From Bacteroidota bacterium (lineage in GTDB: Bacteria > Bacteroidota > Bacteroidia > NS11-12g > UBA955), in contig JAGXTF010000031.1 in the NCBI GenBank assembly GCA_018333525.1, positions 1 through 64,000 on the forward strand: a stretch of 64,000 nt of DNA, read 5' to 3'. Within the stretch, counting starts at the first letter, position 1. Every line of letters begins with the position of its first letter. A program made the position numbers and the translations under genes. This document shows positions 1-64,000 of this stretch, one piece after another. Under the pieces are notes generated by a model that ran no database searches, was not told the DNA's origin, and was given only the letters and a program-made list of their open reading frames with translations.

Positions 1-115
1 CCACCAGTGGCTCATCTTTCTCCACTCTTTCACCTTCATTCTTCAACCACCGGATGATAGTGGCTTCTGCGATACTCTCACCCATTTTGGGCATCAGAAT
101 TGGTTTTTCAGCCAT
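1..115 (-). CDS. Dihydrolipoamide acyltransferase (E2), N-terminal fragment
   Basis: This gene is cut by the left edge; only about 38 N-terminal residues are visible, starting at an ATG at 115. They read as the beginning of a lipoyl domain: [13 protein letters not shown] followed by [16 protein letters not shown]. This is the usual start of the E2 subunit of 2-oxoacid dehydrogenase complexes, which carries acyl groups on a lipoyl-lysine and transfers them to coenzyme A. The lipoylated lysine itself lies outside the window. Branched-chain, pyruvate or 2-oxoglutarate dehydrogenase E2 cannot be told apart from this part. The lipB gene at 6268 would supply the octanoyl precursor of its cofactor. 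Confidence 0.85.
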
Positions 116-178
116 AAATTTAGTCTGCAAAAATCGTGTTTTTTTACGGGCCTACCAAACGAATTAACGCAAAGGATA

Positions 179-1105
179 CTATCTGATAAATGAATCCGAA
201 TCTCCGGTCATGCCGAGCAATTTCATATAATTCTGTACCAAAGTTTGCTTTTCAATGGATTGTAATTCCGAATATGAAAAATGTAAATTGCGCAACATAC
301 GTCTTACAATTTCGAGATTATCACAGGGTTCATAAAAGCTTTCCTGTGGCTCTACTTTTATTGCAGTAAGAAATTCATCAATGTTTTTTTGCAGGAACAC
401 CTGACCCTTCGAATAAGGATTTACATAAAACAAAACCCTGCCATAATCGCTTCGATTTAACTGTCCTTTGGAATTGAAAGGTATATTTTGTTCCGGATTG
501 AGTTCTTCGCAATATGCGAGCACAAAATGTTGCGGTAAATTCACTCCGAACACCGGAATACCCATTCTTTGCGCAATAATGCAATACAAATTACACAAGC
601 TTATCGGGTTACCTCTTCTGGTATCAATTACTTTATTCAAAAAAGAATTTTCAGGTGAGTGATAATTCTCTGTATTGCCGCTTATACCATGCCTTTCAAA
701 CAAAATATGATTGAGTATCTGGATTTTGTCTATTGGATTTTGAGCGCTGTACATGGCCATCCAGGCATCTAATCGCACTTTTTCCAGGTAGGCATCCATG
801 GATGCCTGATTGAGCCCCGGATAATGGATTCTGCAAACCAATGTACATCCCAAAAACAAATCCCGATCAGGTGAATTCAACCAGGCCAGAAAATCCTGTT
901 CCAGTTGTTGTTTCTGAATATTGTGAATGATGGTTTCTATGCGAAAAGCCCTCAGTGGATCTTTATTCAGGGTCCAGTAATCTTCCAAAACCGGTACAAT
1001 TTCCGGACCTTCGGAAAACAGCCTCTGCTCTACCATTTGGATAATATCTTCATCAGAATCATCCAAAAGATACAATATCGCTTCAATCTCAGACTTACTG
1101 AGCAT
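179..1105 (-). CDS. SirB1-family transglutaminase-like protein
   Basis: A 308-residue protein of the SirB1/YchA family (UPF0162), which has a transglutaminase-like core. The hallmark stretch is present around residues 140-195: HGISGNTENYHSPENSFLN, then RRGNPISLCNLY and GIPVFGVNLPQHFVLAY. The C-cysteine of NPISLC and the H of QHFVLAY sit where the family has its Cys/His pair. The N-terminal third is helical and resembles the repeat-like region of the family. No signal peptide is seen, so it is probably cytoplasmic. The biochemical role of this family is not firmly established. It starts at ATG 1105, 55 bp downstream of the topA stop on the same strand, so cotranscription with topA is possible. 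Confidence 0.8.
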   Translation of the reverse strand: MLSKSEIEAILYLLDDSDEDIIQMVEQRLFSEGPEIVPVLEDYWTLNKDPLRAFRIETIIHNIQKQQLEQDFLAWLNSPDRDLFLGCTLVCRIHYPGLNQASMDAYLEKVRLDAWMAMYSAQNPIDKIQILNHILFERHGISGNTENYHSPENSFLNKVIDTRRGNPISLCNLYCIIAQRMGIPVFGVNLPQHFVLAYCEELNPEQNIPFNSKGQLNRSDYGRVLFYVNPYSKGQVFLQKNIDEFLTAIKVEPQESFYEPCDNLEIVRRMLRNLHFSYSELQSIEKQTLVQNYMKLLGMTGDSDSFIR

Positions 1106-1160
1106 GTATTTTCAAATTAAGTTGATAAGAGATAAAAAGTCAATCCGGAAGCCGGAAATC

Positions 1161-3674
1161 TCATTTTTTTCTGGTGCCCGGTTTTTTCGCTGCCGCCTTC
1201 TTTGCGGGTGCAGCTTTGTCTCCGGCCTTTTCAATAATGCTCAAAATTTCAGCCAAAGTAAGTTTCTCCGGGTCTGCATCTTTGGGTAAGGCTATATTTT
1301 TCTTTTTGTAAGAAACATATGGGCCATATCTGCCTTTCAAAATCTGGACATCTGCATTGTCATCAAAGGTTCTCAGAATTGCATTTTTATCACTTTCCTG
1401 CTTGGCTTTTATCAGATCTATTGCCTGAGCCAAGGTAAGCGAAGCTGCATCCGTACCACGGGGAATGGATACGAAAGCCGCACCAAACTTGATATATGGT
1501 CCAAAACGACCTTTGTTTACAGATAATGTTTCACCTTCAAATGTGCCAAGTTCGATTGGGAACTGTGGCGCATTCAGTGCTGTTTTCAGCATTTCCAAAG
1601 CTTCTGCCTCGCTTAGAGAAAGCAAGTCTGTACCTTTTGGAACTGAGAAGTACTTACCATTGTATTTTAAATATGGTCCAAAACGACCGGCTCCGGCAAC
1701 AACTGGTTCACCTTCATGCACGGCTACTTCTTTCGGGAGTCCAAAAAGTTTAAGTGCTTCTTCCAAAGAAATGGTTTCAATGCTTTGTCCACGCTGCAAA
1801 CTTGCAAACTGGGTTTCATCGCCCTCTTCTTTGGAACCTATCTGCACCAACGGACCAAATCGTCCAATGCGCACACTTACTGTTTTACCTGTTTTGGGAT
1901 CTTTGCCCAAAATGCGCTCACCTGTCACGCGGGTTGCAGTTTCCGTGGTTTGCTCCACCATTTTATGAAATGGCTTGTAAAAACCTTCGAGCATTTTCTG
2001 CCAACTCTTATGTCCTTCTGCGATTTCGTCGAATTCCTTTTCTACACTAGCCGTAAAACCATAATCCATGATATCCGTAAAGTTCTGCGTCAGAAAATCC
2101 GTTACCAGCATTCCGATATCGGTTGGAAATAGTTTATTCTTTTCGTAACCGTAATTTTCTTCTTTAGTCTGGGATTGAATTTGGTTTTTTTCCAGCGTTA
2201 ATACTTCAAAACTTCGCTTTTTCCCATCCCTGGATTCATTAACCACATAACCACGTTTTTGAACAGTGCTGATTGTTGGTGCATATGTGGATGGACGGCC
2301 TATTCCCAGTTCTTCCAACTGTTTTACCAAACTTGCTTCGGTGTAACGGGCAGCGGGCCTGCTATATTTTTGAGTTGCCTGAATCTGCTGCATTTTAAGC
2401 GATTCCCCTAAAGCCACCCGTGGCAATAATCCTGAGTTTTCCTCTTCGTCATCATCATCCCGGCTTTCCATATAGAGTTTTAGAAACCCATCAAATTTCA
2501 CCACTTCACCCTGTGCCTCAAAGAGTTCTTTATTCTTATCATTTCCAATGGCAATAGTGGTTTTCTCCAGTTCAGCGCGGCTCATTTGAGAAGCCATCGC
2601 ACGCTTCCAGATCAATTCGTACAGTTTCTTTTGTGCCGCGTCATCACCGGCTTCCAGATTTTCAAAGTAGGTAGGACGAATGGCTTCGTGCGCTTCCTGC
2701 GCTGATTCGGATTTTGTATTGTAATTGCGTGGGGAAGAGTAATTCGCACCAAACATACGTGTGATTTCATTTTTGGCGGAACCGATTGCCAATTGGCTCA
2801 GGTTCACAGAATCGGTACGCATGTAGGTGATATGTCCATTTTCATACAGTCTCTGTGCGAGTTGCATGGTTCTGCTCACATCATATCCCAGTTTGCGGCT
2901 AGCTTCCTGTTGTAGGGTGCTGGTTGTAAATGGTGGAGAAGGATTGCGAAAGGTTGGTTTTACTTCTATGTTACCCACTGTGAAGTTGGCGCCAATCAAA
3001 GCTTCCAGAAAAGAACGTGCGCCATCTCCATTATCCGGGCGCGACTTTGCTTCTGCTTTCAGGGTTTTACCTTCCAAAGTCTGAAAAGCACCATGAATAC
3101 GATAATCAGATTTGGATTGGAAATCATTGATTTCCCTTTCTCTATCCACAACAAGTCTAACAGCTACACTTTGAACGCGACCCGCAGATAGCTGTGGTTT
3201 CACTTTTTTCCATAAAACTGGAGAAAGTTCATATCCCACAAGCCTGTCCAAAATTCTTCTGGCCTGCTGTGCATCCACCAGAAAATTATCAATTTTTCTG
3301 GGATTTTGAATGGCATTCAGAATTGCAGGTTTGGTAATTTCATTAAAAACGATACGGTGGGTAAGGGTATTTTTCAAGTCCAGAACATCCGCAAGGTGCC
3401 AACTGATGGCCTCTCCCTCGCGGTCTTCGTCCGTTGCTAACCACACTACCTCTGCCTGAGCAGCAAGTTTTTTTAATTCCTTTACCAGTTCCTTTTTATC
3501 GGAAGCTATTTCATATTTCGGAATAAATCCTTTTTCGATGTCAATAGCTCCATCGCCTTTGCTCAGGTCACGTATGTGACCCATGCTGGATTTAACAGTG
3601 AATCCGGCGCCGAGATATTTCTCTATGGTTTTTGCTTTGGCAGGCGACTCTACGATTACCAGGTTTTTAATCAT
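1161..3674 (-). CDS. topA: DNA topoisomerase I
   Basis: An 837-residue type IA topoisomerase that relaxes negative supercoils by cutting one strand through a 5'-phosphotyrosine. The N-terminal TOPRIM domain shows IVESPAKAKTIEKYLG and TDEDREGEAISWH, and the active-site region reads GHITYMRTDSVNLS, with the catalytic Tyr. The C-terminal part carries several topoisomerase C-terminal repeats of the GRFGPYLKYNGKYFSVPKG type instead of four-cysteine zinc fingers. It ends in a Lys/Ala-rich tail, a common form in Bacteroidota. The start at ATG 3674 gives the normal N terminus. The metalloprotease gene upstream ends only 9 bp before it, so any topA promoter must lie in that gene's 3' end. A TACCTTTG box (-7 type) is at 3692-3699 on the minus strand. 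Confidence 0.97.
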   Translation of the reverse strand: MIKNLVIVESPAKAKTIEKYLGAGFTVKSSMGHIRDLSKGDGAIDIEKGFIPKYEIASDKKELVKELKKLAAQAEVVWLATDEDREGEAISWHLADVLDLKNTLTHRIVFNEITKPAILNAIQNPRKIDNFLVDAQQARRILDRLVGYELSPVLWKKVKPQLSAGRVQSVAVRLVVDREREINDFQSKSDYRIHGAFQTLEGKTLKAEAKSRPDNGDGARSFLEALIGANFTVGNIEVKPTFRNPSPPFTTSTLQQEASRKLGYDVSRTMQLAQRLYENGHITYMRTDSVNLSQLAIGSAKNEITRMFGANYSSPRNYNTKSESAQEAHEAIRPTYFENLEAGDDAAQKKLYELIWKRAMASQMSRAELEKTTIAIGNDKNKELFEAQGEVVKFDGFLKLYMESRDDDDEEENSGLLPRVALGESLKMQQIQATQKYSRPAARYTEASLVKQLEELGIGRPSTYAPTISTVQKRGYVVNESRDGKKRSFEVLTLEKNQIQSQTKEENYGYEKNKLFPTDIGMLVTDFLTQNFTDIMDYGFTASVEKEFDEIAEGHKSWQKMLEGFYKPFHKMVEQTTETATRVTGERILGKDPKTGKTVSVRIGRFGPLVQIGSKEEGDETQFASLQRGQSIETISLEEALKLFGLPKEVAVHEGEPVVAGAGRFGPYLKYNGKYFSVPKGTDLLSLSEAEALEMLKTALNAPQFPIELGTFEGETLSVNKGRFGPYIKFGAAFVSIPRGTDAASLTLAQAIDLIKAKQESDKNAILRTFDDNADVQILKGRYGPYVSYKKKNIALPKDADPEKLTLAEILSIIEKAGDKAAPAKKAAAKKPGTRKK

Positions 3675-3683
3675 TTATAAAAA

Positions 3684-5762
3684 TCAGGGTGCAAAGGTAA
3701 TCGGTTTGGTTATTTGACCTTCGGCTGTCTGAATTTTCACAAAATACAGAGCAGATACTGCCTGTTCCGGCCTGTGGATATCCATGGTTTGAATGCCGGC
3801 TGAAAGTGTACCCGAATGAATATTCGCCACTTTTCTCCCTGCCATATCATAAAGGTCAATTTCCACGTTGCCGGGCAATGCCAAATCCATTTCCAATGTT
3901 GCCTTTTCACCAGCAGGATTGGGGTATATTTCCGCGTTCAGCCTGGAATTCAGGTCTTTTACGCCGGCCATAAATGGGCTGATATTAATATTGTCAACGT
4001 ATACCGGGTTGCCTTGTCCGCTAATTACATCTATTCGGAAAATAGCATTGGCGGAATTCGTAATTCCAAGGCTGCTTAGCGATGTAATTCCGAGTAATTT
4101 CCACTGGGTACTTCCAGATGGCACAAAATTGGAAGTTGCAGATGCACCCGAATAAGCCAAACCAGTTCCAGAACGCTCCAGAATTTGTGTAAAAGAATTT
4201 CCGCAATCTGTAGAAACGAATGCCCTTAGTATTTCACCGGATCCGGTGGATGAAGGCGCGTATGCCGCATAAAATGTAAACTTCAATCCGGCATTTGCCA
4301 TGGCTGCAAGGTTTACCGGTGGCAATACAAACGAATAATTGGTGCCTATAGCATCTGCAATTGAAACCGGTGCTTTAAAGGAGCTAGTTCCGGTTCTCGC
4401 TGCAAGCTCGGTTACTACCCACGTTTTAGGGGAGACTGAGATAAATCCGCGCGCTGCCGGATCTGAAACTTCAAAACCCTCTTCAAAATTTGGATATAAG
4501 GTGGCATTGGGTGCAATTACTTCGATATATTCATCTACAGACTTGGTATTGGAGCCTGTGCCGTTCTGCACCAATAAAGAAACTTTGTACTTACCGGGTG
4601 TTTGATAAACTACTACCGGATTTGCATCTGTGCTGCTTGGAATAGAAGCACCTGTTAAAGTCCAACTCCTTGCTGTTACAGCAGCTTTACAACTAATATC
4701 ATAAAATGTTACGGGAATTCCGGCACATACTATTTTGTGGCTGGACGAAAAGTTGGCAATTGGAGCTGTGCTGCTCAGTGTAACCCCAGTTGCAAGCAGG
4801 TTGGACGCAGATACATTTCCATTTCTTGGGAATTGTGCCAAAAAGCCATGCATTCTGGTTTTTTGGTTTAAAGAAAACATGGCCATACAATTTCCATCGG
4901 AATAATCCATGTAATCTTCCCACATATCCGCCAAATCCGGACCATCGTTATGGCAGGAATTTCCGTTTGCGGGACAATTGGCATTGGTAAAAGCACCATC
5001 TACCGGGGGGGTATCATCACATAAATCACCGCCGTTGCAACCATCCTGAAAGGTATGGTAGAGACCTAGCCAGTGACCAATTTCATGGGTAAGCGTGCGA
5101 CCGCTATCGGATTGTGAAGCTGTACCAATTGTACCCACGCGATCGTGGCGAATTACAATGCCATCTGTGGAGGTTTGCCCCATCCACGGAAATTGGGCAT
5201 ATCCAAGGATAGTGCCGTTTCCCGAACTTTTAATAGATGAAACCACCCATATATTCAGGTATTTTCTGTAATTCCATTGAATAAGTGCTTTCACTTCCTG
5301 GGAACTCTGATCTACTTCCACTCCCAAAGGAGAGTAAACTCTGTTGATTCCTTCTGTGCAATTCCCGTTCGGGTCGATGGATGCGAGTACAAATTGTATT
5401 TGGCAATCTGCAGCTATCGATGTGAAGGCTGCGCGAATTTTAGATTTATTGCTGTTTTGAAGGCTAAAATCCGCATTGAGCACACGAATTTGATCGAGCA
5501 ACTGCTCCCTGCTAATATTTTCCGCGCCATTGGTATGGATTACGTGAAATACAACAGGAATGTTATAAACTGCGGCTCTGGACTGAGGGGTTGTAGCAAA
5601 TTGTTTTGCCCTTTCGTTAAATTCCTTTTCGTTTTGTGCATACTCAGGGTGTTTTTTAAGCTGATCTGCATAATAAGAGTCTGTTCCGCAGGAATGCTGC
5701 GAAAACAACCTGACTTGAAACAGGAATACTGTGGCGAAAACGGCTATTTTGGCTAATTTCAT
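3684..5762 (-). CDS. Secreted M43 zinc metalloprotease with PKD and T9SS sorting domains
   Basis: A 692-residue secreted protease. Residues 1-21 form a signal peptide ending in RLFSQ. The pappalysin-type (M43) catalytic motif HEIGHWLGLYH lies at residues 226-236, with zinc ligands H226, H230 and H236 and the general base E227. A Met-turn YMDYSDGNCMAMFS follows. A PKD-like domain spans roughly residues 335-415, beginning APIANFSS. Next comes a jelly-roll-like region, and the last about 75 residues are a type A T9SS sorting domain (NAEIYPNPAGEKATLEM). The protein is therefore predicted to be exported by Sec, crossed by T9SS and released or attached at the surface. Its substrates are unknown. 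A perfect palindrome GACTTAAGTC lies 42-51 bp upstream of the start and resembles sites near the TPR kinase and Kelch genes. Confidence 0.9.
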   Translation of the reverse strand: MKLAKIAVFATVFLFQVRLFSQHSCGTDSYYADQLKKHPEYAQNEKEFNERAKQFATTPQSRAAVYNIPVVFHVIHTNGAENISREQLLDQIRVLNADFSLQNSNKSKIRAAFTSIAADCQIQFVLASIDPNGNCTEGINRVYSPLGVEVDQSSQEVKALIQWNYRKYLNIWVVSSIKSSGNGTILGYAQFPWMGQTSTDGIVIRHDRVGTIGTASQSDSGRTLTHEIGHWLGLYHTFQDGCNGGDLCDDTPPVDGAFTNANCPANGNSCHNDGPDLADMWEDYMDYSDGNCMAMFSLNQKTRMHGFLAQFPRNGNVSASNLLATGVTLSSTAPIANFSSSHKIVCAGIPVTFYDISCKAAVTARSWTLTGASIPSSTDANPVVVYQTPGKYKVSLLVQNGTGSNTKSVDEYIEVIAPNATLYPNFEEGFEVSDPAARGFISVSPKTWVVTELAARTGTSSFKAPVSIADAIGTNYSFVLPPVNLAAMANAGLKFTFYAAYAPSSTGSGEILRAFVSTDCGNSFTQILERSGTGLAYSGASATSNFVPSGSTQWKLLGITSLSSLGITNSANAIFRIDVISGQGNPVYVDNINISPFMAGVKDLNSRLNAEIYPNPAGEKATLEMDLALPGNVEIDLYDMAGRKVANIHSGTLSAGIQTMDIHRPEQAVSALYFVKIQTAEGQITKPITFAP

Positions 5763-5803
5763 TATTTCTGCAAAGTTCGTGATTTTTCATTATTAGATGG
5801 AGT

Positions 5804-5816
5804 GACTTAAGTCTTG
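5804..5816 (-). promoter_or_regulatory. Candidate operator, GACTTAAGTC palindrome
   Basis: The sequence GACTTAAGTCTTG lies 42-54 bp upstream of the metalloprotease start. Its core is a perfect 10-bp palindrome. Closely similar sequences occur upstream of the TPR kinase gene (41972) and of the Kelch-type gene (37596). A role as a transcription-factor site is an inference. Confidence 0.3.
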
Positions 5817-5835
5817 TTTACACGAATATGATATT

Positions 5836-6249
5836 CTAAAGCGCTGAATTCGGGAAAAACGCATCGCGGATGTGAATAAGTTTCCGAAGATGGGGCTGCA
5901 TCATAATAGCAATAACATCAAATCTAAATGGTCTGTCGATTTGCATTTTTTCCATATATGCGCTGGCAGCGGTCAGCATAAACCTTTGTTTGCGTTGGTC
6001 TACAGCCAGTTCGGGGTAAGCATAACCTTCGTTACTTCTGGTTTTCACTTCAACAAAAATTAACCTGTGGTTTATTGTAGCAATGATGTCTATTTCCAGG
6101 CGATGGTGGCGCCAATTGACTTCAAGAATTTCATATCCCTGCAACTTCAACCATTGAAGCGCATAATTTTCTCCTGCTATTCCGGTTTCCCGTTTACCCA
6201 CCGCTACAAAGTTGCCAATATTTCTGTCAATATTACACCAGAATAGCAC
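5836..6249 (-). CDS. YraN family (UPF0102) endonuclease-like protein
   Basis: A protein of up to 137 residues with the UPF0102/YraN fold, related to Holliday-junction-resolvase-like PD-(D/E)XK nucleases. The family motifs are visible: GENYALQWLKLQGYEILEVN, RLEIDIIATINHRLIFVEVK and TRSN, matching the usual GE..A...L...GY.I...N, EIDLIA and FVEVKTR pattern. The putative catalytic residues E, D, E and K are all kept. The frame opens at a GTG at 6249. A second GTG about 16 codons in, just before GKRETG, would give a length closer to the family norm, so the true start is uncertain. It is divergent from lipB with only 18 bp between the two starts. Its cellular role is not established. Confidence 0.85.
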   Translation of the reverse strand: MLFWCNIDRNIGNFVAVGKRETGIAGENYALQWLKLQGYEILEVNWRHHRLEIDIIATINHRLIFVEVKTRSNEGYAYPELAVDQRKQRFMLTAASAYMEKMQIDRPFRFDVIAIMMQPHLRKLIHIRDAFFPNSAL

Positions 6250-6267
6250 CTAATTTTGCACCTTTAA

Positions 6268-6939
6268 ATGCAGGATTGCAAGTTGCAGGATTTAGGGTCC
6301 ATGCCTTACAGGGAAGCCTGGGACAGGCAGTTGAAACTCTTTCATCAAAAAATAGAAAACAAGAAAAATGGAGTTCCCGTTACGCATGATCTCCTTTTTG
6401 TGGAACATCCCCATGTTTACACTTTTGGCAAGAGTGCTGAAAAAAACAATATGCTTGCAACCCCGGAAATGTTGCGAAACATTGGTGCCGAAGTTTATGA
6501 AATTGAGCGCGGAGGAGATATCACTTATCATGGACCGGGGCAATTGGTTGTTTACCCCATATTTGACCTGGAACAGCTGCAAATGGGCGTAAAATCGTTT
6601 GTGCAGGCTGTAGAAATGAGCATTATTCAAACTTTAAAAACGTTTGAAATAGATGCGGTAGCCCTCGATGACCGTATTGGGGTATGGATGGATGTTGGCG
6701 GAAAAAGAGAACGAAAAATTGCAGCGATCGGAATTAAATGCAGCAGGTTTGTAACCATGCACGGGTTGGCCATGAACGTAAATACGGATCTTTCCATGTT
6801 TGGAAATATTGTGCCTTGTGGCATACCGGATAAAGAAGTTACGAGCATGAAAAAAGAGTTAAACCGACAAATTGACATGGAAGTGGTGAAAAATGAAATG
6901 GGCAAACAATTTGCACATATATTTGGACTAAAATATTAA
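6268..6939 (+). CDS. lipB: Octanoyl-[acyl carrier protein]:protein N-octanoyltransferase
   Basis: A 223-residue LipB. It transfers octanoate from acyl carrier protein to the lipoyl domains of 2-oxoacid dehydrogenases and the glycine cleavage H protein, the first step of endogenous lipoylation. The signature RGGDITYHGPGQ is at residues 81-92. The catalytic Cys is C184 in GNIVPCGIPDKEVTS, and the conserved lysine lies in KIAAIGIK (150-157). Length and motifs are normal. A -7-like box TAATTTTG is at 6251-6258. If it is used, the mRNA would have a leader of only a few bases, but no good -33 TTG is seen at the right distance. The E2 fragment at the left edge is a likely client protein. lemA follows after 2 bp. 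Confidence 0.96.
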   Translation: MQDCKLQDLGSMPYREAWDRQLKLFHQKIENKKNGVPVTHDLLFVEHPHVYTFGKSAEKNNMLATPEMLRNIGAEVYEIERGGDITYHGPGQLVVYPIFDLEQLQMGVKSFVQAVEMSIIQTLKTFEIDAVALDDRIGVWMDVGGKRERKIAAIGIKCSRFVTMHGLAMNVNTDLSMFGNIVPCGIPDKEVTSMKKELNRQIDMEVVKNEMGKQFAHIFGLKY

Positions 6940-6941
6940 AT

Positions 6942-7538
6942 ATGAATCGCAACAATATCATTCTGATCGTGATCGCCGGGCTCATTGCAATTTTGTTTTT
7001 CGTGGGCTGTGGCAGTTATAACGGGCTGGTTTCAAAAGATGAAAATGTAAAACAGGCATTTGGGAATGTGCAGGCTGCATACCAGCGCCGGGCTGATCTG
7101 ATTCCCGGATTAATACGCACCGTACAGGAAGCTGCTAAAAACGAAAGAGGCATTTTGGAAGCCGTGACCAAAGCGCGCGCCGGAATTGTAGACGCAAAAA
7201 AAGACATTGAAAACGCAACTACTCCTCAGCAAATAGAAGCTGCAAATCAAAAAATAAATAGTGCTTTAACCATTGCAGTAGAAGCATATCCACAAGTGAG
7301 AAGTACGGAAGCATTTCTGAGTTTTCAGGGTTCATTAACAGAAACTGAAAATATTATTTACACCAAACGTGGCGACTATAACCTTGCAGTGAAAGAATTG
7401 AACGTAGCTGTACGCAAATTCCCGGGCAATATTTTCGCCGGAATGTTTGGATTCAAAGTAAAAGACGAATTCAAAGCAAAAGAAGGTTCAGAAAATGCAC
7501 CGAATTATGACAACCTTTGGGATAAAGGTAAAAACTGA
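6942..7538 (+). CDS. LemA family protein
   Basis: A 198-residue LemA-family protein: one N-terminal membrane segment (residues about 7-24, IILIVIAGLIAILFFVGCG) followed by a helical domain outside the cytoplasm. Family features include the YNGLVSKDENVKQAFGNV segment, YQRRADLIPGLI in the first helix pair and the C-terminal KFPGNIFAGMFGFK. The Cys of VGCG might be a lipobox, but the family is usually anchored by the helix itself. It starts 2 bp after lipB and is followed at 8 bp by two TPM-domain genes. LemA and TPM genes are often adjacent in bacteria, and the cluster is thought to act at the cell envelope, but no defined reaction is known. Confidence 0.92.
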   Translation: MNRNNIILIVIAGLIAILFFVGCGSYNGLVSKDENVKQAFGNVQAAYQRRADLIPGLIRTVQEAAKNERGILEAVTKARAGIVDAKKDIENATTPQQIEAANQKINSALTIAVEAYPQVRSTEAFLSFQGSLTETENIIYTKRGDYNLAVKELNVAVRKFPGNIFAGMFGFKVKDEFKAKEGSENAPNYDNLWDKGKN

Positions 7539-7545
7539 TTAAACC

Positions 7546-7992
7546 ATGTTTGGTTTCTTTAGAAAACCGCAACTTCCCAGGGATGTAGAACAAAAGATCA
7601 TTCAACAGATCCGTGAAGCCGAAAGTGGCACCAGTGCAGAGATTCGTGTACATTTAAACGGGCCTCTGAAAGGTAAAACTCCGCTAGAGATGGCGCAGTT
7701 AACCTTTAAAAAACAAGGGATGCATCTTACTGAATTGCGCAATGGCGTATTAATATTTGTCTCACTTAAAGACCGGCAATTTGCAATTGTTGGAGACAGT
7801 GGCATTCACCAATGTGTTACAGATGCGTTTTGGAATGAAGTTAAAAGTGAGATGGAACAATTATTCCGAAATCAAGGCCCGGGCGAGGCTATTTGCCATG
7901 GAGTGAAACGTGCAGGGGAGAAATTAAAGCAATATTTTCCTGCGGGAAATGTAAATCCAAATGAATTATCAGATGAAATTTCGCGCAGTTAA
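7546..7992 (+). CDS. TPM domain protein, cytoplasmic type
   Basis: A 148-residue TPM-domain (TLP18.3/Psb32/MOLO-1) protein without a signal peptide. Visible family features are EAESGTSAEIRVHLNG near residue 30, the central MAQLTFKKQGMHLTELRNGV, and LIFVSLKDRQFAIVGDSGIH, which matches the canonical beta-strand and loop of the domain. It lies 8 bp after lemA and overlaps the next TPM gene by about 20 bp, so the three genes are very likely one transcription unit. The first gene of such TPM pairs is commonly soluble and the second secreted with a glycine-rich tail, as here. The function is not known; the fold in other proteins has acid phosphatase or chaperone-like roles. Confidence 0.85.
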   Translation: MFGFFRKPQLPRDVEQKIIQQIREAESGTSAEIRVHLNGPLKGKTPLEMAQLTFKKQGMHLTELRNGVLIFVSLKDRQFAIVGDSGIHQCVTDAFWNEVKSEMEQLFRNQGPGEAICHGVKRAGEKLKQYFPAGNVNPNELSDEISRS

Positions 7993-8752
7993 TTTTTTAT
8001 TATTCTTATTATTTTTCACTTGTGGACTCCAAGCCCAGAATGTAGAACAGGAAGACAAGGTATCGCGACGCGAGGTACCAAATTATGTGGGTTTGGTAAA
8101 TGATTTTGCGGAAGTTTTGGATAATTCCTCCCGCCAAAATCTGGAACAAAAACTGCGAAATTATGAGGACAGCACGAGCACCCAAATTGTAATTGTAATT
8201 GAAAAAAGTTTGGAAGGACGTGCGCAGTTTGAACGCAGTATGGACTTTGCCCGAGGTTGGAAAATGGGCAGCAAGGAGAACAACAACGGTGTGCTTATTT
8301 ATCTGGCCATGGATGAAAGAAAGATCAGCATACGCAATTCCAATGAGGTAATGGGAAGATTAACCGGTTCAGAAACGGAAGCGATTATTCGCGAAATAAT
8401 GGCGCCGGAAATGCGCAATGGAAATATTTACGGGGCATTGGACAAAGCAACGGATGCAGTAATCTTAGCCATTGCAGGACAATTTCATCCAGGGAAGAAA
8501 AAAGGAAAAGATTTAGTACCAGGTTGGGTATTTTTTCTCATAGTTTTTCTGGTGATTTCTATCATCGGATTTATAAATAATAGAAGATTCGGACGCGGTT
8601 ACCGTGGTGGAGGCGCCTTTTGGTTCCCCGGTTCCTGGGGCGGTGGTAGCTGGGGTGGCGGAGGATTTGGTGGCGGCGGCGGTGGCTCGGGCTGGGGTGG
8701 TATGGGCGGCGGTGGCGGTTTTGACGGCGGCGGCGCAGATGGTGGATGGTAA
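7973..8752 (+). CDS. TPM domain membrane protein with glycine-rich tail
   Basis: About 259 residues starting at ATG 7973, chosen because MKFRAVNFLLFLLFFTCGLQAQ is a good signal peptide; an ATG four codons upstream at 7961 is also open. The TPM domain follows (VNDFAEVLDNSSRQNLEQKL, STQIVIVIEKSLEGR, NNGVLIYLAMDERKISIRNS). A membrane helix lies near residues 185-205 (WVFFLIVFLVISIIGF) and a C-terminal tail consists almost only of Gly with Ser, Trp and Phe. This is the standard layout of secreted YgcG-like TPM proteins: domain outside the cytoplasmic membrane, Gly-rich tail inside or in the membrane. It overlaps the preceding TPM gene. The Gly-rich tail makes the 3' end locally GC-rich (GGTGGCGGC repeats), unlike the rest of the gene. 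Confidence 0.9.
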   Translation: MKFRAVNFLLFLLFFTCGLQAQNVEQEDKVSRREVPNYVGLVNDFAEVLDNSSRQNLEQKLRNYEDSTSTQIVIVIEKSLEGRAQFERSMDFARGWKMGSKENNNGVLIYLAMDERKISIRNSNEVMGRLTGSETEAIIREIMAPEMRNGNIYGALDKATDAVILAIAGQFHPGKKKGKDLVPGWVFFLIVFLVISIIGFINNRRFGRGYRGGGAFWFPGSWGGGSWGGGGFGGGGGGSGWGGMGGGGGFDGGGADGGW

Positions 8753-9106
8753 TTCAATCCACGTTGGTTACCGATTATTTATTTGATTTTCATTTCTGAA
8801 TTCTTATTCTAATAATTCATTTAGAATCTCAATTTTAATTTATTTCATTTCTGAATTTCAATATTTGATGTTCTAAATTTTATTCATTTCGGTTTGTCAT
8901 TTATTTTGCGCGCAGACGCCGCAAAATAATCGCCAAACCGTTCGCGCGCTATTGCGCGCTATTGAAATTCAACCCCTTCGGGGTTGTAACAGCCACATTG
9001 CCAACATTTTTATTGAAATTGCAAATAAAGTGGTGCAAAGTATAAATTGAAATTTGTGGTGGGGATCAAATAGCCTGTTATTTTTATTCGTAATAAACGA
9101 TGGATT
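8753..9106. repeat. Intergenic hairpin region
   Basis: No gene is seen in these 354 bp. The first 130 bp are very AT-rich. A compound hairpin spans 8890-8940: an outer stem CGGTTTG/CAAACCG, four unpaired bases on each side, an inner stem TTATTTTGCG/CGCAAAATAA and a 9-base loop. This is followed by a doubled GCGCGCTATT (8944-8962) and a tight hairpin CAACCCC-TTC-GGGGTTG at 8970-8986. The outer-stem, bulge, inner-stem layout resembles the REP-like units at 24128-24631. The strong hairpin could also terminate the lemA-TPM operon, although no T-run follows it. Confidence 0.6.
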
Positions 9107-9643
9107 TTATTTGTGCTCAAATACAAATATTCCATTCAAATTCCTCTTCCCATCCTTTTGATTCAACTGTATTTGATTGATTTCATGTCCGCATTCGGTG
9201 TGCTTTGGTTCATTGAATCGTATTTTATAATTTACAAGAAGTGAATCTGTTTTTCCTGCGGGCCATCGTATAAAATAATTCTGAATTCCTTTGCTCAGAT
9301 TTAATTCTTTTGTACCACCAATACTCAAAAATGGCGATGTATCAGAGAGTTTTGCAACAACGGTGTATTTCAGAAATATTTGCTTCCCATTATCCCAATA
9401 ATAAATTAATGGTCGGGTATGGCCCTCATTATTGGCAGAATCTTCAACCAGTGAATCTTTTGGATATAATTGATAGAATATGGAAGAATCAGAAAATTGA
9501 ATCGAGAAATCGTCTGAATGATCATCGCAATCTCCCTTTACATGCCTGCAAGAGGCAAATAAAATAGAAATTACAAAAACACCCAGAATAATCCGGGTGT
9601 TTTTATTGGTTAAAACAATTTGGATTAAAACTCCAAAATTCAC
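9107..9643 (-). CDS. Hypothetical lipoprotein
   Basis: A protein of up to 178 residues with no recognised domain. Near residues 17-32 it has the pattern RIILGVFVISILFASC, a signal peptide with a lipobox (LFAS before Cys), so it is predicted to be a lipoprotein. The rest is acidic and rich in Ser, Asp and aromatic residues, with two later cysteines. The only standard start codon in frame is the GTG at 9643, 20 bp after the stop of the LamG protein. The first 25 codons then read through a perfect 10-bp hairpin with A/T flanks (9575-9604) that looks like the terminator of the upstream gene. The start, or expression of the gene at all, is therefore uncertain. Confidence 0.6.
   Translation of the reverse strand: MNFGVLIQIVLTNKNTRIILGVFVISILFASCRHVKGDCDDHSDDFSIQFSDSSIFYQLYPKDSLVEDSANNEGHTRPLIYYWDNGKQIFLKYTVVAKLSDTSPFLSIGGTKELNLSKGIQNYFIRWPAGKTDSLLVNYKIRFNEPKHTECGHEINQIQLNQKDGKRNLNGIFVFEHK
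9575..9604. terminator. Bidirectional terminator-like hairpin inside a coding start
   Basis: The arms AAAAACACCC and GGGTGTTTTT are perfectly complementary over 10 bp around a 10-base loop, with a T-run on the 3' side of either strand. The hairpin follows the stop of the LamG-type gene (9663) by about 60 bp on the minus strand, so it probably ends that transcript. It also lies inside the 5' coding part of the downstream lipoprotein frame. Confidence 0.6.
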
Positions 9644-9662
9644 TTGAAATTCAAATAGAAAT

Positions 9663-11801
9663 CTATTCCAAAATGATAAATTTCTGCAGGATTCCTTCTC
9701 TGGATTCTACTCGTATTACATAACAACCTGCGTGGAGGTCCGCATGAAGATTTGCAATGGAAACATCTCCCAAATCCCAGAATTTTACAGTTTCCCCGAG
9801 GGTATTTATCAGAGATACTTTTACCGAATGTAAATCCATATCAGATTGAATATTCAAGTCTCCAAAAGATGGATTCGGGTATACGGAAATTTCATTTCCA
9901 TTTAATTCTCTAATGCCATTGTAAATAAAATTCACACAACCTGAAGTATCGGTACATGTGTTTTCTGTGACGGCGAGCGCAAATCTTCCATCTGCCGTAG
10001 GTGTAAAACTCTTATTGGTTTCTCCATTAATTTTTGCAAACTGGTTGTTGCAATTTAACCATTGGAATGTTGCACCACTTGCAGTTGTACTTGCAGTCAG
10101 CGTATTTTCGGATCTCGTAAAATTCGTATTGGCATGATTAATTGTTACGTTTATGGTATATTCAATACTATCGCAACCATTTTCCGCTTTTAGAAAATCT
10201 GTAACTGTACCACTGTTATACACCACTTTTGTTCCTGATGGTACCAGATAACTACCACACTGTGCCACATTAAACGATTGTTTTGCAGGGGTAGTCAGCG
10301 TTAAATTGATAGTCATAAAACTATCACAACCCACTTTGTTTCCAAAAAACAAAGTATCAAAATATGTCCCTGAAGTTGTCCATGTGTACTTTTTAGATGG
10401 ACTCATGTAACTGCCGCAGGTTTTAATATTCAGAATGCCATTACTTGCGGTGGAAATTACCTCATATTCAATGATGCTGTCGCATAAAGCCTTATTTGGA
10501 ATGGTATCATAATAGGTTCCGGGTTTGCGATATACCACAGATCCATCTGTTGGACAAAGTACAAATTTGCACATGGTTAATGTTTGTTTTTCATATGTAG
10601 ATTTTCTCACTTTAATCTGTCGGTAAACAAAACTGTCGCAACCATGAATTCCTTGAAACGTATCCACATAAACTCCTGTACTAGTAAATGTTTTTGAACC
10701 AATTTGAATGGAATTGCAAACGTCATAAATGAGTACGGAAGTATCCTTGTTATACACTGTTACAAAATATGAAATTACACTGTCACAACCAACGTAATTC
10801 TGAACAGTGGTGGTGTATTTTCCTGATTTTTTGTAATACACTTTTGTAATCGGATTTTGAACCGAATCGCAATTTGCAAGCACAACAGAAGCCGATGATG
10901 TTTTCAAAATTTTCACTGTAATTGTCATTACAGAATCGCAGCCCCGATAAGAGATTATTGTATCCTGGTAAGTACCTGAAACGGATACAAATTTCTTTTT
11001 GGAAGGAAGCTGGTATTTGGCACATTGGGTAACTGAAAACTTGCCATATGCAATGGTATCACAATATTGTCTTCCTAAAACAAAATTGGAAATGGAGTCT
11101 TTATCGATTAGGGTAAAATTGGTAAGTGTTCCATCGTGATAATAATTGGTACCATCTTTTACTGTGCTGATTGCAGTATTGTCCTGATATGCTTTTCCAT
11201 CTTCATAACTCAACTGCAACACCATTCCAGGTTTGTTGGATGGATAATGTTTGATCATTCCTTCTTTTATTTCTGCCTGAGAACGTGCATAATCCCATAT
11301 GCGTGTTTCTTCCAGGGTACCACCAAATCCGGTTACCGGATCTACAATCCAAACATCGGAACTTGTTGAACCGTAAGAAATATTGAAGCTGGAATAGGTT
11401 ACTGAATCAGTTGCCAACCCATTGATATAGATTTTGAGTTTGGTGCCGTTAAATGTCGCTGCAATGTGGTTCCAGGTATTGGCATTGAGAGTGGAGCTAC
11501 TGGTAACGCTCACTGCAGATGAACCGTTCAAAATGGAAATAATTACTTTTTTGGTATTTCCTGTAGCGAACCTGTATGAGTTTTGTTGGTTCCAGATAAT
11601 GGGGGCACAATCTGCACAAGGCGATGTACTAAAATTGGTAACATATATCCAAGTTTCCAATGTTATTTTACCCAGACTATTTAGCTTGGAAGTTCCTTTA
11701 ATGGGGAGATGGTCGTTGATACCATCGAAGTTGAGAGCGGTTTGCGCGTAGATGTTTGAACCGGCAAATAAAATTGTGAGTAGTAAATTTAGTTTCTTCA
11801 T
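9663..11801 (-). CDS. Secreted LamG-domain protein with Cys-rich repeats and T9SS domain
   Basis: A 712-residue secreted protein. A signal peptide (about residues 1-19, ending in NIYAQ) leads into a concanavalin/LamG-type domain (residues about 20-200: TLETWIYVTNFS, WNHIAATFNGTKLKIYINGL, EETRIWDYARS). The middle is built of at least six repeats of about 45-50 residues with the pattern C..Y..PS-K-Y..sGtY.DT....GCDSv, common in Bacteroidota surface proteins. The last 80 residues are a type A T9SS sorting domain (SVYPNPSFGDLNIQSD). It is predicted to be exported through T9SS and to sit on the cell surface, perhaps as an adhesin or sugar-binding protein. No catalytic site is seen. Confidence 0.87.
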   Translation of the reverse strand: MKKLNLLLTILFAGSNIYAQTALNFDGINDHLPIKGTSKLNSLGKITLETWIYVTNFSTSPCADCAPIIWNQQNSYRFATGNTKKVIISILNGSSAVSVTSSSTLNANTWNHIAATFNGTKLKIYINGLATDSVTYSSFNISYGSTSSDVWIVDPVTGFGGTLEETRIWDYARSQAEIKEGMIKHYPSNKPGMVLQLSYEDGKAYQDNTAISTVKDGTNYYHDGTLTNFTLIDKDSISNFVLGRQYCDTIAYGKFSVTQCAKYQLPSKKKFVSVSGTYQDTIISYRGCDSVMTITVKILKTSSASVVLANCDSVQNPITKVYYKKSGKYTTTVQNYVGCDSVISYFVTVYNKDTSVLIYDVCNSIQIGSKTFTSTGVYVDTFQGIHGCDSFVYRQIKVRKSTYEKQTLTMCKFVLCPTDGSVVYRKPGTYYDTIPNKALCDSIIEYEVISTASNGILNIKTCGSYMSPSKKYTWTTSGTYFDTLFFGNKVGCDSFMTINLTLTTPAKQSFNVAQCGSYLVPSGTKVVYNSGTVTDFLKAENGCDSIEYTINVTINHANTNFTRSENTLTASTTASGATFQWLNCNNQFAKINGETNKSFTPTADGRFALAVTENTCTDTSGCVNFIYNGIRELNGNEISVYPNPSFGDLNIQSDMDLHSVKVSLINTLGETVKFWDLGDVSIANLHADLHAGCYVIRVESREGILQKFIILE

Positions 11802-11927
11802 GGAGGGAGTATTGGCGAAATTTTACATGAATGTGTTAATCAAAGCTAGTGGATTGGGAAGAGAAAAGCAAGGTATTTGGGGCCTGATAAAAAAGGGATG
11901 ATTTTTGTACATTTGCCCCGGATCAAT

Positions 11928-12142
11928 GGGTCTGAATGCGAATGCTTCGCAATCGCATCGAGGGCCCGAAAAATTAAATCGTAATAGAATATCAGAAATG
12001 ATATTTGGTTCGATAGGTCCCGATTGCGAAAGCTTTGCAATCGTATCGAGGAACCGAGAAATTACGCAAGTATGGAATATCCTGGTTTGATATTTTGCTT
12101 GCGAGGTCCTGAAGCAGATTGCTTCGCAAACACTTCAGGACC
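11928..12142. repeat. Three hairpin repeats upstream of tRNA-Pro
   Basis: Three related stem-loops lie at 11928-11967, 12007-12055 and 12105-12142. Each contains a GCTTCGC or GCTTTGC loop core and each is followed by CGAAAAATTA or CGAGAAATTA. The inner stems are ATGCGA/TCGCAT, CGATTGC/GCAATCG and the perfect 10-bp GGTCCTGAAG/CTTCAGGACC. The stretches between them hold further small inverted repeats. Nothing in 11802-12177 codes for a protein. Confidence 0.7.
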
Positions 12143-12181
12143 CGAAAAATTAAGCAAATCAGAGATTTGCTATTTTTCGGG
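12141..12181. repeat. Hairpin overlapping the tRNA-Pro 5' end
   Basis: The arms are CCCGAAAAAT (12141-12150) plus AGCAAATC (12153-12160), facing GATTTGCT (12164-12171) plus ATTTTTCGGG (12172-12181). This makes an 18-bp stem with only a two-base bulge (TA) and an AGA loop. The 3' arm includes the first four bases of the tRNA, so the hairpin and the tRNA acceptor stem are mutually exclusive. Confidence 0.65.
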
Positions 12182-12251
12182 ATGTAGCGCAGCCAGGTAG
12201 CGCACCACGTTCGGGACGTGGGGGTCGCTGGTTCGAATCCAGTCATCCCGA
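12178..12251 (+). tRNA. tRNA-Pro (anticodon CGG)
   Basis: A 74-base cloverleaf. The acceptor stem is CGGGATG/CATCCCG, the D arm GCGC-AGCCAGGTA-GCGC, the anticodon stem CCACG/CGTGG with loop TTCGGGA, and the T arm GCTGG-TTCGAAT-CCAGT (ending in a G-T pair), with discriminator A. The anticodon CGG reads CCG proline codons. CCA is not encoded: the bases after the discriminator are CAA. Its last 16 bases are copied again at 12427, and partly at 12602, as part of tandem repeats. Confidence 0.97.
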
Positions 12252-12426
12252 CAAGTCAAGCCTTTTTCATCGAAGATGAAAAGGGCTTTTTTATGCGCTA
12301 CGAGTCAAATCCGATCCGCCGCGGCGGAAGGAGGATTAAGCGAGTATGTGAATAAAAAAGACCAATTCCGCGCAGCGGAATAAGGCTTGACTTGTAACGC
12401 CCTCCCCTTTTGGATCATCGTTAGAT
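12236..12426. repeat. tRNA-tail structured repeat, unit 1
   Basis: This 191-bp unit begins with the tRNA 3' end AATCCAGTCATCCCGACAA (12236-12254). It holds nested stems: ACAAGTCAAGCC (12251)/GGCTTGACTTGT (12384); TTTTCATC-GAA-GATGAAAA; CTTTTTTAT (12286)/ATAAAAAAG (12352); AATCC (12308)/GGATT (12333) around CCGCC-GC-GGCGG; and ATTCCGC-GCA-GCGGAAT (12365-12381). It ends in CTCCCCTTTTGGATCAT before the next tRNA tail. No reading frame of interest is present. Confidence 0.8.
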
Positions 12427-12610
12427 AATCCAGTCATCCCGACAAACAAAAGCATTGGCGCAGCCAGGGCTTTTTAACGCGCAACGAGTCTAACTCGACG
12501 TAAGGAGAGTTAAGCGAAGTGTCACATTAAAAAGACCACTTTTCGCGCAGCGAAAAAAGGCTTTTGTAAGTATCTCCCTCTTGTTGGATCATTTGAAAAA
12601 TAATCCAGTC
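12427..12610. repeat. tRNA-tail structured repeat, unit 2
   Basis: The second unit begins with the same 19-base tRNA tail (12427-12445) and ends at a third, partial tail AATCCAGTC (12602-12610). Its stems stand in the same order as in unit 1 but with different bases: ACAAAAGC (12446)/GCTTTTGT (12560); TGGC-GCA-GCCA; CTTTTTAA (12470)/TTAAAAAG (12527); TAACTC (12491)/GAGTTA (12507); TTTTCGC-GCA-GCGAAAA (12540-12556). Conserved unpaired parts include ACGAGTC, TTAAGCGA, AGACCA and TTGGATCAT. Confidence 0.8.
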
Positions 12611-12629
12611 TATTACCTTTAAAATTTAG

Positions 12630-12740
12630 CTCAGTCTAAAAGGAGTAGGATTAATAAGACTTTATATAGAAACTGCATATGACGGAACACAAATACCTTT
12701 CAATTTTAATTGGAATCTAAAAGAATTTAAACTTAAATAA
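12630..12740 (+). pseudogene. Possible C-terminal gene remnant
   Basis: An open stretch with no start codon reads about 36 residues, including GVGLIRLYIETAYDGTQIPF, and ends at TAA 12738-12740. The amino-acid make-up looks protein-like but nothing is recognised. It lies directly after the tRNA-tail repeats, so it may be the leftover 3' end of a gene displaced by insertion or deletion. Low certainty. Confidence 0.25.
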
Positions 12741-12747
12741 ATTTAAA

Positions 12748-12900
12748 GTGAAAAGAAAATCTACCCTTTTTTACCTGTTATTCGTGGGGTTTCTAGACTG
12801 TTATTCACAAACACTGGATCAGCAATTTGAACAAAAGTATTGGAATTATCGGGACAAAAAAATTGTCATAATCAATGATATTGAAAGCCCTTTTAAATAA
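12748..12900 (+). pseudogene. Short signal-peptide frame, probable gene remnant
   Basis: A 50-residue frame starts at GTG 12748 and ends at TAA 12900. It opens with a plausible signal peptide (KRKSTLFYLLFVGFLDCYSQ), after which about 30 hydrophilic residues follow before the stop. It could be a very small secreted protein, but its size and position after another fragment suggest the 5' remnant of a secreted-protein gene. Together with 12630-12740 it accounts for most of the gene-free stretch up to 12988. Confidence 0.3.
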
Positions 12901-12988
12901 TAATAGTCAATTATGCAAGTGCAATGTAATTACATCGCTTTTAAAACCAGGTTAAATTCGACAATTTGAATAATAAATATAAGCCAAT

Positions 12989-13708
12989 TCATAAATGAAA
13001 TGTTTTCTCCAGCACATTACCCTTTTTCAACCTGTGGTGAATGTAAATAAGCACGGCGGAAACAGGTAGTAGTGTAGCCGATACGATGAGACTCCAAAAC
13101 AGACGCAATTCGTTGTACCTGAACAATTGCCAGATGGCCTCAATGCTCAAGCAGAACAATGTCACACAAATCAATCCGTATGCGATTTGGTTTATACTTT
13201 TATATCTGGAATATTTATAGACCAGTATATATCCTAAGGTGATCAGATTCAGGCAAAACAAAATAGGTATTCCAAGACCTACAGACCAATACACACCTCC
13301 TGTGGAAGCATCCAGAGCAAAGAGCATCATGGATGAAGTCACGAGTCCTCCAGCCACTACATAAAAAAGCCTCTGATTCCAGAATGCCAGCAAAGACACA
13401 TAGGAGAAAATAACCAGACATACAGCAACCGGGAATTCAGACCAGGTGATTCTCCGGTTGATAATGACATCTACAGCTATGGTTACTATTACCGATGATA
13501 AAATGGACATGGAAATGATTTCGAATGCAAGCTTTCCTTTTCTCGTAGCAGATTGTTCTTGTGCTAATGTGTTTTTATCTGCATGCGTATGTTTTGATAC
13601 TGATGTCTTTTTTTCTAATGCGGTTGAAATGTCTGTATTGCAGAGGGGGCAGCTCTTTAACCCGATTTCAAGTTCAACACCACAATTTGGACAATACAAT
13701 ATATTCAT
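12989..13708 (-). CDS. Zinc-ribbon membrane protein (DUF6320-like)
   Basis: A 239-residue protein with an N-terminal zinc ribbon: C6, C9, C20 and C23 in YCPNCGVELEIGLKSCPLC. A charged linker follows, then six or so hydrophobic helices from about residue 63 to 225 (for example FEIISMSILSSVIVTIAV and LFWSLIVSATLLPVSAVLI). This matches the DUF6320 architecture, which I recall as lying beside alcohol acetyltransferase-like genes. Here it overlaps the acyltransferase gene by 4 bp (ATGA), so the two are translationally coupled and probably act together at the membrane. The ligand of the ribbon and the role of the pair are not known. Confidence 0.7.
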   Translation of the reverse strand: MNILYCPNCGVELEIGLKSCPLCNTDISTALEKKTSVSKHTHADKNTLAQEQSATRKGKLAFEIISMSILSSVIVTIAVDVIINRRITWSEFPVAVCLVIFSYVSLLAFWNQRLFYVVAGGLVTSSMMLFALDASTGGVYWSVGLGIPILFCLNLITLGYILVYKYSRYKSINQIAYGLICVTLFCLSIEAIWQLFRYNELRLFWSLIVSATLLPVSAVLIYIHHRLKKGNVLEKTFHL

Positions 13709-14985
13709 AATTCAGAATGACTGAGAATTTTTACAGGAATGCCGCGTGAAGTAATAAATCGGAAGAAATTCTTTTCCAGTTCTCTGGATTCAGTTATGCT
13801 GCCGAAATTCAGAATCAGCTGATCCTGAAAACTGCATACACCTAGATTCACTTTCAGGCGCCGATTGGGTGGAGGTGGAACAAAAATAATTTTGTCAATT
13901 TGGGCACTCACATTTTGTGGAAGTTCTATTTTACCAAAATTGGTAACAACACCACTGTACCTGCGTGTACCAAGGGAATACATCTCGGATAATATCAGGG
14001 ATTTGATGTGTAGAGGTAAAATCTTTACCATAAGATTTCTTTCTCCGCTCACATGTCTGGAAATGGTTTTATTAATGAGTTTGACATCCGTTTGTAACTG
14101 CAATTGATGGTAAACAGTTTTCAATATTTCCTCAAAACTGTAATGCCCCAACCGCATGTCGATCTCAGGTAGTGCATAAAGCGAAAAATTACGCATGGTC
14201 TTGCTCGGAAACACTTTTCTTAAATTTATAGGAACCTGAATTCTGATAGACTTATGTGCCTGCCGTTTTTCCAAAATGGTAAGGTTTTCGTAAATGCCCT
14301 GAAGCGTTTGCAGGTAAATGGCTGTTAAATACACTGTCAGGCTCACACCGGCTTCTTTTGCCGGTTGAAGGATGCTGTGTAGCGGAATTGTAGCTGTGAG
14401 GGTTCTGAAATACCCGCCTAGAGGGTATTGGAGGTGGAATGCTTTGGTTGATTTTAATGCAGGGGCATCGATCTTTTGAAAATAACGGTTAAATGCATCT
14501 TCGTATTCTTCTCTGGACAAGGTTTTGGGCAAGTGATACAGATGATCCGGATCGTTTGTCAGCATGCCGCATTTTTCGAAATAGGCAAACAAAAGGGATT
14601 TCAGAAATTCCAACCCACCTGTACCATCGGTAAGAATATGCGAAAATTCAACGCTGATTTTGTTATCCTTCACCAGAATCCTGAACAGGTTGTCATTCTT
14701 ATTAAATGCCCGGCACAGTGGCAGGCCGTCAGGAACCACCTGAATGGGTTTGTTCTGATGCTCCAGATAATACCAAAAAAAACCCGCTTTCAGAATAACC
14801 TTGTAATACGGAAACCTGTCTTCAATGGTTTTGACAGCCTCCAGTAATTCTTTCGCCTTTACCGCAGATTTAAGGATGGTTGTGATCCGGAACACAGATG
14901 TCAGTTCATCATCCTGTATGGCGGGATAAATCTTCGCAGCATTGTCCAGGCGAAGCCAGAATTCGTGTTTGGGGGAGGGTTCCAT
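13705..14985 (-). CDS. Alcohol acetyltransferase-like / condensation-fold acyltransferase
   Basis: A 426-residue protein of the CoA-dependent acyltransferase (condensation, BAHD-like) superfamily, closest in pattern to alcohol acetyltransferase-type proteins. Supporting signs are the N-terminal LRLDNAAKIYPAI (residues 11-23), FRITTIL, GFFWYYLE (69-75) and the active-site motif H116-ILTD120-GTGG, the H...DG form used for acyl transfer. A second conserved block reads IRIQVPINLRKVFPSKTMRN. No signal peptide is present. The start at ATG 14985 gives the usual N terminus. It overlaps the zinc-ribbon membrane gene downstream. Substrates cannot be told from the sequence; esterification of an alcohol or lipid hydroxyl is the family-based expectation. 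Confidence 0.75.
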   Translation of the reverse strand: MEPSPKHEFWLRLDNAAKIYPAIQDDELTSVFRITTILKSAVKAKELLEAVKTIEDRFPYYKVILKAGFFWYYLEHQNKPIQVVPDGLPLCRAFNKNDNLFRILVKDNKISVEFSHILTDGTGGLEFLKSLLFAYFEKCGMLTNDPDHLYHLPKTLSREEYEDAFNRYFQKIDAPALKSTKAFHLQYPLGGYFRTLTATIPLHSILQPAKEAGVSLTVYLTAIYLQTLQGIYENLTILEKRQAHKSIRIQVPINLRKVFPSKTMRNFSLYALPEIDMRLGHYSFEEILKTVYHQLQLQTDVKLINKTISRHVSGERNLMVKILPLHIKSLILSEMYSLGTRRYSGVVTNFGKIELPQNVSAQIDKIIFVPPPPNRRLKVNLGVCSFQDQLILNFGSITESRELEKNFFRFITSRGIPVKILSHSEL

Positions 14986-15194
14986 AATTCTAGTCGATAC
15001 AAATTAAATTTCCGACTTTAATGCTGCAAGAAATAATATACAAATGTAGAAAAATGAAGGATGACTGGAACGTGTGTTAAGTCACAATAAAGGCAAGGCC
15101 ATGAATTCCTGAATCTCATGAATGAAACGGGATTTAAACCGCAGGATTTGAATTCGCTTTCTGTATAGCAAATGGGCTAAAAATAATAATCTAA

Positions 15195-15296
15195 ATTCTC
15201 CATTTTGAAGTTATTGTTTCTGTAAAAGGAAAAGAATACGTAGACCCTTCACACATAATTGGAACTTATAAGACTATAAAAAACAGTCCTAAATAA
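15195..15296 (+). pseudogene. Possible C-terminal gene remnant in spacer
   Basis: Within the 475-bp spacer 14986-15460, one open stretch without a start codon reads about 33 protein-like residues (HFEVIVSVKGKEYVDPSHII and onward) and ends at TAA 15296. No family is recognised. The remainder of the spacer is AT-rich and holds the divergent upstream regions of the acyltransferase and of the small gene at 15461; no other feature is seen. Confidence 0.2.
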
Positions 15297-15460
15297 GTCA
15301 TCCATTTAATCTCCTTGCAATATGAGAAGTTCTTGTAACAAGCTATTTCAAGACAATGGTTTATATCCCGTTTTTCATTTCCTGAAATTTCACCTTTAAA
15401 TCGTCCGATTTTTAAGAATAATTGAACGGCACAATTATTGCAACAAGTGGACGAATCGCA

Positions 15461-15889
15461 ATGAAAGTTTCTTTCCTTTTTCAGTGGATCAGCCTGTTGA
15501 GGCAAACTGTAAGGCGATTTCATGCATTTAAAACCCTTCTTTTCCTCTATGCAGTGCTTCTGGGTTTGGTGTTCCCAACGCTTTCGGGAAAATCAGAATC
15601 TTACAGCCATCCGTTTGCAAAGCAACTGCGCCTTTCCTTTTCGCAACAAACCAATACGAATCCACTTCATTTTTGTGATTTTAGCGAAACCAACTTTTTT
15701 GAAGAAGAAGAGTCCGATGAAGACTCTGACCATGGTTCCGGAGTGTGGGAATCTACTCCTGACAACCTGTATAATGCGCTGACATTTCATACAGAAAATT
15801 TCGTTCCCTGTGGGTGTGTGGATTCACATTTCCCCGAAACAGTCTCTCTGGTGGTTTTACACCATTCCTGGAAATTTTACCTATCCTAA
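15461..15889 (+). CDS. Small hypothetical protein upstream of RND operon
   Basis: About 142 residues from ATG 15461 (an upstream in-frame ATG at 15422 is also possible). A basic start leads to a hydrophobic helix at about residues 22-42 (FKTLLFLYAVLLGLVFPTLSG), read as a signal peptide or anchor. Then come a Ser/Gln-rich stretch, an acidic cluster FFEEEESDEDSD near residue 85, and a C terminus ending in VVLHHSWKFYLS. No domain is recognised. It precedes the RND efflux genes by about 145 bp in the same direction; a hairpin lies between. It may be a small envelope protein linked to the efflux operon, but that is only a positional guess. Confidence 0.5.
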   Translation: MKVSFLFQWISLLRQTVRRFHAFKTLLFLYAVLLGLVFPTLSGKSESYSHPFAKQLRLSFSQQTNTNPLHFCDFSETNFFEEEESDEDSDHGSGVWESTPDNLYNALTFHTENFVPCGCVDSHFPETVSLVVLHHSWKFYLS

Positions 15890-15928
15890 TTCCCTGAGCC
15901 CAGCCTTTTAGGCTTTGAGGTCTCTCCC

Positions 15929-15969
15929 ACGCAATGACGCCAAAATTCGGTGTCAATCCATCATTGCGT
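15929..15969. repeat. Nested inverted repeat before RND adaptor
   Basis: A perfect 9-bp inverted repeat ACGCAATGA (15929-15937)/TCATTGCGT (15961-15969) encloses a smaller one, GACGCC/GGTGTC around AAAATTC. It lies 67 bp upstream of the adaptor start. It could be an operator or an RNA hairpin controlling the efflux operon. Confidence 0.45.
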
Positions 15970-16035
15970 TCATTATCCCGGCGCAATTTTTATTTCAAAG
16001 TTTTTGAATGGGATAAAAATAAATACAAAAAAAAT

Positions 16036-17118
16036 ATGAAAAAAAATAAAATAATATTTATGCTTTCTGCTGTAATCTTAATAACGGCATGCAACCATAA
16101 AGAAGTTGAAAAGGAAGAGGATACGACTTTTTTAGTTAGCAGCCCTCTGCTAAAGGATACCTTTATATACAAAGAATATGTATGTCAGATTCGCTCCATA
16201 CAGCATATTGAACTCAGAGCTCTGGAAAAAGGATATCTGCAAGACATTTATGTAGATGAAGGACAAATGGTAAAAAAAGGACAACTCATGTTTCAAATAA
16301 AACCGGTGATTTACGCAGCGGAAATGCAAAAAGCACAGGCAGAAGTTGAGTTTGCAGAAATTGAATATCAAAACACAAAATTACTTGCAGATAAAAATGT
16401 GGTATCTCCGAATGAACTTGCACTGGTTAAAGCGAAATTAAGTAAGGCCCAGGCTGAACTTGCGCTTTCAAAGGCACATCTCGGATTCACCGAAATAAGA
16501 GCCCCATTTGATGGTATCATGGATCGCTTTAATGTGCGATTGGGGAGTTTAATAGACGAAGGAGAACTACTCTCCACACTTTCTGACAACAGCAAAATGT
16601 GGGTTTATTTTAATGTACCTGAAGCAGAATATCTCAATTATACCACAAGAACCAATATTCGAGACATAAAAGTAAATCTGGAAATGGCGAATCATGAGAT
16701 GTTTGACTATCAGGGAACCGTGGAAACCATTGAAGCAGATTTTAACAATGAAACCGGAACCATTGCTTTTCGGGCAACTTTTCCAAATCCAAAAAGAATT
16801 TTGCGACATGGAGAAACAGGAAATATTCTGGTTCCTGTAAATCTGAAAAATGCCATCATCATTCCACAAAAAGCCACATTTGAAGTTCTGGATAAGAAAT
16901 ATGTTTATGTGGTTGGAAAAGACAACGTAGTGAGGTCTCAGCAAATTACCATTGGCGCTGAAATGCCCCATTTGTATGTAATAACCGAGGGTTTGAATGA
17001 AACAGACAAGATCCTGATTGATGGATTGCGTAAGGTGAAAAACAATGAAAAAATTAAATATTCATTTGAAGACCCGAAGAAAGTTTTGCGTGAATTAGGT
17101 CAATTACATGCTGAATAA
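16036..17118 (+). CDS. RND efflux periplasmic adaptor (membrane fusion protein)
   Basis: A 360-residue HlyD/AcrA-type adaptor linking the inner-membrane pump to the outer-membrane factor. The start at ATG 16036 was chosen because it opens a lipoprotein signal: MKKNKIIFMLSAVILITAC, lipobox LITA-C19. A longer frame exists upstream but adds no signal. Family features are the barrel-sandwich/lipoyl half GYLQDIYVDEGQMVKKGQLM, the Ala/Glu/Lys-rich helical hairpin (about residues 100-145), LGFTEIRAPFDGIMDRFNVR, and a C-terminal beta-barrel and membrane-proximal region. It is the first gene of a complete triad: the pump begins 23 bp after its stop. It is anchored to the inner membrane through the lipid. 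Confidence 0.93.
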   Translation: MKKNKIIFMLSAVILITACNHKEVEKEEDTTFLVSSPLLKDTFIYKEYVCQIRSIQHIELRALEKGYLQDIYVDEGQMVKKGQLMFQIKPVIYAAEMQKAQAEVEFAEIEYQNTKLLADKNVVSPNELALVKAKLSKAQAELALSKAHLGFTEIRAPFDGIMDRFNVRLGSLIDEGELLSTLSDNSKMWVYFNVPEAEYLNYTTRTNIRDIKVNLEMANHEMFDYQGTVETIEADFNNETGTIAFRATFPNPKRILRHGETGNILVPVNLKNAIIIPQKATFEVLDKKYVYVVGKDNVVRSQQITIGAEMPHLYVITEGLNETDKILIDGLRKVKNNEKIKYSFEDPKKVLRELGQLHAE

Positions 17119-17141
17119 ACAGGAATTAAAAATCATTTATC

Positions 17142-20100
17142 GTGTTTACTAAATTTATTAAAAGGCCTGTATTTGCCCTGTCGATTTCCATAGCGATTGT
17201 CTTCCTGGGAATACTGGCTATCAACACACGCCCGGTAGCGCAGTTCCCGGAAATTGCGCCGCCCAGGGTAAATATTTTTATCGAATTTCCCGGTTCCAAT
17301 GCTGATGTATTGGTGAAATCAACCATTACGCTTTTGGAGAGAGCGATTAATGGTGTACAGGGAATGCAATACATAATCTCAGATGCAACCAGTGCCAGTG
17401 AAGCAACCATACAGGTTGTATTTGAGCCGGGAACAGATGCGAATGCCGCGGTGGTGAATGTAAAAACCAGAGTGGATCAGGTGATGAGTAATTTGCCTCC
17501 GCTGGTTCAGCGCGAAGGTGTGATTATTACTCCCATTCAACCGAGTATGCTGATGTATGTGAACCTATACAGCACAGACAAAAAAGCAGATGAGAAATTT
17601 CTGTTCAATTATGCGCAAACTTATTTGTTGCCGGAATTGCAAAGAATCCACGGAATGGGTCGTGCAATTGCACTGGGTAGCCGGGCATTTGCAATTCGTG
17701 TTTGGTTAAATCCGGACAGAATGCGTGCCTATAATGTTTCAGCAGATGAAGTATTAAAGGCCATAGATGAACAGAGTGTATTGGGAAGGCCCGGCAGGGT
17801 CGGGCTAAGTTCAGGCAGGGTTGCTCAATCTCTGGAATATGTTTTTACATATAAAGGTTGGTATAACAAACCGGAACAGTATAATGATATCATTATTAAA
17901 GCAAATCCAAACGGTGAAATTTTAAAACTGAAAGATGTTGCCGAAGTGGAATCGGGTAGTGAGTTCGTGGATATTTATTCCAATAAAGACGGATATCCTT
18001 CTGCATCTCTTGTATTAAAACAAATTCCAGGTAGTAACGCATCGGAAGTAATTGGAAATATTAAAGAGAAATTGGAGGAATTAAAAAAAGATTTTCCTCC
18101 GGGAATGGGATATGAAATAAATTACGATGTTTCAAAATTCGTAAATGCATCCATGGAAAAAGTGCTGCATACCATTTTTGAAGCATTTATTCTGGTTTCC
18201 ATTGTAGTATTTGTTTTTCTTGGGGATTGGCGTTCCACACTGATACCAATTATTGCAGTACCCGTTTCTCTCATCGGTGCATTTGTTTTTATGCAATTAT
18301 TTGGATTGAGTATTAACCTGATCACCTTATTTGCATTGGTACTTGCAATCGGAATTGTGGTGGATGATGCCATTGTGGTGGTGGAAGCAGTGCATGCAAA
18401 AATGGAGTCGGAACACGTATCACCATACAATGCGGTTAAAAAAGTACTTGGTGAAATAAGCGGTGCCATTATCGCCATTACATTAATTATGACCGCCGTA
18501 TTTGTTCCTGTCGCATTTATGACCGGACCGGTTGGTGTTTTTTACCGGCAGTTTGCCATTACCATGGCTTCGGCAATTGTTTTGTCGGGTGTTGTCGCTC
18601 TTACACTTACTCCTGTGCTGTGTGCAATGATATTAAAAAACACACATGGCAAACCCAAAAAGAAAACTCCGGCAGACAAATTTATTGGTTGGTTTAACAG
18701 AACATTTGAAAAAGTCACCGGAAAATACACCAAGGTACTCACAAAAATTGTGAACCGCAGGCTGGTGACTTTTGGGATGTTAATCGTATTTGCATTTGGT
18801 ATTTTTTCCGTAGATAAAATACTTCCTGCAGGTTTTATTCCGGGTGAAGACCAGGGACAAATCTATGCGGTAATTCAAACACCTCCGGGAACTACGCTGG
18901 AAATCACCAACGATGTATCACAAAAATTGCAGAAGATCGCAGCCAAAATTGACGGGGTTCAATCGGTAACATCACTTGCCGGTTATGAAATTTTAACCGA
19001 AGGCCGCGGATCCAATGCCGGTACTTGTTTGATCAATCTGAAAGACTGGTCGGACCGGAAACATTCTGTAAAGGAAATAATAAAAGAACTGGAGGAAAAA
19101 ACTAAGGATATAGGTGCAATTATTGAATATTTTGAACCTCCTGCAGTTCCGGGATATGGTTCCTCGGCGGGCTTTTCATTGCGTTTGCTGGATAAAAGCA
19201 GCGATGTGGATTATCAGGAATTTGATAAAATAAATACTGAATTCATGGGGAATTTGCGCAAGCGAAAAGAGCTAAGTGGGTTGTTTACTTTTTATGCCGC
19301 AAACTATCCGCAATATGAATTGATTATAGACAACCAGTTGGCAATGCAGAAAGGGGTGAGTATAGGGAAGGCCATGGAAAACCTGAATGTATTAATCGGA
19401 AGCACCTATGAACAGGGATTTATTCGATTCAATAATTTTTACAAAGTTTATACGCAAGTGGATCCAACATTCAGAAAACAACCTTCGGATATTTTGAAAT
19501 TTTATGTAAAAAATGATCGCGATGAAATGGTTCCTTATTCAGCATTTATGACAATGAAAAAAACCCAGGGACCCAATGAGATCACCCGATTTAATATGTA
19601 CACGTCTTCATCCATTCGGGGAGTACCTTCAGCGGGTTATACCAGTGCTGACGCCATTAAAGCGATTCAGGAAGTTGCAAAAAAAACCCTTCCTCGAGGT
19701 TATGATATTGCCTGGGAAGGTTTGTCTTATGACGAAGTAAAAAGAGGAAATGAGGCTGTGTATATTTTTATTGTGGTTTTGATTTTTGTTTATCTCGTTC
19801 TGGCCGCACAATATGAAAGTTTTATTATTCCGTTGGCAGTGATTTTTTCACTTCCTGCCGGAATTTTCGGATCCTTTTTTCTGTTGAAAATGATGGGGCT
19901 GGCCAATGATATCTACGCTCAGATTGGATTGATTATGCTCGTTGGTTTGTTAGGAAAAAATGCGGTGTTGATTGTAGAATTTGCGGTGCAGAAAAACAGG
20001 CAGGGTGCATCTATACCGGATGCCGCCATTGAAGGCGCACGCGTGAGGTTTCGTCCAATCCTGATGACCTCTTTCGCATTTATCGCGGGACTGATACCAT

Positions 20101-20381
20101 TGGTAATTGCCACCGGTCCGGGAGCAATCGGCAACAGAACCATCGGCGCATCTGCACTTGGAGGAATGCTGTTTGGTACCATTTTCGGCGTATTAATTGT
20201 ACCGGGATTGTATTACATATTTGGCAAACTGGCCGAAGGAAGAAGTCTGATAAAAGACGAAGATAAAAACCCTCTGAGTGAAGATTTTGTAGAAAGTATG
20301 TCGGAAGATTCTTTAGCTAAAAAACTTAGAAATCTCTTATTAAAAAACAAAAAAGAAAATGATAAAAACAGTAGTTTATAA
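17142..20381 (+). CDS. RND efflux pump, HAE1 (AcrB-like) family
   Basis: A 1079-residue inner-membrane proton/drug antiporter of the AcrB type. The first helix FALSISIAIVFLGILAI, the porter domains and twelve membrane helices are in the usual order. TM4 carries the proton-relay Asp pair in GIVVDDAIVVVEAVH, the HAE1 (hydrophobe/amphiphile efflux) form rather than the heavy-metal form. Other family marks are TGPVGVFYRQFAITMA, LPAGFIPGEDQGQIYAVIQT and ARVRFRPILMTSFAFIAGL. Translation starts at a GTG (17142). The outer-membrane factor gene overlaps its 3' end by 23 bp. Exported substrates cannot be deduced, and no local TetR or AcrR repressor is visible in the window. Confidence 0.96.
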   Translation: MFTKFIKRPVFALSISIAIVFLGILAINTRPVAQFPEIAPPRVNIFIEFPGSNADVLVKSTITLLERAINGVQGMQYIISDATSASEATIQVVFEPGTDANAAVVNVKTRVDQVMSNLPPLVQREGVIITPIQPSMLMYVNLYSTDKKADEKFLFNYAQTYLLPELQRIHGMGRAIALGSRAFAIRVWLNPDRMRAYNVSADEVLKAIDEQSVLGRPGRVGLSSGRVAQSLEYVFTYKGWYNKPEQYNDIIIKANPNGEILKLKDVAEVESGSEFVDIYSNKDGYPSASLVLKQIPGSNASEVIGNIKEKLEELKKDFPPGMGYEINYDVSKFVNASMEKVLHTIFEAFILVSIVVFVFLGDWRSTLIPIIAVPVSLIGAFVFMQLFGLSINLITLFALVLAIGIVVDDAIVVVEAVHAKMESEHVSPYNAVKKVLGEISGAIIAITLIMTAVFVPVAFMTGPVGVFYRQFAITMASAIVLSGVVALTLTPVLCAMILKNTHGKPKKKTPADKFIGWFNRTFEKVTGKYTKVLTKIVNRRLVTFGMLIVFAFGIFSVDKILPAGFIPGEDQGQIYAVIQTPPGTTLEITNDVSQKLQKIAAKIDGVQSVTSLAGYEILTEGRGSNAGTCLINLKDWSDRKHSVKEIIKELEEKTKDIGAIIEYFEPPAVPGYGSSAGFSLRLLDKSSDVDYQEFDKINTEFMGNLRKRKELSGLFTFYAANYPQYELIIDNQLAMQKGVSIGKAMENLNVLIGSTYEQGFIRFNNFYKVYTQVDPTFRKQPSDILKFYVKNDRDEMVPYSAFMTMKKTQGPNEITRFNMYTSSSIRGVPSAGYTSADAIKAIQEVAKKTLPRGYDIAWEGLSYDEVKRGNEAVYIFIVVLIFVYLVLAAQYESFIIPLAVIFSLPAGIFGSFFLLKMMGLANDIYAQIGLIMLVGLLGKNAVLIVEFAVQKNRQGASIPDAAIEGARVRFRPILMTSFAFIAGLIPLVIATGPGAIGNRTIGASALGGMLFGTIFGVLIVPGLYYIFGKLAEGRSLIKDEDKNPLSEDFVESMSEDSLAKKLRNLLLKNKKENDKNSSL

Positions 20382-21795
20382 GTCTGTTTTGCCATTGAGT
20401 ATGGCATTATTATGCAGATGCAAGAGTCTGAATATTTCTGTGAGATCGGAGAACAAAAAGGTTCCTGCGACTTATGCGAATCATACACAGGATTCTGCAG
20501 GAATAGCTAAAATGCGTTGGCGCGAATATTTTACAGATCCCAATCTGGTGGAATTAATAGACACCGCACTCAAAAACAATCAGGAACTGAATATCATATT
20601 GCAGGAAATTGAGATGAGCAAAAATGAAATTCAGGCAAAAAAAGGAGAATATTTACCCTTTGTAAATATTGCCGGAGGCTCTGGTTACCAAAAAGATGGA
20701 AGGTATACCTGGCGCGAAGCACTGAGTGAAAATGCAGATGGAAAAACCAACCAGGACAACACCATTATTCATTCCAATTCCGATTATTATATTGGTGCTT
20801 TTGCTTCCTGGGAACTGGACGTTTGGAAAAAATTGCGAAATGCGAAACAGGCTGCAGTTGAAAGGTATCTGGCAGGTGTAGAAGGAAAGAATTATATGGT
20901 TACCGGCCTTGTTGCGGAGATCGCAAATTCCTATTATGAATTGGTTGCATTGGATAAACAGTTGGATATTGTCCAAAAAAACATTGAAATTCAAAGCAAT
21001 GCATTGATGATTGTAAAGTTGCAAAAAGAAAGTGCCAAGGTCACGCAACTGGCCGTGAACAGGTTTGAAGCGCTTTTGTTGAATACACAAAATTTGCAAT
21101 ATGCATTGAAGCAGGGAATTGTGGAAGCAGAAAACCGAATTAATTTTTTAACGGGTAGATTTCCAAAACCGATTAAAATAAGTACGGAGGAATTTGATAT
21201 AGTTTCATTGGATTCCATTGCACCCGGTATCCCCTCGCAGTTGTTAATGAATAGAAGGGATATTCAGCAGGCAGAATTGGAACTGGAAGCGGCGAAACTG
21301 GATGTAAAATCCGCGAGAGCAAACTTTTACCCTTCATTCAAAATTCAGGCAGGCACTGCATTTCAGGCGTTTAATCCGGCTTTTTTGATCCATCCGGAAT
21401 CGCTTCTGTTCTCCATGGCCGGAGATCTTATGGCTCCATTGGTGAACAGAAATGCAATTAAGGCAACCTATAAAAATGCCAATGCAAAACAGATTCAGGC
21501 AGTGTACCATTATGAGCAAACCATTTTAAATGCATATTTGGAAGTAAGCAATCAGCTATCGCGAAATAAAAATTTTGTAATGAGCTACGATACCAAGTTT
21601 AAAGAGTCTGAAATTCTCACGCAATCCGTAACAATTTCAAATGATCTTTTCAGATCTGCAAGGGCTGATTATATCGAAGTGCTGCTTACCCAGCGTGAAG
21701 CCCTTCAAACAAAAATGGAATTGGTTGAGATAAGATTACAGCAGATGAATGCTAGAGTAAATGTTTACAGAGCACTTGGTGGAGGTTGGAAATAA
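20359..21795 (+). CDS. RND outer-membrane factor, TolC/NodT family
   Basis: A 478-residue outer-membrane efflux channel protein. The N terminus (residues 1-22) has a hydrophobic stretch followed by LLCRC, a poor but possible lipobox. Family features are WREYFTDPNLVELIDTALKN, NNQELNIILQEIEMSKNEI, ELDVWKKLRNAKQAAVERYL and the second repeat RRDIQQAELELEAAKLDVK with SARANFYPSFKIQAGTAF. These form the two halves of the OEP domain that make the trimeric beta-barrel and the alpha-helical tunnel. It overlaps the pump gene by 23 bp and is followed by a strong terminator at 21824-21857, closing the three-gene operon. Confidence 0.94.
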   Translation: MIKTVVYKSVLPLSMALLCRCKSLNISVRSENKKVPATYANHTQDSAGIAKMRWREYFTDPNLVELIDTALKNNQELNIILQEIEMSKNEIQAKKGEYLPFVNIAGGSGYQKDGRYTWREALSENADGKTNQDNTIIHSNSDYYIGAFASWELDVWKKLRNAKQAAVERYLAGVEGKNYMVTGLVAEIANSYYELVALDKQLDIVQKNIEIQSNALMIVKLQKESAKVTQLAVNRFEALLLNTQNLQYALKQGIVEAENRINFLTGRFPKPIKISTEEFDIVSLDSIAPGIPSQLLMNRRDIQQAELELEAAKLDVKSARANFYPSFKIQAGTAFQAFNPAFLIHPESLLFSMAGDLMAPLVNRNAIKATYKNANAKQIQAVYHYEQTILNAYLEVSNQLSRNKNFVMSYDTKFKESEILTQSVTISNDLFRSARADYIEVLLTQREALQTKMELVEIRLQQMNARVNVYRALGGGWK

Positions 21796-21823
21796 TTGAA
21801 GGCATAGATTTTTCATTTTTTAA

Positions 21824-21857
21824 AGCCTTGTTCTAATCATGAACAAGGCTTTTTTTT
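21824..21857 (+). terminator. Intrinsic terminator of RND operon
   Basis: A perfect 10-bp stem AGCCTTGTTC/GAACAAGGCT with a 7-base loop is followed by seven T residues. It lies 29 bp after the stop of the outer-membrane factor gene. Confidence 0.92.
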
Positions 21858-21969
21858 ATTGGATATTATCTTCAATAATGTTTACTTATGAATTTGAAAT
21901 TATTATTAAAGAATCTTAAGCCTTAGCCATATTTCCATTTGTTTGAAAGCTGTTTTGTATTATTGTACT

Positions 21970-22983
21970 ATGAAACTTTTAAATCTCATTCTCCCATTAG
22001 GTATCTGTTTCAGCTTGTTTCAGGTTGCGGATGCTCAACCTTTGGTAAATAAAAACATACTACCGGTAAAAGCGGATCGAATTGCATATTACAAGGCAAA
22101 CCCTGTTACAACCATAGACACAGGTGCGGACATTTATTGGAATTTTGGAGGCTGGGGCCAGATTAATAATGACAGTTCGATATGGGAATATCAAAATGTG
22201 CCAAGTTCTATCAGTACATTATATCCTTCTGCCTCTTCCGCTGCTATGGTTACAGAAAGTGGCACTGTTATGTACCGGATGTATTCTCTGGATATTAATA
22301 ACAGAAATTATTGGGGATATCACATGACTTTTCCAACCGTAAAACAGCAATATTCCGATGCTCAGAATACACTTAAATTCCCTTTAAAAAAGAGTATGTC
22401 CTGGAACGATGCATATGTTCTAAAAGATGTAAACCCCGGAGATAGCCTCCAAATTACCGGCAATATTTCAGTTAACGTGAATGGATGGGGAATGATAAAA
22501 ATGCCAAATGCCAAGATTTATGATACAGTATTATTGGTGACTTCAGAAGCACTTGGAACAGACCATAAGGCTGGAAAATCAAGAACCATTATGTATGAAT
22601 GGTATCATCCTCTGTATAAAGCAGCACTTGCCAGATTGGTATTGATTTATAGTTGGAATGGCAGCACCTGGCAAATGATGATTCCCAATTTCTATTACCA
22701 GAAAAACGGTCAACAATTACCGACTCTAAGCACAAGAAATTTTGACATTCAAACTCGCATCTGGCCTAACCCGGCACAAAATATTATCCAAATAGTAAGC
22801 GAAAATATAATTAAAGAAATTCAAATAACCGATGCACTTGGAAAACAACTTTTTTCGCTGACAAACAACAATTCCAAATTGGTTGAAGTTTCAAGCGGGA
22901 ATTTCAGAGATGGGGTTTATTTTGTTCGGGTAACTTCCGGCAAGGGCAGCATTACAAAATCTGTGATGATTCAACATAATTAA
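21970..22983 (+). CDS. Secreted protein with T9SS sorting domain
   Basis: About 337 residues from ATG 21970, chosen because it opens directly into a signal peptide (KLLNLILPLGICFSLFQVADAQ). A start nine codons upstream is also open. The central region, residues 25-245, contains many Trp and Tyr residues (WNFGGWGQINNDSSIWEYQN) and is not recognised. The final 80 residues are a type A T9SS sorting domain: TRIWPNPAQNIIQIVS, DALGKQLFSLTN and GVYFVRVTSGKGSITKSVMI. It is predicted to be secreted to the surface or medium. It stands alone between the RND terminator and the HMA-AraC regulator. Confidence 0.82.
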   Translation: MKLLNLILPLGICFSLFQVADAQPLVNKNILPVKADRIAYYKANPVTTIDTGADIYWNFGGWGQINNDSSIWEYQNVPSSISTLYPSASSAAMVTESGTVMYRMYSLDINNRNYWGYHMTFPTVKQQYSDAQNTLKFPLKKSMSWNDAYVLKDVNPGDSLQITGNISVNVNGWGMIKMPNAKIYDTVLLVTSEALGTDHKAGKSRTIMYEWYHPLYKAALARLVLIYSWNGSTWQMMIPNFYYQKNGQQLPTLSTRNFDIQTRIWPNPAQNIIQIVSENIIKEIQITDALGKQLFSLTNNNSKLVEVSSGNFRDGVYFVRVTSGKGSITKSVMIQHN

Positions 22984-23080
22984 TTCCATAATTGTTATTT
23001 CATGAATTAAATCTTTTAAACCTTTTGTTTGTTTTAATCGTGTACGCTTTTAACACCAACGATTACATTCACATATTTAA

Positions 23081-23656
23081 ATGACTGCTCCTACCCTTCT
23101 TATTAAAAACATGGTTTGCCATCGCTGTGTGCTTTCTGTAGAGGATATTTTGAAGAAAAGTTCCATCCCATTTCACCATGTCAGTTTTGGTGAAATTCAT
23201 TTGGTTAATGAAATTACAGCAGCACAAAAAGAATTGTTATCCGAAGAATTGAGAAAAGTAGGTTTTGAACTCATTGACAGCCATACTGCAGGATTAATTG
23301 AGAAAATTAAATTTCTTGTGATGAAAAAAGCGCGCAACGAGGTGGATACCAAAGATTTGCACATGAACCTTTCCGCCTATCTTTCGGATAAACTGCACTA
23401 TGAATACACCCATTTAAGCAGTAGTTTTTCTACTATTGAGGGCAGAACCATTGAAAATTTCTTTATTGAACAGCGTATAGAAAAGGCGAAGGAACTGTTG
23501 ATATACGACCAAATGACGCTCTCGGAAATTGCCGCAGAACTGGATTACAGCAGTACCGCATATCTTTCTACCCAGTTTAAGAAAATTACCGGTCTTACAC
23601 CTTCTCATTTTAAAGAAGTGGGTATGGCCAAGCGCAAAGCGCTGGACAATATATAA
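23081..23656 (+). CDS. AraC-family regulator with N-terminal metal-binding-like domain
   Basis: A 191-residue protein. Residues 1-65 look like a heavy-metal-associated (HMA) ferredoxin-like domain, with the copper/metal motif NMVCHRC giving C13 and C16. Residues about 95-185 are an AraC-type double helix-turn-helix (FFIEQRIEKAKELLIYDQ, LSEIAAELDYSSTAYLSTQF, KKITGLTPSHFKE). This domain pair is known in Bacteroidota and is thought to sense metal ions directly. The next gene, 91 bp downstream in the same direction, is a cysteine-rich metallothionein-like peptide preceded by an inverted repeat and a -7 box. That arrangement suggests a small metal-response unit. The inducing metal, presumably copper, silver or zinc, is not shown by the sequence. 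Confidence 0.85.
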   Translation: MTAPTLLIKNMVCHRCVLSVEDILKKSSIPFHHVSFGEIHLVNEITAAQKELLSEELRKVGFELIDSHTAGLIEKIKFLVMKKARNEVDTKDLHMNLSAYLSDKLHYEYTHLSSSFSTIEGRTIENFFIEQRIEKAKELLIYDQMTLSEIAAELDYSSTAYLSTQFKKITGLTPSHFKEVGMAKRKALDNI

Positions 23657-23692
23657 ACCCAAAATTTCATAATACTTACCCAAAGTAGTATA

Positions 23693-23714
23693 ATACCCTG
23701 CCCTGCCGGGGTAT
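23693..23714 (+). promoter_or_regulatory. Inverted repeat before metallothionein-like gene
   Basis: ATACCC (23693-23698) and GGGTAT (23709-23714) form a perfect 6-bp dyad with a 10-base GC-rich spacer. It sits where the -33 element would be, just upstream of the -7-like box at 23716-23723, so it may be an operator for the neighbouring HMA-AraC protein. Confidence 0.45.
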
Positions 23715-23715
23715 C

Positions 23716-23723
23716 TATTTTTG
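23716..23723 (+). promoter_or_regulatory. Bacteroidota -7 promoter box
   Basis: TATTTTTG matches the Bacteroidota -7 consensus TAnnTTTG. It lies 24 bp upstream of the ATG at 23748. No clear -33 TTG is present; the dyad at 23693-23714 takes its place, as expected for an activated promoter. Confidence 0.5.
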
Positions 23724-23747
23724 TATGGTCAAATAATTATAAATAAT

Positions 23748-23909
23748 ATGAAAAACAAATCAGTATTTATTCCAAGCGAAATTCGCTTTTTGGTATCCAA
23801 CAATGTGAATTCCAAATGCAACTGTGAAACCTGCCTGTGCGAAAACTGCACTTGTAATGATTCCAATTCACAGGGCTGCAATTGCGGTTCATCCTGTAAA
23901 AAAGGTTAA
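23748..23909 (+). CDS. Cysteine-rich metallothionein-like peptide
   Basis: A 53-residue protein starting at ATG 23748 (a longer frame from 23721 would begin inside the promoter box). The first 23 residues are ordinary (MKNKSVFIPSEIRFLV). Residues 24-50 hold nine cysteines at 24, 26, 29, 31, 34, 36, 44, 46 and 50, in CxC and CxxC spacing, with no His or aromatic residues among them. This is the layout of metallothioneins, which bind Zn, Cu or Cd in thiolate clusters. It does not match the SmtA/BmtA zinc-finger-like type that I know. Its place behind an HMA-AraC regulator supports a metal-storage or metal-buffering role. That role is inferred, not shown. Confidence 0.72.
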   Translation: MKNKSVFIPSEIRFLVSNNVNSKCNCETCLCENCTCNDSNSQGCNCGSSCKKG

Positions 23910-23923
23910 CCTTTTTTAGACAT

Positions 23924-23954
23924 GGAAAAGCTGGTTTAAAAGGCCAGCTTTTCC
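23924..23954 (+). terminator. Terminator-like hairpin
   Basis: The stem GGAAAAGCTGG/CCAGCTTTTCC (11 bp) with a 9-base loop lies 15 bp after the stop of the metallothionein-like gene. The bases after it (GTTGTATTTTTA) are only partly T-rich. Confidence 0.65.
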
Positions 23955-24127
23955 GTTGTATTTTTATTCTGAAAATAACGTTCTCTATGACGATTATTAT
24001 GCATACAATTTGATTAAAATATCTGTTAAATTAATGTTTTTTTTGAGCCTTGCAGAAATTCAATTTTGCATATGTATACGATCCATTTCATTGGATAATT
24101 TCCTGTTTTGATGGTCATTTTTCAATC

Positions 24128-24631
24128 GCTGTTGGTCCTCGTGCCACATAAGCGAAGCATGTGGCGACCAACAGCAACGATCAACCGATATATATCCAAA
24201 TCCGCTTTCGACAAAAAATTACCTTATGCGTCTAATGTTGTTGGTCGCATTGCGCTGCGCTAGCAATGCATGAGGACCAACAACGGGATGGCTTTATCTT
24301 CTTCGATTTACCCGCTGTTGGTCCTCGTGCCACATAAGCGAAGCATGTGGCGACCAACAGCAACGATCAACCGATATATATCCAAATCCGCTTTCGACCA
24401 AAAATTACCTTATGCGTTTAATGTCGTTGGTCGCATTGCGCTGCGCCGGCAATGCATGAGGACCAACAACGATCTACCGCAACATTAGCGCTGTTGGTCC
24501 TCGTGTCACATAAGCGTAGCATGTGGCGACCAACAGCATGGCAGTACTGAACTTTTTACGAATATCTACCGCATGAGTATTATGTCGTTGGTCGCATTGC
24601 GCTGCGCTAGCAATGCATGAGGACCAACAAC
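24128..24631. repeat. BIME-like array of six REP palindromes
   Basis: Three A-type palindromes (24128-24175, 24314-24361, 24490-24537) alternate with three B-type ones (24237-24284, 24423-24470, 24584-24631). All are 48 bp long. A reads GCTGTTGGTC, CTCGT, GCCACAT, AAGCGAAGC, ATGTGGC, GACCAACAGC: an outer stem, a one-sided 5-base bulge, an inner stem and a 9-base loop. B is the same design inverted (GTTGTTGGTC, GCATTGC, GCTGCGCTA, GCAATGC, ATGAG, GACCAACAAC). The 61-bp spacers in the first two A-B pairs are almost identical, and the third is different. The array fills most of the gene-free stretch 23955-24673. No RAYT transposase is in the window. Confidence 0.9.
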
Positions 24632-24673
24632 GTGGTGTCTTCATCTGCGGCGAATAAAAATCTCATAGGGCAC

Positions 24674-24700
24674 AAAAAAAACCGCCTTGCAGCGGTTTTT
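24674..24700 (-). terminator. Terminator of the thrS-infC-rpmI-rplT operon
   Basis: On the minus strand, AAAAACCGC and GCGGTTTTT pair around a short loop, followed by a T-run (the A-run at 24674-24680 on the plus strand). It is about 20 bp after the rplT stop. Confidence 0.85.
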
Positions 24701-24718
24701 GATTGTTTCTTTTTGGAA

Positions 24719-25192
24719 TTAATTACCTGCTTCTGCTTCCGATTTCTCTTCCACTTCTGCAACAACTTCAGCCACCACTTCTTCGGTTTTTGGAGCTGCT
24801 TTCGCAGGTGATTTTTTAGCTGGTTTTTCAGCAGTTTTTCCTTTGGAATTCATCACTGTATCAAAAACAGCTTTGAATGCTTCAGGATCGTTCATGGCCA
24901 GGTCGGCCAATACTTTTCTGTTGATGTTCAGGTCGCTGTTGGCCAGCTTACCCATAAACTGGCTATAGCTTACTCCGTTATCGCGGCATGCTGCATTAAT
25001 ACGCACAATCCACAAAGAGCGGAATTCGCGTTTTTTAGCACGACGGTCACGGTAAGCGTAACCCAATCCTTTTTCAACCGCATTCTTCGCTACGGTCCAT
25101 ACATTTTTTCTGCGACCGAAATAGCCCTTGGCTAATTTGAGGGTCTTTTTGCGGCGAGCCCTGCTCGCGACATTGTTTACTGATCTAGGCAT
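24719..25192 (-). CDS. rplT: 50S ribosomal protein L20, extended C terminus
   Basis: A 157-residue L20. Residues 1-115 match the family closely ([60 protein letters not shown]). L20 binds 23S rRNA early in large-subunit assembly. The last 40 residues are an extra tail, first Lys/Ala/Pro-rich and then acidic ([20 protein letters not shown]), that is absent from the common 115-120-residue form. It is the last gene of the thrS-infC-rpmI-rplT operon. The 75-bp gap after rpmI can fold and may be an L20 autoregulation site. Confidence 0.96.
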
Positions 25193-25206
25193 TTTATTTT
25201 AGTTTA

Positions 25207-25260
25207 GTGGCTTTAGCGTTCCGAATGTTTCCACCCGGACTCTTTAGGTGCTACGGCCAG
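25207..25260 (-). promoter_or_regulatory. Candidate L20 leader structure between rpmI and rplT
   Basis: Read on the minus strand, this stretch can form a stem with GGC and TAGC on one side and GCTA and GCC on the other, enclosing ACC/GGT around a TAAAGAGTCCG loop and a GGAAACATTCGGAAC side. Autoregulation of the L35-L20 operon by L20 binding to such mRNA folds is known in other bacteria. Whether this one works in that way is an inference. Confidence 0.4.
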
Positions 25261-25267
25261 AGTTTTT

Positions 25268-25468
25268 TTATTTTCCCAAACGCAACATAAATTTCACATT
25301 GCTCATGTCGGCATCATTTACGATGGCGTCATTTCCCAAAGCGCGTTTTCTCTTTGTAGCTTTTTTGGTAAGAATGTGATTCTTAAATGCTTTTGCGCGT
25401 TTCACTTTTCCGGTGCCGGTTACTTTGAACCTTTTTTTAGCACTGGAATTGGTTTTCATCTTAGGCAT
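25268..25468 (-). CDS. rpmI: 50S ribosomal protein L35
   Basis: A 66-residue L35 of normal length: [20 protein letters not shown], then [20 protein letters not shown], typical of the family. It is highly basic and binds 23S rRNA. It starts 15 bp after infC and is followed by rplT, the usual order. No separate promoter is visible. Confidence 0.97.
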
Positions 25469-25483
25469 ATACTATATCTTTTA

Positions 25484-26053
25484 TTATCCTTTTTTTCCTT
25501 TTGGAGCCAACAGAATAGCAACTTTCTTGCCTTCGTGTTTGGGTTCCATTTCCAACTTGGCCACGCCTTCGTCAATCAATGTATTAGCGAAGCCCATGAG
25601 CAGGTTAATTCCACGATCCTTGTACATGATGGTTCTTCCGCGGAAAAACACAAAGGCACGTACTTTATTCCCGTCTTCCAAAAACTCCCTGGCATGCTTG
25701 GTCTTAAATGCCACGTCGTGTTCGTTGGTGTTCGGGCCGAAACGGATCTCTTTAATCAGTTGCTTTACGGCGTTGGCTTTTATCTCCTTTTGCTTTTTCT
25801 TCTGCTCGTAAAGAAACTTCTTATAATCCACCAGCTTGCAAACCGGAGGCACTGCCAGGGGAGATATCTCCACCAGATCAACGCCTTGTTCGTAGGCCAG
25901 TTCCAGGGCTTTTGCCGTAACATAAACACCTTGTTCTACATTGTCTCCAACCAGTCTTACCTCAGGGGCAACTACCAATTCGTTTATACGATGGAGCGGT
26001 TCATTTTTTCTGGGTCCGAATCTATTGTTCGTGCTCACGCGGGGTGTAGTCAA
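25484..26053 (-). CDS. infC: Translation initiation factor IF-3
   Basis: A 189-residue IF-3, which keeps 30S subunits free and checks start-codon pairing. The N-domain reads PLHRINELVVAPEVRLVGDN, the linker is Lys-rich (EQKKKQKEIKANAV), and the C-domain contains KEIRFGPNTNEHD, HAREFLEDGNKVRAFVFFRG and KLEMEPKHEGKK. It starts at a TTG at 26053 that overlaps the thrS stop (TTGA). Rare start codons in infC are a known basis of IF-3 autoregulation, so this start is probably meaningful and not an annotation artefact. The protein carries a 10-residue N-terminal lead before the conserved part, as is common in Bacteroidota. Confidence 0.97.
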   Translation of the reverse strand: MTTPRVSTNNRFGPRKNEPLHRINELVVAPEVRLVGDNVEQGVYVTAKALELAYEQGVDLVEISPLAVPPVCKLVDYKKFLYEQKKKQKEIKANAVKQLIKEIRFGPNTNEHDVAFKTKHAREFLEDGNKVRAFVFFRGRTIMYKDRGINLLMGFANTLIDEGVAKLEMEPKHEGKKVAILLAPKGKKG

Positions 26054-27975
26054 ATTTCTGTTTCTTGTTTTATTTTATCGGCAAATGCTTCTGTCTTCAT
26101 TGATCCCAGATCGGCGCCCCCGTGCTGTCTTACCGATACCTGTCCGTCTGCGGCTTCTCGCTCGCCTACTATGAGCATGTAAGGTATTTTGGCTACTTCG
26201 GCATCGCGAATCTTGCGACCCGCTTTTTCCGCTCTTTCGTCAACGAAGGCGCGAATATCGTACTTTTTCAGGAATTTACAAACTTCCTGAGCATAGTTTG
26301 CATACTTATCACTAATGGGCAGAACAGCCACCTGTTTCGGTGCAAGCCATACCGGGAAGTTGCCCGCGTAGTGCTCCAGAAGGAACCCTATGAACCTCTC
26401 GTGGGTGCTCAATGGGGCCCTGTGAATAATCAAAGGACGTTCTTTTTCGCTTTTTTCATTGATATACCATAAATCAAAGCGCTCCGCCTGGGCAAAATCC
26501 ACCTGATTGGTTGCCAGCGTAAACTCCCGGCCAATGGCACTCCAAACCTGTATGTCAATCTTGGGGCCGTAAAATGCCGCCTCGTCTTCCACTTCCACAT
26601 AGTTAATTCCTGAGCTGATGAGCACTTTGCGCACCATTTCCTCGGTTTTTAACCACATCTCCGCATTGTCAATATACTTCTCCCCTAATTTCTTCGGATC
26701 GTGTTTGGAAAAGCGCATCACGTATTTATCAATGCCAAAAACCTTAAAATAGCGTGTGTAGAGTTCATTTACCGCTTTAAACTCCTCTTCAAACTGGTCT
26801 TCCCTGCAATAGATATGCGCATCGTTCATGGTAAGGCTTCGAACACGCATCAGGCCAAATAATTCACCACTTTGTTCATATCGGTAACAGGTGCCGTATT
26901 CCGCATATCGGAGCGGCATGTCTTTGTAACTGTGCTGCTGGGCCGAAAATATTTTGTGGTGGTGCGGACAGTTCATCGCCTTCAGGTAGTATCGTTCACC
27001 ATCCATTTCCATTGGAGGAAACATACTTTCCTTGTAATACGGTAAATGTCCGCTTTTGATATACATACTTTCCTTGGCAATATGCGGCGATTTTACACGT
27101 AAATACCCGGCTTCCCGTTCTGTTTTCTTCGCAAAATTCTCCAGGGTTTCAATCATGGCGGCACCGTTGGGAAGCCACAATGGCAATCCCGGTCCTACGT
27201 CATCATCAAACGTAAATATTTCCAGATCCTTACCCAGTTTTCTATGGTCGCGTTTTTTGGCTTCTTCCAACATAGCCAGGTATTCATCCAGTTCACTTTT
27301 CTTCGGAAATGTTATGGCATAAATTCTGGTGAGTTGTTTATTTTTTTCGCTTCCGCGCCAATATGCACCAGCAGTATTGATAACCTTAATTGCCTTGATA
27401 AATCCGGTATCCGGAATATGTGGTCCACGACATAGATCTACAAAATTACCCTGCTGATAAAAGGTTATTTCACCATCATTCAATTCTGAAATCAGCTCTA
27501 ATTTATACTGGTCTCCTTTTTCGGTAAAATATTTTTCCGCATCGGCTTTAGAAACTTCAGTGCGCAGATACATGCTGCTTTTCTTTGCCAATTCCTGCAT
27601 TTTGGCTTCCAGCTTTTCAAAATCTTCGCTTCCAAATTTGTAATCGCCAAAGTCGATATCATAATAAAACCCATTTTCAATTGGCGGACCAATGCCAAAT
27701 TTCACTCCGGGATACAAAGCTTCCAGAGCCTCAGCAAGCAAGTGCGCTGAGCTGTGCCAGAAGGTCTTTTTTCCATCACTGTCATTCCAGGTGAGCAATT
27801 GCAAAGTAGCATCGGTAGTAAGTGTGCGTGTGGCATCCACCACATTACCATTGACTTTTGCGGCCAGCACATTACGTGCCAGCCCTTCACTAATACTTTT
27901 TGCAATATCCAGAGGAGTAACGCCGCTGTCATACTGGCGTACAGAACCATCCGGAAGTGTGATTGAAATGGACAT
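26050..27975 (-). CDS. thrS: Threonyl-tRNA synthetase
   Basis: About 641 residues from ATG 27975 (a TTG at 27987 is in frame but gives no conserved extension). The parts in order are: a TGS domain (SISITLPDGSVRQYDSGVTP), the SAD editing domain with the HSSAHLLAEAL motif, the class II catalytic core with AMNCPHHHKIF (zinc-ligand Cys and His) and FGLMRVRSLTMNDAHIYC, and a C-terminal anticodon-binding domain (YDIRAFVDERAEKAGRKIRD). It charges tRNA-Thr and removes mischarged Ser. It is the first gene of the thrS-infC-rpmI-rplT operon and is divergent from the ATPase at 28053. A TATTTTTG box on the minus strand (27985-27992) would give an almost leaderless mRNA. Confidence 0.98.
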   Translation of the reverse strand: MSISITLPDGSVRQYDSGVTPLDIAKSISEGLARNVLAAKVNGNVVDATRTLTTDATLQLLTWNDSDGKKTFWHSSAHLLAEALEALYPGVKFGIGPPIENGFYYDIDFGDYKFGSEDFEKLEAKMQELAKKSSMYLRTEVSKADAEKYFTEKGDQYKLELISELNDGEITFYQQGNFVDLCRGPHIPDTGFIKAIKVINTAGAYWRGSEKNKQLTRIYAITFPKKSELDEYLAMLEEAKKRDHRKLGKDLEIFTFDDDVGPGLPLWLPNGAAMIETLENFAKKTEREAGYLRVKSPHIAKESMYIKSGHLPYYKESMFPPMEMDGERYYLKAMNCPHHHKIFSAQQHSYKDMPLRYAEYGTCYRYEQSGELFGLMRVRSLTMNDAHIYCREDQFEEEFKAVNELYTRYFKVFGIDKYVMRFSKHDPKKLGEKYIDNAEMWLKTEEMVRKVLISSGINYVEVEDEAAFYGPKIDIQVWSAIGREFTLATNQVDFAQAERFDLWYINEKSEKERPLIIHRAPLSTHERFIGFLLEHYAGNFPVWLAPKQVAVLPISDKYANYAQEVCKFLKKYDIRAFVDERAEKAGRKIRDAEVAKIPYMLIVGEREAADGQVSVRQHGGADLGSMKTEAFADKIKQETEI

Positions 27976-28017
27976 AAAGGGCTGCAAAAATAAGGAAGAA
28001 GAATGAAGACCTAAATA

Positions 28018-28025
28018 TACCTTTG
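28018..28025 (+). promoter_or_regulatory. Bacteroidota -7 promoter box
   Basis: TACCTTTG fits the TAnnTTTG consensus and lies 28 bp upstream of the ATG at 28053. This supports 28053, not the TTG at 28023, as the start of the OLD-like gene. A clear -33 TTG is not seen. Confidence 0.45.
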
Positions 28026-28052
28026 TTGCAAATTCAATTACAGCAACAAAAA

Positions 28053-29879
28053 ATGCAGGTAAAACTTAAGATTCCAGATGACTTTCAGAACACGTATTCA
28101 ACATCTAATGATTTTTCTTTAGAGCCCTTAAATAAGATCAACATTTTTGTCGGTCCAAATAACTCAGGAAAAAGTCGATTTCTAAGAAGCTTATTCATGA
28201 ATGATAATTTAAAGTTTCAACTAGCGGAGTTGGACTTTTCAGAAATAAACCACGATTTAACTATTATCAGAAATAAAATTTCTGAAATAATGACCAAAAA
28301 TCACATAAGGAGCATAGATGAAATAAATTTCAGTCTTTTGGAAAACATTGATTTTATTAATCCAACACAGGAGTTCAAAACCATACACGATCATATCAGC
28401 TATTTAGCAACAGTGAACTCTCTTTCAGGATTCTCCTACAAACAAAATAATATAAAAGTAAATGCAGGGGCTTTCACAAGAGAAGTAAATAAAATAGTCC
28501 AAAGTCAATTACCACAACTTGAGAAATTACTTTCACTTGATGTTTCTCTAAAACCCATTAAGAAATTCTATATTCCTGTTATGCGCGGCTTAAGGAATAT
28601 TGATGAGTTTTCAAGCAATCATGGTATTGACCAATTTGCCGCTAGAACTAATAAAGACTATTTCGAATCAAACTATGGAAATGACAAATTACCAAGAATT
28701 ATAACTGGTCTTAATTTGTTTGATCAATTTGAATCAATGTTATTAGGAGATTCAGATCAAAGGCAATTAATAAAAGAATTTGAGAAATTCATAAGTAACT
28801 CGTTCTTTCAAGGAAAGGAATTTACTATAATTCCGAGAAAAGGAGGCAAAACACTATATATTAAAATTGATTCTGCCCCGGATTTTCCAATATATGATTT
28901 AGGCGATGGTATTCAAGCAATAATAATTCTCTTATTCCCAGTCTTTATGTATAAAGACTCAGAATCTATCATATATTATGAAGAGCCCGATATTTTTTTA
29001 CATCCCGGTTTTCAACGACTATTTATCGATGTTCTTACCAGCGATTCTTTTAAAAATACCCAAGTCTTTCTAACAACGCATTCAAATCACCTGCTTGATA
29101 TGACTCTTGATACTTCATTAATTTCAGTATTTAAATTTAACCAATTATCAATGAATTCTTTTTCAATAACTAATGTTGAAAATGCTTCCTTACATGTTCT
29201 AGAAGAGTTAGGTGTAAAGAATTCTTCAGTCTTTTTATCGAATTGTACTATTTGGGTGGAGGGAATAACAGATAGAATTTATATTAGAAAATATTTAGAA
29301 TTGTATTTTGAAAGAGAAGACCTACATTATAAAGAAGATATACATTATTCTTTCGTTGAATATGGGGGTTCAAATATTACACATTGGTCTTTTCTAGATT
29401 CTGAAGACCAAGATCATCCAAATATTAATGTAGAACAACTATGCAGTAAATTATTTCTTATAACGGATAGAGATAGTTCTGACTCGGAGAGTTCGAAACC
29501 TTCCGCAAAAGATAAGCGGCGTGAGCAATTAAAAAAAATTCTTGGAAATCGGTATCTTTGTCTAGAAGCAAGGGAAATCGAGAATCTTTTAAGCGATGTA
29601 ATTCTCAAAGAATATGCTCTTAGCAGAGGGATAGGACAAAGCAAAGTTAACAAAATTATTGGAATAGAATATTTACATGAACCATTGGGAAAATATCTTG
29701 ATAAAACCTTGGATCAAGATGTAGGAACATTTGCAACCAATTCGGGTACAATAAAAGAAAAATTGAAATTGGCTAAATTTGCAGTATCCTGCATTGGGAA
29801 TAATGAACAAATGGTTTCTCCTGAGGCTTTTGGAATTGCCGAAAAATTAACCACCTTTATTAAAAATAGTAATGCGTAA
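28053..29879 (+). CDS. OLD-like ATPase with TOPRIM nuclease domain
   Basis: About 608 residues from ATG 28053. The N-terminal ABC-type ATPase has Walker A GPNNSGKS (residues 34-41), an ABC-like DLGDGIQAIIIL segment, Walker B IIYYEEPDIFLHP and the switch FLTTHSNHLLD. A C-terminal TOPRIM-like domain follows, with the acidic marks WVEGITDRIYIRKYL and LFLITDRDSSDS, then EAREIENLL. This is the class 1 OLD (overcoming lysogenization defect) layout, seen in phage-defence nucleases such as OLD, GajA and some retron effectors. It stands alone, without a partner gene such as gajB or a reverse transcriptase. It appears more AT-rich than its neighbours, in keeping with horizontal gain. A defence role is a family-based inference. 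Confidence 0.8.
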   Translation: MQVKLKIPDDFQNTYSTSNDFSLEPLNKINIFVGPNNSGKSRFLRSLFMNDNLKFQLAELDFSEINHDLTIIRNKISEIMTKNHIRSIDEINFSLLENIDFINPTQEFKTIHDHISYLATVNSLSGFSYKQNNIKVNAGAFTREVNKIVQSQLPQLEKLLSLDVSLKPIKKFYIPVMRGLRNIDEFSSNHGIDQFAARTNKDYFESNYGNDKLPRIITGLNLFDQFESMLLGDSDQRQLIKEFEKFISNSFFQGKEFTIIPRKGGKTLYIKIDSAPDFPIYDLGDGIQAIIILLFPVFMYKDSESIIYYEEPDIFLHPGFQRLFIDVLTSDSFKNTQVFLTTHSNHLLDMTLDTSLISVFKFNQLSMNSFSITNVENASLHVLEELGVKNSSVFLSNCTIWVEGITDRIYIRKYLELYFEREDLHYKEDIHYSFVEYGGSNITHWSFLDSEDQDHPNINVEQLCSKLFLITDRDSSDSESSKPSAKDKRREQLKKILGNRYLCLEAREIENLLSDVILKEYALSRGIGQSKVNKIIGIEYLHEPLGKYLDKTLDQDVGTFATNSGTIKEKLKLAKFAVSCIGNNEQMVSPEAFGIAEKLTTFIKNSNA

Positions 29880-29947
29880 GACAATTACTAAATACTATAT
29901 TTAATTACTTTGTAAAATTGTATATCAAAACTTAATATTTTTCTTAT

Positions 29948-31341
29948 ATGGCTAATTCTTCCCACACAACTTTCAAAAAATTCACATCTCTTCTGCGCCA
30001 ATCCCTGCGTGGAGAAGAACACGATTACACCAGCGGCAGCCTTCAAAAAGCCGTTTTTTTACTTGCAATTCCAATGATTCTGGAATTGAGTTTGGAAAGT
30101 GTATTTGCAGTAGTGGATATATTTTTTGTAAGCAAATTGGGTGAAAACGCCATTGCTACTGTTGGATTAACAGAATCGGTAATAACCATTGTTTATTCCA
30201 TTGCAATTGGATTGAGCACCGCTGCAACCGCTGTAGTAGCAAGACGTACAGGAGAAAAAGATCCGGAAGCTGCAGCACATGCAGGCGCCCAGAGCATTCG
30301 AATTACTGTTATTTTAAGTGTTATTATCAGTGCATTTGGCATGTACTATGCTCCGGAAATACTTCAAACCATGAAAGCAAGTCCTTCTGTAATAAAAGAA
30401 GGGGCCATTTTTACAAGAATTATGATGGGCGGCAGTTTGTCCATTATGCTTTTATTTTTGATCAACGGTGTGTTCGCGGTGCGGGAAATGCCGCCATGGC
30501 AATGAAAAGTCTTTGGCTTGCCAGTTTGATTAATATTATTCTCTGCCCTTTATTTATTCATTGGTTTGGATTAAAAGGAGCTGCAATAGCTACAGTTTGC
30601 GGAAGATCCTGTGGTGTTTTATACCAATGTTATTTTTTGTTTTTCAGTGATAGAGGTTTCAGGTTGCGTCTGGCCCATTTCAAAAATGACTGGCCGGTAA
30701 TTGGGGGTCTTATCAAAGTAGCCTGGCCTGCTGCATTGCAATTTATAATAGCCAGTGGGAGTTGGATTTTACTTTCCAGACGTGTTTCGGAAATAGGCGG
30801 TACAACTGCTTTGGCAGGTTATCAGATTGCCATTCGAAATATTATATTTTTTATTCTGCCGGCCTGGGGATTAAGCAATGCTGTTGCCACATTGGTGGGA
30901 CAAAATCTGGGGGCTGGTCAAATTGACAGGGCTGAAAAAAGTGTTTGGATTACCACGAAATACAATGCAATATTTATGGCATTTGTGATGTTGCTTTTTT
31001 TGTTTTTTAACGAAGCCATTATTTCTTTTTTCACCAATGATCCGGCCGTTGTGGCATACGGTGCAAAAGCGATTCAGATTGTGGGTTCTGCATTTATATT
31101 CTATGGTATTTCCATGGTTATGACGCAGGCTTTGAACGGAGCCGGAGATACGAGAACACCCACACTGATTTATCTGTTTTGTTTTTGGTTGATTCAGATA
31201 CCTCTTGCCTATTTTTTATCTTCTGATAATGCATGGAAAACAACCGGTGTTTTTATTGCCATTCCGGTAGCAGAAACTTTAATTGCTCTGGTTGCACTGT
31301 ATTTTTTCAAAAAAGGAAAATGGAAAACCGTTAAGGTTTAA
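29948..31341 (+). pseudogene. MATE efflux transporter, frameshifted
   Basis: A multidrug and toxin extrusion (MATE) transporter of about 464 residues split over two frames. The 5' part (29948 to about 30475) covers the first helices, from AVFLLAIPMILELSLESVFA to MGGSLSIMLLFLINGVF. The 3' part continues with AMAMKSLWLASLINIILCPL to the end. At 30473-30478 the DNA reads TTCGCGGTGCGGG. Adding one C after 30475 restores NGVFRGAGNAAMAMKS, the expected family sequence, so a single base has been lost from a CC pair. Apart from this the gene is intact, so it is either a very recent pseudogene or a sequencing error. MATE proteins export cationic compounds in exchange for Na+ or H+. Confidence 0.88.
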
Positions 31342-31386
31342 TACCTTTTTCGATACACAACAGACAAACTTCAATATATTCGTAAC

Positions 31387-33717
31387 ATGCATTTTAAGAA
31401 CCAACTATTATGGGTTTTCTTTTATTTTTCTTTTACATCCTTGCAATCGCAGGACCTCGTACCTGCCAACCAAACCCATCTCATTGGATATTGGAAATTT
31501 CAGGATAAAAACAATCTCACCAAAGCAACGGTTGGAAATAATTTGATTCTTACCGGCAAACACGATATGGTCAACGGCGCTTCTTACGGTGATACGGCAA
31601 TCAGAATTGGGATCGGCAGTTATTATACCTTCGACCACAAAATAAAGGCAAATGGCGGAGGAGCCCTGGTAAATCAATATACATTAATGTTCGATTTTAA
31701 AGTTTTGAATTTTAATAAATGGCATACCTTTTTTCAATTGGACAGTACCAATAAAAATGACGGTGAATGTTTTATTCGTCCGAAAACAGGCAGCGGGCCA
31801 GGTAGAATCGGGGTGGCTGCAACTTCTTACACCAATGATTCCATCAACCCCAAACAATGGTACCGCCTGGTAATTTCTGTCAATAATGGAAATTTTTATC
31901 GCTATTATCTCAATGGACAATTGATACTGGAAGGGGATACGCAAGACATCGATGGCAGATTTTCTTTGGGTACTCAAATATTATTTTTTGCGGATGAAAA
32001 TCAGGAAGACGATACCATTGACATTGCATCCCTTGCCATGTTTGATACCTGTTTGAGCAGTGCCCAGATAGCTGCAATCGGTACTATTGAACCATGCATC
32101 GCCTATCCACCGAAACCAAAATTGGGATCCGACACAGTTCTTTGTGCTGGCACATCCATAGTTAAAAATGCAGGAAACGGATATGCAAAATACAGTTGGA
32201 GTACCGGTGCAAAATCCGCTTCCGCAGCTTTGGATTTGAACAGATTAAAAATTGGCAAAAATACCGTTTGGGTAAAAGTTACCGATATGAACAATTGCGA
32301 AGGTACGGATACCATGATCCTCACTTTTGTACCCTTACCTCTGGCCAATGCGGGATCTGATACCTCAGTTTGTTCCGGAAATTTTGTGGATTTTATCGCC
32401 AATGCTGATACCACTTTAAATTATCAATGGCGCAAATTGCCGGGTATTAATATTATTTCAACCAAAAATCATTTAATAGCAGATTCAACAGGAAAATATA
32501 CTGTAACTGTGACCAATACTACAGGTTGCAAATCCATGGATACTGTAGAACTGCAGGTGAATGCCACCCCTCCAAAACCCACTATACAGAATTACGGGAA
32601 AACCGAATTTTGCGAATATGACAGTTTAAAACTCAGTGCTCCAAATGGATATAGCAAATATTTCTGGAACGAAACAGAACTTACACAGGACATTTATATA
32701 CGCAATAGTGGTAGTTGGAAACTCCGTATAGAAGATGGAAATGGATGCAGCAGCGAAACCTCTGACAGCGTTATTACTACAGCGCATGCAAAGCCCAAAC
32801 AAATTATTTTAAATCAATACAATGACACCGGTTTTTGTGAAAACAAATCCGTGGTATTACACGTAAAACATGGATTTCAAAAATATATCTGGCAGGATGG
32901 ACCGGGGGATTCCATAAGAATTATTAATTCCATTGGCAATTATTATGTAGCTGTGGAAGACAGCAACGGATGCAGAAGCAATAACTCCAATGCCGTAAAT
33001 GTAGTTCAATTTCCCACTCCGATAAAACCAGGTATATTCTTTACCGGTTCTACCAATTTTTGTAGTGGTGACAGTCTGCTTTTAAACGCATCTGCTGGTT
33101 TTACCGGATATGAGTGGAACAATTTGTATAACAAGCAAATTCTGGTAGTAAAAACAAATGGCAACTTTTTGGTGCGTGGAAAAAACAAATATGGTTGTTT
33201 TGGCCCCTGGTCCGATTCAGTAAAAATTCAGGTAAATGCATTGCCGGCGAAACCACACATTCAACAATCGGGATACGATACATTGTTCTCAGTGGAAACA
33301 GGAAATGGCTATAACTGGTTATTCAATAGCAATACAGCCGGTTCCGGAAAATTTCTGAAAGTAGCACAGGAAGGGAATTACAATTTGCGCATTTACAATG
33401 GGAATTGCTGGTCGGCCTGGTCGGATACTTTCCAATTTATATTTAATAACTCTCCGGATTTTATCCTGAAAAAGGTATTTTATATTTTCCCAATACCATC
33501 CACAAATATGTTAAATATAGAAAATATAAATGAAAAAGTAATTCAGGATATTTTTCTCTATGATTTCGCTGGTAAATGTGTTTTACACAAGAATTACCAT
33601 GCGTTCCAGAATGCAAATACGATTTCTTTTCCCCTGGAATCACTGCCTAATGGAACGTACATTCTACAGATAAATACCACTGATGGAATTTTTAAGGATA
33701 TTGTAATAAAAGAATAA
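31387..33717 (+). CDS. Secreted LamG-like protein with repeats and T9SS domain
   Basis: A 776-residue secreted protein. A signal peptide of about 22 residues ends in SLQSQ. A LamG/concanavalin-like domain follows at about residues 25-235 (LIGYWKFQDKNNLTKATVGN; the WYRLVISVNNGNFYRYYLNG core; IASLAMFDTCLSSAQIAAIG). The middle holds four to five Ig-like repeats of roughly 85-90 residues with a FC..DSL.L.a..G...Y.WN pattern. The C-terminal 75 residues are a type A T9SS sorting domain (KVFYIFPIPSTNMLNIENI). It is likely a surface adhesin or binding protein; no enzyme motif is seen. It ends before a perfect bidirectional terminator shared with the convergent gene. Confidence 0.85.
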   Translation: MHFKNQLLWVFFYFSFTSLQSQDLVPANQTHLIGYWKFQDKNNLTKATVGNNLILTGKHDMVNGASYGDTAIRIGIGSYYTFDHKIKANGGGALVNQYTLMFDFKVLNFNKWHTFFQLDSTNKNDGECFIRPKTGSGPGRIGVAATSYTNDSINPKQWYRLVISVNNGNFYRYYLNGQLILEGDTQDIDGRFSLGTQILFFADENQEDDTIDIASLAMFDTCLSSAQIAAIGTIEPCIAYPPKPKLGSDTVLCAGTSIVKNAGNGYAKYSWSTGAKSASAALDLNRLKIGKNTVWVKVTDMNNCEGTDTMILTFVPLPLANAGSDTSVCSGNFVDFIANADTTLNYQWRKLPGINIISTKNHLIADSTGKYTVTVTNTTGCKSMDTVELQVNATPPKPTIQNYGKTEFCEYDSLKLSAPNGYSKYFWNETELTQDIYIRNSGSWKLRIEDGNGCSSETSDSVITTAHAKPKQIILNQYNDTGFCENKSVVLHVKHGFQKYIWQDGPGDSIRIINSIGNYYVAVEDSNGCRSNNSNAVNVVQFPTPIKPGIFFTGSTNFCSGDSLLLNASAGFTGYEWNNLYNKQILVVKTNGNFLVRGKNKYGCFGPWSDSVKIQVNALPAKPHIQQSGYDTLFSVETGNGYNWLFNSNTAGSGKFLKVAQEGNYNLRIYNGNCWSAWSDTFQFIFNNSPDFILKKVFYIFPIPSTNMLNIENINEKVIQDIFLYDFAGKCVLHKNYHAFQNANTISFPLESLPNGTYILQINTTDGIFKDIVIKE

Positions 33718-33774
33718 TATTTCTATCCTTTACAGTATGTGTTTGGAAATGGATGGACACCGAATAGAATTAAC

Positions 33775-33806
33775 AAAAAAGGCGCCTGAATTCAGGCGCC
33801 TTTTTT
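33775..33806. terminator. Bidirectional terminator, perfect palindrome
   Basis: A 32-bp perfect palindrome: AAAAAAGGCGCCTGAA followed by its exact reverse complement, giving a GC-rich stem with an A-run before and a T-run after. It lies between two convergent T9SS genes and can end transcription from both sides. Confidence 0.95.
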
Positions 33807-33819
33807 AGATTATACCATC

Positions 33820-35691
33820 TTATTTTTTGAGTATTGAAATGGTTTTAGAATAATTATTGGTTTCTAAGGTGATAAAATATACGCCTGTGGAAAGTTCAGC
33901 AACCGGATATTCCATATATCCTGAATGAATAGTTGTTAATTCCTTCACCATCGAACCGGAAAAATTGCGCAAGGTTATTTTGCCTGTTCCTTCAAATTCA
34001 GGGATATAGAAATTCAGCATCTCCATTGCGGGATTTGGGTATATTTTGAATTCAGCTGATAAGGGTTCCGATAATGAAGAAAGTGGTGCAGGCGAACTTC
34101 CAATGATTTCATCCATACTATGAACAAAGGCATCTCTCATTCCCGCTGAAGTCAAATTAAATGTTCCGGAACCCTGATCAAAATCCACGGTGGAATTGAA
34201 ATCTCCGCAGGTATAAATGCTTGTGTTTTCCGATTCCAAAATTGAAATTCCCTTACCAATATCTTCACCGGTTCCGCCCAATTGTCTTGCCCAGACAAAG
34301 GTGCCGCTTGCAAGCAGCTTCATGATGTATACGTCTGAATTTCCTTTTGAAGTTTGATAATATTGTGCTTTCCCTGATGCAGGATCAAAATCAGGTTTAC
34401 CACTAAAAAATCCGGTGGAATAAATATCGCCATTCGCATGGATTGCCAAATCCATCCCCCAATCATTTCCGGAAACACCAATTTGTTTTACCCACGAATA
34501 GTTACCGACATTATTCAATTTCGAAATAAAAATATCAGAGGTGTTGTTTGACAAGGATTTGCGACTGTTGTATGCATTGGATGTCAGTACAGTGCTCGAA
34601 GAACCGGGATCAAAATCTATAGCTCCTTTAAACATTCCGGTTGTAATAATATTCCCACTTTGGTCAATTCCTATTGCGGCAGGATTGCATTGCTGGTTGG
34701 ATCCGCCAAATCGTTTTACAAATAAAAATTGAGCGGATGAATTGAGCTTCAGCACAAATCCATCTTCCCCTAAATTCGTCAAACTATTGGTACCAGCTTC
34801 CGGATCAAAGTCGGTTGGGAAGTTGAATTTTCCGGTTAAATAAATATTGTTATCTGCATCTCTGGTAATCCCGGAAGATTGCGCACTAAACGTTTTGCTG
34901 TAAATAAAGTTGTCAGATCCGGCACCCACTGAACTACCGGAAGTCACTTTGCCAAATTGAGAAGCAGAAATAAATGTTCCGTAATTATCCAAATTCAACA
35001 AAAACATTCCTCCCCCTGTTAACAGATAAATTCCGGAACTTGGATCAAAATCTCCTGTATCTGTTGTAATCTGGTTATAGTCTGCATATTCTCCGGTAAT
35101 CCATATATTTCCATTTCCATCTGCAACCAGATCCGAACCAAAATCATATCCGGAAGCGCCAACCTGTGCTGCCCAACTAAATAGTCCGGAATTATCCAAT
35201 TTTAAAATAAATGCGTCTGATTTATCCGATAAAATGGTTTTGTAAACCAGCGTTTTATGCGGAATAGATGTCATTTCAAAAACACCGGAAGAGGGATCAA
35301 AATCTGCAATACCACTAAACCCCCCGGTAATAAAAACATTTCCGTTTCCATCCAGAGTAATTGCATTTCCAAAATCCCTTTTTGTTCCGCCAACTCTAAC
35401 TGCCCATGCCAATGCACCAGCATTATCCAGTTTTAAAACAAACACATCTGTATCGCCGGCAGAGGTTAAATTATATACGGAAGTTGAAGGATCAAAATCA
35501 ACGGTACCTGTAAAATTACCAATGACATATACATTTCCGGAAGCATCCGATATGATGTCTGTTGCTCCATCCTGGCCAGAATTTCCTGCCTTTACAGCCC
35601 AGTCGAAATTAATGGTTTGGGAATATGCATTCACGCCCATCATTCCCACGAGCATAAAAATGAATCCATTTTTTATTATTTTGTTTTTCAT
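33820..35691 (-). CDS. Secreted SBBP-type beta-propeller protein with T9SS domain
   Basis: A 623-residue secreted protein. A signal peptide ends near residue 25 (NAYSQ). At least seven repeats of about 50-75 residues follow, each with a DFDPSS or similar acidic turn and a DVFVLKLDNAGALAWAVRVG or related segment. These are SBBP-type beta-propeller blades, also seen in other Bacteroidota secreted proteins. The last 75 residues are a type A T9SS sorting domain (FKIYPNPAMEMLNFYIPE). The acidic turns may bind calcium. Function unknown; an extracellular or surface structural role is likely. It shares the region between 33720 and 33820 with the convergent LamG-like gene. Confidence 0.85.
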   Translation of the reverse strand: MKNKIIKNGFIFMLVGMMGVNAYSQTINFDWAVKAGNSGQDGATDIISDASGNVYVIGNFTGTVDFDPSTSVYNLTSAGDTDVFVLKLDNAGALAWAVRVGGTKRDFGNAITLDGNGNVFITGGFSGIADFDPSSGVFEMTSIPHKTLVYKTILSDKSDAFILKLDNSGLFSWAAQVGASGYDFGSDLVADGNGNIWITGEYADYNQITTDTGDFDPSSGIYLLTGGGMFLLNLDNYGTFISASQFGKVTSGSSVGAGSDNFIYSKTFSAQSSGITRDADNNIYLTGKFNFPTDFDPEAGTNSLTNLGEDGFVLKLNSSAQFLFVKRFGGSNQQCNPAAIGIDQSGNIITTGMFKGAIDFDPGSSSTVLTSNAYNSRKSLSNNTSDIFISKLNNVGNYSWVKQIGVSGNDWGMDLAIHANGDIYSTGFFSGKPDFDPASGKAQYYQTSKGNSDVYIMKLLASGTFVWARQLGGTGEDIGKGISILESENTSIYTCGDFNSTVDFDQGSGTFNLTSAGMRDAFVHSMDEIIGSSPAPLSSLSEPLSAEFKIYPNPAMEMLNFYIPEFEGTGKITLRNFSGSMVKELTTIHSGYMEYPVAELSTGVYFITLETNNYSKTISILKK

Positions 35692-35719
35692 GGTATTTGG
35701 TTTGTTATTTTTTAAAATT

Positions 35720-37543
35720 TCAATTATTTAAATGAATACATTGAATATATTTTGTGTATTCTTTGGCCTGTATACGCAACAAATAAACACCTGGTTTTAA
35801 AAAAGAGGCATCGTAAACTATTTGTCTTGGTTCTGGATTTTCAACATCCCCTTTGTATAAATGATATGCAACTTTCCCATCCATTTGAAGCAAATCAATT
35901 TCAACGGAAGCCTTGATATTCAACGTCAAATTATCCGAAAATGGATTTGGAGAAATTTCAACCTGACTCATTTCTTTTAAGCCTGAAATATTTATTGGCA
36001 ATTCCTGTTCATGATGATCTCCGCTATTTCCGAACCATTCAAAAACTGTTTGGCTACATGCACCAATGTCATCCCCGTGGTTGATATGACCCGGAAGAGA
36101 ATTTGTATCCACGCATATTGTTTTACCTGAATGGCATATTTTAACTTTCGTATTGTTATTTCCACACCTCACATCCTCTGCAATAATGGAAATGGTGGAT
36201 GTATTTTTACAGAAACCATCTTTCAATTCCAACTTGTATTCGGTGTTGGTTTCCGGGCAAACTTTCACACTGGAATCTGAAAGCGGGCTTAACAAATCCG
36301 AGCCGAGATACCAATTTGCAGTTGCACTTGATGGCTTGTCTTCTACAGTTAAAACCGCACAGTTCAATCCGGATGCACCAAAATAAATGGTGTTGTTTTG
36401 CAGCAAAGTTCCATTTTCAAATTCCGCCCGAATAGTCACATTCGATATTCCGCAAGGAGAATGATAAATTTCACATTCATTTAATCCATTGCCTCCGGTA
36501 ACAAGTACATTTCCATTAGGTAATCCGATTGCCCTGTGATTGAATCTTTCGGTTAACATATCACCCGTAGTATCCCAGGTACCTGACAAAGGATTGTACA
36601 ACTCACAATCTTTATAACCATACCCGCTGTTTCCCACCAGCAAAATTTTACCATTTCCTACTGTCACCAACGGAGAATAAACATACGCACTAATGCCACT
36701 AGTACCTGTTGTACTCCATGTGCCGGATACAATATTATAAATGCAATAATTTGTACCATCACCTGTAAGTATTTTCCCATTATTCAAATTCACCAAACTG
36801 GTTTGTTCGGTATTAAACGGCAGATCTCCTGAAAGCGACCATGTACCTGTTGACGTATCATAAATTTCGCTTTTTGCATTTCCACCTCCGGCAATAAACA
36901 CATTACCATTTGGCAATAAAATGGCATTTTCTACGTGGTGGGTATAGTTCATTTCACCTGTACCACTCCAGGTTGCAGAAGAGGGATCGTAAATTTCACA
37001 ACTTTTTCTTTCTGCAAAATCCCCTATTCCCCCATCAAAATAATAACCACCTGTAACTAATATTTTTCCATTTGATAATTTAATTGCAGTGTGCAATATT
37101 CGGTCAATTGAAAGAGTACCTGTGGAGGACCAGGTTCCTGTTGACGTATCGTAAATATCACAAAGTCCGTGACCACTTTCATCTACAGCACCTCCTACCG
37201 CCAGTAAATTACCGTTATTTAACAAGGTGACAGTGTGTCCCCATCTCGCGGTAAATGATCCGGTACTATGCCAGGTACCTGAATCAGGAATGTATATTTC
37301 ACAGGAAGAAATACCGCTGAAATATGCCCCTGCACCACCGGATGCCATAACCTGATTGTTCGACATTAGGGTGAGACAATGATAGTTTCGCTCTGTGGCC
37401 ATACTACCTGTACTCGTCCAGGTTTGAGCAGTAAGGTTAAAAAAGTACAAGTTACAAAGGACTCCGAAAAGCAATTTTGAAGTTGCTGAAATAAAATTCG
37501 CATTTTTATTGCGAATCCAATTTATTTTTCTGTTTGTTTTCAT
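35720..37543 (-). CDS. Secreted Kelch-repeat protein with T9SS domain
   Basis: A 607-residue secreted protein. A signal sequence lies within residues 1-40 (KLLFGVLCNLYFFNLTAQ). Residues about 45-365 contain seven Kelch-like blades with the pattern L.NG.vlv.GG......CEIYD.stgtWs.TG, forming a beta-propeller. A middle region with about ten cysteines (residues about 370-500) follows, then a type A T9SS sorting domain (EISPNPFSDNLTLNIKASVE). It lies directly downstream of the NarL-type regulator gene (69 bp gap). The motif CAATACGACTTTTGTCTTA in that gap is nearly identical to one upstream of the TPR kinase, so it is a candidate target of this two-component system. Confidence 0.85.
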   Translation of the reverse strand: MKTNRKINWIRNKNANFISATSKLLFGVLCNLYFFNLTAQTWTSTGSMATERNYHCLTLMSNNQVMASGGAGAYFSGISSCEIYIPDSGTWHSTGSFTARWGHTVTLLNNGNLLAVGGAVDESGHGLCDIYDTSTGTWSSTGTLSIDRILHTAIKLSNGKILVTGGYYFDGGIGDFAERKSCEIYDPSSATWSGTGEMNYTHHVENAILLPNGNVFIAGGGNAKSEIYDTSTGTWSLSGDLPFNTEQTSLVNLNNGKILTGDGTNYCIYNIVSGTWSTTGTSGISAYVYSPLVTVGNGKILLVGNSGYGYKDCELYNPLSGTWDTTGDMLTERFNHRAIGLPNGNVLVTGGNGLNECEIYHSPCGISNVTIRAEFENGTLLQNNTIYFGASGLNCAVLTVEDKPSSATANWYLGSDLLSPLSDSSVKVCPETNTEYKLELKDGFCKNTSTISIIAEDVRCGNNNTKVKICHSGKTICVDTNSLPGHINHGDDIGACSQTVFEWFGNSGDHHEQELPINISGLKEMSQVEISPNPFSDNLTLNIKASVEIDLLQMDGKVAYHLYKGDVENPEPRQIVYDASFLKPGVYLLRIQAKEYTKYIQCIHLNN

Positions 37544-37590
37544 GGCTTGAAATTTTACATTTCAAACCAAGCAGGATATCAGGTTCCGGA

Positions 37591-37609
37591 CAATACGACT
37601 TTTGTCTTA
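37591..37609 (-). promoter_or_regulatory. Candidate operator upstream of Kelch gene
   Basis: CAATACGACTTTTGTCTTA lies 48-66 bp upstream of the Kelch-protein start, in the gap after the regulator gene. It matches the sequence at 41966-41984, upstream of the TPR kinase gene, at 18 of 19 positions. A role as a regulator-binding site is an inference. Confidence 0.35.
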
Positions 37610-37612
37610 AAT

Positions 37613-38242
37613 TTATTTAAAAATTTTATTAATTGCGTCTGTCCGGGATTGCACATGCAGTTTTTTATAAATATTCTGAATATGGGTTCTAACAGTGGCA
37701 GGACTAATATTTAACTGATCTGCTATTTCCTTATATCTGTAGCCTTGTGCAAGGCTGTTCACCAACTCCTTTTCGCGTTCAGAAAGATCCTGATAATCCG
37801 GAATTGGTTTCTGTGGTCCTTCGCGAAAGGTATTTAATATTTTTCTGGCAATTCCGGGCGACATTGGTGAACCTCCATTGTACAAATCCATAATAGATTG
37901 GGCAATTTGTGTAACGGAACTTTTCTTCAACAAATAGCCTGTGGCACCAGCCTGCAGAGATTTAAATATCATGTCATCATCTTCATAAACCGTGAGCATC
38001 ATAAATTGTGTTTGCGGACATGATTCCCGCAGTTTAATAATGGCCTCGATCCCATTCATTCCCGGCAGGTTAATGTCCATTAAAACCACATCTGTTGGCT
38101 CATTCACAAGGGATTCAATAGCATCTTCGGCATTTGAAAATGTCCTTTCACAATAAATTTCATTGCTGCTATCTATGATCATTTGCAGTCCGGAACGGAT
38201 GTCCTGATTGTCTTCCACTATGCAAACCCTAACTTTTTCCAT
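37613..38242 (-). CDS. NarL/FixJ-type response regulator
   Basis: A 209-residue two-component regulator. The receiver domain has acidic E10 and D11, phosphoacceptor D56 in VVLMDINLPG, the T of MMLTVYEDD and the conserved K of YLLKKSS. The C-terminal LuxR-type helix-turn-helix spans about residues 145-205 (LSEREKELVNSLAQGYRYKE, IADQLNISPATVRTHIQNIY). It follows the TPR sensor kinase gene by 53 bp on the same strand, so the kinase is its expected partner. Target genes are unknown, but the Kelch-type secreted gene immediately downstream is a candidate. Confidence 0.93.
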   Translation of the reverse strand: MEKVRVCIVEDNQDIRSGLQMIIDSSNEIYCERTFSNAEDAIESLVNEPTDVVLMDINLPGMNGIEAIIKLRESCPQTQFMMLTVYEDDDMIFKSLQAGATGYLLKKSSVTQIAQSIMDLYNGGSPMSPGIARKILNTFREGPQKPIPDYQDLSEREKELVNSLAQGYRYKEIADQLNISPATVRTHIQNIYKKLHVQSRTDAINKIFK

Positions 38243-38295
38243 TCCTGTCTGTAAATGTAGTTTTACAATAATTCCGTTTCAATCATACTTTATAC

Positions 38296-41200
38296 TTACA
38301 CCATATTTAAACCAATAATGGTTTTGCTCCCTTTTCCCGGCTCAGAGGTTAACTCATATCTGCCTTCTATTTCCTCTATTCTCCTTCGCATGTTCGACAA
38401 ACCGTTTCCGGTAAATTTATGATCTTCCAAATTAAATCCTTTTCCATTATCTTCTATTTGAACTTCCAATTCCTGACCTCTGAATTGAACACTTACAGCA
38501 ACTTCTGTTGCCTGGGAATGTTTCATAATATTATGAAATGTTTCCTTGATTACGAGAAATAAATTCCTGCGTACAGCCTGAGACATATTTAGGGATTTTG
38601 CTGCTTCAGGTATTTGCAATTTGCATTGGATATTGCTGTTTTCAAAAAAATCCAGACTGTATTTCCTCAGATAACCAAATAGGTTTTCAAGTTTGTCATT
38701 TTCAGGATTCATAGCCCAAATAATCTGGCTCATGTTATCCACCAATTCATTGGCCGTTTGTGAAATCTCCTCGATCTTTTTCGTATCCGCTTTGTCTGTC
38801 GCCTTATTCTTTAGTAATTCTGAGAGTATGGCTATTTTCGTAAGTCCACTGCCTATTTCATCGTGCATGTCTCTTGCAATTCTGGTTTTTTCAAAGGCTA
38901 CTTTTCTTTGATTTTCAACCAATATTAACTGATCCTGAGTACGTTGTAAATTATTTAGGGTGTTGTTTAATTCAGTATTTTGACCTGCAATGATCAGGTT
39001 CTTTTTTCGCTGGTTTATATAATTTCGGGATATGAAGAATGTAAATATTGCCAGAGAAATCAATGCAGCGATAATTACATTTTTTTGAAATATTTTAGAA
39101 CTTAAAGTTGCGCTTTGTAGCGATCTTTGTTCGTTTAACAATCGTATTCTCGACTCCTTAATTTTGTTTTCAACCAGTTGTTTTTCGGTGATGATGGTTT
39201 GGTTGTGCAACTCCGCCTGGGAGTGAAGAAACTCAAGACGTTGCAGATCCTTTTCTTTATTACTGAGCATCAACTCATTATTGCGCAAGAGTATCTCCTG
39301 TTTGCTTAGCAACAGCTGTTCTTCTTTTCTAGACAACTTCTCTGAAGCCAATTGTTCATCCGCTTTATATTTTAATTCCTTTTTTGCAAACTGAAATTCA
39401 AATTCCTTTTTTGCTATTTTATTCTTTACATCTACATTTAAAATACTATCCCTCAATTGCACATGTTCTATGTAATTATAATACGCACTATCGTACCTAC
39501 CTGTTTTTTCATAAACCTCACTTAACAACTGGAATATTGTAGAACGCTCATTCAGATTGTTAAATGGACGACTCTCTTTTTCCGCCAATTTCAAATAATC
39601 CAGAGAACGTGAATAATTTCTCTTGTTTTTTTCAATTATCGCGTACCATTTCCATATAAGTGCTAAATTGCTTTTCGTGCCAATTTCTTTATATGTTAAT
39701 TCTGCTGTTCGTAAGAATTCTTCAGCTGTTTGGTATTCTTCCTGAGCGATATACAATAGGGCCAGATCCCTATAATTCATGGCAATTCCGTTTTTGTCAC
39801 CCACAGAATCCTGATATTTAATGGATTTTTCGTAATATTCCTTTGCTTTTGCGTACTCCTTCATTTCTACGTACACTGAACCTATACTGCTGTAATCAAC
39901 CGCAATTCTCTTTTTATTGTTCAGAACAAATTCAATGGAAAGTGCTTTTTGAAAGTATTCCAATGCTTTTTGATTATCCTCTATTTTATGATAAATACTT
40001 CCAATAGCATGCAAATTGGTGGACATACCAACCTCATCACCTGCCTGTTCAGAAATATTATAACCTTTTTGCAACAACTCCAACGATTTGTTGTAGTCTG
40101 ACCACTCCTTATATAAAATTGCCATACCTTGTAATTGCCTTGCCTTTCCAATCATTCCACCTATGGACTCATATATGTTCATTGCCTTTTCATAATAGTC
40201 GAGAGATTTTTGATATTCACCAATATTCCGGTAAATAGTTCCCAATGTTCCATAAGATGCGGCCAGGCCTTCTTTAACATTCAGAATTTGAAACAATTCA
40301 GCAGCCTTATTCAGATAGTCTAAGGCATCATTGTACAGAGATTGTTCCAGATAATTATTTCCAATATTTATATAGGCGGAAGCAATCTGATGTTTATCAC
40401 CAAATTTCTCGGCAGATTGAACTGTTTTTATATAATATTCCTGTGCCTTTTTATAATCAGCCAGTTCCTTATATGTGGTGGCAATAGATTCGTATGCAAA
40501 TGCACTTGAAGAATTTTCTCCAATTTTTTCCAAAATTTCCAGCCCTTTGAATTGATAATCCAACGCCAACTGGTATTCTCCTTTCCGATGATAAGCCTGA
40601 CCAATATATTCTAATGCAATCCCAATATCCTTTTGGCTTCCAGCTTTTAAGCTCAACTGATACCCTTTTTTATAACCTTCAAGTGCCTTGTCAAAATCAG
40701 AAATTGCCAGGTAACTTTCTCCGGCTTGCAGATTTAATTTTCCGGCATTTACCCAATCCCCTGATTTTTCATAAATTTCTGCAGCTTTTAATCTGGAATC
40801 AATTGCCAAATTAAATTTTCCGAGGCGGTGGTAGCTCATTCCAATGCGTTCATTTCCCAATGCGGCTGCATAAGGATAATTTCCCATTTCTCCAATTTCG
40901 ATCATCTTAAGGCATAAACTTAAGGATTTCTCATATTCACCACGCTGAAAATATACATAAACACATTGGGAATAGGCAATTGTCTGTCCCCAGGAATTAC
41001 CGGTTTTTTTGAAATTCACTACCGCTAAATTGGTATAGTATTCACTTGTGTTTATTTCATTTTTTATGGCGAAATAAATAATTAAATTTAAACAACATTT
41101 TGAGAGGTTATTTATGTCATTTATTTTTTTATACAATTGCAAAGCCTGCAAATTGTATTCAATGCATTTATCCAATTCTTTTTTCGCATAGAAAAATGAT

Positions 41201-41823
41201 CCAATACCCATGTAATTTGCGGCCAATAACTTATAATTTGAATTTCGTTTATTGATAGCAATAGCTTTTTCATACATTTCTCTGGATTTCTCAAATGCTC
41301 TGGTTGCCAGATAAAGTCTGCCCAACGAATGATAACTTTCAGCCATCCCATTCTCATCCTTTATTTTTTCACTCAGATCCATGGCAAGGCTAATTACGGA
41401 ATCAGCAGATTGGAATTTCCCTGTATAATTGAGTACCAATGCCAATCCATTTAATGAATTGGCTTTTTTCTTTTCATCCTTTAATTTGTCAGCAACCTTA
41501 CAACTTAGGTCCGCATAATTTCTGGCTTCCCCAAATGAATTTAAATCGAGATAAATTCTTGAAATGTCTAACATTAACCGTCTCTTTGCTTCATCCTCCA
41601 CTTTATTGTTCCTGAAGACTTTCAATAAGGAATCCAGTTCCATACTGCCGCTAACTTGGGCACTCAGATTTAATACTTTTAAAAGGATAAAAAGCAAGAA
41701 GAGACATTGAATTACCAACCTCTTATTTGAAATTAAACCTGCGGATTTAACCGTTGGTTTTTTTATCCTCTTCCTAAATTGGAAATTGATAATTTTTATT
41801 TCAATATGAAAAAACCCAAACAT
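38296..41823 (-). CDS. TPR-repeat sensor histidine kinase (HisKA_3 type)
   Basis: An 1175-residue sensor kinase. A hydrophobic segment at about residues 36-54 (LVIQCLFLLFILLKVLNLSA) acts as a signal or anchor. Residues about 80-800 are a long array of tetratricopeptide repeats, some 15-18 copies of the A...G.iY...g.y.kAl.y..kal...e type, predicted to be periplasmic. A coiled-coil region follows, then a membrane helix near residue 930 (NVIIAALISLAIFTFFIS), the HisKA_3 motif ARDMHDEIGSGL with phosphoacceptor H987, and a HATPase domain (IEDNGKGFNLED, NGLSNMRRRIEEIEGRYEL). Such TPR kinases are common in Bacteroidota. The TPR array presumably binds a protein or envelope signal. The regulator lies 53 bp downstream. 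Confidence 0.93.
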   Translation of the reverse strand: MFGFFHIEIKIINFQFRKRIKKPTVKSAGLISNKRLVIQCLFLLFILLKVLNLSAQVSGSMELDSLLKVFRNNKVEDEAKRRLMLDISRIYLDLNSFGEARNYADLSCKVADKLKDEKKKANSLNGLALVLNYTGKFQSADSVISLAMDLSEKIKDENGMAESYHSLGRLYLATRAFEKSREMYEKAIAINKRNSNYKLLAANYMGIGSFFYAKKELDKCIEYNLQALQLYKKINDINNLSKCCLNLIIYFAIKNEINTSEYYTNLAVVNFKKTGNSWGQTIAYSQCVYVYFQRGEYEKSLSLCLKMIEIGEMGNYPYAAALGNERIGMSYHRLGKFNLAIDSRLKAAEIYEKSGDWVNAGKLNLQAGESYLAISDFDKALEGYKKGYQLSLKAGSQKDIGIALEYIGQAYHRKGEYQLALDYQFKGLEILEKIGENSSSAFAYESIATTYKELADYKKAQEYYIKTVQSAEKFGDKHQIASAYINIGNNYLEQSLYNDALDYLNKAAELFQILNVKEGLAASYGTLGTIYRNIGEYQKSLDYYEKAMNIYESIGGMIGKARQLQGMAILYKEWSDYNKSLELLQKGYNISEQAGDEVGMSTNLHAIGSIYHKIEDNQKALEYFQKALSIEFVLNNKKRIAVDYSSIGSVYVEMKEYAKAKEYYEKSIKYQDSVGDKNGIAMNYRDLALLYIAQEEYQTAEEFLRTAELTYKEIGTKSNLALIWKWYAIIEKNKRNYSRSLDYLKLAEKESRPFNNLNERSTIFQLLSEVYEKTGRYDSAYYNYIEHVQLRDSILNVDVKNKIAKKEFEFQFAKKELKYKADEQLASEKLSRKEEQLLLSKQEILLRNNELMLSNKEKDLQRLEFLHSQAELHNQTIITEKQLVENKIKESRIRLLNEQRSLQSATLSSKIFQKNVIIAALISLAIFTFFISRNYINQRKKNLIIAGQNTELNNTLNNLQRTQDQLILVENQRKVAFEKTRIARDMHDEIGSGLTKIAILSELLKNKATDKADTKKIEEISQTANELVDNMSQIIWAMNPENDKLENLFGYLRKYSLDFFENSNIQCKLQIPEAAKSLNMSQAVRRNLFLVIKETFHNIMKHSQATEVAVSVQFRGQELEVQIEDNGKGFNLEDHKFTGNGLSNMRRRIEEIEGRYELTSEPGKGSKTIIGLNMV

Positions 41824-41938
41824 GGCAACTTGGGTAAGCTATTCAAATATATAGGAATCCAACCACAACACAAAGGTATTAAAATACTTTGTCCGGGCTT
41901 CTTTTCAAGCATTTCTAACAAAGTACGATTTATGAATC

Positions 41939-41967
41939 AAAAATGCGGGATAATTAAATTTCCCGCA
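41939..41967 (-). terminator. Terminator of the kor operon
   Basis: On the minus strand, TGCGGGA and TCCCGCA form a 7-bp stem around an AT-rich loop, followed by TTTTTG. It lies about 85 bp after the korB stop. Confidence 0.6.
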
Positions 41968-41984
41968 ATACGACTTTAGTCTTA
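41966..41984 (-). promoter_or_regulatory. Candidate operator upstream of TPR kinase
   Basis: CAATACGACTTTAGTCTTA is nearly identical to the sequence before the Kelch gene (37591-37609). Its centre, GACTTTAGTC, is an imperfect palindrome (GACT, two bases, AGTC). It lies about 140 bp upstream of the kinase start and partly overlaps the kor terminator hairpin. Confidence 0.35.
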
Positions 41985-42050
41985 TTACTTTTAGCTGCGC
42001 ATATGGGGATTCAGGTTTAAATAAATCCCAAATACAAAAAGAAGTTGGTA

Positions 42051-43103
42051 TTACCTCAACCCCGCATTGATTTCCGCTAACACCGCATTTCCCGGACAAA
42101 GCACTTTTTCATCCAAGGTATTCAGCGAAATATCTGTGGTATTCAAAGTTGCATGCAAATCGTGATACCCGGAATTAATGTACAACAATCCTGTTAGAAT
42201 TTCTCCTTTGGCCCTCGCTTTTTGAAGGGATGAAGCTGCGGCAATTCTGTCTTCCGGATTCCAGTCATTTGCCAGTTTGTGCAATTGAATTTTGCTGCCA
42301 TCATGCATGGTTACCGTGGTATCGGTTCCCGCTGCATACGAAGTTGTTATTTCGCTGTGAGTAGGTACAAAATCTATGGTTCCGGTGGCCTCCACATGCT
42401 CACGAACATAGTCGTAACTTTTGGTGCTACCAACGTTATTATTAAACGTTACACATGGAGAAATCACATTGATAAAGGCAAAACCACCATGGTGCATGGC
42501 AGCTTTAATTAACGGAATTAATTGTTGCTTGTCTCCGCTAAAACTTTGGGCTACAAAAGTAGCGCCCAATTCCACTGCCATGCTCGCCAAATCAATGGCC
42601 TGAAAAGGGTTTACAGAGCCTGATTTGCTTTTGCTTCCTTCGTCTGCAGTTGCGGAATCTTGTCCTTTGGTCAAACCATAACAGCCATTGTTCATCACAA
42701 TATACACCATATTGAGATTGCGTCGAATGGCATGTACAAATTGTCCCATGCCAATGGATGCGCTATCTCCATCACCGGAAACTCCAAAATATTGCAGATT
42801 TTTATTTGCCAGATTTGCCCCTGTTGCAACAGATGGCATGCGTCCATGCACCGAATTAAATCCATGCGAATTTCCCAAAAAATATGCAGGTGTTTTCGAG
42901 GAACATCCTATTCCGGAAAGTTTTGCTACCCGATGTGGTTCAATATTCATTTCGAAACAGGCCTGCGCAATTGCAGCACTAATGCTGTCGTGGCCGCAGC
43001 CCGCGCATAAGGTGCTCAGCGATCCTTCATATTCTTTTTTGGTATAACCAATATTATTTTTCGGTAATTCCGGGTGGTGAAACTGGGGTCTCAGGTATGT
43101 CAT
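42051..43103 (-). CDS. korB: 2-oxoacid:ferredoxin oxidoreductase beta subunit
   Basis: About 350 residues from ATG 43103, 1 bp after the korA stop; a longer frame begins upstream inside korA but adds nothing conserved. It is the thiamine-diphosphate subunit: TLCAGCGHDSISAAIAQACF near residue 30, GDGDSASIGMGQFVHAIRRN and NNGCYGLTKGQDSAT form the cofactor and Mg-binding core. With KorA it oxidatively decarboxylates a 2-oxoacid, most likely 2-oxoglutarate, to the acyl-CoA while reducing ferredoxin; it can run in reverse in some bacteria. The substrate is inferred from overall similarity to the Bacteroidota Kor enzymes and could be another 2-oxoacid. A terminator-like hairpin follows. Confidence 0.93.
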   Translation of the reverse strand: MTYLRPQFHHPELPKNNIGYTKKEYEGSLSTLCAGCGHDSISAAIAQACFEMNIEPHRVAKLSGIGCSSKTPAYFLGNSHGFNSVHGRMPSVATGANLANKNLQYFGVSGDGDSASIGMGQFVHAIRRNLNMVYIVMNNGCYGLTKGQDSATADEGSKSKSGSVNPFQAIDLASMAVELGATFVAQSFSGDKQQLIPLIKAAMHHGGFAFINVISPCVTFNNNVGSTKSYDYVREHVEATGTIDFVPTHSEITTSYAAGTDTTVTMHDGSKIQLHKLANDWNPEDRIAAASSLQKARAKGEILTGLLYINSGYHDLHATLNTTDISLNTLDEKVLCPGNAVLAEINAGLR

Positions 43104-43104
43104 T

Positions 43105-44904
43105 TTATGCAGGTAACTGAAGGTTTGACTTGATTTTGGAAACGATGTCGGCAGCGGTAATTGGCATGCCATTGTAATTTAATACTGAAATTAATTTTTC
43201 AGGTGAAATACCCAATTCAATCATGAGCAAACTTCGCATTTGTGCATCGCGATTTTGCTCAATTACAAACACGGATTTATGCGATTGAATAAATGCATCT
43301 ACTGAAGAATGAAAGGGAAAAGAAAGAATTCGGATGGCGTCGGTTTTGATACCGTCTTTTTCCATCCATTCCTTTGCCTCCAATGCAGAATGGGTGCTTG
43401 TTCCAAAAAACAATATTCCAATTTCACTCTCATTTTTTTCCTGATAAAATTGTGGTTTGGGCACCATATTTTTCGCAGTTTCCCATTTCACCATTAAACG
43501 ATCCATATTTCGTTTATACGCTTCTCCGTTTTCTGTATACGCCGCATATTCATCACGGGAAGTTCCTCTGGTAAAATATGCACCTTTGGTGGGGTGTGTT
43601 CCAGGATAAGTTCTGTATGGAATTCCATCGCCATCCACATCCAGATACCTTCCGAACCTGCCCATATTTTCCAGTTCTTTTGCATGCAATACTTTCCCTC
43701 TTTTGTATTTTCTATTCTCATCCCATACCAGGGGTTCACACATGTGGTCATTCATTCCAAGATCCAGATCGGTGAGCAATATTACCGGTGTTTGTAATTC
43801 CTCAGCGAGGTCAAAACTTTCTGCGGTCATTTCAAAACACTCTTTTGGGTCTGAGGGAATTAATAAAACATGTTTGGTATCTCCATGAGATGCATATGCG
43901 GCCTCCAGAATATCGGATTGTTGGGTACGCGTTGGCATTCCTGTACTTGGACCCGTGCGCTGCACGTCAATCAAAACAGCCGGCACTTCAGCGAAATATG
44001 CGAGCCCTAAAAATTCATTCATCAATGAAACTCCTGGACCACTGGTTGCGGTAAAAGATCGTGCTCCATTCCAGTTGGCACCTATTACCATTCCTAAAGC
44101 AGCGAGTTCGTCTTCTGCCTGAACAATAGCGAAATTGTTTTTCCCTGTTTCCGGATCCACGCGATATTCAGATGCATAATTTTCAAATGCCTCTGCTACG
44201 GAAGTAGATGGTGTAATTGGGTACCAGGCACAAACTGTCGCACCTCCGTAAACCGCGCCCAGTCCGCATGCAGCGTTGCCTTCGAGCAAAATTTTATCTT
44301 TCACCAAATCTCTTCTCTCTAAATGAAATTCCAGTGGAAACTGGAAATTTTCCTTCACATAATTTATTCCCAATTCCAGAGATTTAATATTGGGGGCAAT
44401 GAGTTTTTCTTTTCCTGTAAATTGTTCTGCCAACAATTGTTCTAAAACGGGAAATTCAATATTTAACAATGCCGACAATGCACCTACATAAATAATATTT
44501 TTAAACAATTGCCTCTGGCGCGGATCGGTGAATTCCCGATTGGCCATTTCCATGAGTGGTATTCCTAAATAATTTAAATCGGGGCGGATGAATTCATCAT
44601 GGAGTTTTTTGGTATTGTCGTATACGAAATATCCTCCTGATTTTACGGAGGCTACATCTTCCTTCATGCTTTGGGGATTTACAGAAACCATGAGGTCGAT
44701 GCCCTCTCTGCGTCCCAAATGTCCTTTTTCACTTACCCGAACCTCGTACCAGGTTGGTAAGCCCTGAATGTTGGATGGAAAAATATTCTTTGGCGAAACG
44801 GGTATTCCCATTCTGAAAATGGACTTTGCGAACAAATAATTCGCACTGGCCGAACCCGTACCATTCACATTCGCAAACCGGATTACAAAATCATTTACCG
44901 GCAT
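43105..44904 (-). CDS. korA: 2-oxoacid:ferredoxin oxidoreductase, fused gamma-alpha subunit
   Basis: A 599-residue subunit in which a gamma domain (residues 1-180: VIRFANVNGTGSASANYLFA, LPTWYEVRVSEKGHLGRREG) is fused to the alpha pyrimidine-binding domain (EGNAACGLGAVYGGATVCAW, then YPITPSTSVAEAFENYA, SFTATSGPGVSLMNEFLGLA and QRTGPSTGMPTRTQQSD). This fused form is standard for KorA in Bacteroidota. Together with KorB it forms the ferredoxin-linked enzyme. The start at ATG 44904 lies only 6 bp from the left inverted repeat of the GxxExxY insertion, so that insertion separates korA from the flavin oxidoreductase gene that probably belongs to the same operon. Confidence 0.94.
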   Translation of the reverse strand: MPVNDFVIRFANVNGTGSASANYLFAKSIFRMGIPVSPKNIFPSNIQGLPTWYEVRVSEKGHLGRREGIDLMVSVNPQSMKEDVASVKSGGYFVYDNTKKLHDEFIRPDLNYLGIPLMEMANREFTDPRQRQLFKNIIYVGALSALLNIEFPVLEQLLAEQFTGKEKLIAPNIKSLELGINYVKENFQFPLEFHLERRDLVKDKILLEGNAACGLGAVYGGATVCAWYPITPSTSVAEAFENYASEYRVDPETGKNNFAIVQAEDELAALGMVIGANWNGARSFTATSGPGVSLMNEFLGLAYFAEVPAVLIDVQRTGPSTGMPTRTQQSDILEAAYASHGDTKHVLLIPSDPKECFEMTAESFDLAEELQTPVILLTDLDLGMNDHMCEPLVWDENRKYKRGKVLHAKELENMGRFGRYLDVDGDGIPYRTYPGTHPTKGAYFTRGTSRDEYAAYTENGEAYKRNMDRLMVKWETAKNMVPKPQFYQEKNESEIGILFFGTSTHSALEAKEWMEKDGIKTDAIRILSFPFHSSVDAFIQSHKSVFVIEQNRDAQMRSLLMIELGISPEKLISVLNYNGMPITAADIVSKIKSNLQLPA

Positions 44905-44910
44905 AGAATT

Positions 44911-44953
44911 TTACCACTATAGACACAAAGTTTTTTTGCACAAAGACACAAGG
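44911..44953 (+). repeat. Left inverted repeat of GxxExxY element
   Basis: TTACCACTATAGACACAAAG (44911-44930) and GCACAAAGACACAAGG (44938-44953) match, in inverted orientation, the right-hand repeat at 45488-45542. CACAAAGACACAAGG-type repeats commonly flank GxxExxY genes in Bacteroidota. Confidence 0.75.
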
Positions 44954-45005
44954 TTTTTTATTCATATTCTGATCTGATTTATTCATTCTGATTTTTAATT
45001 TATTC

Positions 45006-45431
45006 TTAGTTATTATCTTTAAAATTAGACTCTTGTTTGTCGAATTGATCGAGCAAAATGCCATTAATTACACGTTTTACTCCATTCTTAAATAAATTCA
45101 CATTGAAATTAATCAACAGTCCTAATTTACATTCACTAATTTTTAGATAAGTTAAAATTTGAGCGAAATGCGTTTCATTAATTTTGTCTACTGCCTTTAA
45201 TTCAACAATGACCAAGTCTTCAATTAAAAGATCCAATCTGTAACCGATATCAACCCGAACACCATCATATATAACCGGCATGGGCTTCTCCTTTTCAACC
45301 TTTAACCCGGTTTTTTTTAATTCATGAAATAAAAATTCCTTATATGCATTTTCCAATAGTCCGGGTCCAATTTCTTTATGGACTTTAAGACCACATTCAA
45401 AAACAATTTTCGCTATTTGATTCTCAGTCAT
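45006..45431 (-). CDS. GxxExxY family protein
   Basis: A 141-residue protein with the name-giving motif GLLENAY (residues 24-30, after VHKEIGPG). A PD-(D/E)XK-like core follows: VRVDIGYRLDLLIEDLVIVE, then LKAVDKINETHFAQ and ISECKLGLLINFNV. The family is predicted to be nuclease-like but no activity is established. The gene sits alone between inverted CACAAAGACACAAGG repeats, in the middle of the kor operon, on the same strand. This context, found repeatedly in the phylum, suggests a mobile or formerly mobile unit. It could also be an anti-phage or genome-maintenance gene. Confidence 0.9.
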   Translation of the reverse strand: MTENQIAKIVFECGLKVHKEIGPGLLENAYKEFLFHELKKTGLKVEKEKPMPVIYDGVRVDIGYRLDLLIEDLVIVELKAVDKINETHFAQILTYLKISECKLGLLINFNVNLFKNGVKRVINGILLDQFDKQESNFKDNN

Positions 45432-45487
45432 ATGTATTATACATTCAAATTTTTCTGAACTTGTTGATATTGTTGTTTTGAATTTTC

Positions 45488-45542
45488 CTCGTGTCTTTGT
45501 GCCTTCCTCGTGTCTTTGTGGTTAAGTGCCTTTGTGGTTAAA
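45488..45542 (-). repeat. Right inverted repeat of GxxExxY element
   Basis: Read on the minus strand, this stretch gives TTAACCACAAAGGCAC, TTAACCACAAAGACACGAGG and GGCACAAAGACACGAGG in a row, the inverted partner of 44911-44953. The stop codon of the flavin oxidoreductase gene (TAA at 45538-45540) lies inside it. Confidence 0.75.
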
Positions 45543-47319
45543 GTATTTTAGACGCTTTGGTGGTGGAATACAAATACTTCTGCATGTCCCAGGCGCTGGT
45601 GGGGCAGCGTTCGGCGCAGAGGCCGCAGTGGAGGCAAACGTCTTCGTCTTTTACCATTACACGGCCGGTTTTTAGTGTATCGGAAACCAGTAAATCCTGT
45701 GTGAGGTTGTGCGCCGGTGCCGACAAATGCAAACGCAAATCTTTCTCATCTTCATTCGGAGTAAAAGTGATACAGGAAGTGGGACAAATATCCATACATG
45801 CATCACATTCTATACAGCGATCTTCTGTAAAAACAGTTTGTACATCACAATTTAAACAACGCTGTGCTTCCTGAAATGCAGTAGTCAAATCAAACCCCAA
45901 TTCCACCTCTTTTTTTCTATCTGAAAGTGTAATTTTCTTTTCTGCCTGAGGAACAATAAAACGCTTATCCGTAGCTACAATGCTATCATAACTCCATTCA
46001 TGAATTCCCATTTTGGTACTCATTAAATTCGTCATCGGATCGGGGCGTTTTAATACATCCAAATCTCTGCAAAACAAATCAATGGAAACAGCAGCATGAT
46101 GCCCTTGTGCAACAGCGGTAATTACATTCTTCGGACCAAATGAGGCATCACCACCAAAAAATACATTTTTCAATGTACTTTGAAAAGTGACATCATTTAC
46201 CACTGGCATGCCATGGCCATCAAAATCTAAACCCAAATCTCTTTCTATCCATGGAAAACTATTTTCCTGACCAATTGCAATCAACACATCATCGGCTTCT
46301 ACAAATACATCCTGCTCACCGGTAGGCAACAATTGCCGTTTCCCTTTTTCATCATAAACCGGGTGAACTTTTTCAAATTTCATGCCCACCAATTTTCCAT
46401 TTTCCAACACAAATTCCAATGGCACATGATTTTCCATAATCGGAATATCCTCATGCATGGCATCTTCTTTTTCCCAGGGAGAAGCTTTCATTTCTGAAAA
46501 GGGACTGCGCACCAAAACCTTTACTTCTTCTCCACCCAGCCGGCGGGAAGTGCGGCAACAATCCATGGCGGTATTTCCACCTCCAAGTACAATTACTTTT
46601 TTACCAATTTTATTGGTATGCTCAAACGCCACACTTGCTAACCACTCTATTCCAATATGAACATTGGCCGAAGCTTCTTTTCTGCCCGGCAGGCTGGAAA
46701 GATCCCGGCCTCTTGGTGCTCCTGTTCCAACAAAAATAGCATCGTAGTTTTGATCCAGAATTTCTTTTAAACTGTTTACATACGTTTTATAATGGGTATG
46801 AATTCCAAGGTCAATAATATATCCGACTTCTTCGTTTAAAACAGTTTCAGGCAGGCGAAAGGAAGGAATCTGACTGCGCATCATACCACCTCCGGCAAAT
46901 TGTTCATCAAACAAATGAATTTCATATCCCAACGGTGCCAGATCTCTGGCAACTGTGAGGGAGGCGGGACCACCGCCAATCAATGCTATTTTTTTACCAT
47001 TCGATGCAAATGGTCCTTGTGGCATTCTGTGTTTTACATCGTCTTTAAAATCAGCTGCCACGCGTTTGAGGCGGCAAATAGCGACAGGCTCATCTTCCAC
47101 CCTGCCCCTTCTGCATGCAGGTTCGCATGGCCGGTCACAGGTTCTGCCAAGCACTCCCGGAAATACATTGGATTCCCAATTCACCATGTATGCTTCGCTA
47201 TATAATCCGGCGGCTATAAGGCGTATATATTCCGGAACGGGGGTATGTGCAGGACAGGCGTACTGACAATCCACTACCTTGTGGTAATATTCGGGGTCTT
47301 TGGTGTTGGTAGGATTCAT
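45538..47319 (-). CDS. FAD/NAD(P)-dependent oxidoreductase with ferredoxin domains (GltD-like)
   Basis: A 593-residue flavoprotein related to the small subunit of glutamate synthase. The N-terminal Fe-S domain has CQYACPAHTPVPEYIRLIA and GRTCDRPCEPACRRG, then FAD-binding KKIALIGGGPASLTVARDL (near residue 108) and a NAD(P)-binding KKVIVLGGGNTAMDCCR. The C-terminal part carries two 4Fe-4S clusters: CIECDACMDICP and CLHCGLCAERCP. It probably moves electrons between NAD(P)H and ferredoxin or the Kor enzyme next door; korAB follow on the same strand beyond the GxxExxY insertion. The stop codon is supplied by the inverted repeat of that insertion, so the extreme C terminus may have been altered. 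Confidence 0.87.
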   Translation of the reverse strand: MNPTNTKDPEYYHKVVDCQYACPAHTPVPEYIRLIAAGLYSEAYMVNWESNVFPGVLGRTCDRPCEPACRRGRVEDEPVAICRLKRVAADFKDDVKHRMPQGPFASNGKKIALIGGGPASLTVARDLAPLGYEIHLFDEQFAGGGMMRSQIPSFRLPETVLNEEVGYIIDLGIHTHYKTYVNSLKEILDQNYDAIFVGTGAPRGRDLSSLPGRKEASANVHIGIEWLASVAFEHTNKIGKKVIVLGGGNTAMDCCRTSRRLGGEEVKVLVRSPFSEMKASPWEKEDAMHEDIPIMENHVPLEFVLENGKLVGMKFEKVHPVYDEKGKRQLLPTGEQDVFVEADDVLIAIGQENSFPWIERDLGLDFDGHGMPVVNDVTFQSTLKNVFFGGDASFGPKNVITAVAQGHHAAVSIDLFCRDLDVLKRPDPMTNLMSTKMGIHEWSYDSIVATDKRFIVPQAEKKITLSDRKKEVELGFDLTTAFQEAQRCLNCDVQTVFTEDRCIECDACMDICPTSCITFTPNEDEKDLRLHLSAPAHNLTQDLLVSDTLKTGRVMVKDEDVCLHCGLCAERCPTSAWDMQKYLYSTTKASKIL

Positions 47320-47436
47320 GGAGAATTTCTATATGGCCGTTAAAGAGGTAAAACGGCAAATAATAGAATATTCATCAAATCATCAAGGGTTTGAAAAAAT
47401 TGTTGGAAAGGGCGAAAAAAGCAGTTGCGCTAAGGC

Positions 47437-47631
47437 TTAGTGGCGAAGGATTTTGGAATTGTTTTTTTGTCCGCTCACTTCGAGTGCCAAATCCAAATAA
47501 TCATCCATAACCAGGGTAGCAGCAATAATATCAGAAGTATCTCCAAATTGTTCTTCGCGCAAAGCCACCACCAGATCTTCCAGGGTGCCTAATTCGGGTT
47601 TGTTTAAATCGATCATAATAGTGTTGTTCAT
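47437..47631 (-). CDS. Small hypothetical protein
   Basis: A 64-residue acidic protein starting at ATG 47631 (a longer frame upstream runs through a terminator hairpin and is unlikely). It reads MNNTIMIDLNKPELGTLEDL, then VVALREEQFGDTSDIIAATL and VMDDYLDLALEVSGQK. No domain, signal peptide or membrane helix is recognised. It sits between the flavin oxidoreductase gene (117 bp away) and a bidirectional terminator. Confidence 0.45.
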   Translation of the reverse strand: MNNTIMIDLNKPELGTLEDLVVALREEQFGDTSDIIAATLVMDDYLDLALEVSGQKNNSKILRH

Positions 47632-47658
47632 AGCATAAAAATTTGTTAACACAAATGT

Positions 47659-47691
47659 AAAAAAAGCTCCTGAGGTCTCAGGAGCTTTTTT
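47659..47691. terminator. Bidirectional terminator
   Basis: A-run, GCTCCTGA, a four-base loop, TCAGGAGC, T-run: an 8-bp GC-rich stem with A/T tracts on both sides. It lies upstream of the small gene 47437-47631 and may end transcripts from either side. Confidence 0.85.
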
Positions 47692-48129
47692 GAACACTTA
47701 ATCAACCGTGTTTGAGAATTTACGTTAAGTTTTCGGCAGCAGGGATGTTCTTCACGTGCCAGGCACGCCAATACAGGTAGTTTCGAGTGGTGTAAGATTT
47801 TCGTAATTCCTTCCAGGTCAAAGGTCGTTTTTGGGGTTGACAGAGCCCGGAGACTTCCACAAGCAGAAATCTCCGGGATATCATCAAATACAAAGAGGGA
47901 GTCAGACGGTAAGCCGACAAGTTGCGACAAAACCCTCTGAGGTTTCACAAAATTGAAATAAGATTGTTGTCTAACTCCCATAAAAGTGTCGTACAAATCA
48001 AGTATGGGCACAGGAATCCAAAGGGGGTGATTTCACGGTATTTTTTTGCGCAAATCACCTTTTTTTACTGCGCCTAAACCGCAAATACATCTAAAGCAAT
48101 ATTCCAGTTCATTGATTTTCAATACGCCA
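47692..48129. other. Spacer without supported gene
   Basis: About 440 bp with no gene that can be supported. A minus-strand frame (47646-48011) of 121 residues is open, but it runs into the terminator palindrome and resembles nothing known. A promoter for the gene at 48190 begins at the right-hand end. Confidence 0.4.
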
Positions 48130-48160
48130 TTGTGGTGAATGGGATAACTTGTTAGATTTG
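48130..48160 (+). promoter_or_regulatory. Bacteroidota promoter (-33 TTG, -7 TAGATTTG)
   Basis: TTG at 48130-48132 and TAGATTTG at 48153-48160, 20 bp apart, match the Bacteroidota housekeeping promoter (TTG, 19-21 bp, TAnnTTTG). The start codon at 48190 is about 24 bp after the predicted transcription start. It would drive the 48190-50990 cassette. Confidence 0.65.
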
Positions 48161-48189
48161 CAATTATCAAAAAGCACAAATCAAATATC

Positions 48190-48924
48190 ATGAGCTACCC
48201 AATTTATGGACTTCCTGTTTCTGCATCAGCCCTGTCCGATATGAAACAAAATTTTTACTGGATGTATGAAACATGCAATGCCGTTCAAAATCTGCCATTA
48301 TTTGCAAACTGGCAGAATGTGAAAACCGCACTGAACATCGGTCCTGGTTGGGCTTCCGCTAATGGAGACGGAGTTCTCTTTTATTATATGGTCGAAAATG
48401 ATATTACCGGGCCTTATTATTCTTATGCTATCGTGGAAGCAGACCGCGATGGAATGGGGATTTTTCAACCCAAAGCGGGTGCAACCTGGATTTCGCTCTT
48501 ACCCGGCGGAGGAATTAAAACCTATACTACTCCAGCAGAAATTGCGGCAATGAATGCTTGTATCGCTGCATACACCACCCTGCAAACCAGAAATATTCCG
48601 GATTTAATTGCCGGATTAAGCATTCCAATTTCCACTTTGCCAAACCATCCGCTGAAATGCTTTGCAAGTGCAGAGGCAATTTGGAAATTTTTTGATGACA
48701 ACAATGCCCAAATTAATGCTGCAACAGAAATAATGATTTACAATGTGGCCTCGTACACTGACGTTACCTCCACTCCTTTGCCACAGGAAATGAAAGCACA
48801 ATCGGTTTCCCTGGTATATAGAAATGGAGCAAGTGAATTGTTGACTGAGGGAAATGCGGATGTAAATAAATTGTTTATGGATAAAGCCCTTGAACATGGA
48901 TGCCGATGCCCACCTCTTTGTTAA
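48190..48924 (+). CDS. Hypothetical protein, first gene of a signalling cassette
   Basis: A 244-residue protein with no recognised domain. It has no signal peptide (MSYPIYGLPVSASALSDMKQ) and no membrane helix, so it is probably cytoplasmic. It is moderately rich in aromatic residues, has a central GMGIFQPKAGATWISLLPGG stretch, and ends in a cysteine cluster CRCPPLC. A clear promoter lies upstream. Its 3' end overlaps the next gene, a membrane protein, and then a kinase and regulator follow with overlaps, so the four genes are likely one transcript and work in one pathway. Its function cannot be inferred further. Confidence 0.6.
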   Translation: MSYPIYGLPVSASALSDMKQNFYWMYETCNAVQNLPLFANWQNVKTALNIGPGWASANGDGVLFYYMVENDITGPYYSYAIVEADRDGMGIFQPKAGATWISLLPGGGIKTYTTPAEIAAMNACIAAYTTLQTRNIPDLIAGLSIPISTLPNHPLKCFASAEAIWKFFDDNNAQINAATEIMIYNVASYTDVTSTPLPQEMKAQSVSLVYRNGASELLTEGNADVNKLFMDKALEHGCRCPPLC

Positions 48925-49589
48925 TAATTCAAAAGTTAATAGACAACTTTCAATCCCATCAAATCACTGTATATCATTATACTGGTTTTTTCCAATTTAT
49001 TCTAGCATTAAGCTGTATCGGTAAATTGGTAAAACATGAAAAACTCATTGTTCTTGTTTGTCTAAATTACTTTTTATATTATTTATTTAGTCTCTTTTTT
49101 TATAGAGCGGGAATAAATAATCTTTTGCTCATCAATATCAGTGATATTATAATAGGCATTACTTATTTTACTTATTTTTATTTATCGAAACCAAATAGAA
49201 ATCGGATATTTCTATATTTACTTATATTATTCTTAGTCGCGCAATTGATTAACTTATTTTTCGGACAAGGTTTTGAAACTGTTAATACGTTAACATCAGT
49301 GCCATTGTATCTTTCCATCGCCTTTTTGAGTTATATATCTTTGAGAAAATGGATTCAACAAGACACAATTCAATTTTCCAATATCCATTTTTGGTTTATG
49401 ATTGCATCTTTGATTAATTTTATTTTACCTGTATCGCAAATTGCCTTAGAACCGTATATGAATCAAGTGGATGTGCATATTTCAGCTAAAATGTTTATCA
49501 TAGAAGGTATTGCCGGATTTTCGTTTAACGTCTTTTTAACCATAGGTTTAATATGGAAAATAGTAACCAATACCTCTTATTCATCGTAA
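48900..49589 (+). CDS. Multi-helix membrane protein, likely sensor input
   Basis: A protein of up to 229 residues with about seven predicted membrane helices (for example YTGFFQFILALSCIG, LIVLVCLNYFLYYLFSLFFY, ISDIIIGITYFTYFYL, FLYLLILFLVAQLINLFF, VPLYLSIAFLSYISL). The start is uncertain: ATG 48900 overlaps the preceding gene by 25 bp, and ATG 48906 or TTG 48918 are alternatives. The sequence resembles the 7TM input regions of some Bacteroidota kinases, but no family is certain. It overlaps the kinase gene by 37 bp, so it may be the detached membrane sensor half of that kinase. Confidence 0.6.
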   Translation: MPMPTSLLIIQKLIDNFQSHQITVYHYTGFFQFILALSCIGKLVKHEKLIVLVCLNYFLYYLFSLFFYRAGINNLLLINISDIIIGITYFTYFYLSKPNRNRIFLYLLILFLVAQLINLFFGQGFETVNTLTSVPLYLSIAFLSYISLRKWIQQDTIQFSNIHFWFMIASLINFILPVSQIALEPYMNQVDVHISAKMFIIEGIAGFSFNVFLTIGLIWKIVTNTSYSS

Positions 49590-50314
49590 TTGTTTCTGCA
49601 GTTGCAGTAGCTTTTCTGCTTTTTATTGCGGTGGATATTTTCATGTTATACCGCATGAAACAAATAAAAAACCGCAACAAAATCATTGAAATGGAAACGC
49701 GGTTTGTGAAAGAAATTCATGAAGCTAAAACGGAAGCCACCCAACAGGTAATGCGGGATATAGGGCAGGAATTGCACGACAATATCGGGCAAAATCTTAC
49801 GGTTTCCATGATGCAACTAAATCGAATTACTTCAAGTGATCCGCTGTTAAATCAAACTGCAGAATTATTAAAATCTACCATGAAGGAAGTGCGACAATTG
49901 TCTCACCAACTCGCGGGAGATTTGATGGAAAATCTGGATTTTTCCCATGCTCTGGAAAGAATTGCTTCCAATATCCAAAAAACCGGGACCATTCAAATGA
50001 AAATTCAGGTTGAACCACTGCCCGATTCTTTTTCAAAATCTCTGGAATTGCTGCTGTTAAGAGTAGTGCAGGAAATCATTCAAAATACTTTGAAACACGC
50101 ATCTGCAACAGAAATTGAAATTGTATGCAATAGCGGAAATAAGCAAATAAATTTGGAGTATCGAGACAATGGAAAGGGATTTGATTTGAAATCCAAAAGC
50201 GATGGCCTTGGAATGGCAAGCATTCAAAAACGCCTGGAAATTCTTCGTGCAGATTATCGGATTTTTTCAGAACCCGGAAAGGGTTTTCAGTTAACCGCAA
50301 ATATACCTTTGTAA
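49553..50314 (+). CDS. Sensor histidine kinase, NarX/HisKA_3 type, short
   Basis: A 253-residue kinase with one N-terminal membrane helix (LLFIVIVSAVAVAFLLFIAV), a coiled coil, the HisKA_3 motif IGQELHDNIGQNLTVSMMQL with H75 as phosphoacceptor, and a HATPase domain (QEIIQNTLKHASATEIEIV, YRDNGKGFDLKS, GMASIQKRLEILRADYR). It has no sensor domain of its own, which fits the overlap with the preceding membrane-protein gene. The response regulator begins 1 bp after its stop. Such short kinases are widespread in Bacteroidota as partners of NarL-type regulators. Confidence 0.92.
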   Translation: MENSNQYLLFIVIVSAVAVAFLLFIAVDIFMLYRMKQIKNRNKIIEMETRFVKEIHEAKTEATQQVMRDIGQELHDNIGQNLTVSMMQLNRITSSDPLLNQTAELLKSTMKEVRQLSHQLAGDLMENLDFSHALERIASNIQKTGTIQMKIQVEPLPDSFSKSLELLLLRVVQEIIQNTLKHASATEIEIVCNSGNKQINLEYRDNGKGFDLKSKSDGLGMASIQKRLEILRADYRIFSEPGKGFQLTANIPL

Positions 50315-50315
50315 C

Positions 50316-50990
50316 ATGATTCGCATAAGTTTAGCCGATGACCACAAATTGATACGTGAAGGCATCAGGGCCATGTTGGAATCCGGTGGCGAATTTAAAA
50401 TCATTTCCGAATCCTCGAACGGCCGCGAATTGATTGATTGTCTGGAGCTGGCAGAAAACCATCCGGATATGGTCGTCGCAGATATCAGTATGCCGGTAAT
50501 GGATGGCATTCAGGCAGTCCGTGAAATTTCACAAAAATGGCCTCAGATTCCATGTGTTGCACTTTCGCTGCACGATGATTTTAAGAATATTTTTCAAATG
50601 ATTGACGCTGGAGCCAAGGCATACCTGTTAAAAGATTGCAGCAAAGACCTAATGGTTGCAACGCTCAAAGAAGTGATGGAAAAGGGAGCCTGTTACAGCA
50701 GTTTTGTAGTAGAGAAATTGCTCGAACATCAAAAAAACACCAAAGAAACTGCAGTGAAAAAAATGTATGACAATTTAAGCGATCGCGAAAAAGAATACAT
50801 ACGTCTGAGTTGCACAGAATATTCAAATAAGGAAATTGCAGATAAAATGAATGTGAGCCCAAGAACGGTAGATGGCTACCGCGATTCTGTATTTTTGAAA
50901 TCCGGTGCAGAAAGTCGGGTTGGTGTTGTTTTATTCGCCATAGAAATCGGGTTATACGTACCAGGCAACTGGAAAATACCCGGCATGTAA
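50316..50990 (+). CDS. NarL/FixJ-type response regulator
   Basis: A 224-residue regulator. The receiver domain has D8 and D9, phosphoacceptor D56 in VVADISMPVMDG, and K of YLLKDCSKD. The C-terminal LuxR-type helix-turn-helix is at about residues 150-210 (LSDREKEYIRLSCTEYSNKE, IADKMNVSPRTVDGYRDSVF). It is the last gene of the 48190-50990 cassette and starts 1 bp after the kinase stop, so the two are certainly coupled. Its promoter targets are unknown. Confidence 0.93.
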   Translation: MIRISLADDHKLIREGIRAMLESGGEFKIISESSNGRELIDCLELAENHPDMVVADISMPVMDGIQAVREISQKWPQIPCVALSLHDDFKNIFQMIDAGAKAYLLKDCSKDLMVATLKEVMEKGACYSSFVVEKLLEHQKNTKETAVKKMYDNLSDREKEYIRLSCTEYSNKEIADKMNVSPRTVDGYRDSVFLKSGAESRVGVVLFAIEIGLYVPGNWKIPGM

Positions 50991-51077
50991 TTCGTATTTG
51001 CCAAATTTGTAACCGAAGTATAGCGTTACCAAAACTTTCTGAGTAATTTCGCGGTTTATTAGTTTCCCCAATCGCTA

Positions 51078-53918
51078 TTGAGTTCCGAAGCCGCATATAT
51101 TGATACCGGTGAAATAGAAATCACCGGAGCCAGAGAGCATAATCTTCAAAATATTGATCTGGTAATTCCACGCAACAAACTTGTGGTTTTTACCGGAATT
51201 TCCGGTAGCGGTAAAAGCAGTCTGGCATTTGATACCATTTTTGCAGAAGGACAACGCCGGTATCTGGAGAGTTTCAGTGCATATGCCCGCCAGTTTATCG
51301 GCGATATGAAAAGACCGGATGTAGATAAAATCAGTGGTCTTAGTCCTGTAATTTCCATAGAACAAAAAACCGTAAGCCGAAATCCCAGAAGTACCGTTGG
51401 CACCGTTACCGAACTCTATGATTTTCTTCGACTTTTATTTGCCAGGGCAGGCGAAGCTTTCAGCTATATCAGCGGAGAAAAAATGGTGCGATTTACCGAA
51501 GAACAAATAGTTGAGGCAGTTGCACAAAAATTTCAAAACGAAAAAATTACCGTTCTAGCTCCCATTGTAAAAGCCAGAAAAGGACATTACAGGGAATTAT
51601 TTGAACTCACCAGAAAACGCGGTTATAATAAAGTTCGTATTGATGGAACCATTACGGAAATAACCGGCGGACTGCAAACCGACAGGTATAAAATTCACGA
51701 CATTGAGGTGGTGATAGACAAGCTGGAAGCCAATCCTCTGGATACCAGAAGATTGGGCGAAAGCATTAAAACTGCATTAAAACTGGGAGAAGGAAATATT
51801 CTGATTTTAAAAGGAGAAAAAGCACAGCCCTTTTCTAAATTTTTGATGGATCCGGCAACAGGTCTCAGTTATGATGAACCGCAGCCAAATACTTTTTCAT
51901 TTAACTCACCTTATGGCGCATGTCCGGAATGTGAGGGACTCGGAGAAATTGCAGAAGTAAATCTGGATTATATTATTCCGGATAAAAGCAAAAGCATCAA
52001 CAAGGGTGGCATCATTCCTATTGGTGAATTGCGAGATAACTGGACCTTTACCCAACTGCGCGCCATTGCGAGATTTTATAAATTCTCACTAGCTGATCCT
52101 ATTACAAAAATTCCAAAAGATGCATTGAATGTAGTGCTATATGGAACGGATGAAACCATTCCGGTAGAATATACAGACAGCAGCGGAAAAAAAGTAAAAT
52201 ACAATACGCATTACAAAGGTGTAATTAAATACATCAGCGAAAATTATTACGAAAGCGAAGACGATAAATTGCGGCAATGGGCAGAGGAATTTATGCACCA
52301 GCAAACCTGTCCTGTATGCCAGGGAAGTAGGTTAAAAAAGGAAGCATCCTGGTATCGCTTTGGAAATAAAAACATTGCAGAACTGGCAAATACCAATATC
52401 GATCTGTTGTATGGATGGTTTGAAAATGTAGAAGAAACTCTTACTGAAAGACAAAAAATTATTGCCACAGAATTATTAAAAGAAATTCGTGCGCGATTGT
52501 CTTTTTTAACCGGAGTTGGTTTGGGATATTTAACCCTTAACAGTCCGGCCAGAACCCTCAGTGGAGGCGAGGCACAGCGTATTCGCCTTGCAACACAAAT
52601 TGGATCCAAACTGGTAAATGTTTTGTATATTTTGGATGAACCCAGCATAGGTTTGCACCAAAGAGACAATGAAAAACTGATTGAAAGTTTGAAAGAATTG
52701 CGCGATTTGGGCAATACCGTTTTGGTGGTGGAGCACGACAAAGACATGATGATGGAGAGCGACTGGCTGGTGGAAATTGGCCCGGGCGCGGGAATGCATG
52801 GTGGCAAAATTGTGGCTTCGGGTGTGCTGAAAGATTTTCAAAAAAGCCAAACAGAAACTGCCATGTATCTGGCAGGAACAAAAAAGATAGAAATTCCAGC
52901 GAAACGAAGAAAAATTGGCAAGGAAGGAATTCACTTAAAAAATTGTTCGGGACATAACCTGAAAAATGTGGATGTGTTTTTCCCCAAAGGGGTATTTACA
53001 TGCGTTACCGGAGTAAGCGGAAGTGGTAAATCATCTTTGATGAACGAGACCCTGTTTCCGCTGTTGCAAAACCATATTTATCGCACACATTACCGGCCAT
53101 TGGAACACAAATCCATTACAGGATTAAATCATTTTGACAAGGTAATTCGCATTGATCAGTCTCCCATTGGCAGAACACCGCGCAGCAATCCTGCAACTTA
53201 TGTTGGAGTGTTTACCGATATCCGTTCGCTTTATGCAGAATTGCCTGAAGCAAAAATCAGAGGATACAAACCCGGACGTTTTAGTTTTAATGTAAAAGGT
53301 GGCAGGTGCGAAGGATGCGGTGGTGGCGGACGCAAAGTGGTAGAAATGAATTTTCTGCCAAACGTGGAAGTGGAATGTGATGTATGCCAGGGCAAAAGAT
53401 ACAATCGCGAAACTCTGGAAGTGCGTTACAGGGGAAAAAGCATTTATGATGTGCTGGAAATGAGCATAGAACATGCGGTTACTTTTTTCGAAAACATGCC
53501 GCATATCCAGCGCAAAATTAAAACGATGCTGGATGTGGGACTAGGTTATATCACTTTAGGACAAAGCAGTACTACCCTTTCCGGCGGCGAGGCACAGCGA
53601 GTAAAACTGGCCACGGAATTGAGTAAAAGGGACACAGGCAGCACCATGTATTTGTTGGATGAACCCACTACAGGTTTGCACTTTGAAGATATCCGTCACT
53701 TGTTGCATGTATTGCAGGAATTGGTGGAACGCGGCAATTCCGTAATTGTAATTGAGCACAATCTGGATGTAATTAAAGTTGCGGATTATATCATAGACCT
53801 TGGCCCGGAGGGCGGCAGTGGGGGCGGAGAAATCATTGCAACCGGCACACCGGAGCAGGTAGCCAAAATCAAAAAAAGCTATACCGGAAAATTTTTAGCG
53901 AAAGAGTTGAAGGCTTAG
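51078..53918 (+). CDS. uvrA: UvrABC excinuclease ATPase subunit A
   Basis: A 946-residue damage-recognition ATPase for nucleotide excision repair. It has two ABC halves: Walker A GISGSGKSSLAFD and GVSGSGKSSLMNE; signature motifs TLSGGEAQRIRLA and TLSGGEAQRVKLA; Walker B ILDEPSIGLHQRD and LLDEPTTGLHFED. Zinc-finger cysteines are seen in CPECEGLGE and CPVCQGSRLK, and in CEGCGGGGRK with CDVCQGKRYN. Length and all motifs are normal. The start is a TTG at 51078 (MSSEAAYIDTGEIEI). It forms the A2B complex with UvrB and loads it onto damaged DNA. It is followed by a decayed REP-like hairpin and a terminator. Confidence 0.98.
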   Translation: MSSEAAYIDTGEIEITGAREHNLQNIDLVIPRNKLVVFTGISGSGKSSLAFDTIFAEGQRRYLESFSAYARQFIGDMKRPDVDKISGLSPVISIEQKTVSRNPRSTVGTVTELYDFLRLLFARAGEAFSYISGEKMVRFTEEQIVEAVAQKFQNEKITVLAPIVKARKGHYRELFELTRKRGYNKVRIDGTITEITGGLQTDRYKIHDIEVVIDKLEANPLDTRRLGESIKTALKLGEGNILILKGEKAQPFSKFLMDPATGLSYDEPQPNTFSFNSPYGACPECEGLGEIAEVNLDYIIPDKSKSINKGGIIPIGELRDNWTFTQLRAIARFYKFSLADPITKIPKDALNVVLYGTDETIPVEYTDSSGKKVKYNTHYKGVIKYISENYYESEDDKLRQWAEEFMHQQTCPVCQGSRLKKEASWYRFGNKNIAELANTNIDLLYGWFENVEETLTERQKIIATELLKEIRARLSFLTGVGLGYLTLNSPARTLSGGEAQRIRLATQIGSKLVNVLYILDEPSIGLHQRDNEKLIESLKELRDLGNTVLVVEHDKDMMMESDWLVEIGPGAGMHGGKIVASGVLKDFQKSQTETAMYLAGTKKIEIPAKRRKIGKEGIHLKNCSGHNLKNVDVFFPKGVFTCVTGVSGSGKSSLMNETLFPLLQNHIYRTHYRPLEHKSITGLNHFDKVIRIDQSPIGRTPRSNPATYVGVFTDIRSLYAELPEAKIRGYKPGRFSFNVKGGRCEGCGGGGRKVVEMNFLPNVEVECDVCQGKRYNRETLEVRYRGKSIYDVLEMSIEHAVTFFENMPHIQRKIKTMLDVGLGYITLGQSSTTLSGGEAQRVKLATELSKRDTGSTMYLLDEPTTGLHFEDIRHLLHVLQELVERGNSVIVIEHNLDVIKVADYIIDLGPEGGSGGGEIIATGTPEQVAKIKKSYTGKFLAKELKA

Positions 53919-53929
53919 GATTTTTTACT

Positions 53930-53973
53930 GGTTAGTCGCCAAACGCTTTGTTTGTTTAGTGAGAAGGCCAACC
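53930..53973. repeat. Decayed REP-like hairpin
   Basis: GGTTAGTC ... GGCCAACC encloses GCCAAACGCTTTG, a weakened copy of the palindrome at 54693-54736. Both have a similar 3' flank (TGGAGAA or AGGAGAA). Confidence 0.55.
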
Positions 53974-53988
53974 TGGAGAAAACACAAA

Positions 53989-54012
53989 AAAGGCCACTAT
54001 GACGTGGCCTTT
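53989..54012. terminator. Bidirectional terminator
   Basis: AAAGGCCAC and GTGGCCTTT pair over 9 bp around TATGAC, with A- and T-tracts. It lies between convergent uvrA (plus) and the lipoprotein gene at 54032 (minus). Confidence 0.85.
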
Positions 54013-54031
54013 AATTATTCAAATTGTTTAT

Positions 54032-54544
54032 TTATTTAATCGGATTGAACACAAACCACAAACGAGATGAATCCCCATTGATGGTATCTTCAATTGCTTT
54101 ATACAAACGAATTTCGTCTTTGGTCCATTTTTGCATCACATAATCTAATCCACTCCAGTTAAATGTTACTCCATCAGACTTAAAGAACCAACCAAATCCG
54201 TCCTTGTCGCCATCGGGATCCTCTCCAGTAGTGCAGGTAACAGGATTTATTGTAAAGAAATCGCCTATGGTTGCAGTATTACTTGTAGCAGTGAATGTAT
54301 AACCATCATCTTTAGTACATGCTTTCGATCTATCGATATATTCAATTGTAGCTTGTCCTGATTCCTTTTCTTTCCAACTGCTAATATACCATTTCCCTGT
54401 TCCTGAAATCAAAATCTCAGTTTTCGTTTGGGTCGTATTTGTATTATTGTTGTTATTGCTGTCTTTTTTGCAACTGGACAAAGACATTACGGATACACCT
54501 ACGATACCCGAAAGCATGAGAAGTGGTGATTTTTTGCTTTTCAT
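54032..54544 (-). CDS. Lipocalin-like lipoprotein, hypothetical
   Basis: About 170 residues from ATG 54544 (an ATG two codons upstream is also possible). Signal peptide and lipobox: KSKKSPLLMLSGIVGVSVMS followed by LSSC, so it is a lipoprotein. An Asn/Thr-rich linker is followed by a beta-rich domain beginning GTGKWYISSWKEKESGQ, the GxW start seen in lipocalin-like domains of Bacteroidota lipoproteins. It ends in SRLWFVFNPIK. The ligand is unknown. It stands alone, with REP-like palindromes upstream. Confidence 0.65.
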   Translation of the reverse strand: MKSKKSPLLMLSGIVGVSVMSLSSCKKDSNNNNNTNTTQTKTEILISGTGKWYISSWKEKESGQATIEYIDRSKACTKDDGYTFTATSNTATIGDFFTINPVTCTTGEDPDGDKDGFGWFFKSDGVTFNWSGLDYVMQKWTKDEIRLYKAIEDTINGDSSRLWFVFNPIK

Positions 54545-54634
54545 ATTCAAAATTTTAATAATATTTAATGGGCAATTTATGGATTCTGGTATTTATTTCA
54601 AAATCAGAGCCTTAAGAATTACAAAATTTCTCCC

Positions 54635-54736
54635 GCGGTTGCTGTTCGCGTTTTACTGGCGAAGCGTAAGACCACCAACCGCATATTTCACAGGTTGGTC
54701 GCCAAACGCTTTGCTTATTTGGCGAGAAGACCAACC
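54635..54736. repeat. Inverted pair of REP-like palindromes
   Basis: An A-type unit at 54635-54682 (outer GCGGTTG/CAACCGC, inner TTTTAC/GTAAGA with one G-T pair, 9-base loop TGGCGAAGC) faces a B-type unit at 54693-54736 (GGTTGGTC/GACCAACC, inner GCCAAA/TTTGGC, GAGAA bulge). The layout is the same as in the 24128-24631 array, but the stems differ. It fills most of the 300-bp gap between two minus-strand genes. Confidence 0.75.
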
Positions 54737-54842
54737 AGGAGAATATTTTTCTTTTTTAAATTTTCCCTGATATCGAAAAGGTTGTGTTAAATGAGTGTAA
54801 GTCAGAACAAATTTGGAATTTCAAAATTCCAAAAAATTCCTA

Positions 54843-55808
54843 TTACATCAAATCGAAAATATTCTTTTGCTGTAATTTTCCGCGTGACCACAACTCTGCG
54901 CTGTATCTGCCTTTGCGGAGTTTTACATCCAGCTTTCCGGATTTGGGATAAGATAATTCTACCTTCTGTTTTTCTCCGTTAAATGTAATGGTATGTTTCA
55001 GAGAATAAACCTTGTCTACATCTTCCATATTTTTATTCTCTGTAGAAAGAACTTCCCCTGCAGGACCGAGAATGCGAATGGTAACTTCTTCTGAAACAGG
55101 CATGTCTTTGCTTACCATTTCGTTTTCCAAAAGATCAAAAGTGAGCTTGAATTTCTCTAACCCTTTTAATTTGTAACTCTCTACCACTGCATTGTTTTTA
55201 TGCGAAATTCCAATGGCAATAAAAGAACCGTAAAGCGGAACTGCCCCGTATTTTACCTTTTCCTTCAATCCATTATTTTCCGCATCCAGTCTGGATTTAT
55301 CACCTAATGCAATATCTCTTTCTGCAATAGCTGTGTTTCGCTCTGCAGTTAATGTCGCAATTTGGGCGTTTAATGCCTCAATTTCTTTTAATTTCTCTTC
55401 CAGTTCGGCTTTTATTTTTGCAATTTTACCAGCTTCTTTTCGCGTTATTTTTCCGTCTGAAGCGGCACTTTGCACCGCAGCACCGGATTGTGAAGCCATG
55501 TTTTGGTAATAGGCAATTTTATTCTGCAAATCCGCAATCTGCGTTTTCAAATTCGCATCTCCACCGGATTCTAATTCATCCACTTTGTCGGCCAGATTTT
55601 GCCTTTCGGTTTGCGTTCCGGCAAGCAAATTTTGCATGGAATCCAACTTCGCCACCTGTTGCATGAGGGAATCCTTCAATACGGAAACATCCGCCACATC
55701 TTTTGTCGCTTTTGCGCTTTTGGAATTGCTCAAATACAACCAAACGTTGCCACCGATGGATACGGCCAGCAATACTCCCAATATACCTCCTAATGCTCCT
55801 CTGTTCAT
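54843..55808 (-). CDS. Membrane-anchored coiled-coil protein, hypothetical
   Basis: A 321-residue protein. One N-terminal membrane helix (residues about 5-27, ALGGILGVLLAVSIGGNVWL) is followed by about 145 residues of coiled coil (KDSLMQQVAKLDSMQNLLAG, then AKIKAELEEKLKEIEALNAQ). A beta-rich C-terminal domain of about 120 residues contains ILGPAGEVLSTENK. It is probably anchored in the inner membrane with its bulk in the periplasm, as in other Bacteroidota proteins of this layout. It is on the same strand as the thioredoxin-like protein upstream (43 bp gap), so cotranscription is possible. Function unknown. Confidence 0.7.
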   Translation of the reverse strand: MNRGALGGILGVLLAVSIGGNVWLYLSNSKSAKATKDVADVSVLKDSLMQQVAKLDSMQNLLAGTQTERQNLADKVDELESGGDANLKTQIADLQNKIAYYQNMASQSGAAVQSAASDGKITRKEAGKIAKIKAELEEKLKEIEALNAQIATLTAERNTAIAERDIALGDKSRLDAENNGLKEKVKYGAVPLYGSFIAIGISHKNNAVVESYKLKGLEKFKLTFDLLENEMVSKDMPVSEEVTIRILGPAGEVLSTENKNMEDVDKVYSLKHTITFNGEKQKVELSYPKSGKLDVKLRKGRYSAELWSRGKLQQKNIFDLM

Positions 55809-55851
55809 GAATTACGTATTGGCAAATTTAACAAATTAGTGCAAAGGCGAA

Positions 55852-57132
55852 TTAATTTTTACCTTCCAGCATGGCAATGGCCTGCGCAGGTGTGATTCCA
55901 ACTGCCACAATGCGCTGCTTTTTGTCCAGTAAAATCCCGGTTGGAATCTGCCGTATCAATAGCTTCCGGTTAATGTCATTGGAGCTGTATCCCTGCTTAA
56001 TTGCAGTTGCGTAATAGTTGTTGTATTGGTAAACATAGCGGGCACTGGCGCCATAATTCAAACCCAAAACTACCAGGTCTTTTCTCTTCTGTCTTCCCAG
56101 AGCGTGCCACGAGACACTATCCTGAATAAAGGTCTCTTCACCATCGCGCCATACATATACAAAAACATAATTGCCTTTTAATTTTCTAATGCTTTTGTGC
56201 TTGGCAGGTTTGGTCGCCGTGCAATACTTGAATCTCGGAATTTTATCGCCTTTGTTCAAGCTGTATTTTAATTTGGAAACCGTATCTCTCCTCACTTCCA
56301 GAAAAGCACCTTGGGAATTTACTTTTTTGATGGTATAAGCTGCATTATGCCATTCGAGATACGCCATTCCTTTATCATCCAGTTTTACAGACTGCAAATT
56401 GTCAAAAACGCCGTTATAGGAAGTAATCATCACGGCATCTAAATTTTCATCATCATAAATTCCATTGCAGTTTACATCCTTCACCCCAATGCAGAAAGAA
56501 TCCACGCCATTGGTCCATTTCGAAGCAATGACATTCAGTCTTTTTTCACGCAGGGAATATTCGGTTCCATGAAAAATGCGATTGCCTTTTAGCTTCACAA
56601 TAGTGGAATCATTCATCCTTTTCAACGAATTAAATTTACCATGTGGAAAGCGCTCCAGAAAAACATGATATCCGTTTGCATTGCTTCCCAACGGCACTTC
56701 AATTCCATGTTCTTTGGTTATGGTGAAAAAATCACCATCGTCGGTAAAATCAAAATTGTGATTTTTATCTACCCACACGCGGGAATCATAAAAGGTGAGT
56801 CTTACATTTTCAATGGCAACCAGAGTATAACTCGGCGCAAAATCCAGAGCGGAACTGCCATCATAAATCCAGGTAAATCCCTTTGTGGTGCCATTTAAAA
56901 ATTCAGGTAGTTTACACTTTTTCCAATATACCTCATCATTCGGTTCTGCAGCAGAAATATCGATGGGATTTGCGACACTGTCTCCCCGAAAATAAAATAC
57001 CGGAGCGCTTAAAATTAATTTGCTGAATTGACCATCTTCCACACGAAGATTTAGTGGCAATTTTAAATTTTGCGAAAATGAAATATTCTGCAGGGTAAAA
57101 AAGATCAGTACTGCAAAAAGGTATTTCCGCAT
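55852..57132 (-). CDS. Secreted protein with cysteine-less thioredoxin-like domain
   Basis: A 426-residue protein with a signal peptide (RKYLFAVLIFFTLQNISFSQ). The N-terminal two thirds are beta-rich, with DKNHNFDFTDDGDF and DVNCNGIYDDENLD loops that resemble calcium-binding turns. The last 130 residues, from GDKIPRFKYC, follow the TlpA/thioredoxin pattern: LKGNYVFVYVWRDGEE (strand 1 and helix), DLVVLGLNYG (strand) and RQIPTGILLDKKQRIVAVG (cis-Pro and beta hairpin). The CxxC motif is absent, replaced by WRDGEE, so it cannot act as a normal disulfide reductase. It may bind a partner or peptide. The first gene of the 57132-54843 pair. Confidence 0.65.
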   Translation of the reverse strand: MRKYLFAVLIFFTLQNISFSQNLKLPLNLRVEDGQFSKLILSAPVFYFRGDSVANPIDISAAEPNDEVYWKKCKLPEFLNGTTKGFTWIYDGSSALDFAPSYTLVAIENVRLTFYDSRVWVDKNHNFDFTDDGDFFTITKEHGIEVPLGSNANGYHVFLERFPHGKFNSLKRMNDSTIVKLKGNRIFHGTEYSLREKRLNVIASKWTNGVDSFCIGVKDVNCNGIYDDENLDAVMITSYNGVFDNLQSVKLDDKGMAYLEWHNAAYTIKKVNSQGAFLEVRRDTVSKLKYSLNKGDKIPRFKYCTATKPAKHKSIRKLKGNYVFVYVWRDGEETFIQDSVSWHALGRQKRKDLVVLGLNYGASARYVYQYNNYYATAIKQGYSSNDINRKLLIRQIPTGILLDKKQRIVAVGITPAQAIAMLEGKN

Positions 57133-57302
57133 GCCTAACTTAACTACAGTTCTTTATAAACAAAAATATCATGCCACCGAGAAAAACAAAAATCGTAATT
57201 CTGTTAATTCCATGCATGATGCGGATATTGGTAGTCTTTGGCCCTTTCTGTTTTTGAAAGGTGAGATAACTCCAAAACTTCTGAATAATCATCCTAACAA
57301 AT

Positions 57303-59813
57303 TTATGAAACTTTCGGGGTTTTGGCTTCCTTTTCCTCCTGGCGTTGTTTTTTGCGCACAGGTTCCATCAAGTCTATTGGATTGCCGGCGAACTCATCGG
57401 TAAGTGCGAGATCCAAAACCTGAAGCATATTGGAAACATAATGAAATTTCATTCCTTTCAAATATCCGGGGTTGATATCTTCGACATCTTTCTGATTGGC
57501 ATCGCACATAATTACTTCTTTAATTCCGGCGCGTTTTGCAGCAAGAATTTTTTCTTTAATTCCACCAACGGGCAATACCTTTCCGCGCAGTGTTATTTCC
57601 CCGGTCATGGCCAAATGGCTTTTCACTTTGCGTTGGGTAAATAAAGAAGCAAGAGAGGTTAAAATGGTAATACCTGCGGATGGTCCGTCTTTTGGAATTG
57701 CTCCGGCAGGAAAATGCACATGTAAATCCCACTCATCGAACACGCGATTGTCAATATCCAGATAATCGGAATGTGCTTTTAAAAATGTTTTGGCCAGGCT
57801 CACACTTTCCTTCATCACATCTCCCAATTGTCCGGTAACCAGCATATTCCCTTTGCCCTGTGCCAGCGTGCTTTCCACAAACAATACACTGCCGCCCATC
57901 GGGCTCCATGCAAGGCCTGTAACTACGCCAGGTACATCATTATTCTCGTAAACTTCTGGTTCAATTTTTTCTGCACCCAATATTTTTTCTACTTCTGCAG
58001 GTTGTAATTTTTTTACATATGCATCGCCCATTGCTTTATTTTTTGCAATATTTCTTGCAAGACTTGCAATGCGTTTATCCAGACCACGCACACCACTTTC
58101 GCGGGTGTATTGCTCCACAATCATTTCTACAGCTTTATCGGTAAGGGTAAAATCGGTGCTTTTTAATCCATGTGCTTTTCTTTGTTTTGGCACCAGATAT
58201 TTTTTCGCAATTTCAATTTTTTCTTCCATGCTATAGCCGCTGATTTCGATGATTTCCATCCTGTCCAGAAGTGCGGGTTGAATGGAATCCAGTGAGTTTG
58301 CTGTTGCTATAAAAAGCACTTTGCTGAGATCATAATCCAATTCCAGATAATTATCATAAAAGGTGGAATTCTGCTCCGGATCCAGCACTTCCAACATGGC
58401 AGAACTCGGATCTCCGCGAAAATCCCTTCCCATTTTATCTATTTCATCCAGCACATAAACAGGATTGCCGGAACCCACTTTTTTGAGATTCTGGATAATT
58501 CTTCCCGGCATTGCACCAATGTATGTTCTTCTATGTCCGCGGATTTCCGATTCATCATGCAAACCACCCAAACTCATGCGCACATATTTGCGATCCAGCG
58601 CTCTGGCAATACTTTTTCCCAGGCTGGTTTTACCCACACCCGGAGGGCCGTACAAACAAATAATCGGGCTCTTCATATCCCCTTTTAATTTTAATACCGC
58701 CAAATATTCCAGAATTCTTTTTTTCACTTTATCCAAACCAAAATGGTCTTCATCCAATACTTTTTCTGCATGTTTCAGATCAAAATTGTCTTTGGTATAA
58801 GTTTCAAAAGGCAGATCCAGCAACAGTTGTACATAGTTCAAACCAACGCTGTAATCCGGTGCTGCAGGATTTACGCGCAACAACCTGTCTAATTCTTTAT
58901 TGAAATGGGTATGAACACTTTCCGGCCATTTTTTTTCATTCCCTTTTTCACGCAGATTTTGAATTTCTTTATCCGGTGATTCTCCGCCTAATTCTTCCTG
59001 AATTGCGCGAATTTGTTGTTGCAGAAAATATTCTTTCTGTTGTTTGTCAATATCCGTGCGAACCCTGTTCTGGATCTGATCCTTTAATTCCAGCATCTGC
59101 AATTCCTTGGTCAGATATTCCAGTACTTTTTCTGCGCGTTTTTGTGCATTTTTTGTTTCCAGTAAAAGTTGCTTTTCGGAAACAGAAATATTCAGATTGC
59201 TTGCAACAAAATGAATGAGAAAACTACTGCTATCAATATTTTTAATTGCTACCGCAGCTTCACTCGGAATATTGGGTGCCAGATTGATAATTTGCTGGCT
59301 AATCTCGCGAATGGATTCAATCAGCGCCTTGTATTCCTTATCCTCCTTAAATTTATCATCGGGCATCGCTTTTACTCTGGCCTTCAGATATGGATTGGAT
59401 TGGGTAAGTTCCTGAATTTCAATTCTGCGTTTGCCCTGAATGATAACAGTAGTGCTCCCGTCGGGCATGCGCATCATGCGTACTATTTGCGCCAGCGTAC
59501 CAATTTTATATAAATCGTCGAATTCCGGATCTTCAATATCCGGGTTTCGCTGAGAAACAACTGCAATGATTTTATCCTTTTTATTGGCTTCACGAATAAG
59601 CCTGATACTTTTGTCTCTCCCAACTGTAATTGGGAAAATCACCCCGGGAAACAGAACCGTATTGCGAAGGGTAAGCAATGGCAACTCATCCGGTACCCGC
59701 AGTTTGTTAATTTCATCCTCTTCCTGTTTGGAAAACAGCGGTAAAAATTCCGGACTATCTTCTTCAAATTCTAAATCACTCTGAAAACTGAAAAACGGTT
59801 CTTTTTGAAACAT
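57303..59813 (-). CDS. lon: ATP-dependent protease Lon
   Basis: About 836 residues from ATG 59813 (a frame from 59849 adds 12 residues that look random). It has an N-terminal Lon domain ([20 protein letters not shown]), a coiled-coil linker, an AAA+ module with Walker [14 protein letters not shown], Walker [12 protein letters not shown] and sensor residues, and a C-terminal protease domain with the Ser-Lys dyad: KDGPSAGIT (Ser) and [20 protein letters not shown] (Lys). It degrades misfolded and regulatory proteins. The Lon domain is preceded by about 50 residues of acidic leader, common in Bacteroidota. It is divergent from the lipoprotein gene at 60055. Confidence 0.97.
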
Positions 59814-60054
59814 GCTTCTGAAAAATAGCAACGCCTGTGCCAATTGCAATTTAAACCTTTCTATTCAGAATCCGAGGCAAATAGGTTCCATTTTCTGCAG
59901 TATTTGTCACCAAATCCCTGCAATTCGGCCAAGTTGTCAGTTTTAGCCATGGCCGTTTTTCGCGCTAAGTCCGGTAACTCTGATTTTTATCTTCGCAAAT
60001 GCTTGTTATATCCGCATAATTTTCGAAATTTGTGCCGATTAAGTATCTACAACT

Positions 60055-60909
60055 ATGAAATTTACACATATTTTAATGGCCATTGCAGTTCCGGCTGCTG
60101 CCTTCTTAACTTCCTGTGGCGGAGATGATCCAACGCAAACCAAACCAAAACCAGGTCTGTCTTTTCAAACCGGTGCAGGTTACACTTTTTCTGAGGCAAC
60201 TGCTGTTTTCGATTCAGTTCTGGTTATCGGAATTCGCGCTACTACTGCAGACAAACAGTTAAATACCATCAAAGTTTATCTGTCTACCAATGGAAGTGCC
60301 AAAGGTGTTATTTTGGATACCGCAACCAACAAAGGAATTTTCAGCTACGATTTCCCATATAAAGTAAAAGGTAGTGCCGGCGACGTACAAACTCTTGAAG
60401 TTGAAGTTGTTGACGACAACGGTGAAATGGCTGTAGCAACTCTGAAAATCAACATTAAGAAAGTAGCACATCCGCTGGATCAAATTGGTGGTCAGTTGAT
60501 TGCCAACATTATTGGCCCTGATCCCGGTGCTTATGACCTGAATACCGGCTTCACCAAAATATCTTCTGATCCTGAAGAAATAAAAGATTTGAAAGACATG
60601 ACCACCATTAGCAGTGGCGTATTTTCCAAAGCATGGACCAGTGGTAACGGAACCAAATTTGTAAAAATCACTACCAATGATTGGAACAATGCTACCAATA
60701 CGGAGTCATTGTATGACCTTTGGACTACGCACGGTGCAAACGCACAATCTACTGTTACCAATCTTGCTGTTGGCGATATAGTTTTGGCAAAAACCGGTCA
60801 AACGAATATTTCTTTCAATATTTACATGATAAAAATTGACAAGGTTTTCGAAACCACTACCAACAACAACGACTACATCGAATTTACTTACCGCAAGGAA
60901 CAAAATTAA
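60055..60909 (+). CDS. Hypothetical lipoprotein
   Basis: A 284-residue protein with a signal peptide and lipobox (MKFTHILMAIAVPAAAFLTS before C), so it is a surface or periplasmic lipoprotein. Residues about 30-140 form an Ig-like beta-sandwich (LVIGIRATTADKQLNTIKVY). The C-terminal half is a second beta-rich domain ending in NNNDYIEFTYRKEQ. This two-domain architecture is widespread among Bacteroidota lipoproteins without a defined role. It is followed by a strong terminator at 60929-60955. There is no operon partner. Confidence 0.75.
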   Translation: MKFTHILMAIAVPAAAFLTSCGGDDPTQTKPKPGLSFQTGAGYTFSEATAVFDSVLVIGIRATTADKQLNTIKVYLSTNGSAKGVILDTATNKGIFSYDFPYKVKGSAGDVQTLEVEVVDDNGEMAVATLKINIKKVAHPLDQIGGQLIANIIGPDPGAYDLNTGFTKISSDPEEIKDLKDMTTISSGVFSKAWTSGNGTKFVKITTNDWNNATNTESLYDLWTTHGANAQSTVTNLAVGDIVLAKTGQTNISFNIYMIKIDKVFETTTNNNDYIEFTYRKEQN

Positions 60910-60928
60910 TTTCGAGAAAAATATTTTT

Positions 60929-60955
60929 AAAAACCCCGCAATTGCGGGGTTTTTT
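60929..60955. terminator. Intrinsic terminator
   Basis: The palindrome AAAACCCCGCAA/TTGCGGGGTTTT, followed by further T residues, lies 20 bp after the lipoprotein stop and before pfkA. Confidence 0.93.
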
Positions 60956-60995
60956 GTTGATACCTATAACAGAATTTTGGTTTGATTTGCAATTG

Positions 60996-61964
60996 ATGAA
61001 ACGAATAGGTGTTTTCTGCAGCGGAGGAGATTCCCCCGGAATGAATGCCTGCATCCGCGCAGTGGTGCGGACAGGAATTGCATTGGATGCAGAAGTAATT
61101 GGCATACGAAACGGATACCAGGGAATGCTCGATGGAGATTTTATCCGTTTAAATTCGGGCAGCGTTTCCAATATTATTCAAGTGGGTGGTACCATCCTAA
61201 AAACCTCCAGATGCAAAGATTTTTTACAGAAAGAAGGAAGGGCCAAAGCCGCAAAAAAATTGCGAGAAGAGGGAATAGAAGGGCTCATTTGTATCGGCGG
61301 CGACGGCACATATACAGGTGCCATGTTATTTGAAGCCGAACATGGAATTCCCTGTATTGGTTGTCCCGGAACAATAGATAACGACCTTTTTGGTACGGAC
61401 TATACCATAGGTTTTCACACAGCCGTAAATACTGCTATGGAAGCAATAGACAGAATTCGCGACACCGCAGAATCCCATGCCCGTGTTTTTTTCATAGAAG
61501 TGATGGGAAGGCACAGCGGCCATCTGGCGTTGCAGGCAGGACTTGCATCCGGTGCAGAGGGGATTTTTATTCCCGAAAAAACCAATGAAATGCAGTTGAT
61601 TGTGCAACGTTTAAAAAACAGAAAGAGAAAAAAAGCATTCAGTATATTTATTGTTGCCGAAGGCGATGAGGAAGGACGCGCATTTGAAATTGCGAATGAA
61701 TTTCAAAAATCCTTTCCGGAAACCGAAACCAGAGTGAGTGTTTTGGGCTATATCCAAAGAGGAGGAAGTCCTGTTCCGGAAGATCGTATTTTGGCCACCA
61801 GACTGGGATGTGAGGCCGTACAATTTCTATTGAAAGGCGGAAAAAATATGGCAGCCGGAATTATTGGAAATCAAATCCAAATGACACCATTACAGGAAAC
61901 TATTCAAAAGAAAAAAGATGTTCCTTTGGACATTTGGGCCATCAATGAATTATTGAGTCATTAA
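60996..61964 (+). CDS. pfkA: 6-phosphofructokinase
   Basis: 322 residues from ATG 60996; a longer frame upstream begins inside the terminator and is rejected. It phosphorylates fructose 6-phosphate, using ATP, to the 1,6-bisphosphate, a committed step of glycolysis. Motifs: RIGVFCSGGDSPGMNACIRA, CIGGDGTYTGA, GTIDNDLFGTDYTIGFHTA (catalytic Asp), EVMGRHSGHLAL and YIQRGGSPVPEDRILATR. The GGDGT form with G after D fits an ATP-dependent rather than PPi-dependent enzyme. It is 5 bp before recN in the same direction, an unusual pairing. Confidence 0.97.
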   Translation: MKRIGVFCSGGDSPGMNACIRAVVRTGIALDAEVIGIRNGYQGMLDGDFIRLNSGSVSNIIQVGGTILKTSRCKDFLQKEGRAKAAKKLREEGIEGLICIGGDGTYTGAMLFEAEHGIPCIGCPGTIDNDLFGTDYTIGFHTAVNTAMEAIDRIRDTAESHARVFFIEVMGRHSGHLALQAGLASGAEGIFIPEKTNEMQLIVQRLKNRKRKKAFSIFIVAEGDEEGRAFEIANEFQKSFPETETRVSVLGYIQRGGSPVPEDRILATRLGCEAVQFLLKGGKNMAAGIIGNQIQMTPLQETIQKKKDVPLDIWAINELLSH

Positions 61965-61969
61965 ATATT

Positions 61970-63625
61970 ATGTTGTTATCGCTTTTTGTTAAAAATTTCG
62001 CATTAATTGAAGAATTGCATTTTCAACCCGAAACCGGATTGAATGTAATTACCGGGGAAACCGGTGCGGGAAAAAGTATTATTCTGGGCGCACTGGGCTT
62101 GGTTTTGGGCAACAGAGCAGAGACTGCGGCACTTTATAATCTCACCGAAAAATGCATTGTGGAAGCAGTATTTTCTTCTGAAAATATGGAAGTGGAGGCT
62201 TTCTTTAAAATGAAGGAACTGGACCTGGATCGCGAAATTATTTTGCGCAGAGAAATTGCAGTTTCAGGTAAAAGCAGGGCATTTATTAATGATACTCCCG
62301 TAACGCTAACTGATTTGAAAGAATTGGGAAGCCTGCTGATGGAAATACACACGCAAAATACCAATCTTCTGATACGGGATAACAATGAACAATTGCTTCT
62401 TGTAGACGATTTTGGAACACCAAAAGAATTGCTGTATCACCACCGTGAATTATGGAATAATTATGTGGGAAGCAAAACAAAATTACAGGAGTTGGAAATT
62501 CAGATAGAAAGGGCGCTAGCAGAGCGGGAATTCCTGAGATTTCAACTGGACGAACTGGATGCATTTTTACCAGTTGAAAATGAAGATTCCATATTAGAAG
62601 AAAAAGCGAATCTTTTAGCTCATGCAGCAGATATTACAGAATCAGGCAATTTGGCAATTGACTTGCTCACAGAACACGAAAATTCTGTGTATTCCCAATT
62701 GCAACAAGTGCGAAATGCATTGAAAGGGGTTGCAGGTTTTCATCCGCAATTATCCGAAATATATGCGAGATTGGAGAATTCCATGGAAGAGATACGGGAG
62801 TTGAGCAGAGACCTGCAAAAGCCATCTCAGTCTACGGAATACAACCCTACTGAACTGGACGCCATACAAAATCGCATTGCAACTTTGCAAATGTTATTGA
62901 GAAAACACCATGCAGAAAATTCCACAGAATTAATTGCATTACAAAATAATTTTCGGGAACGTTTGAATATTGCAGATCATGCAGAAGAAGAAATAAAAAA
63001 GATCAAAAATGCGGTTGAAGAAAATTATAAAGAATGTTTAAAATCTGCAAAAAATCTACACCAAATTCGGGTAAAACTGGCAGAAGAATTATGTGCCAAA
63101 GCCATAAAAGACCTTTCCAAACTCGGCATGCCGAAAGCCAAATTAGTGGCAAAAACCGAATTTCAGAATGAATTTTTAAATGTAAATGGTGCCACAAAAG
63201 TGCAATTGCTTTTCAATGCCAATGGCAGTAAAGAATTGCCTTTGGAAAAAGTTGCAAGTGGTGGTGAAGTTTCGCGTTTGAATTTTTGCTTTAAATCCAT
63301 ATTGGCGGGAAAAAAATCCCTGGGCACTATTATTTTTGATGAAACAGATACCGGTGTATCAGGGGAAATTGCGTTGCGTTTTGGAGAAATGATGGCCGAT
63401 CTTGGAAAATACCACCAGATCATTGCAATTACCCATCTGCCGCAGGTTGCAGCCAAAGGGAAAACCCATTTTGAAGTATATAAAACCGAGAAGGGAGATG
63501 CGAGTCACACCCATATTCGCAAATTAAATGAGGCGGAAAAAATCGGCAATATTGCAACCATGCTCAGCGGCCATGATCCGGGTGAGGCGGCGCTGGCAGC
63601 GGCTAAAGAATTATTAGGAATTTAA
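61970..63625 (+). CDS. recN: DNA repair protein RecN
   Basis: A 551-residue SMC-like protein for double-strand-break repair. Walker A GETGAGKSIILGALGLVLG near residue 30, a long coiled coil from about residue 160 to 360, and a C-terminal ABC half with LEKVASGGEVSRLNFCFKSI and Walker B IIFDETDTGVSGEIALRFG are all in the family order. AITHLPQVAAKGKTHFEVYK matches the usual H-loop region. It acts early at breaks, in loading RecA and holding DNA ends. It starts 5 bp after pfkA and is followed by a hairpin and repeats. Confidence 0.95.
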   Translation: MLLSLFVKNFALIEELHFQPETGLNVITGETGAGKSIILGALGLVLGNRAETAALYNLTEKCIVEAVFSSENMEVEAFFKMKELDLDREIILRREIAVSGKSRAFINDTPVTLTDLKELGSLLMEIHTQNTNLLIRDNNEQLLLVDDFGTPKELLYHHRELWNNYVGSKTKLQELEIQIERALAEREFLRFQLDELDAFLPVENEDSILEEKANLLAHAADITESGNLAIDLLTEHENSVYSQLQQVRNALKGVAGFHPQLSEIYARLENSMEEIRELSRDLQKPSQSTEYNPTELDAIQNRIATLQMLLRKHHAENSTELIALQNNFRERLNIADHAEEEIKKIKNAVEENYKECLKSAKNLHQIRVKLAEELCAKAIKDLSKLGMPKAKLVAKTEFQNEFLNVNGATKVQLLFNANGSKELPLEKVASGGEVSRLNFCFKSILAGKKSLGTIIFDETDTGVSGEIALRFGEMMADLGKYHQIIAITHLPQVAAKGKTHFEVYKTEKGDASHTHIRKLNEAEKIGNIATMLSGHDPGEAALAAAKELLGI

Positions 63626-63634
63626 TTTTTTTTT

Positions 63635-63660
63635 CAACCTTTGGCATTGCCCAAAGGTTG
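63635..63660. repeat. Hairpin after recN
   Basis: CAACCTTTGG and CCAAAGGTTG pair perfectly over 10 bp around CATTGC. A T-run comes before it and not after it, so it is not a classic terminator for recN. Confidence 0.6.
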
Positions 63661-63674
63661 GACCAAAGGCTAGG

Positions 63675-63835
63675 CCCTCGAATAAAAAGCTAAAAAACTA
63701 CGATTTGGATTTACCACGCCGCTAAGGTTTTTGTCGAGGGGATGCAACAATTAAATCCTGACTTATTGACAAAAACTGCAGCGGCTTCCCGCGCCCTTGC
63801 TATCGCCGGGCCGCCCCCTCGCACAAATCCTGCAT
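63675..63835. repeat. GC-rich island with inverted repeats
   Basis: An inverted repeat CCCTCGA (63675)/TCGAGGG (63734) is followed by a GC-rich stretch 63778-63825 (GCGGC ... GCCGC, GGGCCGCCCCCTCG) in otherwise AT-rich DNA. No gene is seen in 63626-64000. Confidence 0.45.
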
Positions 63836-63872
63836 CTTGTTTTTCAACGCTTTTTTTTCGGAAGGGCCATCA

Positions 63873-63985
63873 CCGGGTTGCAACGCTTTTATATAATATT
63901 TGAAATGATTACAGATTTTAACTTTGTATAATAAAAGTTAAAATCTGTTTATATACTAAAGTCTTAAATAAGTGTTGCAACCCGG
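63873..63985. repeat. Nested inverted repeat element
   Basis: The outer arms CCGGGTTGCAAC (63873-63884) and GTTGCAACCCGG (63974-63985) are perfectly complementary over 12 bp. Inside lies a perfect 15-bp stem, ACAGATTTTAACTTT (63911-63925)/AAAGTTAAAATCTGT (63934-63948), with loop GTATAATA. The 113-bp unit codes for nothing and looks like a small non-autonomous mobile element. Confidence 0.7.
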
Positions 63986-64000
63986 CTTTAGCTGGCAGCA

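Follow-up and report, generated by a model that had tools for sequence, protein, structure and literature searches.

What kind of DNA lies directly behind this proline tRNA gene, and is it a private duplication of one genome or a member of a wider family? The window is a 64,000-nucleotide stretch of a Bacteroidota genome (contig JAGXTF010000031.1, positions 1 to 64,000, forward strand), and the tRNA gene, units and stems located in it below lie on its plus strand. An earlier note, made from the sequence alone, had described two adjacent gene-free units that each begin with a copy of the tRNA tail and share stems with paired changes, and had proposed a non-autonomous mobile element that inserts at the tRNA, repairs its 3' end and belongs to no recognised family. 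The description proved accurate to the base, and the reading built on it is supported, with qualifications that are given below beside the evidence concerned.

The host gene, tRNA-Pro (CGG), spans 12178-12252, as identified by ARAGORN and by Rfam RF00005 (64.8 bits). The AATCC of its T-loop begins at 12236 and recurs at 12427 and 12602, defining unit 1 (12236-12426, 191 bp, from T-loop A58 of the tRNA to the base before the second tail copy) and unit 2 (12427-12601, 175 bp, complete). Tail copy 1 (12236-12254, from the T-loop to the tRNA 3' end) and tail copy 2 (12427-12445) are identical over 19 nt (AATCCAGTCATCCCGACAA), whereas the third copy (12602-12610) is decayed and keeps 9 nt (AATCCAGTC). 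Upstream of the tRNA, at 11919-12177, lie several hairpin-rich repeats ending in CCCGAAAAATTA or similar, and a similar block precedes tRNA-Pro(GGG) in the same genome (locus L003; loci and genomes are designated L and G hereafter, the window's own genome being G000).

All the stems listed in the earlier note exist and fold as stated there. Both units fold into an outer stem, a first hairpin, a long central stem capped by stem IV, a third hairpin, and a separate 3' hairpin that overlaps the next tail copy. In unit 1, the outer stem is formed by a 5' arm at 12251-12262 (ACAAGTCAAGCC) and a 3' arm at 12384-12395 (GGCTTGACTTGT), accompanied by hairpin 1 plus its T-run (12258-12292), the central stem with arms at 12286-12298 (CTTTTTTATGCGC) and 12348-12360 (GTGAATAAAAAAG), stem IV (12308-12337, AATCC/GGATT), flanked by the conserved strands ACGAGTC and AAGCGA, and hairpin 3 (12365-12381, ATTCCGC-GCA-GCGGAAT), which holds the GCGNAGC minihairpin motif. 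A pyrimidine stretch (CCCTCCCC, 12400-12407) separates the outer stem from a T-arm mimic at 12411-12432 (TGGATCAT...ATAATCCA) that overlaps tail copy 2; runs of at least 7 pyrimidines occur in 55 of 109 units. In unit 2, the outer stem arm at 12446-12453 (ACAAAAGC) pairs with 12560-12567 (GCTTTTGT), hairpin 1 plus T-run lies at 12449-12475, the central stem pairs 12470-12477 (CTTTTTAA) with 12527-12534 (TTAAAAAG), hairpin 3 occupies 12540-12556 (TTTTCGC-GCA-GCGAAAA), and the T-arm mimic (TGGATCAT...ATAATCCA) lies at 12585-12607. Stem IV of unit 2 (12492-12511, AACTC/GAGTT) is seen in the RNA fold and in the alignment, while the DNA fold pairs this stretch differently. Folded as DNA, unit 1 reached z = -6.7 and unit 2 z = -3.8, and the reverse strand folded only slightly less strongly than the forward strand. 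One element can be added to the earlier description: hairpin 1 with its T-run is a canonical intrinsic terminator, and since its 5' arm is also the inner part of the outer stem and can pair either with its own 3' arm or with the distal arm of the unit, the outer stem and the terminator compete.

The next question was whether the units recur, since a lack of further copies in other genomes had been named in advance as grounds for rejecting the reading. The window's own genome contains a further unit behind tRNA-Pro(TGG) and a diverged one behind tRNA-Arg(ACG). A covariance model of the part after the tRNA found 36 hits in 19 of 70 genomes of the family, and a second model built from 23 hits found units in 41 of 79 genomes of the order and in 69 of 396 genomes sampled from the class (40 of 196 genera); the hits within the window were 12257-12386 and 12449-12561. 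A broader sample of the phylum was dominated by the same class, so that the distribution beyond it was not tested. The nearest named relatives of a window protein were distant Bacteroidota. Exact-pattern scans of genome and viral collections for the hairpin 3 motif found nothing.

The reading had likewise been exposed to the possibility that hits would not lie next to tRNAs, and this possibility was not borne out. The models contain no tRNA sequence, yet of 118 listed places (two of them antisense duplicates, leaving about 116 distinct places), 99 begin 0-15 nt after a complete tRNA gene on the same strand, distributed over 11 isotypes: Ser 27, Pro 23, Arg 18, Met 11, Leu 10, Cys 3, Asp 2, Val 2, Gln 1, Ala 1 and Lys 1. 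Seven more are second or third tandem units. The remaining places lie at a contig end or behind a tRNA 3' fragment that begins in the anticodon loop or the T-arm, two of them (L058 and L110) with only a short or doubtful fragment. Units without a tRNA first looked like ectopic transposition, but each readable one, including L101, L123, L077, L130, L134 and L099, follows such a fragment. Fragments of this kind are what islands leave when they integrate into tRNA genes, so these units were already attached when the island came and do not represent new insertion sites. In genome G029 (loci L096-L098, contig C5, 85-126 kb), a 40-kb stretch with some T6SS-like genes, judged by eye, lies between tRNA-Ser(GCT) with its unit and a displaced tRNA-Ser tail with a unit; the left flanks of this orphan and of L099 share ATTGATNATCAAT, a possible integrase arm site.

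Evidence for insertion came from comparing filled and empty sites. Within one genus of the family, four genomes (G041, G045, G033 and G017) have at tRNA-Pro(GGG) the plain site GTTCG-AATCTCGCCATCCCGACC-CAGTAAAATCAAGGCC, the last part being the terminator. Three others (G005, G104 and G037) have the same site with a unit in front, 162-163 bp including one copy of the 18-bp repeat AATCTCGCCATCCCGACC, and the old terminator follows the second repeat; another genome, G030, shows the same insert at a displaced tRNA 3' end. The same arrangement of unit, tail copy and plain terminator is seen at tRNA-Cys in G341 and at tRNA-Arg(ACG) in G015. Precise loss by recombination between the direct repeats would give the same empty sites, so polarity is not proven for each case; the units are insertions, or are precisely lost, and they restore the tRNA tail and bring a terminator. 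Most tRNA-Pro genes of relatives carry only a plain terminator. Plain sites behind tRNA-Pro(GGG) at L230-L240 share a terminator plus the direct repeats GGTTCAAACATGGTTCAAACA and then diverge completely, as if they were left ends of different islands.

Units also stack and decay. Tandem units with intact tails occur in the window and at L048, L072, L076, L078 and L083, and in many arrays the downstream copies have lost the part up to the central stem while keeping the 3' end. The second half of a unit can also be absent on its own: at tRNA-Pro(TGG), genomes G026 (L282) and G031 (L278) share hairpin 1 and trailer, but G031 lacks everything after the T-run. Other bodies occupy comparable positions. 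Behind tRNA-Lys(TTT) at L090 (338-650), another tandem repeat of about 125 bp starts with the tRNA tail but has a different body, possibly a second family with the same target, and behind tRNA-Ser(TGA) at L103 (1306-1440) a 130-bp insert of a different body, with its own terminator and a tail copy, precedes a canonical unit.

Most units are closest to the unit behind the same tRNA in related species, so that inheritance is mainly vertical and mobility is rare. The four same-genome pairs with the highest near-full-length similarity (87 bits or more; L085/L086, L088/L089, L108/L109 and the two Pro units of G018) are all between isoacceptors, which fits an element that needs, or carries, a matching tail. 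The outer stem is specific to its locus: over 105 loci, its score reached at least 10 in 60% of loci, against 6.6% when the 3' halves of other loci were used.

Copies that conserve sequence without paired changes would also have counted against the reading, and the alignments showed the opposite. Across 91 units, 96.3% of cells pair, 29 of 31 base pairs show changes on both sides, and the covariation score is 0.751, against 0.168 for shuffled alignments and at most 0.105 for slid partners; helix 1, corresponding to hairpin 1, is 98.5% paired. The alignment was fitted to the model, which favours the structure, but the margin is large, and the earlier set of 23 units gives the same picture.

Whether this structure is read as RNA or as DNA was approached through G-U pairs, which should be tolerated in RNA. 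In hairpin 1 they make up 7.3% of pairs, and 83% of its non-Watson-Crick cells are G-U, similar to tRNA acceptor stems (5.2%) and T stems (12.1%) of the same genomes. In the other stems they account for 1-3% of pairs (1.4% in stem IV and 2.2% in hairpin 3), and the commonest non-Watson-Crick cells in stem IV and hairpin 3 are G-A. The RNA-type signature is thus present in hairpin 1 and absent from stem IV and hairpin 3, a divided outcome that does not settle whether the unit as a whole is a structured RNA gene; transcription was not examined. GCGNAGC, an extraordinarily stable DNA minihairpin with a GNA loop (PMC4686876), occurs in hairpin 3 of 49 of 105 units and in the T-arm mimic of 30 of 105, against about 0.02 per window in the background and few on the other strand. 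Hairpin 1 therefore looks like an RNA terminator and the rest like a DNA fold on the tRNA-sense strand, although the G-U argument is indirect, because template switching in palindromes can create and maintain paired changes without selection (PMC8794818) and would also skip G-U intermediates.

Taken together, we favour, with moderate confidence, a Bacteroidota family of gene-less, non-autonomous mobile elements (about 140-175 bp plus a 17-19-bp repeat) whose only site is the 3' end of tRNA genes. What the data demonstrate directly is the position of units behind tRNA genes, the filled and empty sites that differ by a unit flanked by direct repeats running from T-loop position 58 to the tRNA 3' end, the new tail and terminator with displacement of the old ones, the stacking and decay, the structure conserved with pervasive paired changes, the scarcity of G-U pairs outside the terminator hairpin and the enrichment of GCGNAGC on the tRNA-sense strand. 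The mechanism, in contrast, is deduced: the tRNA-sense strand would fold as single-stranded DNA, or as an extruded cruciform, into a four-way junction plus a hairpin that imitates the tRNA T-arm, and a recombinase or transposase encoded elsewhere would use that hairpin and the T-loop of the tRNA gene to insert the element. No mobilising gene and no autonomous longer version were found, and no copy was found outside tRNA contexts. In this view, because the unit carries tail and terminator, the tRNA stays functional and expressed and insertion is nearly harmless, with most copies then inherited vertically and occasional movement between isoacceptor genes that share a similar tail. A bolder version, possible but tentative, is a new class of single-stranded-DNA mobile element spread through the class Bacteroidia, in which a host or trans-acting recombinase recognises the fold of the strand with its T-arm mimic and tRNA tail and terminator are rebuilt at each insertion.

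Among the alternatives, the one that survives best, although it is unlikely, is a host-owned structured RNA or bidirectional terminator of tRNA genes, in which the unit is a functional trailer (terminator, processing signal or antisense terminator) kept by selection on RNA and duplicates are ordinary tandem duplications. Hairpin 1 with its T-run is a good terminator with RNA-like G-U content, hairpin 3 with the A-run is a terminator on the other strand, and vertical inheritance predominates. However, the filled and empty sites with tail repeats and displaced older terminators speak against it, as does the fact that many tRNA genes in the same family have only a plain terminator. In addition, everything beyond the T-run should rarely be transcribed, yet it is the most covarying part, and G-U pairs are rare there.

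Less likely still is a purely mutational origin of the covariation, with units as palindromes kept paired by template switching during replication (PMC8794818) without selection on structure. Changes on both sides are far commoner than changes on one side, G-U intermediates are scarce beyond hairpin 1, and the unit is a near-palindrome, as shown by antisense hits of the covariance model; covariation beyond hairpin 1 could in part have this source. Nevertheless, the fixed architecture and the conserved unpaired and loop motifs need selection or descent from a functional element, and the tail repeats and insertions are left unexplained. Similarly improbable is the view of units as scars of tRNA-targeting genomic islands, each being the tRNA-proximal end of an integrated island whose cargo was lost. 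The direct repeat is the classic attB segment and islands do use these tRNAs, as in the G029 region, but constant unit size and a conserved fold over about 25 families do not fit random cargo loss, tandem units join without any remnant, and orphan units were displaced together with the tRNA 3' end. The weakest alternative is a retroelement in which the unit RNA, or the tRNA itself as primer, is reverse transcribed and inserted at tRNA 3' ends: although the 5'-truncated downstream copies could be incomplete cDNAs and the repeat starts at tRNA position 58, where tRNA-primed reverse transcription stops in retroviruses, the reverse transcriptase domain PF00078 (RVT_1) is absent from G000 and 18 other genomes of 24 searched, including most of those with intact tail repeats, truncated copies can also arise by deletion inside arrays, and a terminator inside the unit would prevent a full-length template.

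If the favoured reading is right, a previously unnoticed family of tiny mobile elements sits behind tRNA genes across a major bacterial class, targeting the same tRNA tails as genomic islands and phages, yet kept as a folded DNA strand. It would offer a test case for how recombinases read DNA folds, for how insertions into essential genes are made harmless, and for separating RNA-level from DNA-level selection by G-U content. Annotation pipelines and structured-RNA surveys miss it. In Rfam 15, only tRNA reached the curated gathering score in the window and in 16 related loci, and a relaxed search of the region gave only chance-level hits. BLAST against phages and plasmids returned no relative, and patterns for the T-arm mimic in viral contigs gave no hit or hits with no unit or tRNA. 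Literature searches for a described family near tRNAs in Bacteroidetes found none, and the one paper with similar palindromic Bacteroidetes motifs places them near other genes (PMC8040213).

Among described systems, the units can be compared with tRNA-targeting integrative elements, which use a tyrosine integrase and an attB running from the T-loop to the tRNA 3' end. The units share the direct repeat and the restoration of the tRNA, but they have about 160 bp, no integrase gene and no cargo, and no integrase-like ORF was seen among the nearby ORFs of the window; they also have a conserved multi-stem fold, carry a terminator, and their T-arm mimic has loops of variable length rather than a fixed core. 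With MITEs and other non-autonomous bacterial transposable elements they share small size, absence of genes, palindromy and multiple copies, but they have one kind of target, low copy number, direct repeats that are tRNA sequence, and no terminal inverted repeats at the ends of the insert, and no longer relative was found. REP/BIME elements mobilised by Y1 (RAYT) transposases likewise consist of folded single-stranded hairpins in inverted pairs and are non-autonomous, yet they are dispersed over intergenic regions, whereas essentially all of the about 116 places examined here follow a tRNA or tRNA fragment. The Y1 domain PF01797 was present in 15 of 24 genomes, with 5 copies in the window's own genome, but absent from G015, G104, G037, G270 and G300, several of the genomes lacking it having intact tail repeats, a pattern that leaves a REP/BIME-like or IS200/IS605-like mobilisation undecided. 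Integron attC sites and folded single-stranded attachment sites such as that of phage CTX are also recombination sites conserved as a folded DNA strand rather than as sequence; here the target is a tRNA gene and no gene cassettes were seen in the arrays, while R/L boxes and an integron integrase (IntI) were not searched for. Finally, intrinsic terminators of tRNA genes correspond to hairpin 1 with its T-run, which makes up only the first fifth of the unit, the rest having separate conserved stems.
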